Assembly: GCA_001600175.1 (NCBI GenBank)
Contig: BCJC01000004.1
Span: forward strand, 248,001 to 312,000
DNA: 64,000 nucleotides
Direction of reading: 5' to 3'
Origin: Erythrobasidium yunnanense
Taxonomy: Eukaryota > Basidiomycota > Cystobasidiomycetes > Erythrobasidiales > Erythrobasidiaceae
The translations under genes and the position numbers were made by a program. The notes below the pieces were generated by a model. The model was given only the letters and a program-made list of their open reading frames with translations, made no database searches and was not told the DNA's origin. Below, in pieces: positions 1 through 64,000 of this stretch (positions are counted from its first letter, which is position 1; every line of letters begins with the position of its first letter).

Positions 1-3000
1 TGCAGAACCAGAGGCTTTCTACAGTGAATTCAAGCGAGTCCGGCAGAGAGTTGTACTCTATGAGTACCAGCTATACGCCGTTGAGCAAACGGTAGGTTGC
101 AAGTCAGGTTCAATAACCGGAAAGCGAATGCTGAACGGTCGTCATATCAAGGTGGTAGACCGGTCCAAAGGCATCGGCATCGTTGCTGCAACGAACGATC
201 CATCTCACAAGGTGTCTACTGCGGCTTTCGTTTCAGAGGACAGACTTGGCTGAACATGCGAACAGGTCATTGTCGACATACTTACCCCGCGCGCAGAGAC
301 ATCGGAAGAGCGCTCCGAGATATGGGAGAAGGCCTTACAAGCTGTACATGATGCAACGCTCGCCTAGAGTTGCAGCAAGATAGCTGACGCTACTGTATTG
401 CAGGGCCGGGCAGCCGGACAACGATTGAAGCAGACGCATATCGGCTATATCTTGGTCGTATCATTGATGGGCTTCAGGTCAGACCTGTCCTTGGTCTTGA
501 TCCCGGACGGCGACTGGGAGAAGCACAAGGAAGCTCTCTATACCAATATCAATCTGCGAAGGCTAGGGCACGGCGGGCGAACCGGACTCTCACTGAATGA
601 TCCAAGGTAAGTGATACAGGTAATGCTCGTGTCTCATGCCTTTTCATCATAGAGTCTGCACATACCAGTCCCTCACAGCAAGAACGGCTCCTCCAGATAT
701 ACAGGCTGCCCAGCGCAGGCTCAGATGTCTTAGTGTTTCAATTAACCATCTTGACACTCATCAAGCTCGTCCAAGCTGCACTGGCTCTCTTTGGTCTAGG
801 TCCTCTAGCCCAAGATGAGACGGGACAGCTAGTTCCAGACGGACTGCGTAAGCGCCTCCCTCTAGCTATTGAGGTGTTGTTCTGGATAAGGAGCTGAATC
901 ATGCTATTTTCTATGATCAGTCTGTGACAGTACGATAGCGGGTCTCAGCGGTTGGCAGATCAATGTAGCAGAACCACTTATGCAGACCGAGGTAGGAGTA
1001 CAAAATCGTCAAATACCTTCCCCGACTGTGGCTGACGCACGCCCCATTCGTTTAGCTAGGGGAGAATATCCTTTCGGCGGCAACCTTGACCGCCCTCTTC
1101 TCTACGGTCATTGCCGTTCGCAATCGCCTTACCGCAATGGGTATACATCATGTATGATCTTGCTAGTTCATCACACGGACATTGCTGACCCATATACCCA
1201 GCTGCCCAGCGATCCTTTCCAGCAGCGCGCAGCGTTTCTGACTGCGTACGAGAACTACATGGTAGGTCTATAGCATTGGAAAGGAGACGGGTAGGGGTTG
1301 ACCACACCAACCTTCGCGACCTTCAGCGAGCATTCAAGCGCCCGCAAGACTCGCATTATGTCACTCTTCCCGGCATCCACTTCATCAGATCTCAGCATAG
1401 TAGAACATCGAAAGACAGCCTGAAGCGGGCGATCATGCATCGCTTCGACGACATTCGAGGAGTAGCAACAGGTGCCAATGCAGGAGATGAGTCACAGCGT
1501 TCCTCAAGCAAACAAGCTATACTCATGGAGGATGAGACTATCGACATTGACAGCTTTGTCAATGCTATCAAGAGTCGCTCCTCCCGTGATTTGGGGTGTG
1601 TCGTGAAGCTATGGAAGGGAAAAATCTCGGGCTTTTCGCTACCTGCCAATAGAAAAGATCGAGGTGGCACCTATAACACTCCATCAAGCAGCAACAATGG
1701 AAGATCGCCATATAGAAGGACTTCTCTTCCACTCGACAACCAGTTACAGCTTACAAATGACACAGAACGAGAAGCGGACCCTCCAGAAGGCATGCAATCG
1801 CCCCTAATATACGTCACTTCAGACAGTGAGGATGACAGAGGCATTGGAAGTAAGCTCTTCAAGGGTGTCTCAAAGAATGCTAAGAAATTAGGGGGAGGCG
1901 TCACTGGGTAGGCATTTCCCCTACGCCTTTGTCCTGACACTAATACCGCTTCTCCAAGGCTCTTGGACAAATCGGCAAATCGAGGTTTGCACCCACTTCT
2001 ACATTTCCAAGGCGCCCGGGAAGATCAGCCTGTAAAGGAAGAGACTCTGAAATCACAACAGATGGAGCAATTCATGCCATCGTAAGATACTACACTCCCT
2101 TGAAAGACTAAAATGCTCACCGATTCTGTACAGACGCGAAGAAGAGGACTATGCACGTCAAAGAGCTTTCCTGAGCCCTGATCGTGAGTCATATCCGAGA
2201 CAATTCCATGTATCTTTGGCTAATGAGGATCCTAGTACATATGTCATCCGGACGAGCTTCCTCTCTTTCCATGTCCAACAACACAGGTCTTCTCGCACTC
2301 AGCGGCTCTTCCGTTGCCGACCATTCCTTGATTGGTCAGGAGACCGTCCCAGTGCAAGCTTCCCAGGCTCCCAGTATGCGACGGGCGGCCACAGATCTGG
2401 GCCTCCTTACTACTTACGGAGAAGAAATACAGGAGGGTGATCTGGAAAAGTACAAGACGCAGCAGGCGGCATTTGCAATGCGGGAGAAACGCTACTCGTT
2501 CAGTTGCGATCGAGATAATCCTGCTCTGTCACATATACTGTCGGCGAAGCGAATGAAGCTGGACGTAGACTTGAGCTACGATCTTTACCTGTTACAGCAA
2601 AAGGAGAAGGAGCTTGCTGAGCTAGTCGAAGCGCTGACTGTAAGTTACAAGATCTGTATTCTGATTACGATTCTGATGGATTTCCCTATCCGAAGCTCGT
2701 CGACAAAGCCTACGACGAAGCCCTGGCATGCCTTACACCTACTTTGCGAAGAAGAGGCAAGGAGATCACAGATATTTCAGCCAAATCTAAGCAGCTTGTG
2801 CACGATGTGGAAGTGTTCACTGGCTCTGGCTCGACTATGGGAGGAAACATACATCCAGCGCGAGACCCGTCGACCATGAGCGTGGGCGATATGGTTCAGA
2901 CAGACGAGCCGGAGGCCATGATCGGTTTAGCGATAGGAAGTGAACGATTATCGTATGCTCAGACACTTCTGGACGAGAAGCTGAACGAAGTAGAAGACTT

Positions 3001-3256
3001 CAAGAAGAATCTCGATCTCAGGATAGGCGGCAGTGACACTCTTCTCGCACCAACCAAGTCCAGACAGGACAAGAAAGCGGACAGCACTGTAGCGAAGCAA
3101 GAATCACAAGCACCGGGCAGTATTATCGTAGGCCTGACCTCACTGCTCCGGTCTGGCACTGCGGGAGGCAAAGGAACGAGAAGGCTGCTGGACGCGATAG
3201 GGCTGTGGAGTACCTGGCTCAAGTACCTCAGAGGAAGACTTCCAAACTATGTATGA
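1..3256 (+). CDS. STB6-like Sin3-binding protein, 5' end outside the window
   Basis: This reads as the fungal STB2/STB6 family, which binds the Sin3 histone-deacetylase corepressor; a nuclear role is taken from the family. The window opens inside an exon ending VEQT; joining it to a VVDRSKGIGIV exon recreates the family's VEQWVV-type block. Further hallmarks are INLRRLGHGGRTGLSL near 570-600, the segment DPFQQRAAFLTAYENYM near 1215-1260 that precedes the conserved K/R-rich stretch, and TIDIDSFVNAI...LWKGK near 1540-1620. The C-terminal part holds a coiled coil (LLQQKEKELAELVEAL, about 2595-2640) and ends in GLWSTWLKYLRGRL. At least eight short introns interrupt it. The stop at 3254-3256 is the first in the last coding frame. 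The start and exact exon joins in the first 1.3 kb are uncertain. Confidence 0.65.
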
Positions 3257-3602
3257 AACCTGGTTCTTCTCCCGCACTTCACGATGGCAGAAATGGTTTC
3301 GCCAACAAGACAGAATGCAATATTCTCTGGTCTCCGCGTATATCACATCCAGATACGATGCTCGAAGATCTCTGGCATCTGATCATCCGCCACTTTCTAT
3401 GAAGCCCCTTATACTTCGGTGCCGCCCCACCACAAAGGCAACGGCGATATGGAGCAGCAGCCGCCGCCAGGTCTCCTGCTCTCTGTCTAGCATTGAAGCT
3501 AGCTAAGATCGCCTCAAAAGTCGCTACATTTCCCAGCTGGTCAGCTCACTCACACTGCTCCACAATACACGACCCCAAGACAGCTCGCTACGAAAGACAG
3601 CC
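3257..3602. other. spacer without convincing gene
   Basis: Spacer between the STB6-like stop and the first of four small tandem ORFs. Short ORFs here show no conserved pattern. It probably holds the 3' UTR of one gene and the promoter of the next. Confidence 0.4.
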
Positions 3603-4028
3603 ATGCCGGAAGAGACCACTACAAATAGACGAAAGTTCATGACCTACGTCGATGTAGGCCCACAAACCCATATCAGAGATCTAACATCCTGGCAGCCCCC
3701 GGCCTCAGCCAGAGTAAGCATTCGCGGACAAGGGAATTCCTCTCCCGTATGGATCAATATAAACAAGTTCAGAGACGACGGAAGACGTATCCTCGCGGTC
3801 TTACGATACGGCTTGGCCGAGAGAACGACTCCCGAAGCCTTTTCCGATAGCGAAGGAGAAGAGTCTTGGAACCAGCGTCTTGAGCCAAGAGCTTCCCTGC
3901 AGCGGAACATTGAGCTACTGAAAAGTCACTTTTACGTCAGGGAGACAACGCGTACGTGCTGGAGTTATCGTCGGAACCGCCAAGTCTCGATGAAGTCCTA
4001 CACTCTGTTGGCCCGATCGTTGCCTTAG
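3603..4028 (+). CDS. orphan small protein, tandem family member A
   Basis: I do not recognise this 141-residue, intronless protein. It has no signal peptide or membrane segment. It has the same two-part plan as the next three ORFs. The first part is a block with alternating hydrophobic residues (ARVSIRGQ..., then WININKFRDDGRRILAVLRY). After a variable acidic or serine-rich linker comes a C-terminal block (IELLKSHFYVRETT... then SYTLLARS). Spacing, length and order match the neighbours although sequence identity is low. The lack of introns is unusual here. It could be a fast-evolving effector-like or regulatory protein, but nothing shows a function. Confidence 0.5.
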   Translation: MPEETTTNRRKFMTYVDVGPQTHIRDLTSWQPPASARVSIRGQGNSSPVWININKFRDDGRRILAVLRYGLAERTTPEAFSDSEGEESWNQRLEPRASLQRNIELLKSHFYVRETTRTCWSYRRNRQVSMKSYTLLARSLP

Positions 4029-4256
4029 TTGCCGAGACTACCAGGATAGGCAATATAGTCTTTGTTACGATATCGAGCCATACTATGCTCACAGAATTAC
4101 ATCCCCCTGCTGACCGTTATGCACCTCACACAGCATGATTACAACACAACTACTCCAGTCCAAGCTCTTAACGCACCTCTGGTAGCGCCAATCTAGTCTG
4201 TGCGCTTGTGCTGTCTGATACGGCAGGCCAACGTCTGTCTCCACAAGTTCAGCTCA

Positions 4257-4703
4257 ATGCGGCATCGAGACAGACCAGCTCCCCCAGCACCGCTCCCAGT
4301 ACTTCGTTGGACAGCAGAGATAGTCAAAGTCTTTAGCAAGATGGAGTTCCAGCACCCTAAGACTGGCCTTGTGTCTGGTCCGGATCGCGTAAAGCTCGTT
4401 GACCTTTTCGACAGAACTCGCACGAGAACTGTGAAACTGGTCGACTTTTCGCCCACAGCTATCGATCCGATCGATGTCCTGAACGCTGGGAATCGCAATG
4501 CACCATGGTGGAAGGCGTCCATCGCACGCAAAGGATCCGAGTCGCGGAAACTGCTTATCAACAACATCGATACCCTGAAAAGGGACTTTTACGTGGAAGT
4601 TCGCGATCAGTCACGACAGCCGTATAGGCTTATACGCATGGCTACAGGACCGAACGAAACTCTGCCTGACTATACTTATGATCCACAACCACCTGCGTAC
4701 TGA
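4257..4703 (+). CDS. orphan small protein, tandem family member B
   Basis: About 148 residues, intronless, function unknown. I chose the ATG at 4257 because the protein then starts MRHRDRP, like MPHRNDRP of member D; an in-frame ATG at 4200 would add 19 residues. It keeps the family plan: DRVKLVDLF...TRTVKLVDFSPTAIDPIDVL in the first half, then NIDTLKRDFYVEVRDQSRQ followed by PYRLIRMATG. The FYV...YxLxR pattern is closest to member A. No targeting signal or membrane helix is seen. Confidence 0.5.
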   Translation: MRHRDRPAPPAPLPVLRWTAEIVKVFSKMEFQHPKTGLVSGPDRVKLVDLFDRTRTRTVKLVDFSPTAIDPIDVLNAGNRNAPWWKASIARKGSESRKLLINNIDTLKRDFYVEVRDQSRQPYRLIRMATGPNETLPDYTYDPQPPAY

Positions 4704-4972
4704 CGGGATGAAGACCGAAGGCTCTGATAAGGCCTGGTTTGTCCTACTTGTCTTAAACATTTATCCTTCATTCCCGATGCTTTGCAACTGGCGACACGCA
4801 AGCCGGCGATCCTAACCATAAGCAGAAAGCACTGACTCACGCACAAAGCCCCATCTCCCTTTGTGCTAAACTGCACCGCGCTTCGTGGGCTCCTCTGCAG
4901 AGGAGCTCGCACCAGCGGCAGGTTAGCATTCAACCACTATTACGAACCTCAGTATAGCACCGGAGCAACAGC

Positions 4973-5386
4973 ATGTCGTGCCAAAGCAACAGCAGACCCC
5001 CTCGTGGAGTATTCGATATCGTGGCTGTATCACTGCCTATCGCCTCTGCCGTCTCCACGGTGACGGGGCAGCCAGTGCAGCCAGCCTTGATCATCCGTCC
5101 TTCTTCCAGCACGGAATTTGAGATTCAGTTTGGGGCCTTCATCAACGAAGCCGAAATCTGGAGGGTATTAGGGATCAGTCGACCTTCATCTCGCGAGCGA
5201 CGGGCTTCAAGTAGCTCATCGGAGGACGCACGCGCAGAGACGCGGAGAGAGAGAGACAGGAGACTTGCGAGAGAGGCGAGCAACATGCGACGCCTTGTGC
5301 ACGCATATCGGGTGCAGGTGGACGAAGACGGATATGGCGAACGAGTATACACCTTGGTTCGTAGATCGCGACGCAGTGGCCGATAA
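4973..5386 (+). CDS. orphan small protein, tandem family member C
   Basis: 137 residues, intronless, unknown function. The first half (GVFDIVAVSLPIASAV..., then ALIIRPSSSTEFEIQFGAF and INEAEIWRVLGIS) aligns in spacing with members A and D. A serine- and arginine-rich linker (about residues 70-100) separates it from a C-terminal block NMRRLVHAYRVQVDEDGYG then VYTLVRRSRR. The final part is strongly basic. Nothing points to secretion or a membrane location. Confidence 0.5.
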   Translation: MSCQSNSRPPRGVFDIVAVSLPIASAVSTVTGQPVQPALIIRPSSSTEFEIQFGAFINEAEIWRVLGISRPSSRERRASSSSSEDARAETRRERDRRLAREASNMRRLVHAYRVQVDEDGYGERVYTLVRRSRRSGR

Positions 5387-5661
5387 GTGACTGTGTCAGT
5401 ATACATACTCAGAAATGGTCACTTGCGATATTCAACCTGCACCTCTACACTCAGCTCAGTCCTTACAATCCGCCATGCTCCAATCAGATTCCTCGAAAGT
5501 GTGTGACTGCAGTCAAATCCTCAAGAGTGTAGTCTAGTCACACAACTGCCTCGCGTTGATCGACAGATATTTGCACTGCCTATGGATGTCGACCTGCCGA
5601 AGTTTTCAGTCAGTGCTCCTTGCTTTCCCACCCAATCCTGCCCAGAAGTATCAGCAGACCA

Positions 5662-6087
5662 ATGCCTCATCGAAACGATAGACCTCGCTCATATGCTCAA
5701 ACCAACGTATGGACAATCATAGGGATAGAAACAGAAGTCGTTGAGCAGGACGAGACGTCACTTAGACCAACTGCCTTACGACTCTCTCTACCAGGTCGCG
5801 AAACGTTGATTGTACCTATCCACAACTTCCACGACCATGGCGATGGGATCCGTACTATGCTGGGCAGACATGCCATTGTCCCTCCGCCTCCGCCTTTTGG
5901 GTCATCAGGTGAAGTATTTAAAGCGGCTTATAGGCGAGCCGAGCAGGCTATGCGTGAACCACGCAAGCGAGAAACACGACTGAGAGCACAATGGCGAGTT
6001 TTGGTGAGAGAGCAGGAATATGGCCCTGGAGAATTTATATTGATTCCCAAACATCGCCCAGGGAGACATCGCCGAAGGAGCGTGTAG
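5662..6087 (+). CDS. orphan small protein, tandem family member D
   Basis: 141 residues from the ATG at 5662, intronless, function unknown. It has the family plan: VWTIIGIETEVVEQD, then ALRLSLPGRETLIVPIHNF and GIRTMLGRH, a proline-rich linker (PPPPPF), and the C-terminal block LRAQWRVLVREQEYGPGE then FILIPKHRPG, ending in a basic tail RHRRRS. An in-frame ATG-like start at 5620 would add 14 residues, but the chosen start matches member B. It lies 90 nt from the stop of the oppositely oriented MPP6 gene. Confidence 0.5.
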   Translation: MPHRNDRPRSYAQTNVWTIIGIETEVVEQDETSLRPTALRLSLPGRETLIVPIHNFHDHGDGIRTMLGRHAIVPPPPPFGSSGEVFKAAYRRAEQAMREPRKRETRLRAQWRVLVREQEYGPGEFILIPKHRPGRHRRRSV

Positions 6088-6177
6088 GGAGTGAGCACAT
6101 CTCCTCGGACTTGTCGACGGAGTGTAGCCAGACCATGGGTGCTAGCCAGTATTCCCTATATCGAAAGCACCTTCTCA

Positions 6178-7001
6178 TCACAACTGCTTTTCCTGCTTGA
6201 CTTTTTTCTTCTTTGAAGCAGGAGGAGCATTTGCAGGTGGAGCGGAAGTGCTCTCGACACGGTCATTTGGTACCTTGCGCTTCTGCCTTGCCGATTCGAT
6301 GAAGTCGTCCACGAAGCCCGCGTCCTCCTGCAGCTCCTCATCCTTGATCGAGGCATCGCTGCTGTCCGACGATGCAGAGGACTCATCGTCATCTTCCTCT
6401 TCTTGTTTGACGGGTTGCTTCTGCTTTCCTCGCTGTCGTATCGGTGCAGGGAGACCATCGAATCCAGCTGGCTTGACGAAGCCTTTTGCCGCGGGCTGTT
6501 CCTTCATCTTGCCTTTGCCTGTGTCTTTGCTACGAGGTAGTTTCTTCTCCTCCGCATCGCTACCTTGCATGTCTTGATCTTCGGCTTTTGCTTTCTCCTG
6601 CGACCTTGAAGTCAGCATCCAAAGCCAACAGGCTTGAAGCAGGCTAGACGTACCTTCTTGCCAAAGGACATTCTTCCATTGTTGCTCGTGCTTCCTAGCC
6701 CAGGCATACCGAGAATTGGGAAGGCCAGATACGAATTCTCAGTAGTGACAAGTCTGCGCTGGATGTCAGTTCCAACCAGAGTCAGGCAGCAGCGAGGGTG
6801 TCATAAGGCGCACGGTCTTGAACGAGATGGCAGCTTGGATGTAGAGGGCGCTCCTTCTTCGACCTTGACGGCATTCTGGCTGGCTGATGATGCTTCTTGG
6901 ACGGACGCTGGCTCGACAGATTCTGCTTTCGCGGCAGCCTTCTTCGCAGTCGCACGCTGCATAAACTTCAAGTTACGAGTCCCCTCTGATAGCTTACTCA
7001 T
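6178..7001 (-). CDS. MPP6: M-phase phosphoprotein 6 / Mpp6, nuclear exosome cofactor
   Basis: Mpp6 family proteins bind RNA and tie the Mtr4 helicase to the nuclear RNA exosome in rRNA processing and RNA decay. The first exon encodes MSKLSEGTRNLKFMQRA, matching the family's N-terminal LS...LKFMQR motif. Two introns then lead through VTTENSYLAFPIL to NNGRMSFGKK, which corresponds to the conserved GRxSFG block that contacts the exosome. The long C-terminal exon is acidic and lysine-rich (KQEEEDDDE, KKKKVKQEKQL) with no defined fold. I joined exon 1 after SRSRP to LVTTEN through a gtgcgc donor and a gcgcag acceptor, which keeps the frame. The stop codon occupies 6178-6180. Confidence 0.8.
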
Positions 7002-7681
7002 GGCTGAAGTACGTATATCGATATTGATTCAAGCCAGACCCAGCCTGAGCTCCAGACCTCTTTCCGGCATACAACCCAGGCTCATCAATAATGCGCAGGA
7101 TCTGTCTTATCATGTTCGAGGTGATCAAGAAACATCATGCGCAGACAGACCAGCGAGTCCAGATACAACTGCGATCTTCGTGTTGGCCGTGAAAACGTAG
7201 ATACGGGGTCTGATCGGATAAGGCATGCTGACCCCTGCAGGGACACTGTTGATCTCACGCAAGGCAAGGCAAAGGACTGCGTCTCTAAAAACAGTCGACA
7301 ATGATGATTTCCATGGACATACGAGCGCCCGGCGTCAGGTTGATCCCGATGAATAGAACATTCGCTCAAGCTGCAAGGACTTTCGTCCACCCTCTTTGCT
7401 CTTCCCTTCAGTGCACTCCGTAATACCTACTGCTATTCTTACCTCTGATCTTCCAGAACCCATTTCCTATTTTTACGGCCAGACACCCAGACTGTCCTGC
7501 TTCGCGCACACGGAGCTCGTATTCCCTGCACGCAACTCCGGCTCACCCTGTGTCCAAAACATTCTGGCTTCCTCTAAATCCCAGCACGTCGACACCTCTC
7601 CTCATTCTTCCTTTGTTAGCTTCAAGCGCTAGTCCGCCGATTACCTCAGCCTACCTCATTTCCTCTCTTCACGCACCCAAC
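7002..7681. promoter_or_regulatory. divergent promoter region, MPP6 / TLC-like copy 1
   Basis: This 680-nt spacer separates two divergently transcribed genes and shows no gene of its own. From about 7407 to the ATG at 7682 it resembles the sequence upstream of the second TLC-like copy. Shared blocks include a stretch reading gtattccctg followed by caactccg, so part of the promoter or 5' UTR was copied with the gene. Confidence 0.45.
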
Positions 7682-8889
7682 ATGTCTACTGCATTCGCAC
7701 TATCGCCCTCAGACATGGAAGGCTTGTCCATGCATACGCTCAAAGAGCTCAAAAGCCTGGCGACCGAGCAGATCACCACTACAACGATAGCTTTCTTCCG
7801 TGAGTTACTACGTTATCAATTCCCCACGATGAACATTACCTGACTCGGCTTTTGATTGTGCCTCCAGCAACCGCTATCATCGTCTACTTTGCGATCTTGT
7901 ACTTCTCCGCCAAAGGGACAGAATTCATCTTCACTCGGCGTAGCCGGACGTACAATGACATGTCTGCTGCGAACCAACGGACGAGCGTGATCTACATCCT
8001 CAATATCTTCTTCACAACAGTTGCTCTGGCTCTGCAAATCTGTGCCAGCCCAGCTCTTGCACAAGACTATACGGAGGCGGGAACAAACTGCATCAGAGTC
8101 GCATCCGTAGTTATTGCTGGTCTGTACCTCTTCGAGATGATCTACAGAGATTCGATGCGGTGGCCTATGCTGGCCCATCATTTCTCTACGATCTTTGCGA
8201 TTTGCTTCGTGAATGTAGCCTTGGACAAGACATGGCAGTGAGCGAGATTCTCCAGACTGCGTTACGCTGAAAGCTAAAGCTTCTGCTAGCCCCGCTTTCA
8301 TTGTGACCGGTCTATGCTGGCTGTTCCAAGCTACAACCGAGCAATCCATCTTCGCTGCGCTACTCATGTGTAAGTCCACTACACTATATAATCTTTGGAT
8401 GATAGCTGAGATACTTTGCTCACCCAGACCGACTAAAGTGCAAGCCAAAGACACTCGTCACCGCCCTTCGCTTTTCTGCCATTCAGTCTTTGTGAGTCTC
8501 CTGCGTTCTTGATCACGTACTCCATCCCTGATCTCCTCTTTAGCATCCCAAAATTCGTCTTTGCGATCTACCTCCTAGTCTGGTGGGGCGAAAAGCAAAT
8601 GCACAACAAAGAACCTATGGATATCGCATTCAGCGTGATCCTCTTCGTCGCAACCTCGACTCTTCAAGTGACGCAAGTATACGGAAGTTGGGTCGTCTGG
8701 TCCATCGCTACAAAAGTCAAGCGCGACTCGCTCTCACACACTATGGATATGGAGAAGCCTGTCGGCAAATTTGAGGAAGACAAAGCCGTCATTTTGGAGA
8801 TCCCACACTTCTTAAGCCATTCGGCGAGAACAGACTCGTCGTCCAGCAGCATCACCTGCGCTGAAGACTCGCCAAAATTGGCGAAATGA
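7682..8889 (+). CDS. multi-pass membrane protein, TLC-like, tandem copy 1
   Basis: Five exons (7682-7799, 7868-8237, 8290-8369, 8428-8491, 8544-8889) give a protein of about 325 residues with roughly seven membrane helices. The N-terminal 40 residues are soluble (MSTAFALSPSDMEGL). The pattern RDSMRWPMLAHHFST, a double histidine at a helix start, resembles the TLC (TRAM-LAG1-CLN8) fold, whose members handle ceramides or other lipids. I infer the family from this alone, so it may be a separate fungal group. The C-terminal tail is soluble, serine- and acid-rich (SARTDSSSSSITC). All splice phases match copy 2 at 10096-11317. Confidence 0.7.
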
Positions 8890-10095
8890 ACCTGATGATT
8901 TCGTTCGGCTCATTCTGCTCGGCTGCTCAGGGATAGACGTAGATAGGTAATACAGCATGTACATATACAATCACATTCGTTTCACATCATCACATTCGTT
9001 TCATATCATTAGAAGGCCGACTATGTGGTAGTTCTGCATATAGGGTTAATAGGCGCGGCGTCATATAGCTTTCTAGAGTGTTCTCTGGATTGTGCAATAC
9101 CTAAAATCACCTTCCTTCACTTGCGAAGACCTTGCCGAGAGTCTGCTCTGAGCTGATATTCATCAGGTCCAACTCAACCCTTTCAACCTCATGCTAACTC
9201 TTTTCGCTTCGCAAAAGCCAAAATGTAGCTTGGTGCACGCGGCTCGCTGATGTGCGGTCCCGTAGAATCAGCTTCCTGCAGGCAGATGCTCATTCAAACG
9301 CGTTTAAGAACCGCTCGACAGCGCAGTCGCCGGCAGCACGTAACCAAAGCACGACTGTTCCCTGTTACCTCTGGTCATGGCTGGTATCTCTCTCCTTCGA
9401 GCCGCTGGCGAAGAGCCTAGCGAGAGGGTCGACAATCTGGCAGACCTGGCCTTCGCACATCCCCGATTCCAACGGCAACACCGTGAGGAACTGGAGTAGT
9501 GGTCGAGAAGCATCATTCACAGACAGCGACCCAGCTCTCGCGATTCCAACCTTCCTGAACCTTTCTGCGGGTCGTAGATACGACGCGGGTCCGTCTGATC
9601 GGCTCAGGGCTGCTGCGGGACCTTGCAAAGTTACCGCAAAAGTAGAGACAAGGAGTACTGCTCCGCCAAATGTATCTGCCGGAGATGATGGGTGTCTGTA
9701 TGTGCGAGATGAGCGACCCACTGTCAGGCTGGATTCCAGTACCCGCAAAGAAGATCCAGTGAGATCCGCTCTAGATGCAGGGATGCTCTGTATCTTCACT
9801 CTATCTTCAGTGCAGGCCGTGACACCTACATCTATTCTTACTTCTACCCTGACCTATTCTTACAGTCAGAGAGAACCCGTTTCTGCTTGACACGCGATGC
9901 CTTTAGTATTCCCTGTCGCAACTCCGACTTACTTTATACATTGACAATCCTTCATGTATTCAAATAGCAGCATGTGGACAGCCCTCTTCTTCTTCTGCTT
10001 TCGTAGCTTTCCTTCTCCGGTGGTTTACCGAGTGCTCCATCCATCTTCACTACCTCAGATCAAACAGTACCTCAGACATATAAGCCGCCTCGAAT
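8890..10095. other. 1.2-kb spacer, no gene I can support
   Basis: Region between the two TLC-like copies. A plus-strand ORF (9252-9890) and a minus-strand ORF (9365-9799) overlap and neither shows family features. A short plus-strand frame from the ATG at 9377 (MAGISLLRAAGEEPSERVDN) looks protein-like and can be joined by a 40-nt intron to the 9252-9890 frame, but this is weak. The last 290 nt (from about 9806) match the upstream region of copy 1. Confidence 0.35.
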
Positions 10096-11317
10096 ATGTC
10101 TACCTCAGTGACTCTATCGCCTTCCGACATGCAGGGGCTGTCCTTGAGTACGCTCGAGCAGCTAGAACGTCTGGCAAATGAGAAGATAACTACTTCAACC
10201 GTGGCTTTCTACCGTACGTTATTCAGGATCGACTCCTTGTCGTGGACATCATCTGAATTGCCTTGGCCATCCTAGCCACTGCTTTCATTATCTACCTCGC
10301 GATCCTATACTTCTCCGCCAAGGCAACAGAACTCATCCTCAGTCGCCTGAGTCGAATGTACAACGATATGTCTTCTGCGAATCAGCGCACAAGCGTGATC
10401 TACCTTCTCAATATCCTTTACACCACGATTGCTCTGGCCTTGCAGATCTACGCCAGTCCCGCTTTGGCAGATCGCTACACAAGCACCGGCATACACTGCG
10501 GTCTCGTAGCAGCTTCGATCGTCTCTGGACTCTACCTCTTCGAGTTGATCTACAGAGAATCGATGCGTTGGCCTATGCTGGTCCATCATTTCAGTACCAT
10601 CGGAGCGATCAGCTTTGTACTTTGCGCTCTGAGCCGGACCTGGCAGTAAGGCGAACCCATACTCCTCTCCTGTGAATGCGAGCTCAAGCTGTCTATGTTC
10701 AGCCCTGCATACATTGTCACGGGTCTCTGCTGGCTGTTCCAGGCAACAACCGAACAGTCCATCTTCGTTGGTCTTTTCATGTGTGAGTTTCTCTATCTTT
10801 GACGTTCAGCAGGAAGTATATGGAGCTCACAATGCTGGCTCACCAGACCGAATGAAGTGCAACTCAAGGACAGTCGTCGCTGTACTTCGCTTTGCGGCCA
10901 TCCAATCCTTGTAAGTCGGGCCTCCCTCCTCCCCAAAATGTGCGCTGAGAGCTTATGTGTCCATCTAGCATTCTAAAGTTTGTCTTCGCGATTTACTTGC
11001 TTGTCTGGTGGGGAGAGAAGCAGAGACACAACAAACTTCCCACAGACATCGCCTTTAACGCCATCCTCTTCATCGCGATGACAATTCTCCAAGTCACACA
11101 GGTCTATGGTAGCTGGGTCGTTTGGCGCATTGCGGACAGCGTCAAGCGAGAGTCAATTGCTCAAGCGAAAGATGCGGAGAAGGCTAGCCATACAGTACAG
11201 GAGGGCGAGAAAGGGGTCCTTGAAGTGCCGCATTTCTTGAAGCAGTCGGCTAGGACAGACTCGGACAGCAGCAGCATCACCTGCGCATCTGAGGAGTCGC
11301 CGAAGTTGACAGAATGA
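10096..11317 (+). CDS. multi-pass membrane protein, TLC-like, tandem copy 2
   Basis: Paralogue of the gene at 7682-8889, with five exons and the same intron phases. Exon 1 (10096-10213) starts MSTSVTLSPSDMQGLS, and exon 2 begins at 10276. The central block RESMRWPMLVHHFST and the stretch KFVFAIYLLVWWGEKQ are almost unchanged between copies. The C-terminal tails share SARTDS...SSSITC and end SPKLTE here, SPKLAK in copy 1. About seven membrane helices are visible. The high similarity, including part of the 5' flank, points to a fairly recent tandem duplication with both copies kept intact. The substrate is unknown and the TLC assignment is tentative. Confidence 0.7.
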
Positions 11318-11855
11318 AGGATCGTTGAAAGCTCCGAGTGATGACGTCGCTGGCCAAGAGCATATACATACATACACACATTCGCGGTAGGGTTACAATA
11401 GGGGTAGTTTCCCGTCATGTTATCGGACTTTAGCATGCGTATCGATTCAGTCATTGTATAAAGCTTTGTCTGATGTCGAAGATCAATTTGATACTTCTTG
11501 CAAAGCTTCTCTCGAGAATTCCGTCGAAAAATCATTCAAGTCCTCCCAGCCACCTTATATAGGTAGCCCAAGACAGCAGCCACCGAGTATAACCGCTGTC
11601 GTTGTTGCTTCTGCTGTAAGGCGTCTAAATTCCCATAATGCCACTTTCGTGCCGTGCGCATACGTCCCTGTTCGTATTCTTGCAAGGTCCCAAAACTCCG
11701 CGGCTTTAGCATAGATCGGTGACAAGGCTTGTCGGACAATGCGTATCGCCGTCAAGGGCTCATCTGAATATGCTAGAAAGAGTCCTCGCTCTTCTTGCAA
11801 CTTTCAGCTCTCTCACTCTCACCTGCGTCCATACCTTGCAAACTCAGTAGTAGCG

Positions 11856-12914
11856 ATGGCCGACGATGTGAGAAGGATAGCCTGTAGTGTTAGACTACAC
11901 ATACTGATACGATTACCTCTTTGTGCCGACTTCGTTCCCAGCAACACTCTTGTGAGCGAGCCTTCCGCAAATGCACTCATGTGAAAGCGAAAGTGTCGCT
12001 GAATAACATTCTCAGATACCACCGCGCGGGTCGAGTTTCTCAGCAACGGCGTGAAGATTGCTGGTCTCTTGTATACCCCCAAGGGACACGAGTCTGGTGA
12101 CAAGCTCTCTGGCATAGTCATTGGTCATCCCGGCGGAGGAGTGAAGGAGCAGGCACCGACCACATACGCCAAGCGCCTGGTCGAATATGGCTTTGCAGCC
12201 CTCGTCTTCGATGCTGCGTACCAGGGCGAAAGTGACGGCCAGCCTAGAGGACTCGAAGACCCTTACCAGCGTGCTGAAGATGTCAGATCTGCTGTGTCAT
12301 ACCTGACTACTCGACCAGATATTATCAATGCCGAGAGGATTGCAGCTCTTGGCATTTGCGCGTCTGGAGGCTATGTCTCCTATGCCGCTCAAACAGACAG
12401 CAGGATTAAAGCGGTCGGAACAGTCAGCGCTTTTGATATGGGTGAGATGATCAGAAGTGGGATGGATGGGAAGCAGACTCTGGAGGCCCTGAAGAACACT
12501 CTGGCTTATACCAGCTCGCTACGGACTGCTGCAGCCAACGGTGCTGAACCTACCTATCACGACATCGTTCCTCCTAGCCAGGAGCAAGGGGGTGAAGCAT
12601 ACGACTACTACTTTCGGCGTGCCAAGCATCCTCGCTCCAACAATAAACAGCTCACCCTCAGTCTGGATCGTCTCGCTCAATTTCGCGCATTTTCCGACCT
12701 GAAGTGGATCTCGCCAAGACCTGTACTCATGATAGCAGGAAGTGAGGCACATAGTAAGCCTGCGAGTGAGGCTGCTATAGCTAGCTTGGAGGAGAACAAG
12801 GAGCTGTTCATCGTGGAGGGAGCCACGCATATGTCGCTATACGACCAGGACGATCACGTTACCCCAGCCGTCAAGAAGCTTTCAGACTTCTATTCCAGAG
12901 TTCTTACTGCCTAA
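11856..12914 (+). CDS. alpha/beta hydrolase, dienelactone-hydrolase-like
   Basis: A soluble alpha/beta hydrolase of about 306 residues. The nucleophile elbow reads LGICASGGYVSYAA, the Cys-containing form common in dienelactone-hydrolase-type proteins. Upstream lie the oxyanion-loop pattern IGHPGGGVKEQ and FDAAYQGESDG; near the end GATHMSLYD supplies the likely catalytic His. The natural substrate cannot be told from sequence. The start was rebuilt from three exons: 11856-11867 (MADD), a 10-nt exon 11942-11951, and 12016-12914. The joined N-terminus then reads MADDQHSYTTARVEFLSNGV, which fits the usual start of the family. An ORF caller would begin at the internal Met at 12051. Confidence 0.75.
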
Positions 12915-13340
12915 GAGACTGCAAACATTGTTTTGACGAAGCTTTGTAAGAGGTAGCTATAGCATGGCCGCATGGCGAATGGCAATTCGTCTTCACTGCT
13001 GTGAAGCATGAGAGATTTGAGGGCACTGTTGTTTGACATAAGACTGAAGTTTGCCAGTAGCCGGATGTATAGCTGGCCAGCTTCCTGTTGTATCGACCCA
13101 GCTCTACCGAAGTCGGCTCGATTTGGTACGGTAGTGTACGGGTCGAAGCAGAGCTTTCATCGGAAGTGAATGTGAATGTAGCGATTACATCTGCAGGTTA
13201 TGTGAGCGAGCATGAGGTAAACAACGACCCGGTGAAAATGTGCGTTACCGTAAGATCAGCCTTTCGACCTTGCGACGATATCATTGGATTCGTTCCATTC
13301 AGAAGAGGCCAACCAGTAGATAGGCAGCTAGCTGTCAAGG
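12915..13340. other. spacer upstream of RAMP4-like gene
   Basis: A 426-nt spacer between two plus-strand genes. Part of a long chance frame (13088-13561) runs through it, but that frame ends in the real RAMP4 exon in a different reading frame. I see no gene here. Confidence 0.4.
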
Positions 13341-13657
13341 ATGGTGAGCGAACAAAATACATCACTCTCACATTGTCTCTGATGACGTTCCTTCCTGCTC
13401 TAGTCGACGATAGACCAGCGTCGCCGGACAGCGGCCTTTCAACAACGCGCTATCAGCGGGAAAGCGCCCAAAGGCAAGCCTGCAGCAGTCGTGAAATCAA
13501 ACTCTACAATCTCGCGATACGCAGTCATCGCGCTCGCGTTTGTCCTGCTAGGAGGAGGTAGGGCGGAACACCGAGACTTCGAAAGCATGCGGTACCAGAC
13601 TGATACCTTCACGGGCTTGCAGTCTTCTTTGAACTCGCACGGTTGATCTTCCTATGA
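13341..13657 (+). CDS. RAMP4/SERP1/Ysy6-like ribosome-associated ER membrane protein
   Basis: A 63-residue tail-anchored protein of the RAMP4 family, which associates with the Sec61 translocon and stabilises new membrane proteins. Exon 1 is only the ATG (13341-13343), followed directly by gtgagc. Exon 2 (13404-13557) encodes STIDQRRRTAAFQQRAISGK, the family's basic N-terminal region. Exon 3 (13623-13657) finishes the anchor, and the joined end reads AVIALAFVLLGGGVFFELAR then LIFL-stop. Length and single C-terminal helix match the family, and the frame is open only with these joins. RBBP4-like lies convergently downstream. Confidence 0.8.
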
Positions 13658-13906
13658 GACTCTAGATGATGGGGGCGCGAAGACGAGTAGAGCGGGACGT
13701 GTCAGGCCGGCCAGATCTCAGGGACCAGTCAACGAACTTACCAAGGCAGCAGCAACAAGGCAGTTAGGACAAGGACACTTTAAGCAGTAGCTTTATATTC
13801 GTAGCTCCAGTGCTTGTACAACAGGAAAGAGCAAATGACCGTCTAAAGAAAGCCAATCTGTCCTTCTTCTCTCCCCCCGTACCTCTTCTGTCTCCTATCG
13901 TCCCTC

Positions 13907-15663
<1,757 letters not shown>

Positions 15664-15760
15664 GATTGAAACACTTTCTTGAATCGCTAGGAGCAAAAGA
15701 GCAGAGAGCAGTCAACGCGTCTGTCTTCGTTCGACCTAGACTTACTCTGGGTATTCAAAG

Positions 15761-16583
15761 ATGGCACCTCTTCGTCGTCGAGGAAAGCAAGAACAGCAAG
15801 GAGCTAGTACCACTACTACTGGCAAAGGGAGACAACAGCGAGGAGGAAGAGGCAGTAAATCGGGTGGAAACAGCGACAAGAACGGAGCAAGTCAGGATTC
15901 AGACGACGAGTGGGTACAGTTTCGAGACGGAACAACACATCATATTGACATTACGATGGCAGCACACCCTCCTACAACGTCGTCAGCATATGCATGCAGT
16001 TCCAAGAGTTGCACGGCAAGCAACACCGTTCAAAGAGCGACAAACTCGTTGAAGAAGCAAGCAAAATAGCAAATGAATATACAAAGAGCGTAGAGGATGC
16101 GCTGCTGGTCCAGGAGAAGGAGCTGTAAGTTTCTTCTTTCTCTTTGTTTGGGCCCAGAGTTGACGCGTTCATCGCAAGATCCACGACGTATGAAGCCTTC
16201 GTGCAAGCTACTACAGCAGATCTAGAAGAGAGACAGAACATTCTGAAACAGCTGTCGGACAACTACGTTGCCTTGGAGGTGCGCAAGGGACCCGTCTCGC
16301 TTGAACAGACGTTGACTATACCTTCTCGCAGAACCTACGTCAGAAGCTAGCAGACCGCTATATAGCATACGACAAGAAGCGCTACGCAGGCGTGACTCAG
16401 CACATTGAGAAGGCCGAGAAGGAGACATCCGGTAAGTCGTCTGCATCTAACTCTGACAAACTTCGCCATTCTCCTTTCTTCTTCTTTTCTTTCTTTTCTT
16501 CTTTCTTACGGGACTGCGGTCTCACTTCACTGCTTTTATCGTATTTTCGGCTAGCCATAGACTGGTTCCCCCCTCTCTACTGA
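15761..16583 (+). CDS. small coiled-coil protein of unknown function
   Basis: Five exons give a protein of about 160 residues that I cannot assign. The N-terminal 50 residues are basic, glycine- and threonine-rich and look disordered (GKGRQQRGGRGSKSGG). The rest is an almost continuous coiled coil: KSDKLVEEASKIANEYTKSV, LEERQNILKQLSDNYVALE, NLRQKLADRYIAYDKKRY. It ends AIDWFPPLY. Exon ends read as 15761-15909, 15987-16124, then further joins closing at the stop 16581-16583. The last intron has a long pyrimidine tract. It starts 97 nt from the divergent RBBP4-like gene, so the two probably share a promoter. Confidence 0.6.
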
Positions 16584-17238
16584 ACCGACGGCTATCTTCC
16601 GTTCTTCACGTACTTCACGTATGAGTTACTAATGTACCTTGATCTTATACTCATCGTCGCATATAAAGCTGCAAACAAACAAGTATTACACGCCGTTCAT
16701 CTCCGAAAAACAGCTTTCAGGACGCGTCATATCGCTACGAATCGAAGAATTCCTGCAGGGCGTGGAAGCATCAATGCACAGAGGACGTAATGAGGACTAG
16801 ACTCGCAAGAATCTACCCACGTTCTTCCATCTGAATAAACTCGTGATAAAGCAGTCATGGCAGTAGGCAGTCTGGCGGTGAAGTGCTAGTTCTCATACAT
16901 CGATAGTACTGTAGTAAGTCTAGAAGTAGCAGTAAATCATAATGTATCTGCGACAGACCGTTCCTTGTACCTGAGTAAACCACTATCGCGAATTGGCGAT
17001 CTCTCCGTCCTTATTGCTTGGCTTCTGACATTTCGCGAGTACGAAAGCGTACAGCTATACATCTCCCTTCCTGGGTCGCCATACAATGCTTCGGTGACCT
17101 TGCATCCAGCTCTCAAGACTTTGTCAGTACAGACTGCAGGCGCTGGCCGGACCGCTTCACGCAGACATCTGAGCGGCATTCACTCGCACACTCCTAGGCA
17201 TCATTTCTCTGCATCTCCAAGTCTTACTTGCATCCAGC
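16584..17238. other. spacer, nothing recognised
   Basis: A 655-nt stretch between the coiled-coil gene and the TRP channel gene. Short opposing frames exist, but none shows conserved composition or splice-linked exons. It is probably 3' UTR plus promoter. Confidence 0.4.
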
Positions 17239-20036
17239 ATGGCCGCCTCAGACGGCACCGAGTCCATCTTATCCAGCGCTGCCAATTCACGCTGGAACAC
17301 TTTACGGCCCACCGCTCGGTTCAGGGATGCAGAAGGCCGCTTCAGCAATATCCCAAATCCTCCTGCTTTGACGAAAAGGCATCTATCATATACGGCCTTG
17401 GCGACAAGGGATCTAGATAGAGCTGATGTATGGGGTATCATACATCGAAGTGCGTAGATTCATGCAAGGTATGAGAGGTCATGCGCTGAATGTCTGCTTG
17501 CTGTCGCAGTACGAAGAGATGTCAAGGTGCGCGAAGCGGAGGCATAAGCTCGAAGAGAAAGCCCGACTTACGTCTCTGCTTCGGTATTGCAGAAATGCAT
17601 AGAGACGGCTCTCACGTACGAGCAAATCAACTCTCCAAAAATCGTGTTCAGCGTGATGCGGCCGCTCCAGAATGCATACATGAAGCTCAATTCGCCGTGT
17701 ACAAGTGGGTCTCAGCTTCTTCTTCAGCCTGAGCATGTATCAGCTAATACCTGATCTAGTATATGCATTATTACTCAACAGAGTCTACTTCAACACGCAA
17801 CAATACACGCTCTCCTCTTTGTCCGTAAACAACACACGCGCGATGGTATGCGAGATCCTGGCCATAAAGATTTTACGGCAGCTCTTCGAAGACGACACTT
17901 CCGAGAATGGAGTTTTCCGACTGTGTATCCTGCTCGCTACTTCTTTCTCTCCTTTTCAAGGTGCTCCAAAGTGGGCTTTACCCGAATACATCACGCACGA
18001 TACTTCGCCAGGTGGGGATAATCGCAAAGCGTCAATGTCAGCACTGGAGCTTGCGATAGTATGCGAAGCGAAGCGCTTCATTCGGGCAGTCCCTACGCAG
18101 AAAGTAATCACGAGTATATGGACCGGTCGGATCGTCTATTCCTCCGTCTCTCTACGCTATCTCATCAAAGACCAATATAAGAAACGACCCATCATGAAAT
18201 ACGACTACAAGAACGCTCCCTTATTAGATCATTATAGACTCAGAGTACCAAGAATCAGATCGGCACTCGAATGGTCACACTTCGCGGTGCTTTTCGTGGC
18301 TTATTTAGTCATATTGAGGACGATGCAGCCACATAGAATGAATGCATATGAAATCTTCTGGATCGTCTATGGATTCGGGTTTGTTCTAGATAAGTGTAAG
18401 TTTCGCTTCTTAACTACTGAAAGAGTGTCCCTGTTAATATTGCTTGAATGAATCAGTCGCAAGCTTGATGGAACTGGGATGGACCATCTTCTCCTCGAAC
18501 TTATGGTGAGATAATTACCCCCTATCCTTCGTGCAGATTCACCTGACCTGAGATTCGCAGGAACGGACTGGACTTTATCTTCGTCCTGATGTTCGTTATC
18601 TATCTGCCTCTTCGAATCATCGGCCTCCGCTCCGATCAGGAGATGGCTGCCCGCGAAGCTCTAAGCATCCTAAGTAGGCTCTCTCTCCTCTTCCGTGATA
18701 CCACAACCTAATTCACGTCTCGGTTCTTCAGCATGTGCCGGCTGTGTACTCTTTCCCCGTTTCGCATTCGTAACGCTATCCGACAACCTACTCATCCTGT
18801 CAATCCGGTCAATGCTGTCTCAATTTACGAAACTTATGATCCTGGCTATTTGGTGCTTTGCTGGCTTCTTCGTCGCTTTCGTCACGCTAGGCGAGGGAAA
18901 GTACAAGAGCTGGGAGATCATACAGTGGATGGTGAGCGAGAGTCGGTAACTGCTATTTGCGTACAGTGTAACTGACATGCCGATGCGTCTCGACATCAGG
19001 TCTGGATTTGGTAAGTGATAATAGCATCACATCCTCGTTAATCAGCTCTGATTGTCTATATACAGGTTCGGGCTGGACTCAACGGGCATGCAAAAGTCTA
19101 CGCATCTGCATAACTGGCTAGGTCCAGCATTGATGGTCATATACGCCTGTCTGTCAAGTACTTTGCTCCTTACTGTCTTGGTCTCTATCCTTGGACACAC
19201 CTTCAATGCTATCAACAACGATGCCATCGCAGAGCAGATGTACAGGAAAGCTGTGTCGACTTTCCAGGGCGTCAAATCAGATGGTGCGCGCATTTACTTG
19301 CAGAATAACGAGGTAGTACTGATGATATGTGGTACTTCCAGGCATCTTCAGCTTCCAGCCGCCGGTGAACATTCTGGCTTTGCTGATACTCTGGCCAGCG
19401 CGTTTCTTCATGGACGCGCACCACTACCATCAAACCATAGTCTTCTGCGCACGAGTCTCCAACGCTCCTCTGCTTCTCGTCATCAGGCTAGTCGAGCGGT
19501 ATTTCCTCTTTGCCAACCCTGAAGAACGGCCTTTATGGAAACGATTACTGCCTTTCGATCTACAAAGCTCGCGGTTACATCTCGATGATATTTTCGACAA
19601 TGAAGATGATATCGATGATGACTCGCTCCCTGTGGGCGCGTTCAATATCCACGATGGCTTGATGACTCCTGATCCGGAGAGGGAGAGGGATCTATCGCCT
19701 ATGCGGCCGACACAGCATCTCAAGCATGCATCACCATCACATATGGATCGCGAGCACGAGCGCGAGCGAGAGAGGAAGGAAGATAAGCGCCGAAGAGCTA
19801 TGAGCATGTCGGACTGGGGAGCATCGACACAACGATCGGATGCAAGTACGATCAAAGCTAGACCTGCTATTCTTTCCAAGCTGTACGCTGCAAAGAGGGA
19901 GTATACATGGCCGCCTGTGCAGCAGCAGAACGACGAAGAGCAGGAAGCGATTAGAGATCGGTTGGAAAGGATAGAGGAAGGCCAGAAGCGGATAGAGGAA
20001 GCGCTAAAAGGGCTTGGTGGAGGTGATGATGATTGA
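17239..20036 (+). CDS. YVC1: TRP-type vacuolar cation channel, YVC1 family
   Basis: Fungal YVC1-type TRP channels release calcium from the vacuole. The protein starts MAASDGTESILSS and shows the family's cytosolic N-terminal region (VMRPLQNAYMKLN, NTRAMVCEILAIKILRQLFE). Six membrane helices follow, including WSHFAVLFVAYLVIL, NGLDFIFVLMFVIYLPLR and LMILAIWCFAGFFVAFV. The pore region reads VWIWFGLDSTGMQK, followed by the last helix ending SILGHTFNAI. The C-terminal tail holds an acidic stretch (DNEDDIDDD), as in channels gated by calcium, then a charged RERERE-type run and a short coiled coil (RLERIEEGQKRIEEALKGL) that may drive tetramer assembly. Many short introns occur; one tiny exon (IRRDVK) lies near 17510. 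Confidence 0.82.
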
Positions 20037-21217
20037 GAGGTAGTAAATCCATGTAGCTTGCATATCTAGAAGACACATTACCTGTGACCAGGTTGTAAAC
20101 CTGGTACTTAGAAAAGTGATCAAAATCTCTAAAACGTGATCGACGGAAAGAGTACCACTGCTATCGCCTTGGAACTTTGCTGTACCGTTTTCAAAGTCTT
20201 AGTTCTGGGCATTGGCAAAGGTCGCACAATGCGGTGACCTCTTACAGCCGCGATTCTGATTGTGACTCAAGTATTGACTGTTGATAACTGAGAGTCTGTA
20301 TATACGTTGAAACTGGTACTACTAATATGTGTACAGACTAACAAGGTAATCCGTCGAGTATGAAGCCTTTAAGACTGCTGATCGAGGGTCCAGGCACGCT
20401 CTCAGACACTGTATTGATGTTGGAAGCTAGGGCAAAAGAGGGCGGCGAGAAGTACGCGCCTATGGTCAGATCAGCCTTTCCTCATGCTTTCATTGGGACA
20501 AAGTACACTGTCCTAGCACACATCGACGACCGGATCTGAACTCTGACGAGAGACTTTAGGCTTCTCCAACTACGCTTATATGATGCGAGGATTAAGTATC
20601 AATTTGTTAAGAGCGAAGTCTCATTCTTTGCGTTGTAGACAGCACAGCTTGTTCGAAATCCCCTTAGCCTGTCGTTAGATTCGCTCCTCAGGAAGCATTT
20701 CACTGTATTATCCTATACAATGGTCGCAGCACGAGCTCTGTAAGCTGTTGAAAGTAGAAGGCTCTAACATTGCGCGAGGCACTGAGGAGCAGCGTATGCG
20801 AACGAAGGCGCCAGCCGACGCGCAGCATCGCGGCGACGAGCGCGAAGGCAGTGTAAAGATTGTGTCGTCGTCTTCTATTCGTTGTTTTTCGCGAAAGCAG
20901 TGGGAATTGACTGGACAACCTGGTCCATCCTCGCCCTCAAGGCGATTCCAAATTCTTGGCAGTCGTGACAGTGCAGTATGCAGTAGTGTTGCAGAATAGT
21001 TGTGCATCTTGTCTTGTCCAGAGTCGGCTGACTCCTCTCTCGAGAGGAAGCTTTGCTCTTCAGCACCTGGCCTTGTTCGAGGGTATGTATCCGCAATGGT
21101 GGGCGTCCAGGATGATACACCCTAGACTGCACCTATGCAAGCGTCTTGGCTGACTGGTGTGCGCATAGAGTAAAAGCACGACTCCATGCTGGTGGCCTCT
21201 CTGAGCTCGGCGGACGT
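20037..21217. other. 1.2-kb spacer with one doubtful small ORF
   Basis: Between the 3' ends of the TRP channel gene (plus) and the arrestin gene (minus). Apart from the small ORF listed separately, I see nothing that looks coding. For two convergent genes this spacer is unusually long for the window. Confidence 0.35.
20360..20539 (+). CDS. possible small ORF, 59 residues
   Basis: A short frame starting MKPLRLLIEGPGTLSDTVLM and ending HIDDRI. Its composition is protein-like, with a mix of hydrophobic and charged residues, but no family is recognised and nothing else supports expression. It may be chance. Confidence 0.18.
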   Translation: MKPLRLLIEGPGTLSDTVLMLEARAKEGGEKYAPMVRSAFPHAFIGTKYTVLAHIDDRI

Positions 21218-22762
21218 TTAGGTTGCTATCCTGTTTATAGCGGCTGGTACAGCCTGACCTTCGAGAGGCGATCCCGCCAGTTCCATAATCTCCTCCTTCC
21301 ATCTAATACCTCTCTGCATTGTTCTAGCCAGTGTCACCTCCTCAGGCGGGATGCCATAAAGCTTGACGAGACCTTGCATATCGACGACTTTGCACAAGCA
21401 AGAGTAGCAGAGACCTATATCTGTAAGATCGAGTGATTCAGGGAGAGTATGGCCATCAAGCGGTTGTCTGCTATAGGCTGGTAGCTGCATCGTTTCGAGT
21501 AAACAGCAGCACTGGGATACAGACTTATTAGAGGAGTCTCGCTGAACAAGGAAGGAAGAATGCGTACTGAGCTGATTATGGCTCGCTGGCTGACAAAGTT
21601 GATCAGGTAGGTCTTATCAGCTTGACCGTCCGGCTGAGGAACTCGATAATGTAGGGTGATCTCGAAGTAGTGTGCAGCCCGAATGGGCGTTCTAGTACGA
21701 TGATCGGTCGTCTGCGTGACGGTCTGTGAGACAAATATTGAGCAAGAGATGAAGCCTTGAGAGTTAGAATAAGCTTCGCAGCTATCGATGGGGCAAACTT
21801 ACCGTATCTCTCGGTAGCCTCATCTGCTGTACGAATTCATAGGGCTTTCCTTGCGGAATGGTGATCGTCTTCCCTTGTGAGTGGTTGAGCAAGCTCCATA
21901 CGCGAACGGCATTCTTGCGCTGCTGGACTTCGCCGCCTTCGTTCGCAAGCTCGAAAGATTGGACCAGATCGACCACGATATTGGAGAGAATCACCTTTGT
22001 TGTGGGTTGTGGGATACTTAATGTGAGAGTAAGATAGCCGGAAATGAGCAGATAGCGGCTCGCGAGCTGGATGCGCCATGGTCCAAGATGGTCATCCAAG
22101 TTTTCTCTCTCCAAAGTATACGGGTCTGGGATCCCGGTTTCGCACGAGTTGGCAGCTGTAAGATACATTGAGGATACATAAGTCTATACTAATGGAAATG
22201 CTGTACAGGTAGTCAGCTTACAGATCAAGACTGGCTCTTCATGTATCAGATCTTTCCCGAACAGCCCGCAGCGGGGCGCAGTGATACGAAGGATATGGGA
22301 TATTCTGCCGTACTGACACTTTGTGAAGGTGGCCGCATCAGAGGGAACTTGAAGGGAGAAAGGAAAGCTGGCGATTGAAAGAGAGTCTCAGGCATCCGAT
22401 CTCAGCTGGCTAAGCACTTAGTCTCACGTATGTGATCCAGCTTGTAGCTCATCAGAGTTATTTATAGGCAGCTCCTGCGATACATCCAGGATACGCCATG
22501 TCGAGTATTTGCCGTTGACAGCAAGGCTGCAGATGCCAATCTACTGCCTTGCATGAGCTAAGGGCAGATGAAACCATCATGAACTATGTGTCTATCTCAC
22601 GATCTCAGCTCGAACATGGTCAATCTTGCGTGGGGCATCCAGCTCTAGCAGCACTTTGCCTTGGAAAGCAGTGAACGAGTCTTGGGCTTTCGACGGAGAC
22701 AGCATGATCAGGTCGCTCTGATATCTTGCAGAAATCTTGCATTGCGACCTCAGAAATGGCAT
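21218..22762 (-). CDS. arrestin-related protein (alpha-arrestin, Ldb19/Art1-like)
   Basis: Alpha-arrestins bring Rsp5-type ubiquitin ligases to plasma-membrane transporters. The ATG at 22762 starts MPFLRSQCKISARYQ. The arrestin N-domain follows with SFTAFQGKVLLELDAPRKID, then FPFSLQVPSDAATFTKCQYG and GLFGKDLIHEEPVLI. The C-domain part includes RYLLISGYLTLTLSIPQPTT, VWSLLNHSQGKTITIPQG and AAHYFEITLHYRVPQPDGQ. Near the end, LPAYSRQP may act as a PY-like motif for the ligase WW domains. A last segment (KLYGIPPEEVTLARTMQRG) precedes the stop at 21218-21220. Several introns are inferred from frame, and the stretch around 21420-21560 is the least certain join. It is divergent to the EF-hand gene with 322 nt between starts. 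Confidence 0.7.
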
Positions 22763-23084
22763 ATTCAGCTACGATAAGGGTGTCAGGCAGAAATATAAAG
22801 CAGGTCGTCGTCGGGCGAAGCGTGCAGTTCTAGGCCCCTTTTTGTTGCGATAAACAGCACGAGTGCATCCTTGTACGATAGCTAAGGACATTGTGGTATC
22901 TGATATCGATGGTCTAGAGTCTCCTCGTCCTGCCTGCCCATCGAAGCCTCCCACTTTGCCATTTTCGGCGGAGTCGCGAACTGAGTTGAGCGAACGAGCA
23001 AACGAGGTCGAGCAGCGACCAACAACTTCAGGACTCTCAAGACGATATCTTAACATCAAGAATTCTTGATAGTTCTGTTCGACG
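22763..23084. promoter_or_regulatory. divergent promoter region, arrestin / Ssp120-like
   Basis: A 322-nt spacer between two divergent starts. It contains an 'ORF' on each strand, but neither continues a conserved protein. I read it as a shared promoter. Confidence 0.4.
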
Positions 23085-24290
23085 ATGCACCTCAGCGCGT
23101 ACTTGCTGCTGGCCAGTCTGCCGGCTCTCATCCAGGCCCATGGCGGTCACGGGAGCAGCGACGATTCAAACGATGCAGAAGAGGGCGGCGGATGGCACGC
23201 AAGACATATGGCTGAAGAGCGTCAGTCTCAACGACCTCACTGCGACTGTCCCGCGAACGAAAATGACTGACCTTCGCATCCTTCGCACAGATCACATCGA
23301 CGCGTGCGTTTGGCTCTCAAGCAGTCGCAATCAAGCGAGCCCGACTGATCATTATTCTATCTATGTATATGCACGTATAGCTTTGACCTAGGTAGGCATC
23401 ATATCGGCCTTTGAAACATCCATTCTGACGGCCCATGTTTGTCCTCAGAATCCTTCTTCAAGCTCCATGACCTGAATCAAGATGGCATCCTAGACCACAG
23501 CGAATTATCAGCAATCTACGGCTTGCACCATGAGACATCACGCGAGAAGAGCCAAGATGAAGAGCAGCACAAGCGGAAATCCGAAGAGATCATGTCCAAA
23601 GTCCTCTCTATCCTGGATCAGAATGGTGATGGTCTAGTCACAAAGACGGAGTTTGTGTCTGCTGGAGAGAAAGGGTTGCCGGAGTTCTCGCACCATGAAG
23701 GTCTAGGACATCACTATGATTCGGAAGGAGAGTATTTCTTGGTGAGCTCCCCACACAACCTCACTCGAAAAATCCATTCTGAAGGGACATGACAGCACCA
23801 CGAGGAGATGTATCACAACACGCCTGAAACACAGACAGAAGAGAGCTACAACCATCCCGAAGACATTGCTCATTTCGAGCACCACGAGGATATTGAGCGT
23901 CAAGAAGAGGACAAAGCACGTAAAGCCCAAGGATTACCAGCGACGAATCCCGACATCCCATTAGACGATCAGACCGCTCAGCCAGACCACGATGAGATCG
24001 ACGCCAAGCTAGCAGCGAAAGCAGCCGGACAGCAAGTGCTCGGCGGCGGTGCGCCAGATAGCAGTAGTAATAATGATAAAGAAGAAGCTGCGCGACAAGC
24101 ACGCTCGCAAGCCAACAAAGAAGCAACGGAGAAATATAATCTGAGCAAGCAGAAGCAGGAAGCGAAAGCGAGAGGCGCATGGGGTGATAATGGAGAAGGA
24201 TTCAAGAAGCCAAAAGATAAAGTCGACAGACTGAGAGACAGGATCCCGTACAAGTACAGAGTTAGAAGCTCCTTCTTTGGCGATTTCTAA
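23085..24290 (+). CDS. SSP120: secretory EF-hand protein, Ssp120 / nucleobindin-like
   Basis: A soluble protein of the secretory pathway. It starts with a clear signal peptide (MHLSAYLLLASLPALIQAHG). After splicing, EEHHIDAFDLESFFKLHD appears, the family's signature, followed by two EF-hands with full calcium loops: DLNQDGILDHSE and DQNGDGLVTKTE. Downstream come histidine- and acid-rich stretches (FSHHEGLGHHYDSEGEYF) and a charged helical tail (QANKEATEKYNLSKQKQEAK). Exons 2 and 3 are tiny: 23291-23303 (13 nt) and 23382-23392 (11 nt), lying between exon 1 (23085-23220) and exon 4 (from 23449). Without them the frame cannot be joined; with them the conserved HHIDxFD motif is restored. Confidence 0.8.
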
Positions 24291-24699
24291 GGGACATCAG
24301 CTCTGCATCAATAAGAAATGCAGTCAGTTTATTCGTTTTCTAAAGTCTGTCTCTTGTGTCTGCAAGCAAATCTCTTCGATTAGTATACTTTCCAGAAATA
24401 CTGCTGGATCAGTTTCTCGCATGCCTCGTACTCCCGTTGTAGCTGTTTTCTCACAAAATTAATAACACTTCTTATTTTATTCTCGTCTTCATTATTCGGA
24501 GCAGTCTCTATACTTGACATAGGCGGGACAACAACAGCACTGCTCCACTAAACTTTGACAGATTGCCTTCCCTTGGCCAAGTTCGCCCCTCTCGTTTCTC
24601 CCTCATTTCGTTTCGTATACATATGGCTTATTGGAGTTACAGGAGGTTGAGCAGGCATGGCTATCCTCGAGGTTGTGTAGCATGACTTGACGATCTATA
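24291..24699. other. convergent 3' spacer
   Basis: A 409-nt spacer between the stop of the Ssp120-like gene and the stop of the minus-strand XPF-like gene. It is AT-richer than its surroundings and pyrimidine-rich, which fits 3' UTRs of both genes. No gene is seen. Confidence 0.4.
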
Positions 24700-27600
24700 T
24701 CATGCCTCTAGAGCCAGCAATTCTTCCGGTGATATATCATCTTCTAGCATCTCATCGTATTCATCTTGTTCATATGACTGGGTAGCATAGAAGCCGTGTA
24801 TACCGTAAGCAGGGTGGTTCTGGTCGGCTGGTCCCCACAGATCGGAATATTCAGAAAAGCCAGAGCTAGGCTGGCGATATTGTGGATTCCTCTTGATGAT
24901 GGTTTCGATATATTGCTACAACAGCATGTGAGTGCGTGGCCGAGGTGATGCATATGTGACACTTACAAACTTTTCGACACCAATAAGCCCTTCATATCGT
25001 TGTTTGCGCTGACTTGAGGACATGAGGCAGAAATTTTCTAGAGAACCCAGTTCTTGTATGATAGTATGTGCGGTGAGCAAGCTTATCGGAAAGTCTGCGT
25101 ATGCTTCCGGTAGCTAGCGACAATGCACAGAAGTAAATGAGTGTAATACGTGCTCAGTGCCAAATCTCGCCTACCTCATTGAAGTCGGCGATCATGGAAT
25201 CGAAAGCATACTGCCCGTCTATCTTTGAGCGCACTATCTTGGCGAGTTCTGACGGTGAATCGGCGAGCAGGACATCAACCTTGATGTTAAGTCGTTCCTC
25301 TTTCGCCGGAGCATTCTTTTTCATGGCGAGAGACTGCTTCAACGACTGTAAAGCGAAGTTCATTCGTGCGTCTCTAGGATCTGGCGCGGGTTCGCCTGTG
25401 AGCGGATTTGGCAGTTCGAAAGCTTCGAGAATAAGGTATACGTGATCGAATTTGCCTGATAAGACGGTGATAGTGTCTAGTATGAGTTTATTGTAGGCTG
25501 TCGGCTCAATGTCGGTAGTCGAGTGACAGATACTGCATCTGAGGCCTAGTCTGCTGACTTTGAAAAATAGACATGCGGTTCTTGGCGCCAGGATCAGATC
25601 AGGGACTTCGATATCCGTCTCAAATGCTCCGCCTCTGGTTTCTGTGAGTCTTCTTCGGAAGTATTCGAGATCCTCGTTTATGCGATGAGCATAGTTTATT
25701 TTGATGTTCAGCCTCGCTAAGGCTGTGTGGACTGCCACATTCTGGAGTAGTCTTTCTGATCCGACGCAGTATAGATTGGGTAAATTGCTTGGTTCTGGCG
25801 AACTGACGTTTGCGAGTTCGGTTAGGCTAGGTGCATTGGTGCTTGCAAGCGCATTGTATGTGGTAGTCCCCAGTATGCTTGCAGTCATTTGCACGTCCTG
25901 CGGCATCTGAGGGGCTTGCGCTGTTTCGCTAGGTGCAGCTACCGATGCAGGCTCTGGGGATTTCTTAGGCTTGATGAGCTCCGGTCGGCCGCGGAGAGCG
26001 AAATATTCATGCATCTTATCGACGCCTGAAGCTGATCCTGACTGTAATGAGGCTCTTCTGCTGGAACCCGGCTGTTTCCGCTGACGCTCCCAAGCCAGGC
26101 TGTCTAGATCTGGCAGGTTGGCTTGGAATTGTATTTGACTCTGCATAGGTGTGACTTGCGACGGTGTAGGCTGTGAAGGAATTATAGAGTCTTGCGAGTA
26201 CGAAGCTAGCTGAGACTGGGGCCAATGAGCAGGCGGCTCGATATAGGCCTGACTGTGATTCTGGAACGGCTTGCGGAAGACAGGCGTTCTTGATGGAGAA
26301 GAATCTGGATGAGGCTGTTCTGCTCGCGCTTGTGACCTAGAGGACTGCGGATCGAGTAATGCCAGAGCGCGGGATTTCCGGTCCTACATCCGTAGATCAG
26401 CCTCTGGGATATGATGAGTGAGTCCGCCTTACTACGGGCTGAGAAGGCGTAGTCATAGCCTTTAATAAAGCGGTCGCCTTCGGTGTACCTCTATTGTCCT
26501 TGACGACTCGAGGTGTCACTGCGACTTGCTTTGCTGCCGATGCCGAAACAGATTTACTAGCTTCAACAGGGACATTTAGTGTATGTGCAGCAACAGCGAG
26601 TGCATGGTTCAGGTCCGCTGATAGTGGAGCGATTCCCATTCTTGTATTGGTTTCTATTCGTTCAGCACAGTTTGCCGGAAGCTGATGGGAAGGAGGCGCA
26701 AACTTCGTAATTTCTGGCTGCTTCGCTACTGGGTTAGAGGGCTGAGGTACTTCTTGGTGCGGTGTTGTGGCTTTGAATGCAACTTCGTCGCTTTCTGTAA
26801 CCATAGGCATTCGTGGCTGTATCTCGGGCTCGGTTTGCTGGCTGAAAGACTTTATCTCGCTATGTTCGCTTTGGCTCGACATCAGTTCGTTAATCTCTTC
26901 TTCGTCTTGATTGTCGTAGGCAGCCTGAAAGGCTTTCATTCTTTCGGGAGTGAGGCCAGCGCAACTTGGTGATTCGTCTATGGCAGTATCTTCGAATTGG
27001 TGAGGATTAATGTCGACCAGCATGTCGTTTGCATTTGGCCTGCACCAGCAAACGCATAAGTCTCGCTCGCAGCCGAAGGCGGAACAGATTTTCGCACAGC
27101 GTAATGTTCAGCAGGGTCAGATCGTTATGCGGCTTTATGCTCGCGATGACTTCAGAGTACTCTTCCGGCGTTTGTATGAGGTCTTCTTCCGAGCTAGGTT
27201 GCATATGTGGCGAAGATAGCATCGGAGCTGCGGATATGTCAGCGAGAAATACAGGCGTACCAACGCAGGACATACTGTCAACCCGCATCTTATTCAGCGG
27301 ATCGCCTTCCAGTGACTCCTTCTGCATTGCGTTGATAATTTGCAGAGTGTCTGGGATGGAGGGTGCTGCCAGGAAAGACGCAGAGTCTGTCCCCGAGAGC
27401 TCATCTGCAGAATGGCGGGCCTTCTTGTGGGCTCTCTCCACTAGCTCGCCCATGCTAGTTATTGTGATCAGCGGTATATACGCCCTTCACCACAGAGACG
27501 ACTCACTTCGACTCGTTTGTAAGGCTTGAACGCCTTTTTCGCGGCTGTCTGTCCATTAGCGGGACATCTAGTCCTAGACTCAGCAATAATCAGGGAGTCG

Positions 27601-28753
27601 ACTCTGGCTACTATACCTATGTGCATATCTTCTTCAGGTTCCGGTTGACTAGAGCTTATGACAGCTGGGAAGGGCTGAGCAATCGAGGGTGGGGGCGCCG
27701 GCGACAGGGAAATGCGTTGATTATTCTCTGCGAAGCAACGTCAGTTCGCGCTTTTATTCGGTCATCGGGATGGGAGAGGGACATACGCCATTCATCGAAT
27801 TGCGAAAGCGGGACGATGGGCGTAGACGGAGCTTGAGCTGGGGCAGCCTCGTCTACGTGTGTATCCAGATTCCCTTGCATTGTATCATGCTCGGATTGCT
27901 TATCCTCGAGCGAGACGTTGGGAAGACGGGGTGGCCTGGCGAGAAGAGGCGGAGTCGCCGACCGTGGAATCTGAATGCTCGTCGTCAATATCCGGGTAAG
28001 GCAAAGTCGTATGGGAGCACCTTACGACTGGCAATACTTCATCGGCCATATTTGCGTTGTCTCTAGGCGCGTCCAATGCAGTCAAAAGTCCCTTGCCTGC
28101 TTCTACTACCTTCTTCTATATGCAAGGTTAGTGTTGTGGAATTGCCTGGAAAGTTCTCAAGCTACCTACGGTTGCAGACAGCTTCAGGCCAAGGCATAGA
28201 TCGATTGTCTTGATTGGAGGCTCGGTGTCTTCGTCTGCAGGTTCCAACTTCATTCCTTCAATGATTGAGGTGACATTCCTGTGCACTGGATCTTGGGGCA
28301 TCACAGGCCTATCTACAGATGTCTCACGACCAGTGCTTTCCCGAGGCAGAAGTAGCGCATCTTGGCCTTCCAGCAGCATTGTCGGCCGGTCTAGTGCTAT
28401 TAGATTGACATGATAAGCTGCTTGCGTGCTTCCTAGTACAGAAGAAGCCCACCCTCAACGAGCGTAGGCAGGTCATCTGCGCGTCCTTGAAGTAAATCCC
28501 GGACGTCAAGGCGCGCCGAAGCGGGAGGTGACAATCTAGCATCTGCTATTTGCTTGTGTGGACTGGTACTGTGCTTCGTGCTTTCGATAATGCGCGAAAG
28601 CAGCTCTTTCTGATGTTTTGCTGGCGATTTGTCATTGTTTTCATCGTTTGCTGGAACAATCGCTGCAATAGCTTCGGTCGGCACGTCTTGTAGTGCATTG
28701 GGATCTGTTAGTCCAATGTCTGCTAGGTACTCCTGAGTTGTCCGAGGAGACAT
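24700..28753 (-). CDS. large protein with degenerate XPF-like domain, SHOC1/Zip2-like candidate
   Basis: A long, mostly disordered protein with a folded C-terminal third. The N-terminus (MSPRTTQEYLADIGLTDPNA) is followed by several exons of low complexity up to about 26150. From KMHEYFALRGRPELIKP onward lies a region like the XPF nuclease fold: LYCVGSERLLQNVAVHTALA, VPDLILAPRTACLFF, KFDHVYLILEAFE. The GDxxERKxxxD catalytic motif of active XPF enzymes is not visible. A short helix-hairpin-helix-like part follows (LLTAHTIIQELGSLENF), then an acidic tail ending SPELLALEA. Inactive XPF-like domain plus HhH and a long N-terminus fits meiotic SHOC1/Zip2 proteins, which stabilise crossover intermediates with Spo16. 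Other inactive XPF relatives (EME1/Mms4 type) remain possible. The gene model is sure as a unit but exon edges are approximate. Confidence 0.5.
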
Positions 28754-28986
28754 CTTGCAGCTACGCAGAGTCGGCGAGAGTCAAGCGCGAAGCGGCATAG
28801 AAAGGATGCGCGTCATAGCTATACGCTAACCAAAAGAAGATGCATGACTATCCAGAGAACACTAATCACGATATGGCTTGTACTGTAGAGCCGTAGCCTG
28901 AGCTAATGCAAACCTCACGAGCGCTACTTACCTTCCACAGACTTGACGGGACTTCTTGACGGCGCCCATATCATGAACGTGTATAG

Positions 28987-29456
28987 ATGAATACTGCAAC
29001 CCGGAATCACAGGAGTCTTCTGGTGAAGAGGGGCTGTAGTAGCTGCAAGGTAGGGAGTGAAACGTTCCAGAAACCCAGTAGTGGTGCGTGTGAGAGATGT
29101 AAGGCGCGCAGCGTGATGACTGATGAGGCTCCGGCTGTCTCCCGTGCCGTATATCTCTTCTGGAGAGATCTTCGAAAGATCCGCAGGTAGATTAGGAGAG
29201 GGTCAACACCTATAATTCGGCTGCTGAGTGTTGATATATGAGAAGGCCAGCTGGTTATCCTGATGCGGCTTATATTTTCCATCACATCACAGAGGTTGCT
29301 GCAGAAAAAGCACAGGATAGCGAACACTTGATAAGTGTCCGTAATTCTGGGCTTCCAAGGAGGAAAGAAGACGGTGATGAAGACGTTGCTCCATTTTGTG
29401 GTTCAGATGAAATGTGTCCTCGCTATCGTGTTTGTGGGTGTTCATTGCCTTTATAG
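28987..29456 (+). CDS. possible small two-exon gene with paired CxxC motifs
   Basis: Exon 1 (28987-29186) encodes MNTATRNHRSLLVKRGCSSC and later ACERCKAR, so two CxxC pairs spaced like a zinc-binding site. A gtagat donor and an aag acceptor at 29245 would join it in frame to YPDAAYIFHHITEVAAEKAQ and on to a stop at 29454-29456. Both exons look protein-like, but I recognise no family. The minus strand also carries open frames, so strand choice is unsure. Confidence 0.28.
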
Positions 29457-29618
29457 ATGCTCGATCGTCCATTTCCGGCGGGGCGGGAGATGCGATTTTC
29501 GAAGGCATGTATGTCAGCAGGGCAGGGCAGATGCGACAGAAGAAGTCAACACCTGTGAGAAGAGAGTTTCTGCGATGGTCGAGGCTTGTTTCTTGTTCGC
29601 TAGAGTTTGGCGAACGAA

Positions 29619-31564
29619 ATGTCCCAAGCTAGCGACCCTTTCGCGCAGGCGCTTGCAGAGCTTGTAGGTGTACTTTCATGCAGAACAATAACGAAGGTTG
29701 ACATGATTATTGTTGCCAGCAAAAGTCAATTCCACAGGCTCCGACCGGCTATCGAGGGCGTCTCATTGTGCAGTTTGCGCTTTGTGGGATGTAGGTTCGC
29801 GACTCTTCTGGACGTGGTCCTTGCTAACAAATGGTGCACTCAGGCTCTTTTTAGTCAGCGTTCTCTACGTGGTTCTGCATTGCTGCCATGCAAGGCGGCA
29901 GCAGCGTGAGATCTGGTTTGTGCGCCTGCAGAAGAGTACCAGCGTTTCCTCGTCTGGACGGCACATCGTCTTCAACTCGATCCCTCTTGTCGCATTCTTT
30001 GCTGCTCTGGCTGCTGTCGGTGGGTGAAAGAAAGAAAGGCAGAGGACAGACAGACGTGCTGACAAATCGATCAGGGCAAGCAGGCACACGGTACAAAGAA
30101 TGGTCCGCAAACATCGAACACAAGAGCCAGATGAACAGCACAATAGCGGCCTTCACACCTTGGATAATAGTCGCGGTTCAAGCGTGGATCTTTACGTAGG
30201 TCCACAGTATCAGCGTATCTACTTTCCCAGCTAAAGGAGATTTGACAGGATAACCAATCTACAAGCGACTTTCACAGCTCGGCGGCACCTGAGTGCTGCC
30301 GCAGCTGGTATGGCAGCATCCTGGGATCGGCCTTGGGTCAACAATCTGGTAAGTGCGGCCAGCTCCAACCAATGTTTTCTGTGCTCACCGGTAGCGCGCA
30401 GGCTGCAGTTGGCTTTCCAGTAGCCATCATCTGTATTCTTATACCGTTGGCAGTCATCGCCAACGCCAAACAGAATGCAATTTTCGCATTACTCGAACAT
30501 GCCACCGCGCTGCTGAAGCAGGCTTCCCTGGCCCTCCGTAATGGCCAAAGTCCGGATCTTAAGGCGTTATTGGATTTGCAGGCTCAGCAGAGTACGGCTT
30601 CAAAGGTAAGCATCCTGGATCCGTAGCGGAAGCAGTGAACTTACGTCTGGTGTACAGCTCGTGCGCTGTAGCCAATACTGGATGACGGTCCTGTGCGCTG
30701 TGGTATGTTTAATACTCAAAGCCTCAGACATAAGCTGAGGCCAATTTCGGTGTATAGTGCATGGCTGTTGCATGCATAATCACGCTGGTGAGTCTCCTCC
30801 GCTCCGAAGCAGTACGCTCCTAGGGAAATTAACAATAGCGATGTCTTCAGTTAAACATATACACCTTGTTCCTCGTCGTAGTCCTTCGGCGCCATGTGAA
30901 AGCTGGTCAATCACGGCGCAGTCTGTGTCATCAATCGATAGCGATGACTCAGGTGATCGAGACGAAGAGAGAAGGAGGAGAAGGACATGTGATGACGGGC
31001 ACGCCAACCCGGGATGTCGAGGTTGGACAAGCCTCTGGCACCACCGCTCCCTTCTCTGCAAGTCAGCAGCACAGTCGGTGTGGAGCTATCAGACAGTCTA
31101 GTGGACTGAGTCAGAACGAGCTGGCCCTTAACCGCCTGGCCAGCGATCTATCTTATGCGGTACCTTTGACGATCTTCATGGCGGTCGTGCTCACGGTATG
31201 CGTAGGGATAATCGCAGGTAAAGGCGGGAACCTAGACAGCTGGACTCTAATCGAGTTTGTGAGTGCCAACTTGTACCAGCCCTTGAGTGAAAGCGAGCTA
31301 AGCAGGGTTCGCGAACAGACAACGGACAGCTTCGCGTACATATACCTGACTTTGACGACCGTCGTCGTTTCCTTCTTCCTCTTCAACTTGATCAAGGCTT
31401 GGAGCTACAGATCTGAACCTGAGCGTCCCGACTTTGTCTCCCTCCCTGGAAAGAAGGAAGCTGTATTCGCAATAGCGCTGGACTCGACCACCAACATGGG
31501 AGACAAAAAGGATGGGGAGTATACGATGAAGGATGAAGACAAGGACATGAAGATGACAGCGTGA
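29619..31564 (+). CDS. orphan seven-TM protein with GPCR-like layout, tandem copy 1
   Basis: Many short exons join to a protein of roughly 400 residues with seven predicted membrane helices. These include LIVQFALCGMLFLVSVLYVV, HIVFNSIPLVAFFAALAAVG, NSTIAAFTPWIIVAVQAWIF, AVGFPVAIICILIPLAVI, the stretch ending LNIYTLFLVVVLRRHV, DLSYAVPLTIFMAVVLTV and YIYLTLTTVVVSFFLFNLIK. The N-terminus is short (MSQASDPFAQALAEL). A long hydrophilic loop of about 85 residues lies between helices 5 and 6, and a charged tail follows helix 7. This layout resembles GPCRs, but I recognise no family signature and it is not STE3-like. The start at 29619 is supported by the matching start of copy 2. Confidence 0.6.
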
Positions 31565-31759
31565 CCGGATTTTGTGTCAGCGTTGATGTTGTTTCGATTT
31601 TCTTCGCGGTCAAGAAAGGGTGATGTAGACGCAGCATAGGGATAAGGGCATAGGTAGATGTACTTTAACAGCAAAAGCATATTGGCATCTTTCGTGAAGC
31701 TTCGCGCCAGATGTGCACGTTGGCCGTTCGTTGGGTTGCTCGAGCTCGACATCGAGACT

Positions 31760-31782
31760 GAAGCAGGCCTAGGGCCTGCTTC
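31760..31782. repeat. perfect 10-bp inverted repeat, 3-nt loop
   Basis: GAAGCAGGCC at 31760-31769 and its exact reverse complement GGCCTGCTTC at 31773-31782 are separated by tag. As RNA it would fold into a strong hairpin. It lies about 200 nt past the stop of seven-TM copy 1. Confidence 0.7.
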
Positions 31783-31840
31783 TACCAGCCAAGCTTATGC
31801 TGGTCCATCACATCAGAGATCACAAGCAGCCTATGCTCCT

Positions 31841-31868
31841 CGACCGCGTCGCTTCGACCGCGTCGCTT
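31841..31868. repeat. tandem duplication of a 14-mer
   Basis: The unit cgaccgcgtcgctt occurs twice head to tail with no mismatch. It lies in the spacer between the two seven-TM genes. Confidence 0.8.
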
Positions 31869-32237
31869 TTGAAAGTCGGTCATTTCGACCAGACCTCGAC
31901 CCGTTCGTTCCTACAACGCGAACTTAGCCAGAACCCAGGCAGTAGTGCATCACTGCAAGCTGCCGATTAGACTCTATGTACCTGTATGCGACCTCCTTCC
32001 GGAATTGGCGGGCACCAGCACACCAGCAAAGGCCCCCGACGATTGAACTGTCTCAGATATGCCCGAAGTCTGACAGCTGCATGAACTCTAATCATCCACG
32101 ATCATCGATATGCGTTCCAATGCTGAAGGCAGACCGCCAGCTCTACAGTACTCCATCAATCAACACCATACTGGCGAAGAATTGCGCTGCTCGCTGCCGT
32201 TTCCCCTGCAGCTGCAGCACAAGAAGCAAGCGACAGC

Positions 32238-34207
32238 ATGTCGCAAGCCAGCAATCCTTTCGCGCAGGCTCTAGCGCAGCTGGCGAGTCTGTAGCCAATC
32301 CAGCATCAAAGAGTAGCCTGGCTGACCGGTCGCGTCTTTGTTTAATCATTACAGGAAACGCGCATCTTACATGCGCCTCCGGGCTATAGAAGCCGTCTCA
32401 TACTGCAATTTGCGCTGTGTGGAGTGTGAGTCCGTCTCATCTAGCTGCCAAAGTCAGTGACAATTCCCCTACTGACGGCTTTGTGTTCAGCCTGTTCTTC
32501 GCAAGCACGCTCATTGTCGTTCTCCACTGTCTCTATGCGCGACGCCATAACCGTAAGATCTGGTTCGTGCGACTGCAACGAAGCTCAAGCCTATCATCGA
32601 GCGGGCGGCACATCGTATTCAACTCGATCCCCCTCTTCGCGCTTCTCTCCGCTATGGCTGCCGTCGGTGAGAAGCGTTACCTTGTCATGACTGGATTGTC
32701 TTGATTTGCTGATGAGACACTAACACAAAGGTCACGCTGGAGGCCGGTATAAACTGTAGGCTCTCAATATCGAGCACGCAGAGGTGGACAACTGGGTTGT
32801 AGCGGCCTACATCGTTTATATACCCGTCTTCTCTCAGGGTTGGGCTTTTACGTAGGTCCTTTAGTGAATCGTCTACTTTCTGCGGCTGATCCCTCGATCC
32901 CATAGATCGACAAATTTGCAAGCTACGATCGCTGCGCAGAGGCATGTCAATGCGGTTGCAGCTGGCATAGCAGACAAGGCTAGCCGACCATGGGTGCAAA
33001 ATTTCGTAAGCACCGCAAGTTTCACGGTGGATGGATATTCTGACGCCGTCTAAAGATCGTCTTAGCGTATCCGACTGCAGTTCTGACTCTGGTCACTCCC
33101 TTCGCGATAGCCGCGAACCATAAACAAAATGAAATAAGCGCATGCCTTGCGAGGATTATCAAACTCCTGCACGAGGCTTCCGATGCCGCAGAGAGAGGTG
33201 AAAGCCCGAACATTGAGCCTTTATTGCAGCTGCAAGGGGTTTTTCCAAAGGTCAGTGGCGTCATGCATCCGAAGGCCGGTCTAATTCTGACAGCTGTCCC
33301 ATATTACAGCTAGCAGCAAGCGCTCGGGTGTGGCTGGTGGCCGTGTGCGCTACTGTAAGTCCGTGCTGCAATAAGCTATGCCAAACATAGTCTAAGCTTG
33401 ATGAAACAGGGTTTAGTCTGTGCTCTTGTTCTGTCCCTGGTGGGCTTGTCTACAAGCAGCTTTGTCAGGCTCGCGGCTAACATGAAACTCAGTGCAGTCT
33501 ATACACCTTATATCTAGTGGTGGTCCTCCGAAGGCATGTCAAGGCAAGCCAAAGCCGGCGAAGCGAGATTCGCAAACCTATTGCGTTTACTCAGATCTCG
33601 CAGACGACGGCAGACGGCGGTGATCTCGAAGCCAGAGGAAGCATACTGGAGCCACCTTCCTGTCCTGCCGCTTTATCGAGTCCTTTTTGCAAGAGTCAGC
33701 AACCAATGGGCTCGGCTTCGACTAGGCAAACAAGCAGTATCGCGCCCAACGAGGTTGCGCCTAGTCGTTTGGCCAGCAATCTGTCGTTCGCGGTGCCAAT
33801 GACGACCTTGATGAGCACCGTCTTTCTGTTGTGTAGTGGGATTATCCTTGGGAAAGGCTTGGAGTTGGACAGCTGGTCCCTCGTTGAATTTGTAAGTCAG
33901 CAAGGCACTCCCTGCGAATTGAGCTGACTTCTCTGCCATGCAGACCTCCGATAGCTGTACATACACATATCTGAGCTTGACGATCGTAGTCGTATCGTTC
34001 TTCCTTTACAACCAGATCAGAGCTTGGACAGCAGACAATCTAGAAGGTTTAGCCAACAGCAAGAAGCCCGAAAGTTTCGCAATCACATTGAAGCAACGTG
34101 CAGTTCCGGAGGATGAGGAAAAGAGCATTATTGAGTATACAGCACCGCACGTAGTAGTGAAGAACGACAGTGCAGTAATGACATACATAACATTCCCAGT
34201 GCAGTAG
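32238..34207 (+). CDS. orphan seven-TM protein, tandem copy 2, possibly interrupted
   Basis: Paralogue of the gene at 29619-31564 with matching exons and phases. It starts MSQASNPFAQALAQL; later blocks correspond one to one: TGYRGRL/PGYRSRL, WFVRLQRSSSLSSSGRHIVF, YTLYLVVVLRRHVKASQSRR, TYLSLTIVVVSFFLYNQIRA. The tail is longer than in copy 1 and ends TYITFPVQ. Two oddities stand out. The first intron seems to use a GC donor (32283). The exon equivalent to copy 1's RYKEWSANIEH carries TAG (32757-32759) where copy 1 has a Trp codon. The stop could be skipped by using a donor at 32663 with the tag itself as acceptor. It may thus be a young pseudogene or an alternatively spliced gene. Confidence 0.55.
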
Positions 34208-34254
34208 CGTGTGTATAGCCGTAGTCTTGTCGTTGAAGCTTTCGTTACATTAGT

Positions 34255-36078
34255 CTAGGCGCTGTAAGCGCGCTTCTGAGTCGGATGCAAATCTATCATT
34301 TCCATATCTCCCAGCTCTGTTTCAATACCAACATCTTCTTCACCTCTTTCCGCCTCTGTCATTTCTTTTTCGTGTCGAGTGTAATGCTTTTGTTTGCTGT
34401 AAGCAGAAACAACAGTCAATCACCCTGAAGAACCTGGATTTTGCCGGTGGGCTGACGAACCTTCGCTGCCGCTTGTTGTCAGGTATGCCAGAACCATGTA
34501 CTGTTTCGTGTGGTAGATGCACACGTATAGCACCAAGCTTGCCTAAAGTCTCGGCTATCACCAGAAGAGCTAGTACGCCCGCTACCAATCCCATGAAGCC
34601 GAGGATCTCGTCGATACCGAAAAGAGGAGTAACAGCGATGAAGGCAGCTGCTACGAAACGGAGACCCAGTCGAACGCTTCGAGGTAAGATACCAGAGCGG
34701 TGGCTGTCCAGACTCTTGTGACAGACACCCAGCAAAGCGATCGATAGAAGACATGCTGCGATTCCTCCAGCAAAGTACCAGCGTATCCCATTTGTAGCAT
34801 CTTCTTCAGGAATGAGGATGGTTAGCGATCCAGAGAATAAGGTGAGGCCAGCTGTTAGAGGGAAGTGCAGCTGGGTGTAGCTAGCATTGGCGAACCAGTG
34901 TCGGCGAAGCCCATGCAGGAAGGTGCGAGAACTGTCTTGATCGAAGTAGAGCCAGATCTGGTCGTGACACAGTAAAATGAGGTGCGGATCATGTGGCAGA
35001 CAATCTCTGCTTACCAAGGCAAAAGTGATCATGATGCTCAAAGCGGAGCGGCCATATTCGCTAGAATGCGACATCTCAGAAGCTTGCCACTACTGTTTGT
35101 ATGGATTGACTCACCTATGGGGTCCGAATTGTCTCTCGTGTGCGCGATAGATACTAGCAATGACCGATTCGCCAAAGAAGATGACGGTAAATTGCAGAGT
35201 ACGCTCAATGAGGTGTTCCACATTGATAGCCGGTATGTATACCCCGTGAACGGCTCTGAAGTGTACTGATGCTCCGTAGAAGTAGGCCAACAGCGTCTCG
35301 ACCGCGACTGCCGCGCTTGCAAGGGCCACGATTGCACGGCTCGAGGTGACGAATAGTAAGGGGAAGTATAGCGCGCTTGAGAGTACTAGACCGAGCACTC
35401 CGGACAGAAGTGAGGTGCGGAACCTCGGGAGAGTCAAAGCGTAATAGATGTAGAGCACGACACGCAGCAACTTCGCAATGAGGAAGCTGTCGTTACACAG
35501 TACTATTAGCTAGGTAAGACATATAGTCACGACGGAATCTGCTCACAAAGCAATCGCAGCCTGTATGGCATGATGCGCCGACTCCGCAAAATGGTATCCT
35601 CCGCCTTCTTCGTTCCTCTCGATTTCGATACCAGCTACATTAGCGGTATACCCATAAAGTAGGATCATAACAGCCAGAATGTATAGACGAAATTTGACAT
35701 CATCGCTGCCCGATGTGTTGCTAAAGTCGCGAACGTCTTTCCAGATTGACCAGCTCGGATAGAAGACCAGGATGAATAAGGCCAGCTATGAAACGTTACA
35801 TTAGTCGTCGAGGAGCATCAGTAAGACTTGACAGCCCGACGCTTTGGGACACCCACGCCAATACCGTTCGCAGATTCGGCAGCTCGCTCTGCTAGTAGAT
35901 GGACCACGCCAGCATACGCCAGGTCGAAGAATAGCTCAAGTCTCGAAGGCTCTCTGCCTTTACTCTCTTTGTAGAGCTTGTCGTCAATGATCCACTGTCT
36001 GACGACAGGCTTTTGCCAGAGATGGTGGACAGTCAGCGGGCCTGCTGTGTGAACAGCATTGGAAGCAGGGGCAGTCAT
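34255..36078 (-). CDS. LtrA (low temperature requirement A) family membrane protein
   Basis: LtrA proteins are multi-pass membrane proteins of unknown transport or stress role. The start region TAGPLTVHHLWQKPVVRQW and the block PSRLELFFDLAYAGVVHLLA carry the family's ELFxDLxxxA hallmark. Later conserved parts are VEHLIERTLQFTVIFFGESV (the GES motif) and WLYFDQDSSRTFLHGL. About ten hydrophobic helices are spread over the protein. The last intron (after NKRQR) leads to a basic-acidic tail, KQKHYTRHEKEMTEAERGEE, ending QKRAYSA with the stop at 34255-34257; reading on without this intron would give a false end at 34340. Its stop is only 47 nt from that of seven-TM copy 2. Confidence 0.8.
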
Positions 36079-36348
36079 CAGATGTAGAAGGGATTGGGTT
36101 GGCAGCAGCGTAAGGATTTGTCAATGCCAAGGCAAATGGGAGATAGCTTTGACCAGTCTATTCCTGGAATTTATCATGGACGTCACTCGTCGCGCGCGCA
36201 AATTGTAAGGCTCGAAGACGATGCAGAACATTGATGGTGGTCTTTGAACACTTTGGGATTCCTTAATGTTGCCTGAAAGTCAGTCTTCGAGTTGAGCGAA
36301 AGCAGAAAGACGCCGGGCTCTCTTGGTCTCCGCAAAAACCACATACGG
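36079..36348. promoter_or_regulatory. divergent promoter region, LtrA / citrate-lyase-like
   Basis: A 270-nt spacer between two divergent starts with no gene of its own. It probably works as a shared promoter. Confidence 0.4.
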
Positions 36349-37990
36349 ATGACTTTACGACCTGGAAGCAGCCAGACTCTGCTAAAATGCTGCAATATAC
36401 CTAGACCATCGAGGTTACGATGCTCTGCTCACCTTTCATGCCGACCTTATGCGACACCTGCCCAGCCTGATACCGGTCGACTGGCTACCCGGCCCAGAAG
36501 AGGCCTTCTTTACGGTACCTCCTCTCCACATCGCATATCGCTGATATGAAAGCTGAAAGTCCAGCGCAGTGCCAGGTTCTGACGAGAAAAAGGTGCGGAG
36601 CTGATGCCGGCTTACATGCAGTTGCCGAAGCTGATATTCACGCCAGCTCAAGAAGTCCTTCACCTCGGAAGCCGATGCTCTATGCTTCGACTTGGAAGAC
36701 TCGGTCGCGTCCGATAGGAAGGCCGGCGCTAGAGAGACCGTGTTCCAGTGAGTTCAGCGATTGTGAAAGACATGTTCTCGCCAGCTGACTTCATGATCGG
36801 TACTACAGTGCTTTAAGTGTACGTACTTCAACAGAGGCCAACCCGCCCAATCTGAACAGGACTTAATACAGGCTGCTGGCGGATCAGCCGAGAAGCTCGT
36901 TCGCATAAACTCGCTTGCGAGCGGTCTTGCGGAAGACGACCTCGGTATCATTGTATGTCACTGTCTGCTTGCTATCGCGCGATGAATGCAGTAGCTGACT
37001 GACTTTCCAGCTAGAATCGCCGAAACTGGATGGGATAGGTGCGAAAGCTAGCGATTCTAGCGCAACGAAGTGACTGAATCGGGGGACAGTCATCCCTAAG
37101 GTCCATTCGGCCGAAGAAGTCCTTTTCGTGCACAACATGATAGAAGAGCGGGCGCATGACGATACGAAGCCCTCTATCCGCTTAATAGCAAGTATAGAAA
37201 GCGCAAGGGCAGTCATGAACTTGAAAGAGGTAAGCTGAGCGTACCGAGTCTGTAGGCTGTAGACTGACTGTGGCTTGGCATAGATCGCTACAGCGTCTCC
37301 ACGCCTTGATGCGCTGCTGGTGAGCTCCCTTCCCGCAATACCGAAGCGTACTTAGCGCTCACGATACTTGGTAGTTTGCAGCTGAAGATGTTAGTGTCGG
37401 TTGATGGTCAGCATCGGCATGCGAATCTGAACAAGTGTGACTAGTTTTGTGCAGATACGGGCATAACACGGTCGCGCGATCGAAGAGAATTGTCATACGC
37501 AAGGTACGTCGATTCAACATAGAGATTGATTCGCGAATCTTGCTGATCGCCTGACTGCAGATCTGCGACAGTATTGGCTGCAAAGGCTTACGGTCTCAGC
37601 GCAATAGACCTGGTGTGCATCGTAAGGATCATTCTCTGAGTCACAGGTCTGCGGCTTACACTTTGATCAATGCAGCATTACCAAAATCCCGAAATTCTCG
37701 AAGAAGAATGTGAAGAAGGCCGTCGCATGGGCTTCGATGCGAAGCAGATCATCCACCCTGCGCAAGTCACAACGATAAACAAGATATTTTCGCCCAGTGA
37801 AAAGGACATCGAACGTGCGCAACGACTGATGCAGCAGTACGAGCTTGCGGTCAAGAGTGGGAAAGGCGCATATGGCTTGGCGGATGCGAAGGGAAGGGAG
37901 ACGGAGATGATTGATGCTCCAATGATACTGCAAGCGGAGAGAATGCTGGCGAAAGCAAGGCGTTTCGGCCTTTTACAGGCACAAGCTTAA
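36349..37990 (+). CDS. citrate lyase subunit beta-like protein (CLYBL / HpcH-HpaI), probably mitochondrial
   Basis: A TIM-barrel lyase of the CLYBL type; the human relative is a mitochondrial citramalyl-CoA lyase. About ten exons join. The first gives a basic, Ser/Arg-rich N-terminus (MTLRPGSSQTLLKCCNIPRP) suited for mitochondrial import. Next come RRGLLYVPGSDEKKLKKS and ADALCFDLEDSVASDRKAGA with the acidic metal-site region, then VIPKVHSAEEVLF, RLIASIESARAVMNL (the Glu metal ligand), LLFAAEDFCADTGITRS (the Asp ligand), AYGLSAIDLVCI and GFDAKQIIHPAQV. The end QAERMLAKARRFGL matches the family. A 10-nt exon (TGCTTTAAGT) lies near 36810. Only 65 nt separate its stop from that of the convergent ligase gene. 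Confidence 0.85.
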
Positions 37991-38055
37991 TGCAAACGAC
38001 ATTTCATGCACTTCTTGCTGTACGACTATAGAAGAACTGATACTTGATGTTCATC

Positions 38056-39412
38056 TTATGACGCTTGAGATAGGCCATTCGACGGCCGTTGTGTATGCGC
38101 AGTGTGCATTTGTACCAATCTAGCAATGATATCCTCCTCTATCTCGTAGCCTGACCGTGATTGCTCCTCGTCTATCCGTACCCACTCTTCGCTATCTGGC
38201 GACACAAAGACGACTTCATGCTTACGAGTATTCAGGTCGTTCGCAACTACTATTTGATGCCCGTATCGCTTCAACGCTTGCTTGGCTTTCGGTATAAGCA
38301 GCTCTCGGTCCGTTTCAAGCTGTCGCAGCGCCAAAGTCAGCAGATATCGAAAGGCAGCAGGAAGACATACCTTGAATGATACTATGAAGCCATCGGCACT
38401 CCACTCTTGCACTAGACTTCTGAGGATCTTCGGTACTTGATCCATTTCAATATGCAAAGACCCTTTGCCAGACTGTATTTTGTGTTGTGACTGTGGACAA
38501 AGTTGTCAATAGCTACCTAAAATACTGTGACTTGACACGCACCATCTTCTGTTGAGGAAGAAAGAAATCGCTGACTGCAGCTGCCAGATAGTATAGCCCG
38601 TTCCGGCCTACACCTGCTCCCGTCTCAGGGCTTCCATTCATTATCTGCGCGATGCCTCTGAGCAGGAAGAGATAGTCGAAGACCGTCACGAAGGGGATAG
38701 AGTGCAAGAGCTGGAGAGACTGGACGATCTTGTAGGATTCCAGCACGCTTGTCATGACAGCTTTCTCCGAGGCTTTTACGCGGATACTAGAGTCCGCATT
38801 CAAGGGCGATGCACTGCTTGATGATTGCTGGGCTATGCCATGGAGATTAGGGAAGAGAGGTGCAGATGGAGAGGAAGATGTCCCTAATTGTGTAGGAGGA
38901 GTAGGCGGAGGGGAGATTTCGAGCATGTCTAAGAAGGGATTCGTAGAGTGACTGTAGTGCCTGCTGAAGGGCTGCAAGCTGTACTGTCTATGCAGGAATA
39001 TGACGGCATATTGACCTGTCCGTAGGAACTGCTCGGCTGAAGCTGCACCTCGCGTTCCGGCTGAGAAGTTATCTAGAAAGCGTACGCTTAGGGATTGATG
39101 TACTTCAGTGATTGCTCCTGCGCGACAACCGTATTCGGCTCACACGTTATGCTCGAGCGGTACGGTCGTTCCACCGCTCTGCTTTCGCGCAACCAGCAAT
39201 GAACGAATAGAGCTGATCAGCAACGATACTTCCTACACACCTCCTGCTACCATATCGCGCAACCTCACCGTCACAAGCACGACTCTCCTATTCTCTCTGG
39301 CATGCTTTTCGACGAAACTGCGAACTCCAGCAAGAATCTGTCCAAGCTTCGGCGGAGGGTCCTGTGTAGCGAAGAATGACTCTGCAGAGAAAGTAGTCCC
39401 TTCGTCGGCCAT
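38056..39412 (-). CDS. CAB2: phosphopantothenate-cysteine ligase (PPCS / Cab2)
   Basis: Joins cysteine to 4'-phosphopantothenate in coenzyme A synthesis, in the cytosol. The start used, MADEGTTFSAESFFATQDPP (39412), gives the usual eukaryotic N-terminus; an upstream Met at 39472 is possible. After VEKHARENRRVVLVT an intron leads to SGGTTVPLEHNV and, after another, VRFLDNFSAGTRGAASAEQF, the nucleotide- and substrate-binding region. The middle includes FVTVFDYLFLLRGIAQIMN. Then GLYYLAAAVSDFFLPQQKM and IVSFKLETDRELLIPKAKQA carry the conserved AAVSDF and FKLET motifs, and QIVVANDLNTRKHEVVFVS the dimer and cytidine/ATP region. All signature residues look intact. Confidence 0.9.
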
Positions 39413-40607
39413 CCTTGATCTGTTATCCGGCGCAAGAGCCAGCCCGAGACAACGCGATAGGGTTGACCTCAAGGAGCCGTGCTCAGAGGGAGAAATCTAC
39501 AGCCTGCACAACAACCGTGTACTCCTGATGTTTGCAGCAAGCGTCCACGCTCATGCTGACTGCGGGCAGCGCTACCTCGATACTACTGAGCGGACGACAC
39601 TAACGCAACCTCAAAGGTCTGGCCTTGTCTCAATAGCTGCCGCAAGAGCGAATCTACGTCGCGGCAAGATTTGTTGCTGGTGCAAGAGTCGCAATCCTCA
39701 AGCGAACGCCTACAAGCGGGCTCTGCATTCCAGCTCAAGCATCACCACTTTCGATGAGCTAGGCTTTCTCATAACAGTCTCAGGCAGGCTCGGTATGTAG
39801 ATCTGCACCAGTTGCGACTACTGGCTACAGAGAGGTCACAAACGTTACCCAGTGCTGCTTTCGGGCTTCTTCTGTCATTGGCATCTCAGCTTGGTACATA
39901 GAGCGACGACAAGACAGCAAAGGAGAACCGAAGTTGTTTATCTAGCTGCGATGTACCGATTCATGTAGTCATGCACCTGCCATTATGGTTTAGACTCTGA
40001 ACCTGATCGAAGGGAGCTCTTTTGAACTTGCGGGTCCGGACGAAACCTTAAGTCTGACGCTACCGCACTAGCAGGTCGTTTAGCTTGCTTCTGTGCGCCT
40101 GTCGACTCAGTCGCATCTCTGTCTTCTTCTCTGTCGTTACACTCGCCCACGATACTTTGCGCCTTTCGAAGAACCGGGAGGCCGCGCCCATCGAATCGAC
40201 CCAGGCGCAGAAGGAAAGCGTAGAGCGAGTCTATCTGGCTGCTTCTTGTCTTTCCACGAAGAAGAGGACCTGCAGCGACCTTGACGCTGTCCTACCATCA
40301 CCACTACGCCTGATTCCTGCATGCTCTGGAACTTCTCGACCCGCGAAGACCAGTCAAGCTGTTCGCCAGCTTGTCGGTAGAGTCCAAAGGGCCCATCCTT
40401 TTAAGTCTGGAGATCGCATCAGCACAAAGATAGCCGTACATCCTCCGTCTTGTTCTGGCTGGCGAATCTACCCCTATATTGCAACGATATCGTCCCAGAG
40501 TTTCGCGAGACATACGGTGTCCGCGGTGAGATAGCAGCCAGCAGCAATCCGTCGCGAGTATCCCCAAAGCCCATTCAAGACGTCTTCCTCGTCTATCCTG
40601 TCGAGAC
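39413..40607. promoter_or_regulatory. long divergent promoter region, PPCS / velvet
   Basis: At 1.2 kb this is one of the longest gene-free stretches here. Frames on both strands (for example 39108-39800 plus, 40085-40534 plus) overlap the PPCS exon or each other and look like chance. A long upstream region is common for developmental regulators such as velvet genes. Confidence 0.4.
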
Positions 40608-43063
40608 ATGTCGGTCGTTGCGCAACCAAGCATCCTGAGCATGCCGGCCAGCAGAGACATCCTCCCTGCGAACGATGAAGAGCAAGGTGGACCAAGTCAG
40701 CCTTCATCATCATCCAATCTGGGAAGTCGAAGAAGCAGTGCTGCTACTTCGACAGATAGCAGGTCCGGCCGACCTACGTCTGCTCAGGATCTTCAGGTCT
40801 TGTAAGTTTGTTTTCCAATTTGTCTTGGAGCTTGCGGTACATCCCTTTCTTCCTTTCTATTTTCGCACGACGCTTCATAAGCATTGCGGAATATGCTTAG
40901 TGCCCAAGCCCGCAGGGCACTGCCAGATCCAAACAGATTTGTCCTAAGTCGCCCGAGGCGACTTGGTCCCATAGTACTGCTGGGAGACTGTTCAGCTCTC
41001 TGCCAGCTTACACAGTCTATCGGGCACTCTGTCGCCGAGCTGATGTAGATGGTGGGACAGCGTTCCGCTTCCTCAACATAGTCACAAGGCGTCCTGCTTC
41101 CTCCTCCTCCTGAATGCCTCCAGTACTACCGCAACTTCTGAATGTGGCTCTCGCTAAAGCTACTTCTTCTCGTTCCTGGAAACGCAGTGATTACAACTTG
41201 GTCGTCCGGCAGCAGCCTAAGCAGGCGCGCATATGCAATGGAACCGACAAGCGTACGTATCCTTACTGAAGTAATCTAGTATACACGCTGATCGTATCAC
41301 GCGACATGTCAGAGCCCAAAGGTCCAGTGGATCCACCTCCGGTCGTTCGGCTACAGATATCGAGAGGCTCTGGGAATACTGCCTCATCCTCTTCTTCCGA
41401 TCACGAAGCCAATCAAACATCTTTGACATCTGCCTCCCTCATACAATCGCCATATCTGTTCTGCTTTGCTGCTTTGTGTAGGACAGATAGCGAGGAAGAG
41501 GTATACCTGGGCCAAGATGGTCGAACAAAGATCGTCACTGGCAATGTCGTCAGCAGTCTCTACCACTTGCGAGATCCGAAGGATGGCAGTGCCGAAGGCT
41601 TTTTCGTATTTCCAGGTGTGCTTGAAACTCTCTCGTGGGTAAACATCGGCTAAAAAACGTATCTCAGATATTGGAGTACGATCAGAAGGCACCTTTCGTC
41701 TAAAGTTCTCACTATATGAGATGGTTGAGTGCGTGAGCCTATACATGCTCTTGATCGCTAGCTGATGCATTTCTACTTCTTGACAGCTCGACAGTCTTTC
41801 ACTGCAAAACGATATTCACCGAGGCATTCGAAGTGTATTCGGCGAAAGTAAGTGGCTGCTTTATGTGGTTCCTCAGTATCCTCGACTGATACATATACCA
41901 GCGCTATCCCGGGACTGAAGATTCAACTGAACTATCTAAGAGTTTCGCAAGTCAGGGCTTGAAGATGCGTATAAAGGGTAGCTCGGCGTACGTCTACCCG
42001 ACCAAATGATATATGGGGAGGTACCAGCTAACTTTTGCTTGATAGCCGTGCTGCTGGCAAGCTGCCCGCGGATCCTTTGGCTCGCCCGGCCGACAATCTT
42101 CTGCCTACAAATGTCTTTAGGCTCGATGCTCCGACAAAAGGGCTACCGGCAAAGAGGCCAGCCACTGCAGATATGCAAGCTAGGGAGCCAGACCATGTGA
42201 AACGACGGGCTCTGGATATGACCGGGAACAGCCAATACTATCATCAACAGAGGCCACCGTATCGTTCCTACGAGCCTCCAGAGCACTATACAGCGGATCA
42301 TCATCAGCCGCAAGCTCCCACATCTCGTTTTCAAACCCAATATCCACCAGATGAGCGCCCTCGCAGCCGCGATTTCGCCATTCGTCCTTCATCCTATGGC
42401 CCACTGACGAACTACGGAAACGCAAGTAGACCTTCTACTGCGCCCGCTGTACCCCTCACACCTATATATGGCGGCCAGCATCCTGCTCAGGAAGCTCCGA
42501 TAGACTGGTCGAATCCATCTTTACATCGCAACGGCTCGCAGTACTCTCAAATGCGACCTCCGCCTCCTCCTCGCCAAGCACCCTTTCCTCCCACAATCAA
42601 TCGATCTTACTCTGATTACAGGCCCAGGTCCAGTACAGAGGGCTATAGGGATGCGCCCGTCTATCATCACCCTCCACCTCCCTCACGCCTGCCTTTCGCA
42701 TCTTCACTGAGAAGCAGACCTGGCAGTAGCGGTGGTATGTTTAAGCTGCCTTCCTTAGCGGAAGTCGTCCCAGCGGAAGAATGCCTACCTCCGCCTAGGT
42801 CGCGCTCACCCTACTCCAGTGGGCGTGCGTCTCCGCCTTTAGCAGGCGAATTACCACGTCCGCAGGCAAGAACTGTATCTTCGTTACATTCCATTCTCAA
42901 CCCGTACGAAGCAGATCAGCGGCGCTTAACGCCACCCGAGAACAAAAGCGACGAAGATTCCCGATACTTCGCAAACAAGGCCAAGGGTGCGGACAGCCGG
43001 AGGTCCAGTCAGCAAGATGAGCCAGACGATGTCGGGGAGGGAATGAATATGGTTACCGAATAA
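40608..43063 (+). CDS. velvet-domain transcription regulator (VelB/VosA-like)
   Basis: Velvet proteins bind DNA, pair with each other and control development and secondary metabolism in fungi. Exon 1 (40608-40801) is a Ser-rich, disordered start. After an unusually long intron the velvet domain begins at 41188: DYNLVVRQQPKQARICNGTD, then PVDPPPVVRLQISR. Next are SPYLFCFAALCRTDSEEEVY, KIVTGNVVSSLYHLRDPKDG, EGTFRLKFSLYEMVE and KRYPGTEDSTELSKSFASQG, all canonical. The domain contains an insertion of about 25 residues (SSSSSDHEANQTSLTSASLI) where other family members also vary. The C-terminal half is long, Pro/Tyr/Arg-rich and disordered, with a possible nuclear signal (KRPATADMQ...VKRRALD). Confidence 0.88.
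40878..40966 (+). ncRNA. cluster of three stem-loops inside the long velvet intron
   Basis: Three perfect or near-perfect hairpins follow one another. The first has TAAGCAT/ATGCTTA with an 8-nt loop (40878-40899). The second has GTGCCC/GGGCAC with a 9-nt loop (40900-40920), extendable by one pair to 40899/40921. The third has AAGTCGCC/GGCGACTT with loop cga (40946-40964), extendable by a wobble pair and a C-G pair to 40944-40966. They lie in the 386-nt intron 1 of the velvet gene, while other introns here are mostly under 110 nt. I see no clear C/D or H/ACA boxes, so class and function are unknown; it may be a cis-acting structure rather than a separate RNA. Confidence 0.4.
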
Positions 43064-43228
43064 CAGCATCTAGCTATACAGGACGAACGGTACTATGCTA
43101 CAACGACAGAATGTCGAAAGAAGACGCTCCTACTTTACTTCCCTTGTTGTTGTTACTGCTACTACTACCACGACAAACGAGGATAGAAAGAGATTTCCCG
43201 TATAACAGGCTGTGCTTCCGCGAAGTCG

Positions 43229-46200
43229 TCAAGCTTCATGGACTTCCGTGGTACTGCTCTTATTAGCTTCCGCCATTGCTGCCTCTTTGAGCCTCTTAAT
43301 CGCCTCTGTCAATCACAGATCAAAAGAGAGCGTCAGCTTGATTCAGAATTGCGGGAGTTGCGATTGACGCACGAAGTCGAGTTCTCCACGTTGACGAGTA
43401 TTCAACACGTTGGCGGCCTGCTGACCGTCCTTCAACCCCTACCGATTGCAGGAAAAGCTGAGCAAAGATGTTGGCGTGAAGAGCGAGTTCGCGGACGAAA
43501 CTGGCTAGCGATTCAGTCGAAACCATCTTGAAGGCTCCAAGAGGACCAAATTCCGGCATATCAGGACGTTGCTGCAAGCTGACTCGGAAAAATTCCGTAT
43601 TGTTGGCAATGCCTGATTGTCCGCGCCATGCCTCTCCAGCCGGGGTGTGAGGCTCGATGAGGATATTCACAAAGTTGAATTGTCCAGGCAGAATATCGAA
43701 GGGAATGCGGGCCCCTGAATCGTTGTATATGATCTTGATATAGTCATTGCCGATGTGTCGTTTCTTGTATGTGCAGGTAGGATCTTCCTCGATACGCGTA
43801 GGCATCAGAGTTGCGACGTGAAAAATGATCTGTTGTATCTCGTCGGACCAGATATACGCCCATTTGCCATCAAAGTCCATCTCTCGGTCAAGTCCACCGG
43901 TGCTGTGAGGGTAGCCTTGCAGACGTGTAATAACGCCTAGACGTTGAAGGAACTCCATGTAGCCTCGGCTTCCGTGTATGTTACGCAGAATGTCTTCCTC
44001 CGTCTTCTGATTGGCACCAACGTACAGTACACCTATCTTATGGAAGTCGATGTGAGGCATGGTATCCAAGACTGAGATACTACGCTTAGCCTGGCCAGAC
44101 TCTTGCACCGCAAGAGGGCGTCCATGAGCATTGATATGACTATGAGGAGGGAGGAAAAGAGAGAAGAAAGACGGATCTGCGTCAAAGATCGGGGCCAGTT
44201 CGTGCGCCGGGTAGTCTATCTGAATCGAAGCAGGTATTTGCAGTCGGTTTCGGTTTGCTAACAGAAGTTGCAAGATATCGACTTCGGATTGCGGCTTGTC
44301 GAGCGTTACGGTCGCCTTCAAGACTCCCGAAGCGCGCCGGATCGTGACTTGCGCTTCTTCCGCCTTCTCGATTCCTTCGAGAGTGATCACGGACTGGCCG
44401 CATACCCAGCTTCGGCTGTATGCTCTCCCTTGTTCGCGGTTCCGGTTTTGCGAATGTGAAGCTCCGTTCTGTCCCGCTGGCAGGCCGTATGCAAGCCTAG
44501 CCAGCATATCTAGAGACACTTGTGCGGCCGGATCCACTTCAGACTGATCATCCTTCGCTTGCGGTAGTCGCCTGACCAGGAAGCTGGTATAGCGTGCCCG
44601 CTCGCTCGGCGGAACTATCGTGTACCAAAGTGCTATAACGTAATATGACAGCAGGAAGACGTATTGCTTGAAGGCTTGGCTCGTAGCCTTGGAAAGGTCC
44701 TCAGGAGAAGCTTCGCTGGTAGGTTCATCTGCCAGACTATCATAGTGCGACGAAAGATACTGTGCAGCCAGCGCGAAAACCTTCTTATAATCGTCTTCAG
44801 TGAAGTTGGCGTACAGTGATCTTATGTGACCGATGGAAGCGACAAGTTCCAGAATATGGACAGGCATATTGACGGTGCTCATGATGCGGACAAGCGAATT
44901 GAGGATTTCGGGCAGATACTTCGACATTGAGCTTTCGAACTCGTAACATGCCATTAACAAGGCGTGTATGCATTGTTTGGCGATAGATGGCGTCCGAGAA
45001 AGACCTTGCAAGAACGTAAGGACGGTCTCATTCTGCGCCTCTCGGTTATACAGATCACGGTAGGCAATCAGGGTTGCCAGCCACTGATACGCTATCGTAT
45101 GCATGTCACTTCTGCGGACATTTTGTGGCAGTTTGACTTGTTCACACAAGGCCTCTTTTGAGAGTTTCTCGCACAGCAGGCTCCGAAGAATGATGAGTTG
45201 GCGAGCGCACTCTGGCCCACACGCATAGTGCTTGTTCGACAGCTGGTTCGGGACTGCACATAGGATATATGAGATGAGCTCCCATTCGACCTCATACTCC
45301 AAGCACTCGATGAGGACTTCGAGGTAGTCCGAAACCCTCAGGACGATAAGGTCTGGCCCTTCAGAAGGTCCAGATTCACCGGAATAGTTGGGCTCTGTTT
45401 CAGCAGTGGCTTCTGTCCAATCCCTCATTCGGATATGATCGAACGAGACAAGTCCGGCAAAGCCGACGCCTTTGACTGGCTTGGACGGGAAAGTATAGAG
45501 GAGATGATCTGGGCATGTCCACAATAGCGACGGCTGCCTGCTCGGAGACTGAGGGTTGGAGGCCCTAGTCCTACTACGACTTGTGCCTGTTTGTGGTCTA
45601 GAGTTGGATTTCTCGGATTCCAGATTCTCCCGCCGGGCTGTACGCCTGCCCCTGTCTACCTCGCTGTGCGTGTCACCAACACGATGACCAGCGCTACGCT
45701 GCTGCCCATCAGCCGCCAATCTACCGATACTGGCTGCCAGAGTATCCATCTCGAGATGTTGACGAGACCAGATGCGATGACGCTGATCAGCGCGAAGTCT
45801 CGCTAAGCATTGTAGTACCGCCAATCTCGTTCTTACAGGCGCCGTGCGAGCTTCAGCGCTTCCGGGTTTAGCAGGCTGAAGCAGATTGAGTAGGTGATGA
45901 AAGATACGGACGGCAAGTCTGGCTCCGCTCCTATCGGCTAATATGATACATTGTAGTAGGAGAGAAATGAGGGTTTGAGTTGCCGCTAGGCTGATTCCCG
46001 TAGGTTGACCGGAAGCCTGTTGACGGGAAGAGCCCCTCGCTGGCGACCGTGTGCTTGCCCTTGTGCCTTCTCGAGGTGTCTTGTCGGCCTTGCCGACTTC
46101 CGGGGACGGTAGCCATGTCAGACTTTCGACGAGAGATAGTACATTTTGCATGCAAGTCTGTATACGTGCTTCTAGCTCGGTGCGAGTCGTCAGACAGTCT

Positions 46201-48454
46201 TTGACGAAGAGCTGCATAAGCGACAAAGAGGTTGTAATAACCGTTTCGTCTTGCTCGATCGGTAAGGTCCTTTCGAAGAAGGGAATCATGACCTGTTCCA
46301 CCAAGTCAGCTGTCCACATAGGATAGCCATGAGCAGCGCCGTAAGCGTCCTGAAGTGTTTCAAGAGCAGTCCTCCGGCTGTGTTTCACCGATTCCCGCAG
46401 CACGCTATACGGCACCGCCGGGAAGAAGGTCTCTAGAACCATCTTTACTCGATCGAGCCAGTCTGATCGACCAGGGGAAGCGAGCATACGGGTCTTGAAG
46501 AATCCGAAGAAGGTCTGAATGAAGGAAACGCTCAAATGACGGGCTATCGAGAGCATGAAGTCGAAGTATCGCAGATGCGAGCCGGTGAAGAACTCGTGCG
46601 CCTGAGCCGAGATCATGCGGTGTATGACGAGTGAGAAGCTGTCCAACACAGGCAGGATAGAAACCTGTTTCGGAGCTTCGATACCAGGAGACACGGGCGG
46701 AGCTGTCGATAGTGTAGCTGGAGCTATGCCAGCCTTCATGCCCTCGAATACGGAACTATGTGGTGATGCTGACGATGACATCAGTCAACTGGACAAGCGA
46801 TGGGTGAGTGAGCCATGAACGAACCTATCGCCCCCACGTCCACACTCCAAGTTTGTCCTACGCTCTCTTCCCACGCTTGGATTCGCCAGACTAGCTTCTC
46901 TACTATGGAAATCACCATCTCCCATTCTTCAAAAGTCAGGTGAGTTTTCTTGCTTTGGTGAGCGGCAAACCTCTCCTCTAGGAATAGCAATACTTCGGAA
47001 TCTATCTCACTGGACCGCCAATGCAGTACATCAAGTAAATTTTGGTGCAGGAGAGTCATGCCTGTAGAGAGGAGGGAAGGATAGCGATCATTGGGGCGGT
47101 CCCCTTCGCCCATGAAAGCCGAGCTGGACCCCTCGTGGTCGATGAATGCTCGTCTCAGACAACGTATAGTGCCGACTAGCAAGGGAGTCTGGCATCTAGC
47201 TTGTCCAGATGCGGACTTGGGAGATGCCGAAAGTGTTGCCCTCAGACATCGTAAGGCCTGATTGGCTGACGAGCGAAGTAAATTGCGCATCACTCTGGAT
47301 GCCAACTCTTTGAACGTTTCTGACAATTCTCCTTCCTTCTTCTGCCCGTCGGTCGAGATCGTGTAGACCTTGCATCGACCTTCCAGACCGGCAGCGCGCG
47401 CAACGAACTTGACGACATCTTCAATCTGGTCGGTCGGAATGTAGCCAAATTTGACTATGGTATCGACAAGCTCCAGGACTTTGATAACTTCGTATTCTCC
47501 CAGGTTCCGGAATGCGCGATCTACGAAAGTCTTCAATAGTAGAGAGACATGCGCAGGTGGTATTCCAGGGAAAGAGTAACGATGACAAGCTATCATCAAA
47601 GACGCCGGCGAGGCTTTGGGATCTTGAGTGAAATGGAAAGATTGGACTGGGATCGTGATGAAAGGCGTAGAGAAGGTTGGATCCAGGAGCGGTGAAGTAG
47701 CAGAGCTCAGGTCGACATTCTTGAGACGCTCAGCATTGCGAACAGCCGTCATCGCGAGGGCTATTTTGAGCAGAAACGGCACCAGATCTTCCAGGCCCGA
47801 TACATCTCTGCCGCCTCTAGTCAAGGTTTCTATGACGAAGACCAAAGACTGCATCTCGAGGATGGACATGTCTTTCCTGCTCTCGAAGTATCTCTGTATG
47901 GCGACATAGTATGTGGCCCGCTCGAAGGAATAGCCAAGCTCGGAAACGCTATCGTTGAGGACCTCCACGCAAGCCTTGAGTAAATCGACTCCTGCATTGC
48001 GTACTTCCGGAGGCCGATAGGGTTCCAGTAAGTGCGAACATGTTTGCCAGATCTCCGCCAGATCAGCTGCCGTATCGATTCGCACGGTGTTGGCTAGCTT
48101 CTTCGCTAACAGTACTTGTTGCTGTACATCTGATGTTGTATTCAAGCTTGAAGCGACACTCGCGGCAGACCAAGAGGAGCCATAGAGCAATGAGTTCGGC
48201 TGCTGAACGGCATTCGCTACTACTGAGCTTTTGCTGGCCTGAGTCAACAAGCTCGATAGCTTGCTCTCAGCGCTTTCTTGCTTTGCTGCGGGTGTCGATA
48301 CTGGACTGCCAGATGCTCCGGTGAAGTTCGAAGAAGACCTCGCTCGACCTCCTAGGTTACGCAGGAATCCGCCAAAGTTGCGAGAAGCTTGTTGAGGACC
48401 AGGATTGCTGTTCGCTCCGCCAGAGCTCGTGTAGGCGCGAACATGGTCGGGCAT
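43229..48454 (-). CDS. TSC2: tuberin (TSC2), Rheb GTPase-activating protein
   Basis: Tuberin pairs with hamartin and switches off the GTPase Rheb, restraining TORC1. The N-terminal ATG (48454, MPDHVRAYTSSGG) leads into a helical-repeat body of more than 1,000 residues containing the DUF3384- and tuberin-type regions (LAEIWQTCSHLLEPYRPPEV and onward). An intron at about 46728-46800 splices VDVGAI to ASPHSSVFEGM; without it the gene looks split in two. The RapGAP domain near the C-terminus reads GGLDREMDFDGKWAYIW, then KKRHIGNDYIKIIYND with the catalytic Asn thumb in HIGND, and PGQFNFVNILIEPHTP. A last intron joins WRTRL to QAIKRLKEAAMAEANKSS and the stop at 43229-43231. The total is about 1,690 residues, close to the family's usual size. 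Confidence 0.9.
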
Positions 48455-48649
48455 GTCGAGTTACCGACTTTCGACTCGCTTATTTGGGTCACAGATCCAG
48501 CAGGGATTGGTTCGCGCGGTCGATGCTAGCGTAGATCCATTATGTAGGTGTCAAGTGAAGCCTCTTTGTGGTCACAAAATTGCGAGACAAGTGGATTGAG
48601 CGGAGTCGACCTTGCATTTTGGCCTGTTTTCGACGTATCAATACCAAAG

Positions 48650-49341
48650 ATGCCGGTCAGCATAGAAAGCCTGGAAGAAGCAATACGAAGCAGACTAGAC
48701 GTCGAGCATGTTGTAAGGAGAATCATGTGCTTCGTTAGCGAGCGAAAGCTGATCATCGTCCGGCTACTTCACAGCAAGCTTTCGACATATCTGGTCAGAC
48801 CAAGACAGCAAGATGGTTAACATAATTTGATATACTGATGCGCATCTTCCTTTATCTCCTCTGCCTCTTGAATAGGCGGCTGCGGACAGGTTGGGCAAGA
48901 TCTGCTTAATCAGATAAGATTAGGATGATGGCTGATCCTCCATCAAACCCCCCTCCTCCACGATAATACAGTCCTATGAAGTTATTATAGTTTCCAGTGC
49001 ATTCGAAAAGCTACCTACCTTCAGGCGGCACAAAATGGGTACCTCGGATTCCTGTCCTACATCCCAATTTGCAACCTGATGATCTTTCTTCTTCGTTGCG
49101 CGCCATCTACAGTCAATGCAGCACTGAAAGAAGAGATCGGGCAACTACATGCATTTACTCAAGTAAGCGAAGGCGTACAGGCGGATGCCTGGCTATACGG
49201 TATACTGGCCAGCACTGAACCTAACCATCATCGCAGAAAACATTCACGCCCGAGCAATGGAAGGGAGTGGAAGTGAAAGTAGAGAGCAACAGGCCGGCGA
49301 CACCGACACAGGCCGTAGAGACCGAGCAAGTTGCGAGTTAG
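48650..49341 (+). CDS. BolA-like protein (Bol2/Fra2, BOLA2 type)
   Basis: BolA2 proteins bind monothiol glutaredoxins through a shared 2Fe-2S cluster and take part in iron sensing and cytosolic Fe-S delivery. Exons join to MPVSIESLEEAIRSRLDVEH, then QAFDISGGCGQSYEVIIVS, FEKLPTFRRHKMVNAALKEE and IGQLHAFTQKTFTPEQW, the complete BolA domain with the conserved Cys in GGCGQ and the His in RRHKMVN. A Pro/Thr-rich tail ends EQVAS. The start at 48650 is the first ATG in frame; an upstream extension would need a GTG start. The exon encoding GCGQ is only 14 nt (48876-48889). It is divergent from TSC2 with 195 nt between starts. Confidence 0.88.
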
Positions 49342-49578
49342 ACATTTTGTAGCTGTGTGACCGCCAAGCGTTAATTGGCTGAGTTTATACCTGATATCTA
49401 TGCTTGAAATACCATATTAGCAAAGTCATCGAGATGTCCTGGACACGTCAGATTGGCCGGGCAGGATCAAACAAAGCGTAGCTGAGCATTTCTAGACATG
49501 CCCAAATGTGACAACAGGAAATCCGTATACTACTCAACCGATACACAAGTCCATCGAAGCGCTAAACAAGCTCAGAGC

Positions 49579-50994
49579 TCACTTGCTGTCCGAAACTTTG
49601 GCCGCATACGGTCCATCCTTCATCGGTACCTCCTGAACATGTGTAGAAGGGAACCAGCCGATCTTTCCATTCCTCAATCTGCCCCTCCACCAGCCCGGTT
49701 CCTGCCTTTCTTCCTTCGGCGTCAACACCGCAATAATATCATTCTTTTCGAAAGAGAGTTCAAAGCCATCATCCGCTGGCGACTGATACGAATGTACGGC
49801 ACGGACGAAAGTCAATTTCGAAGGGTCGAGAGGCGGATCTTGTACTGCTTGAGGCTGGTTCGAAGGGAGGAGGGAGAGGTCAACGCCTGGAGGTTGCATG
49901 TGCTGTGGAAGAGGTTGCCCGTCTTGCCCAAAGATAGGAACAATGGCACCTTCTGGAAGACCCAATCTTCGTGCTTCTGCTTCTTGTCGCGCAGTAATGA
50001 GCCGGACGAGCTTGTTCATGAGCCATGGCAGACCGACCACAGTCAGGAAGAAGATGATCAAGGGCTTCTTGCTTGGTTTAGGCGTTGACGATTTCTGGGT
50101 TTGCGGCACCACACCACCATTGCTTTCGAACGCTCTGAAGCCTTCTGCACTGAGAGCTCCGTCTGCTGATCCACCCGTCACTGCCTGGACATCATTGCCT
50201 CCCATCCCCAGCATTCTCTTAACCCAACGTAGCAGAGTGAAGACATTGAGGATCTCTCCTAGCCAATTCCGCAGATTGCCTAGCTGTTCTGCGACACCGA
50301 TCATGGCGAAGAAGCTTGAATGGGTCGCCATGAATGTACTTTCCAGCATCTGCGCAAACCCTCCAAATGCAGAGACTACAGATTGAAGAAGTTGAAACGT
50401 CGCTTGTGTGCCTGCTTCCATTTGTCGTGTAAGCGAATAGTCCGCTGGGCCAGCCTGGCCTGGATATCCGCCAAAGGGTGCGCCAAAACCGCCATAACCA
50501 GATCCATACGATCCGAATCCACCACCATAACCTCCATACCTACGGAAAATAGGATTTGTCAGCGTGGCTTTGCTTGAGGAAGTAGTAACGATGGCCTACC
50601 CTCCTCCACCGAAGCGAGAGTAGGGCGAGCCGTAGCTGCTGCCGTACCCGCCCCCGTAGCCTCCGTAGCTTGTTCCCATACGAGAGGCGTACTGCGCATC
50701 ACAGATCGAGCAATTTAGTCAGGTTCAGGGTGTTTCGAGGGCAGCCTGTTCAGCCAAGCTCACGTTGTTTGCAGAGTAGGCAGATTGGGCGGTAGCAGTG
50801 TTCGCTGCAGCTGTCGTCGTTGCTACAGCATTCGTCATATCTGCTGGGCGTGGTGGAAGTGCCGGACAGCTCCCTGAACTGGCTGAGGTCGTCGATGTCG
50901 CATTGCTCGCACTGACGACTGGATGGCTGCTACCACTCTGTGCTGCATTGCGTTCCCAGGGCTTAGGCGGTGAAGGCTTTGCGACAGAAGACAT
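49579..50994 (-). CDS. PEX13: peroxin-13 (PEX13), peroxisomal docking protein
   Basis: PEX13 sits in the peroxisomal membrane and takes part in import of matrix proteins with PEX14 and PEX5. The N-terminus MSSVAKPSPPKPWERNA has the family's PKPWE block. A middle region is rich in Tyr-Gly repeats (GTSYGGYGGGYGSSYG, then YGGYGGGFGSYGSGYGGFG). A helical part follows (LESTFMATHSSFFAMIG), then a membrane segment KPLIIFFLTVVGLPWLMN. The C-terminal SH3 domain reads FVRAVHSYQSPADDGFELSF to WWRGRLRNGKIGWFPSTHV. The ATG at 50994 is chosen over an upstream in-frame Met at 51105 because it gives the normal N-terminus. All parts expected of PEX13 are present. Confidence 0.92.
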
Positions 50995-51390
50995 CGTCGT
51001 CGTTTTCTTGATGAGTTTCGTTTGCTTGGAGGAAGAAGAACCGGTTCTGACAAAGAGCAATTGCCGGGAGACGAAAACCTCGAAGATACAACGCTGACCA
51101 CGCATACTAATGCTATAACGTAAGAGTAATATTCATCAGACTCGCTCCTGGCTTTTTGCTCGGCGTATCGTCTCTGGTACACGATTTTCCAACCCGAACC
51201 ATGCATGTCTCAATCGTGAGCTTGAAAAGCGAACAAAAGCGCCTGCTGCACGACTCAACACTAGCTATCCTCTTCCCTCCAGTCCATAATGCTGACCCTT
51301 TCATCACACCGCCATATCCTCCAAGACTTTCTGCTGCAATGTGCTCGCTACCAACCTCACCTGCAAGCTTGCTGCTAGACAACAGACGAC
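50995..51390. promoter_or_regulatory. divergent spacer, PEX13 / hypothetical gene
   Basis: A 396-nt stretch between divergent starts. Two overlapping frames on opposite strands (51113-51382 minus, 51156-51407 plus) have no recognisable content. I read it as a promoter. Confidence 0.35.
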
Positions 51391-52086
51391 ATGCTTCAAG
51401 CTGTTAAATCAAGTCTTACTCAAGCAGCCCACCTTATCCGCTTCAAGTTCGACAAGCCAGTTGAAGAGGCTGATGCTGGCATAGATTTGCCAGACTACGG
51501 CTAGTGAGCAAGCACTCTTTCACCCTCTTGTTAGTATGTGTGCTGATAGAGCTCTGCCTGCCTACTCCACTATGTAACCAAAAGCTCGCCCTTCTATGCC
51601 TTTCCATCCTTCGACAGACTGTCCCGATCACGGCCGTCTAGTATCAATAGTGGTATCAACGCATGGCCCGGGTCATCAAGAAGTTCTCGAAATGGATCGT
51701 CTACCTCCTTGTCTGCGCAGGCGCCCTCCAGCCGGTCATCTGTAGCTTCGAAACGTAAAAGCCTGCGGACATCAACCACGAAGAGCCGAAAAGTCAGCGA
51801 TGTCCCGCCTACGGACACGTCTCGCCAGCCAGCTGTCATTGCTCATTCCAGACCTCCCTTCTGGCCGGCCTCGCAACTTGGCAAGAAGAGGCCTAGACTT
51901 TGGAGCCATGATTCGTCCGTTTCCTCGTCAACGTCCGAAGACATCGACTTCACACCACTCCAAAATGCCAATATGCTCAAAATCGAGCGGATTAGGATGT
52001 CCTGTACACCTGAGCAGTTCGCAGCCAAGATTGCGCGGGCACAAGCTCGCAGGCAGATTGCACAACGGCGCAAGCCAGTAGCCTAA
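51391..52086 (+). CDS. hypothetical basic Ser/Arg-rich protein
   Basis: Two exons (51391-51503 and 51585-52086) give about 205 residues, function unknown. The N-terminus MLQAVKSSLTQAAHLIRFKF is helical; the rest is low complexity, rich in Ser and Arg (SRSSRNGSSTSLSAQAPSSR) with basic clusters KKRPR and SKRKS that could be nuclear signals. The last 25 residues form a basic helix (TPEQFAAKIARAQARRQ). That helix loosely resembles the core of the next two ORFs on the same strand. Coding is supported by an open spliced frame and strong composition, not by a known family. Confidence 0.45.
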
Positions 52087-52379
52087 TCGACGGATACAAT
52101 GCTCGCTTGAAATCTCAACATGACGACCAATGCGACCTGCTTAGCTTGCAAAATCTGCAGGATTGATCAACGGAATAACTTATCGCAACTGTCAGACTAG
52201 ACAGCTCTTACGTCGTGCAGTAAAGTGTCGAGCAAGCAGAATCGTACGGCCTGTAGGTTCATGCACAGCCGGAATGGGTAATAAAGCAATGTCGTTTCCT
52301 CACTGCTTTCCCACCTGGCCATCGAACTCTTCGGCCTCTCCTTCGAAGTCCCAAGCCGAACTACAGAGAGTACATCATC

Positions 52380-52736
52380 ATGTCAAAAAGACCTCCCTTC
52401 GGCCATTCGAGCGAGAATCCATATTGGAAACTGAGAAATGCAGATGCCCAGGCCCAGGCCGAGAACGATGCAAAGTTCGCCAGAAAGACGCAGGGTATGG
52501 CACCGAATCAACGAGCAGCATATGTGCAGGAACTTCTGGCCCGCCAGGAGAAAGCCGAAGCAAAGGCCCTACGAGACGAGCTAGAGCTAGAGCGAGAGCA
52601 AGAGCGACGACAGGAGCGGGATCGAGAGCGAGATGGGAGAGGTGCATCCGGCAGAAAGCCTCGTTCTGGACCAAGCAAGAGCCGAAGAGACGACACAATT
52701 GGCAGCAGCCGCCATACCAATACCAAGGAGAAGTGA
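52380..52736 (+). CDS. hypothetical charged helical protein, 118 residues
   Basis: An intronless small protein that I do not recognise. After MSKRPPFGHSSENPYWKLRN comes a helical part with MAPNQRAAYVQELLARQEKA, then a long run of alternating Arg and Glu (REQERRQERDRERDGRG) and a basic Ser-rich tail. The repetitive charged part suggests a single long helix or disordered linker. The block around NQRAAYVQ resembles EQRYRFVQ in the next gene. Confidence 0.42.
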   Translation: MSKRPPFGHSSENPYWKLRNADAQAQAENDAKFARKTQGMAPNQRAAYVQELLARQEKAEAKALRDELELEREQERRQERDRERDGRGASGRKPRSGPSKSRRDDTIGSSRHTNTKEK

Positions 52737-52959
52737 AGCCGCCAGAGCCTCTAGTGGCGAAAAGAGCTGCCACTGTCTCCGATGGAAGGCAATTTTCTCT
52801 TTCTCCTTGCCAATCCTTCGATGATGCTCGTCACGATGCGCAGCAGACCGTCCACATGGCACCGCCTTGACTGCTGACATCTGCTAGCTTCATCTTGCTG
52901 TGATAGACGCTGACACACTCCCCTCTAGCTAAGATTGAGCTCGGGCAGCTTAGCTCGCT

Positions 52960-53634
52960 ATGAGCCATAGCAGACAAACAAGCGTGGACAGGCACAAGGC
53001 AGAGGCAGTACGCGCACCGAGATCAGTCCTGGTCGAGAGGTCGGTCAACGCTCAACCGTTAGCCTCGACTCGATCAGCAGCACAGGCACCAACACTATCG
53101 CAAGCTCTACCTCGAAGACGCTCGACACCACCTCCCAAAGAGGGCTCTGGAGCCCAAGCACCAGTATATTGTCGTATCTCAGACCCGCTGAAGACGTCAA
53201 AAGCTAAGGCAAAGGCAAAAGTGTCAGCTCCACCTGAAGACCATAGATCAGAGCAAGTACCAGCACAGCTGCCGCCCCCAGCAAGCCGCCGTCCTTCAAG
53301 CACCGTTATACCTGCTTCAAAGCCCACCTTACAGCAGAGAGGGTCGACGCAGACCACTCTGGTCGTCCCTGCAGGTCTGTCTCAAGAACAAAGGTATCGC
53401 TTTGTACAATCAGCAGCCGAAGCATGGCGAAGAGAGAAAGCTCAGGAATATGCTCAGGCTCTCGCTCTGCGCAAGTCGGAAAAGAAAGCAAAGAAGAAAG
53501 CCAAAAAGAGAGCGGCACGCGAGGCGAAGAAGTTGCGAGAGCAAGCGCAGGCGGAGCAAGGAGAAGGAAGTACCGCTCAGTCCAAGCCTAAGTCCAATCC
53601 TAAGCGTAGGCTCAAACACTGTGCGATTCTGTAG
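52960..53634 (+). CDS. basic helical protein ending in a CaaX prenylation box
   Basis: A 224-residue intronless protein of unknown family. The first two thirds are disordered and rich in Ser, Pro and Arg. From about residue 150 it becomes a charged helix: LSQEQRYRFVQSAAEAWRRE, then a Lys-rich run (KSEKKAKKKAKKRAAREAKK). The final residues are RRLKHCAIL. CAIL is a CaaX box; a final Leu usually directs geranylgeranylation, and the basic stretch just before it is typical of proteins held on the inner face of membranes. The prenylation is inferred from sequence only. Confidence 0.5.
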   Translation: MSHSRQTSVDRHKAEAVRAPRSVLVERSVNAQPLASTRSAAQAPTLSQALPRRRSTPPPKEGSGAQAPVYCRISDPLKTSKAKAKAKVSAPPEDHRSEQVPAQLPPPASRRPSSTVIPASKPTLQQRGSTQTTLVVPAGLSQEQRYRFVQSAAEAWRREKAQEYAQALALRKSEKKAKKKAKKRAAREAKKLREQAQAEQGEGSTAQSKPKSNPKRRLKHCAIL

Positions 53635-53922
53635 CTACACTGGATGTAATCAGTCGCACATGCTTGCAAAGGCTCGATTGGACGAGTCTGCCTACGTGAG
53701 CTAGAGAAGATTATCACTGCGATACAACCATATAAGTCAGCTTTGCAGGGTTTTACGATAGTATGCGCGTGTGCCTGTATTGGTCATTGACATCAGAAAT
53801 CCTCCGCCGAATCGCGATACTGTCACCTCTTGCTTCTGGCTTACCCAATCGCTGTCAAGATTCTGTCCCAAGCAAGTAAAGCTTTCAAGGCTGTACAACG
53901 CACCTCTGTCTCTGCATCCACA

Positions 53923-54893
53923 ATGTCTGTCCCATGGCGCGATCACCTCAATGAATGCATCAAGACGAACATGGAGAAGGTGGATCGGCTTGCTCCAGCT
54001 ATCAAGTCCAAGTACTAATGCAAATGGCAGGACAAAGACTCCATCTCCTATCCTTTCTCTTCTATCGGACCTGATGGCGGTCCAAAGACGCGATTCATCC
54101 TTCATCGAGGCTTCGTGGTCAGCTTGCTTTCCCCAGCACTGCTTTGATAGCTGTTGACACCTAGTGGTAGAACGAACGCCGAAAGGAAGAGGACCCATCT
54201 GCGAACAAGCTGGGAGACGATCCCAAGCTGATCGGAGAGGCTCTTCTGAGCACAACCGATATCCGGTAGGCATATCCCTCGAATAGCACTAGGAAGATGC
54301 TGACGCTGACATGCTTCTAGCGCTCCTAAGTCTCAACAGCTGCACAAGGATGGCAAGATGGAGCTAGCATGGTGGTTTGCACCATCTGGAGACCAGTTTC
54401 GCATCTCTGGAACCGCTTTCTTGGTTGGCAGACCCGACCACGAAGTAACGAAAAGCTTCAACGAACAGCATGCGAAACGTCTAGCTCCCGCTGGCATTCA
54501 AGGCGACTTCAACTGGGAAGACGAGCGCAAGCGAATCTATGACAAAATCTCCCCTCCCATTCGAGCAAGCTTCGCGCGCCCCATCCCTGGTACCGCTCTG
54601 AAGGCTTCAGAGCGCGGCGATCCTAATGGCGAGGACTACGACCCGCAAGACTGGCCCTTGGAGCTGAAGACAGACGGAGACAAGGCTCTTCTGGAGAAAA
54701 GCTTTAGCAATTTTGCTCTCATGTAGGTTGCAGTTCTGCCTGGAACTATACAACAGCTGAATAAAGCATTCACAGCGTTATCGAACCTCATACTGTCGAT
54801 TGGTGCCAGCTGAACGAGCAGCCGAACAAGCGGGCGATCTGGAAGAAGCAGGATGGCTCTGGAGAATGGCAGAAGACAGATGTCTGCCCATAG
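53923..54893 (+). CDS. pyridoxamine-phosphate-oxidase-like FMN-binding protein (Alr4036 type)
   Basis: A split-barrel flavoprotein related to pyridoxamine 5'-phosphate oxidase; the true substrate of this fungal branch is not known. The ATG at 53923 gives MSVPWRDHLNECIKTNMEK. A 51-nt intron with a TACTAAT branch site follows; then SYPFSSIGPDGGPKTRFILH and RGFV form the FMN-binding strand region. Later exons give MELAWWFAPSGDQFRISGTA, FNWEDERKRIYDKISPPIR and, after the last intron, VIEPHTVDWCQLNEQP to the stop at 54891-54893. Length (about 265 residues) and order match the family. Confidence 0.8.
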
Positions 54894-55291
54894 ATGCACT
54901 TGAAATACACAAAATTGATGTAGCATGCAGAGCGCCCAGACAGGAAAGAGCCTCGGTAAACGATCGCAGTGACGATAGCCAATTCGGGACAAAGCTGCGA
55001 CTTTCCGGTGTTTTGCTTCTTGCTTTCTTGCATCTGGCGACATTCCCTGCTTGTAGAAACATACAAGCAGTAAGCGTACAGCGCCTGAACGCAGGAAGAC
55101 CGCCTGCTGATCCTTGTCTCTGCAGGACCGGCCGAGAGAGACTTGGCTCAATAAGGAATCAGCCAGAAAGCATCGCAAGATACGCAAGTCGAAAGTCAAT
55201 CCATAGCATCAGATCCACTCTCCTGGCTGTACTGCTCCCCCGCGACCTCTAAGCCGTCAAGCTTCTTTGCGGAGAACCCGTCTCTTGCAGA
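54894..55291. other. spacer upstream of the repeat protein gene
   Basis: About 400 nt with overlapping open frames on both strands but no recognised product. A pyrimidine-rich stretch ending ttgcag lies directly before the next ATG and may be the acceptor of a 5' UTR intron. Confidence 0.35.
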
Positions 55292-58200
55292 ATGGGCGTG
55301 CTAGACGTAGTGAAAGATGCCTTGGGCCTCGAAACAGGTGTGTATTTTATATCATATGCACCGGGGAAGAAGCTTAGCAACGTGCGACTGGCCCTGCAGA
55401 AAACGATAAGCACGACACTTCAACCTCCGATCCTACCTTCTCTTCTGGGAAGGTCAGCTAACCCAATACCTGCAGTCTATTCTGTGCTATGCTGAACTGT
55501 CTGTGTCATCGCAGAAGCCGTCTGCCGCTGAAGAAGTTAAAGAAGAGGCCGTAAAGTCGTCTTCCTCCCATGACGGCCCGGCTGCCAGCAACGGGATCAC
55601 TACCAATCCCGAAGAAGCTCACGCAAAGCCTACAGCTCCTGCTCTAGGCTCGCGCAGCACCACAGACACAAACGTCACCACAACCACGAACGGCGCCGAT
55701 GACAATGCTTCCATGATCCCTCTCGGAAAAGGCCAGAACACAGTTGGAACGTCAACGCCTCAGCCTCCAGTCACTGAGACGCTCGGCACCTCAGTACTTC
55801 AGGAAGGCAATGTCTCATCAGACCAAGACTTTGCAGTTCGCGAGATCGAAAGAGCCGCTCTTATACGAGAGATGGAGAACTGCGAAAAGGGAAGAGAAGG
55901 CATTCACTTCAGTGACAAGGATGAAGGCGCCCCTGACGGTAGAGCGGAAGTTGAAACCATCATCGGCCGATTCCCTAATATCAAGTCACTTACAGGCTCG
56001 ATGCGCCGAATCTCACTCACTCCTTCAACACGACCAGCCGTCGAGGGAGATTCTGCTCACTCTGTACCAGTCACTGACGAGGCTGCTGGAATGGCCCGCG
56101 ATCCCTCTGCTCCGCTCGCAACCACCTCGGAGACAGCACCAAATGCTGTGTCGAGTTCGGCTGCCAACGATGGCCTCACGTCATTGCAGCGAGAGGAGTT
56201 GAACAAAGTGCCAGACGCCGGGTCCAGCGTCCCAGCGACAGCTGCTGCTTCAGCAATCCCAGCTTCTCGAGGTACGGCTTGCTTTCGCTAGGATTTAATC
56301 ATTATCTAATCTCTTCATTAGACAACGAGACTACTACTGCTACTTCCGATGCGAAACCAGCTGCCGCGTCTGAAACACCAGACTTTGTTACGGAGCGTAC
56401 GGCAAATCTAGACGGCAACAAAGATGAACCAGCCAAGGCCTCATCCGAAGCCGCACCAACCACGATTGCAGCAGATGACAAAGTAGCTCCGACCGGTGAT
56501 GTCGCTGCAGCAAGCCCTGCCACACAAGACAGGCCTCTGAGCCGCACCCCCTCCAAGAGCGGACGCAGATTGAGTGGTCTGTTCCGACGGGGTTCGAAGA
56601 AGACTTCGGGCCCTTCACCCAGCGCTTCCACCACGGATCTCAATGCATCAATAACCTCGCTTGTATCACCCGCTTCGCCTGCAAAAGCTGCAGCACCAGC
56701 TCAAACCACATCAACTGGCCCTTCTGCAGCATCAGCTGTACGACCACGCACTCCTCCCTTTAGGTCCCGTAGAAATACCGCTTCCGAGGGCTCCGCTGTA
56801 GCAGCGGCTCCTGTAAGCACAGCAAGCACTGACGCTACACCTGCTGCGGAAGCCACCGCTGCCCCCGAGACAGCTGGCTCTGGTACCATAGCTTCAGGCA
56901 CCTCTCACGGTGCTGACACTGTCCCACACGACTCTACTACCTCTGCCGATCTGGGTCTGCATGACGGCAAGACCGATGGTCAAGCTGTACCCTCCTCCGA
57001 CCCACCTTCATACCACGCTGATCGGGCAGCTGAAGGTGGTGAAGTCAGCCAAGCCGAGAAGGCTACCGCAGCAGCTACTGCCAGCAAGGATCTCTCCTCT
57101 GTTGAGACCGGAGGCATCGGTCCTAGCACGACCAGGAGCGAATCCACAAACGGAGAACCGGCAACAAGGAAGAGAGCGAGCAGCGGTCTAGCCGGAAAGC
57201 TTACGCAGGAAATCGAAGAGCGCGCTCGTGCACAGCGGGAAGGCCGCGTATACGATGGTCCAGGTACCTGGATCAAGGCACCTGTTGCCTCAGAGTCCCA
57301 GCCGGCTGCAGACGGCACTGCGTCTAGCTCCATCACGCCGTCAACATCGACAAGAGACATACCCGCATCGACTACAGCTACTACTGCACCCCAGACAGGT
57401 GGCTCTCCTTACGGAAGCAGTCCAAGCGCAGTTCGCGCTAGCGAATCCTCTACATCGCTTAATCGCCCTCCTTCCAGGTCAGGGGGAGGCCTGGGTGGTC
57501 TGTTCAGACGGAAATCAAGACGGGTCTCCACGAGCTCAGTCGGCGGCTCCACTACCAATCTAAAGGCATCTGAGTCGACAGCTTCTCTCATTGACCCTAC
57601 GAGCGATGCCAAGCCGGTAACAAGCAGCGAAGGAGTCGTCACTGGCAATGCAGTAGACGGTACCTCTGAGCATGCTACAGTGCCAGTTGAGCAGCACTCT
57701 GCTCCAGCTGCAGAACTGGCTTCAAAGCCTACATCAGGTAAGTTCCACTTCCAAGCGATGTGAAAGCGATGTGAAGCATGGCTGAATCACGCTTCAAGTA
57801 CATGATGGATCAGCTCAGAATGGCTTCATCGATACGAACGATGCGCTCGCCAAAGAGATTGAGGATAGAGCTGCAGCAACTGAAAGTCATCGACCGGCTT
57901 CCCCCCATACTTCCGACGTCAAGGAGCCATTTATCGTAGCTGTAACTGAAGATCAGCGCCCGGCCTCAACTCATACAGCGGAGGTGAAAGAGCCGTCTCT
58001 GGTTGCCGCAGAAGAGCCTCGTGTCTCGGAGGACAAGCCAGCCGCCGTCGAGAGCCTCGAAACAGCTGTGGTGCCTAAAGAGGCGACTTCGACAGACACA
58101 TCTGAAGCAACACGTCCCCGTTCTACCAGCATTGGTCAGAATGGCGGCTCAGATGCTGGCCTGTCCCGCACTCCTTCTAAATCAGGCGGCGGACTAGGCG

Positions 58201-61200
58201 GGCTATTCCGACGAAGATCCAGACGTCTGTCGAAGGCATCGCTTGGCGGATCGACTACCAATCTGAACGCTTCGATAACCAGTCTCGGTGATGGCTCTGC
58301 TGACAATACTGAAGCTGCGAACAAACCTTCGGCAGTCTCCACTGTCAGACCTAGAACCCCGCCTTTCAGGTCGCGCAGAAACACGCTCACCGAGTCGGCT
58401 CCTCCAGCTGAGAGTAAAGAGGCAGCCGCTGATGCTGTTGCTGGAGACAATGCACCTCTCGAGCGAGAAGTAGCCGCTGCTGAACCTGCTGGCGAAAGCA
58501 CAGATGTCTTTGCACACAATGTTCCTGCTCAAGAAGCTGGCCTAGAGCCTCGAGAGGTTGTCGCGGAGCCCGAAGTCCCTAGTGAGGCTGCAGTGACCAC
58601 TTCTACCGATGACACGGTTGTCAATGGAGCCAGTACGTTCCGCCCTTCCATGAATGTATACGTTCACGTGCTGATTGATTCTGCAGCCGCATCTACTACG
58701 CTGAAGAGATCGTCTAGCGGTCTAGCTTTCAGTCTTACTCAAGAAATCGAAGAGAGGGCCAAGGCTGCCCGAGAAGGTCGCGAGTATTCTGGACCTGGGT
58801 CATCTATGTGGATCAAACCTGGCGTTCCTACCTCTGCTAGCGAAAGTAACCTTCAAGTCACCGAGGCCGCCCGTCCTGCATCGGTTACGCAAGTAGAGGA
58901 GACCCCTGTTCCACAGGCCGAAGAAACGGAGGCTACTCATATCCCAGCTAGCGCTTCAAGCGTTAATTTGAGCAATGAGCGCGAGCCGGACCACACGGTT
59001 CCGCTGGCACAGACGCAATCTCGTGCGGACAGCGTAGCTAGCGCGAGTGGCGCCTCTCTTACTAGGAGCCCTTCTAAGACCAAGTCTGGCATCTTCAGCG
59101 GCCTCTTCCGTAGACGCTCTAAGCGACTGTCTACCGGATCTCAGCCTGGATCCACTACGGACTTGAATGCTTCCACCACCTCCTTGGTAGATGATAATCA
59201 GGCTTCTGGCACTGAGGGTGCAGCCGTATCAACCATCCGACCCAGGACACCACCATTCCGATCTCGTCGCAACACATTGACCTCTACCGAAGATCTGCCC
59301 GCGACCGGAGCTGCTGCTGAGGAAACAGCGCAACCTGTCGAGGAGACCTCTTCGGAAGCCGTCATAATTGCCGAGCCCGCTGAAAGCCATAACGCGGCGA
59401 ACACATCAACTGGCATGATGACTTCGCCTTCTGGACACTTCGATGACCAGTATCTGCCGCCTGTGCAAGAAGTCAGCGAGGCAGGAAGCATCCACGAGGA
59501 GGAGACGGATGAAGCTGAGCATCACCCAAGTCCATACAACACCTTGCCGGGCAGTGCATCTAGAGCCAGTCTGGCTCACCTTCTCAGCCAAGAGATTGAG
59601 GAGAGAGCCAAAGCTCAGCGAGAGGGTCGAGAATATACGGGTCGCGGATCTCAAATTTGGCTCAAGTCACCTTCGACAGCTGATCTGGCTTTGTCACAAG
59701 AGAAAGGAGAGACTCGGACTGCTGCTCCAGTCACTCAACCCAGTGCCTTCCACGAGGACTTCGAGTCGCAGAATGCTGGAGAACAGCAAGATAGACCCGA
59801 CGAATCTCAGGATGGTTACACTCCAGCTCAACGCGACTCGACCACATCTCCGGTAACGGCTACCAAGCCTACCGATACACAGACGAAGCGCAAGTCCGGC
59901 TTCTTTGCAAACCTGTTCAGATCGCGTACCAAGAAGGAACAGCCTCCTGCTTATAGGCCTGAACCAGCTGTCGCTCACGATCGCGAGCCATCTCTTCAAG
60001 ATGCAGGAGTACAAACGCAGGACGGTGGTAGCGTTCGACATACACAAGATGCCATTGTCGATGAAGGCCAGTCTCTTGCAGGCCAGGATCACACATACGA
60101 AGAGGAGTCTGTAGCCGCTCCAGAGCCAGTCGTCGACAACAGACCTATCTTTGAGATCGCTTGCGATACACCACTACCTGCGCCTACGTATACCGCCAAA
60201 ACTCAAGCTCGTCTTGACAAGCAGAGAAAGAAGCGCGAGTATGAAGAGTATGTCGAGAGGGAGAGAGTTCGCAGAGAAGAAGAGCTTCTGGCTAAGCGTG
60301 AACGCATCATGACCGCTTACACCGGCCGTCAAGGTACGTCTCTTTCGTCTTTCCATTACTGTATATGATCTGACGACCATTCCTTCGCAGATTTCTCCAA
60401 GGTCCCGACACCTTCTCGCACGAAGCCATTTGGTAACAAGAAAGAGCTTGATGTCGTCCAGCATATCGTCAAGCCAGACAGAGCATCCCGCCGAAGCGAA
60501 GCCGCAGAGACTGGCGAAGTCCGTAGCCGTGGCTCAAGCGTGTCGTCCGCACCCTACGGAAGTCCAATTGCTGCGCATCACGCTAAGACACCTTCGGTAC
60601 CTGGATCACCTCTCTCCCCAACATCGCCAAGACTGGGAGTAGATGCCAAGTTGGCTCAGGAGCTGCCAGGCGCAAGCCGTCATCAGCACGATAATGCTGC
60701 AGTCTCTCTCTCGCCAAGGACCGATGGCAGTATCAATACTGAATCAAAGCCAGTAGGCGAGTCGCTGAGGAAGAAGCCTAGCACCAAGCGCAAGTCTGTC
60801 CCTCGAGCGAGCACCGAGATCGCCGAGAAGACTATGACTGAGGAGCCGAAGGATGAGACAGCGCTGAAGAAGAAAGCCAGCACTAAGCGCAAGTCAGCCA
60901 CTCATCCTATCGCAGCCTCAACAGACGCTACCGCAACTCAAGAGCAAGCCGATGGCGTTGTCAAGCGGAAACCAAGCTCACAGCGCAAGTCAACTGCTTC
61001 GCGCCCTGGTACTGAGCTCACTGAGCGACCCCAACCTATTGAGATGACCCAGGAGGAGTACAAGAATAAGCCATCGCTCAACCGGAAGAGAAGCTTGAAA
61101 GAGAAGCTCCTGCGCCAGAATGAGGATGGCGAAGAAGAGCAGACCAACGACATGCCTGAGCTGACCAGGAAGAGGAGCATGAAGGAGAAGCTGTTGCGTC

Positions 61201-61214
61201 AGAATGAAGACTAG
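55292..61214 (+). CDS. giant disordered protein built of repeated A-B-C cassettes
   Basis: About 1,840 residues, almost wholly disordered and rich in Ala, Ser, Thr, Pro and Glu; no family recognised. It starts MGVLDVVKDALGLE. Three motifs recur in order. A is LFRRxSRRxS followed by TTxLNAS (about 56536, 57454, 58159, 59056, degenerate at 59878). B is RPRTPPFRSRRNT (56737, 58346, 59234). C is QEIEERAxAxREGRxY then WIK (57178, 58712, 59566, degenerate near 57834). The end carries short repeats STKRKS and RKRSxKEKLLRQNED (two copies of the latter). A and B offer basic and proline-directed phosphorylation or 14-3-3-like sites; C is a charged helix. Six or so introns occur, including a small exon 55400-55452. 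A scaffold at the plasma membrane or cytoskeleton is possible but unproven. Confidence 0.65.
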
Positions 61215-61435
61215 GGGTAGGGAAGAAGCCTGATGGACATTGGATGAAGGTCTGGATCCTCTGATAGCACCGGTATATAGCGATCGTGTATAGAGCCGAA
61301 TGATATTGTCTTGATATGGTCACTGAACTATGTAGATAGTGTAGAAACCGCAAATACCCAGTATATTCTGAACCTCTCGTTTGCACTCCGGCTTATGCTT
61401 CTTGCCGACCTCGTTTCCCCGCTCTCCACCTTTCA

Positions 61436-62816
61436 ATGCCTAAGCGTATTCTGGTCCGCAGCTCTATCAACGTTGATGGTTTGTGATGTATTGTGATCCG
61501 TCCTGTCTGGTCCTACCGGCTTACGCTACCGGCTACTCCTGCAACGCGACCAGAGTTCTTCGAAGTCGACCAGTGCGCCTCTTAATCCCTAAAGCTCCTT
61601 GATTTACTCACTGACGACTGCCCACAATAGCATCGTGCTATCTGGCGAAACAATAGCTTCAACATCCTATAGCCGAAGAGCTGGAGGGAAAGGTGCAAAT
61701 TGCGCAGCTGCAATCGCTAAGGTCCTGCACATCTTCGTTCTCCGTCTTATACACTTCTCATATACTCGATCAGGCTTCGAAGGATCAGCATGCTGTCGAC
61801 TTCTGCGGAACCATCAACTCTCAAGATGCTTGGCTTCGGGAAACATTGACTTCATACGGCGTTGGTGCTAGCCAAGATACTCTGCGAGAGCGGGACGATG
61901 TGCGTACTATTCCTAGCCCCGTGTGCGAAGTCGCTTGAATGATTTCTGGACGGATGTAGCTTCCGACTGGCCGAGCTATCATCCAAGTATCCAAAGCTAC
62001 AGCTGATAATTCCATCATACTCATTCCTGGTGAGATGACATGCGCGCCCAGTGCGTGGCAAGACGGCTGATGCATTTCCTCAGGCTGCAACTTTGCTGCA
62101 TACGATCTACCAGGGGATCTCGCTTCGCAATACTCACATCTACTAGTACAGAATGAGATCCCGCTGGATCAGACTTGTACAGCGTTGCGGATCGCACATG
62201 ATCAACGCCTGGTCACTCTCTTCAACCCTTCTCCCGTCCCGTCAACAAGCGATGTGCAGACTACCATTCCTTGGGAATGTGTGGACTGGTTATTAGTCAA
62301 TATCCACGAAGCAGAAGAGCTGGCGAAAGCCTTAGGCAAGGATATAAGCTATCCTGATGTCTTGGAGCGTCTAGCGCAGGCGCTGCCCAAGACGACCGGG
62401 TTTATAGTTACAAAAGGCGCCCAAGGGGTGGATGGTTTGCTGAGAGGGAAGAGCGGATCAAATATACGCTTGAGTGCACCTACTGGAAAGCCGCAAGGCC
62501 CAATCATAGATACGACCGGTGCCGGCGACACATTCGCAGTAAGTCCAGCACTCCAAGATCAAGAATGTATGCCTGACGTTCTGTGAAGGGCTACTTTGCC
62601 GCGCTCATGTTACACTCGCAACAGGCTGAGGATATCTTTGCTGCATCGGAAGGGATCGAAGTAGATAGCCGCTTCCCCAATATGGGCACGCTACAAGCCA
62701 ATATGATGCTGGCGGCTGAGGCAGCTACTGCATGTTGCGAAAAGAACGGAGCCATGGAAGCGATACCCACTCAGGACGAAGTTAATCTCAGATATAAAGC
62801 CAGGGCCAGTAAGTAA
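61436..62816 (+). CDS. RBKS: ribokinase (pfkB family)
   Basis: Phosphorylates ribose at O-5 with ATP, feeding the pentose phosphate pathway. Exons join to MPKRILVRSSINVDEFFEVD and HIVLSGETIASTSYSRRAGG then KGANCAAAIAK, the substrate loop with GGKGAN. Next are AVDFCGTINSQDAWLRETL, PTGRAIIQVSKATADNSIIL, WLLVNIHEAEELAKALGKD (the N-x-x-E motif) and IVTKGAQGV. The catalytic block is DTTGAGDTFA, whose last Asp is the base. The family's usual GGKGANQA is GGKGANCA here. The C-terminus has NMGTLQANMMLAAEAATACC. The start at 61436 is the only ATG giving the normal short N-terminus. Confidence 0.88.
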
Positions 62817-63148
62817 TCGCTATTTGCTGTACTTAGTACTTGGAGCAACAGACGTCATGATCTGCTGTTTTGTAAAGGAAAGAGAATGCGTAGAAAATCG
62901 TCAGGTGGATGTGCTTGTGCCCGCTACTTGGGACAGCGGTCGTAACGAATATCCAGTGCATTGCGATACCCTTGCCAGAGTGTGAGATATAGCTGCTTCC
63001 GAGATACAGAGTACACATCCGCAGGCCAATGTGCTGTTCGGTGATGTCTGCCTATCCATCCAACTCTTGACGAAAAGCGAAAGCTCCGCACGTAGTCTAG
63101 CCAGATCCGTCGAAACAGAAGAGAGCAACTCCATCATACTGCCATCGC
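62817..63148. other. convergent 3' spacer
   Basis: A 332-nt stretch between the stops of ribokinase and RPL34. A 78-residue minus-strand frame lies here but has no recognisable content. Confidence 0.4.
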
Positions 63149-63737
63149 CTATTTCTTGGACTTGCCAGCCTCCTTCTGCGACTTGATAACTGTTGTTACA
63201 GGGATACGATGTCAGTCAGGAAATCCGTGCAACATGAAAGTGCAGTTTATGCCCACCTCGCTTGACGATCTTTGCCTCTTCAACAAGGAAAGCACGAACG
63301 ATTCTATCTCTGACGCAGTTTGCACATCTTGATCCACCGTATGCTCGGTTGACGGTCTTTTGGCGTTTTGAGATTCTTGAGTATTCGGTAGGGCGGAGGG
63401 CAGGGATCTGTATGCGATACCATACACAGTCAGCCTATCTGATCCCTGACTTCTGTCCTTTCCAGCTGTCTTCCTTGAAGATACAGCCAGTGATCCTGCA
63501 AAACTCACGCCTGCGAGCTTGGATCCACAGTCACCGCATTTGGGGGCAGTTGCGGGCTTGTTGATGTGTAGGAATCGTAGCTTGCCGGCTGAACATAGTC
63601 GATATCGTCAATACACTTTGTCCTGATCTCTCTTCCCGCTGCAGAAATTGTCGCTAACATGGCGTCTTTACGACTCTCCTCCTGTTTGAAGAGGTCGAGT
63701 ACGACTTGCGTGTTCGAAGGGTTACTCGTTGCGCCAT
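63149..63737 (-). CDS. RPL34: 60S ribosomal protein L34 (eL34)
   Basis: A structural protein of the large ribosomal subunit. The ATG at 63737 opens [20 protein letters not shown], followed by [20 protein letters not shown] and CGSKLAG, then [40 protein letters not shown] and [10 protein letters not shown]. The two CxxC pairs (CGDC, CANC) form the zinc site of the family. Several introns, including one inside the conserved first third, interrupt the gene. The last exon ends [10 protein letters not shown] with the stop at 63149-63151. Length of about 115 residues is normal. Confidence 0.93.
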
Positions 63738-64000
63738 TCTTGAGGGAAAGGTATAGGGTACACGCTGGAATCGCCCTCTCCTCTCCCCTCTCCTCGAGCC
63801 AACCGCGAAGTCAAATTCGGAAGGCAGCTTCGACAATGATCGGGCTAGAAAAAGTCTCACCACCGCCAAAGAAACCTTTCTTGAACATAAACAATGTACA
63901 AGCTACGCTAATTCCTTACATTTTCTGCTTCTCTTGCGATGCGTCTCATCCTGCTGGAACTTCCCGTCTGAATGGCCAGGATTCCTTCCGGATTGCTAAA
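63738..64000. other. upstream region of RPL34
   Basis: The last 263 nt hold the promoter and 5' UTR of the minus-strand ribosomal protein gene. Pyrimidine-rich tracts on the coding strand side are usual for such genes. No other gene is visible. Confidence 0.4.

Follow-up and report, generated by a model that had tools for sequence, protein, structure and literature searches.

A tandem array of four small plus-strand open reading frames in Erythrobasidium yunnanense, a candidate family of strongly diverged paralogues

A run of four consecutive open reading frames (ORFs A to D) on the plus strand was found in the window, the whole stretch of 64,000 nucleotides analysed here, which lies on contig C4 of a 20.9-Mb genome comprising 10 contigs. 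We lean, with some reserve, towards a reading in which the four comprise one tandem family, derived from the duplication of a small intronless gene whose copies diverged until little beyond a positional plan was left in common. The array probably represents a lineage-restricted, hitherto undescribed gene family, since no described family matched and one relative was detected, that of B, in searches with residues 1-118 of A, with B and with D. If the family is real, these ORFs would be tandem paralogues so diverged that their likeness can barely be detected by sequence, B being a conserved anchor for tracing the others, and a single locus would allow a test of whether such orphans stem from non-coding DNA or from rapid divergence; until expression and function are established, the significance of the array is local.

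A preliminary description of this DNA had claimed four consecutive plus-strand ORFs of 137-148 residues, and its coordinates proved exact, each frame beginning with ATG:

3603..4028, plus strand, ORF A, 141 aa, pI 10.2; residues 1-118 without homologue
4257..4703, plus strand, ORF B, 148 aa, pI 10.0; the conserved member, with a homologue (P0001)
4973..5386, plus strand, ORF C, 137 aa, pI 11.2; linker rich in R, S and E; weakest coding evidence of the four
5662..6087, plus strand, ORF D, 141 aa, pI 11.1; basic C-terminal tail; without homologue

The ORFs are arranged in tandem, similar in length, and spaced 654, 716 and 689 bases from start to start; the gaps between them measure 228, 269 and 275 bases. 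No minus-strand ORF of at least 137 aa was found within 3257-6090. In 2000 dinucleotide shuffles of this interval, plus-strand ORFs of at least 137 aa numbered 0.094 on average; two or more of them occurred in 5/2000 shuffles, and three or more in none. The run of four is not a chance expectation.

A search of 5.8 billion proteins revealed a sole homologue of B among 18 candidates, here named P0001, with E=8.5e-41 and 60% identity over 131 residues, including one gap. It is a JGI metagenome protein of 150 aa, named 'hypothetical protein'. Identity between the two peaked across residues 18-90 (52/73) and dropped over residues 91-131 (17/41), which hold the helix and hairpin; by this conservation B certainly looks like a real, constrained gene. 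P0001 resembles B in its length, in its similar basic start and in having the C-terminal block described below at the same place; it is, however, a lone sequence without context or function and without a Pfam domain above the cut-off, and it is not close to A, C or D, apart from aligning weakly, in register, with A and C. Against the same proteins, neither D (16 candidates) nor residues 1-118 of A (4 candidates) had a homologue at E<=10.

Since pairwise scores within the array were low, 193 ORFs of 110-190 aa that begin with ATG, taken from the window and from 200 kb of the same genome, served as controls. The A-B score of 51 (SW) was reached by none of the 193, the C-D score of 45 (SW) by 0 or 1, depending on the query, the A-D score of 41 by 2 or 3, and the A-C score of 36 by 12 or 23; with P0001, C scored 42 (SW; reached by 4 or 5 controls) and A scored 38 (8 or 10). 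Direct alignments of B with C and with D fell in the mid-range of the controls, that is, at chance level, and D-P0001 was lower still, so that significant similarity did not extend to each pair. The best local alignments of A-B, A-C, A-D, C-D, A-P0001 and C-P0001 are in register from the start codon to within 2 residues, a property found in 3.7% of 6000 random pairs. Among 4000 random quartets, none had four in-register pairs of six, the number found in A-D, and four had three, and the summed pair score of A-D was reached by 8/4000. From these comparisons we conclude that the in-register likeness among A-D, taken together, exceeds chance.

Profile comparisons gave a significant match between two of the four, so that the lack of any such match, named beforehand as grounds for rejecting the proposal, did not arise: hhalign aligned B+P0001 in register with A (E=5.6e-4, as a single comparison); C+D gave E=0.084 against A and E=0.14 against B+P0001. 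When open segments of the genome were ranked by single profiles (3942 segments, all E>0.1), A and B each placed the other second, while D came third for C and C eighth for D. The B+P0001 profile placed A best of 3941 others, but at E=0.17, with C 14th and D at rank 847. Among non-members, C was first and A third for B+P0001+D; the A+B+P0001 profile put C second, with D absent from the ranking, and the C+D profile put B at 557. Leaving out one member at a time, the ranks of 3942, members included, were 36 for A, 185 for B (P0001 also left out), 16 for C and 447 for D. The DNA of the ORFs was similar at chance level in 4/6 pairs, and each of A-D, searched in its own genome, matched itself alone. 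The earlier proposal of diverged paralogues is supported in part, by the hhalign match of A and B and by the quartet tests, and not by B-C and B-D, which stay at chance level, nor evenly by the profile ranks, which are mixed. As far as sequence similarity can tell, A and B are concluded to be related, and C-D and A-D probably are.

The common plan attributed to the four consisted of an N-terminal block and a C-terminal block around a variable linker, which were located as follows, together with a stretch of DNA similarity between A and B:

3753..3803, plus strand, N-terminal block of A, residues 51-67
4431..4481, plus strand, equivalent N-terminal block of B, residues 59-75; spacing off the pattern, placed by eye
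5123..5170, plus strand, N-terminal block of C, residues 51-66
5812..5862, plus strand, N-terminal block of D, residues 51-67
3930..4007, plus strand, C-terminal block of A, residues 110-135; with a long loop
4587..4631, plus strand, C-terminal block of B, residues 111-125
5306..5356, plus strand, C-terminal block of C, residues 112-128
5992..6042, plus strand, C-terminal block of D, residues 111-127
3906..3937, plus strand, 32-nt stretch of A, 78% identical to 4563-4594 of B; encodes N-I-x-x-L-K-x-x-F-Y-V
4563..4594, plus strand, matching 32-nt stretch of B, similar in DNA to A

The C-terminal block was confirmed in all four and was also present in P0001, starting at residues 110 (A), 111 (B), 112 (C), 111 (D) and 110 (P0001). 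The N-terminal block, F-x(5-8)-I-x2-[VM]L, was found in A, C and D, and its longer form starts at residue 51 in each of them; it was not found in B or in P0001, where the spacing, judged by eye, is I-x-VL and I-VL, respectively. B's N-terminal block thus falls outside the common plan as that was first written. The M..R..RP start reported for B and D was found there and also in P0001, and a helix of the form N-[IM]-x-x-L-x-x-x-aromatic was seen by eye in A, B and C. Among the controls, 1/193 had the C-terminal block (as a regular expression, at any position), 1/193 the longer N-terminal form and 3/193 the M..R..RP start, a rarity that overstates significance, since the very sequences under study served to define the patterns.

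A scan for consensus introns (donor, branch site and acceptor) gave no candidate in B, C or D, with a sensitivity that is limited, because only 2 introns were recovered in the neighbouring multi-exon gene. In A, two overlapping candidates were found (3654-3708/3712), whose lengths would shift the frame and which are probably due to chance. Short-intron candidates numbered 86, with a median of 61 bases, and such introns, like the gene content (a TRPY1-type channel, for example), mark the genome as fungal. The last part of A is overlapped by an open frame in another phase (3914-4135), and codon scores for the stretch 3954-4136, after the helix of A, were better in the other phase than in A's frame; this stretch may be an exon, a frame change or a coincidence. 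For an intron starting at a donor-like GTACGT at 3952, no acceptor with a branch site was found at intron lengths of 35-139 bases. An other-frame tail for A improved the codon and hexamer scores, but its match to the B+P0001 profile fell from 9.8 to 6.6-6.8 bits, a small difference of about 3 bits that lies inside the spread of shuffled tails (median 6.9 bits, 10.1 at 95%). The alignment of A with B in A's frame runs on ungapped, and we lean towards keeping ORF A as annotated.

None of A-D had a Pfam or NCBIfam match above the cut-off. The best E-values in the family libraries were 0.037 for Pfam, 0.031 for NCBIfam (14 of 128 bits) and 0.065 for PHROGs, short of the curated cut-off required for the first two and of a clear E-value for the third, and the earlier remark that no known family came to mind holds for these three libraries. 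No homologue was found in viral contigs searched with B+P0001, D+C and A, or in prokaryote genomes searched with B+P0001. Sequence searches of the PDB gave nothing below E 0.1 with B+P0001 or with any one of A, C, D and P0001. Five-row profiles gave E-values of 0.005-0.06, but solely for engineered proteins sharing a generic helix-strand stretch, and a short five-row profile gave nothing below E 0.5. Residues 76-102 of P0001, with an A-P-W-W-P motif, resemble the PWWP domain (PF00855, E=0.037), but the match has 15 bits vs a cut-off of 25.6, B has no match at E<=5, and A, C and D lack the motif. The A-P-W-W motif itself occurs both in B (residues 82-85) and in P0001, with the weak PWWP match confined to P0001. 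A likeness of D's N-terminal block to BTB/Skp1 and one of B's C-terminal block to BirA were entertained and set aside, since the tools supported neither. No description of such arrays was found by title or by the start of the abstract, which does not disprove their existence in print. Lineage-restricted (orphan) tandem gene families of fungi are short, lack a recognised domain and have strongly diverged copies. The array is alike in all these respects and differs in that one member, B, has a clear relative in another organism. A review (PMC12684174) deals with such families.

Coding bias in this genome is weak (hexamer model from 81 long open frames). The annotated frame had the best hexamer score in B (0.005 vs -0.215 in the next frame) and in D (-0.057 vs -0.181); A was mixed, in that its own frame was best for the first part but slightly behind another frame over the full length, and C scored slightly better on the opposite strand (-0.158 vs -0.184 in its own frame). 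By codon score alone, the own frame was best in B only, and the gaps between the ORFs had coding scores comparable to those of A and C. These scores, the other-phase stretch at the end of A and the fact that a homologue was found for B alone among the three searched would agree with a reading in which B is genuine and at least one of A, C and D is a chance open frame or a decaying copy. We consider this improbable, in view of the shuffles, in which three ORFs of this size never arose, of the hexamer score of D, and of the loss, though small, that the other-frame tail brings to A's profile match. Barely more weight can be given to two tandem pairs side by side, A related to B and C separately to D. 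A-B and C-D are indeed the two best-scoring pairs, and C+D matches B+P0001 at no better than E=0.14 and places B far down its ranking; however, A-D and A-C are also in register, A-D with a score that just 2-3 controls reached, the in-register score of C with P0001 was reached by 4-5, and the position of the C-terminal block is common to all. One family of four is the reading that we prefer to both.

What these proteins might do was approached through predicted structure and composition. AlphaFold models from two-row alignments had a mean pLDDT of 38.8 for B and 43.2 for D, below usable confidence and too poor for fold comparison. At that low confidence, the D model has the order E-E-E-H-H-E-E, with two helices of at least 4 residues followed by two strands, and the B model has strands followed by a long helix (95-111), as well as an N-terminal helix (15-26) missing in D. 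With these poor models, Foldseek gave no match below E 0.96, which is noise, and no fold common to both among the best 50 of 109 D matches and 22/22 B matches. The four are probably soluble, very basic alpha/beta proteins of 15-17 kDa. Their pI is at least 9.98, and that of P0001 is 9.83, whereas 13% of 45 long ORFs reach 9.8; this basicity nevertheless says little, because a pI of at least 9.8 occurs in 36% of 197 ORFs of 110-190 aa (A-D included). Given their small size, probable solubility and strong basicity, the simplest expectation is that they act within the cell by binding either nucleic acid or an acidic protein. A winged-helix-like nucleic-acid-binding domain, with the N-[IM]-x-x-L helix as recognition helix and the C-terminal hairpin as wing, is a lead drawn from motif order and from a chance-level match to NSE1, a subunit of SMC5/6, and we regard it as doubtful. 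The element order of the D model and the high pI would suit it, and NSE1, whose N-I helix and Y-A-L-V hairpin weakly resemble the B+P0001 profile, makes up 2/5 of the PDB sequence matches of that profile at E<=10, at the helix-hairpin stretch, which we take to be a winged helix. The NSE1 match has, however, an overall E of 1.6, and the stretch taken alone gives 160-180; NSE1 measures 238-266 aa vs 148 (B) and 150 (P0001), and its RING domain was not found in B or P0001 by Pfam. Moreover, of the 5 and 14 matches to profiles built from the C-terminal part, none was recognised by name as a winged-helix protein, Pfam HTH matches were absent for A-D at E<=5 and for P0001 at E<=10, and the models are too poor to judge. 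Equally doubtful is a wider form of this idea, an undescribed, fast-diversifying family of small basic nucleic-acid-binding proteins on a helix-hairpin (winged-helix-like) scaffold, in tandem in one fungal lineage, with one member conserved and three re-tuned to new targets. Secretion or membrane anchoring is very improbable: residues 12-30 of C are hydrophobic (hydropathy averaging 1.76 across 19 residues and 2.07 across 15), but they align with what is a strand in the low-confidence model of D, and A, B, D and P0001 have no strong hydrophobic stretch (maximum 15-residue mean 0.43-0.96).

Under the preferred reading of one family of four, a small intronless gene would have been duplicated in tandem, and the diverging copies would have kept a plan of strands, F...I..(V/M)L near residues 51-67, a variable linker, a helix and, towards the C-terminus, a hairpin at residue 110. 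B, with its conserved N-terminal half, would probably be nearest to the ancestral working gene. The helix-hairpin common to the members might serve as a scaffold, on which the N-terminal half and the linker would set the partner of each member.

A second tandem pair lies nearby, comprising two multi-exon genes at about 7682-8889 and 10096-11317 (ends placed by eye), whose compared exons are 70% identical; unlike the array A-D, this pair is easily aligned. The first of them has a weak TLC-domain match (PF03798) below the cut-off, and a third copy, with 66% identity, was located at G000:C7:841524-841793. The gene content of the window also includes a TRPY1-type channel and, on the minus strand, a Tuberin/RapGAP (TSC2-like) gene at 43323-48460, in which the Pfam match covers 43323-46784 and the adjoining long open frame, 46784-48460, may be the other part of the gene.
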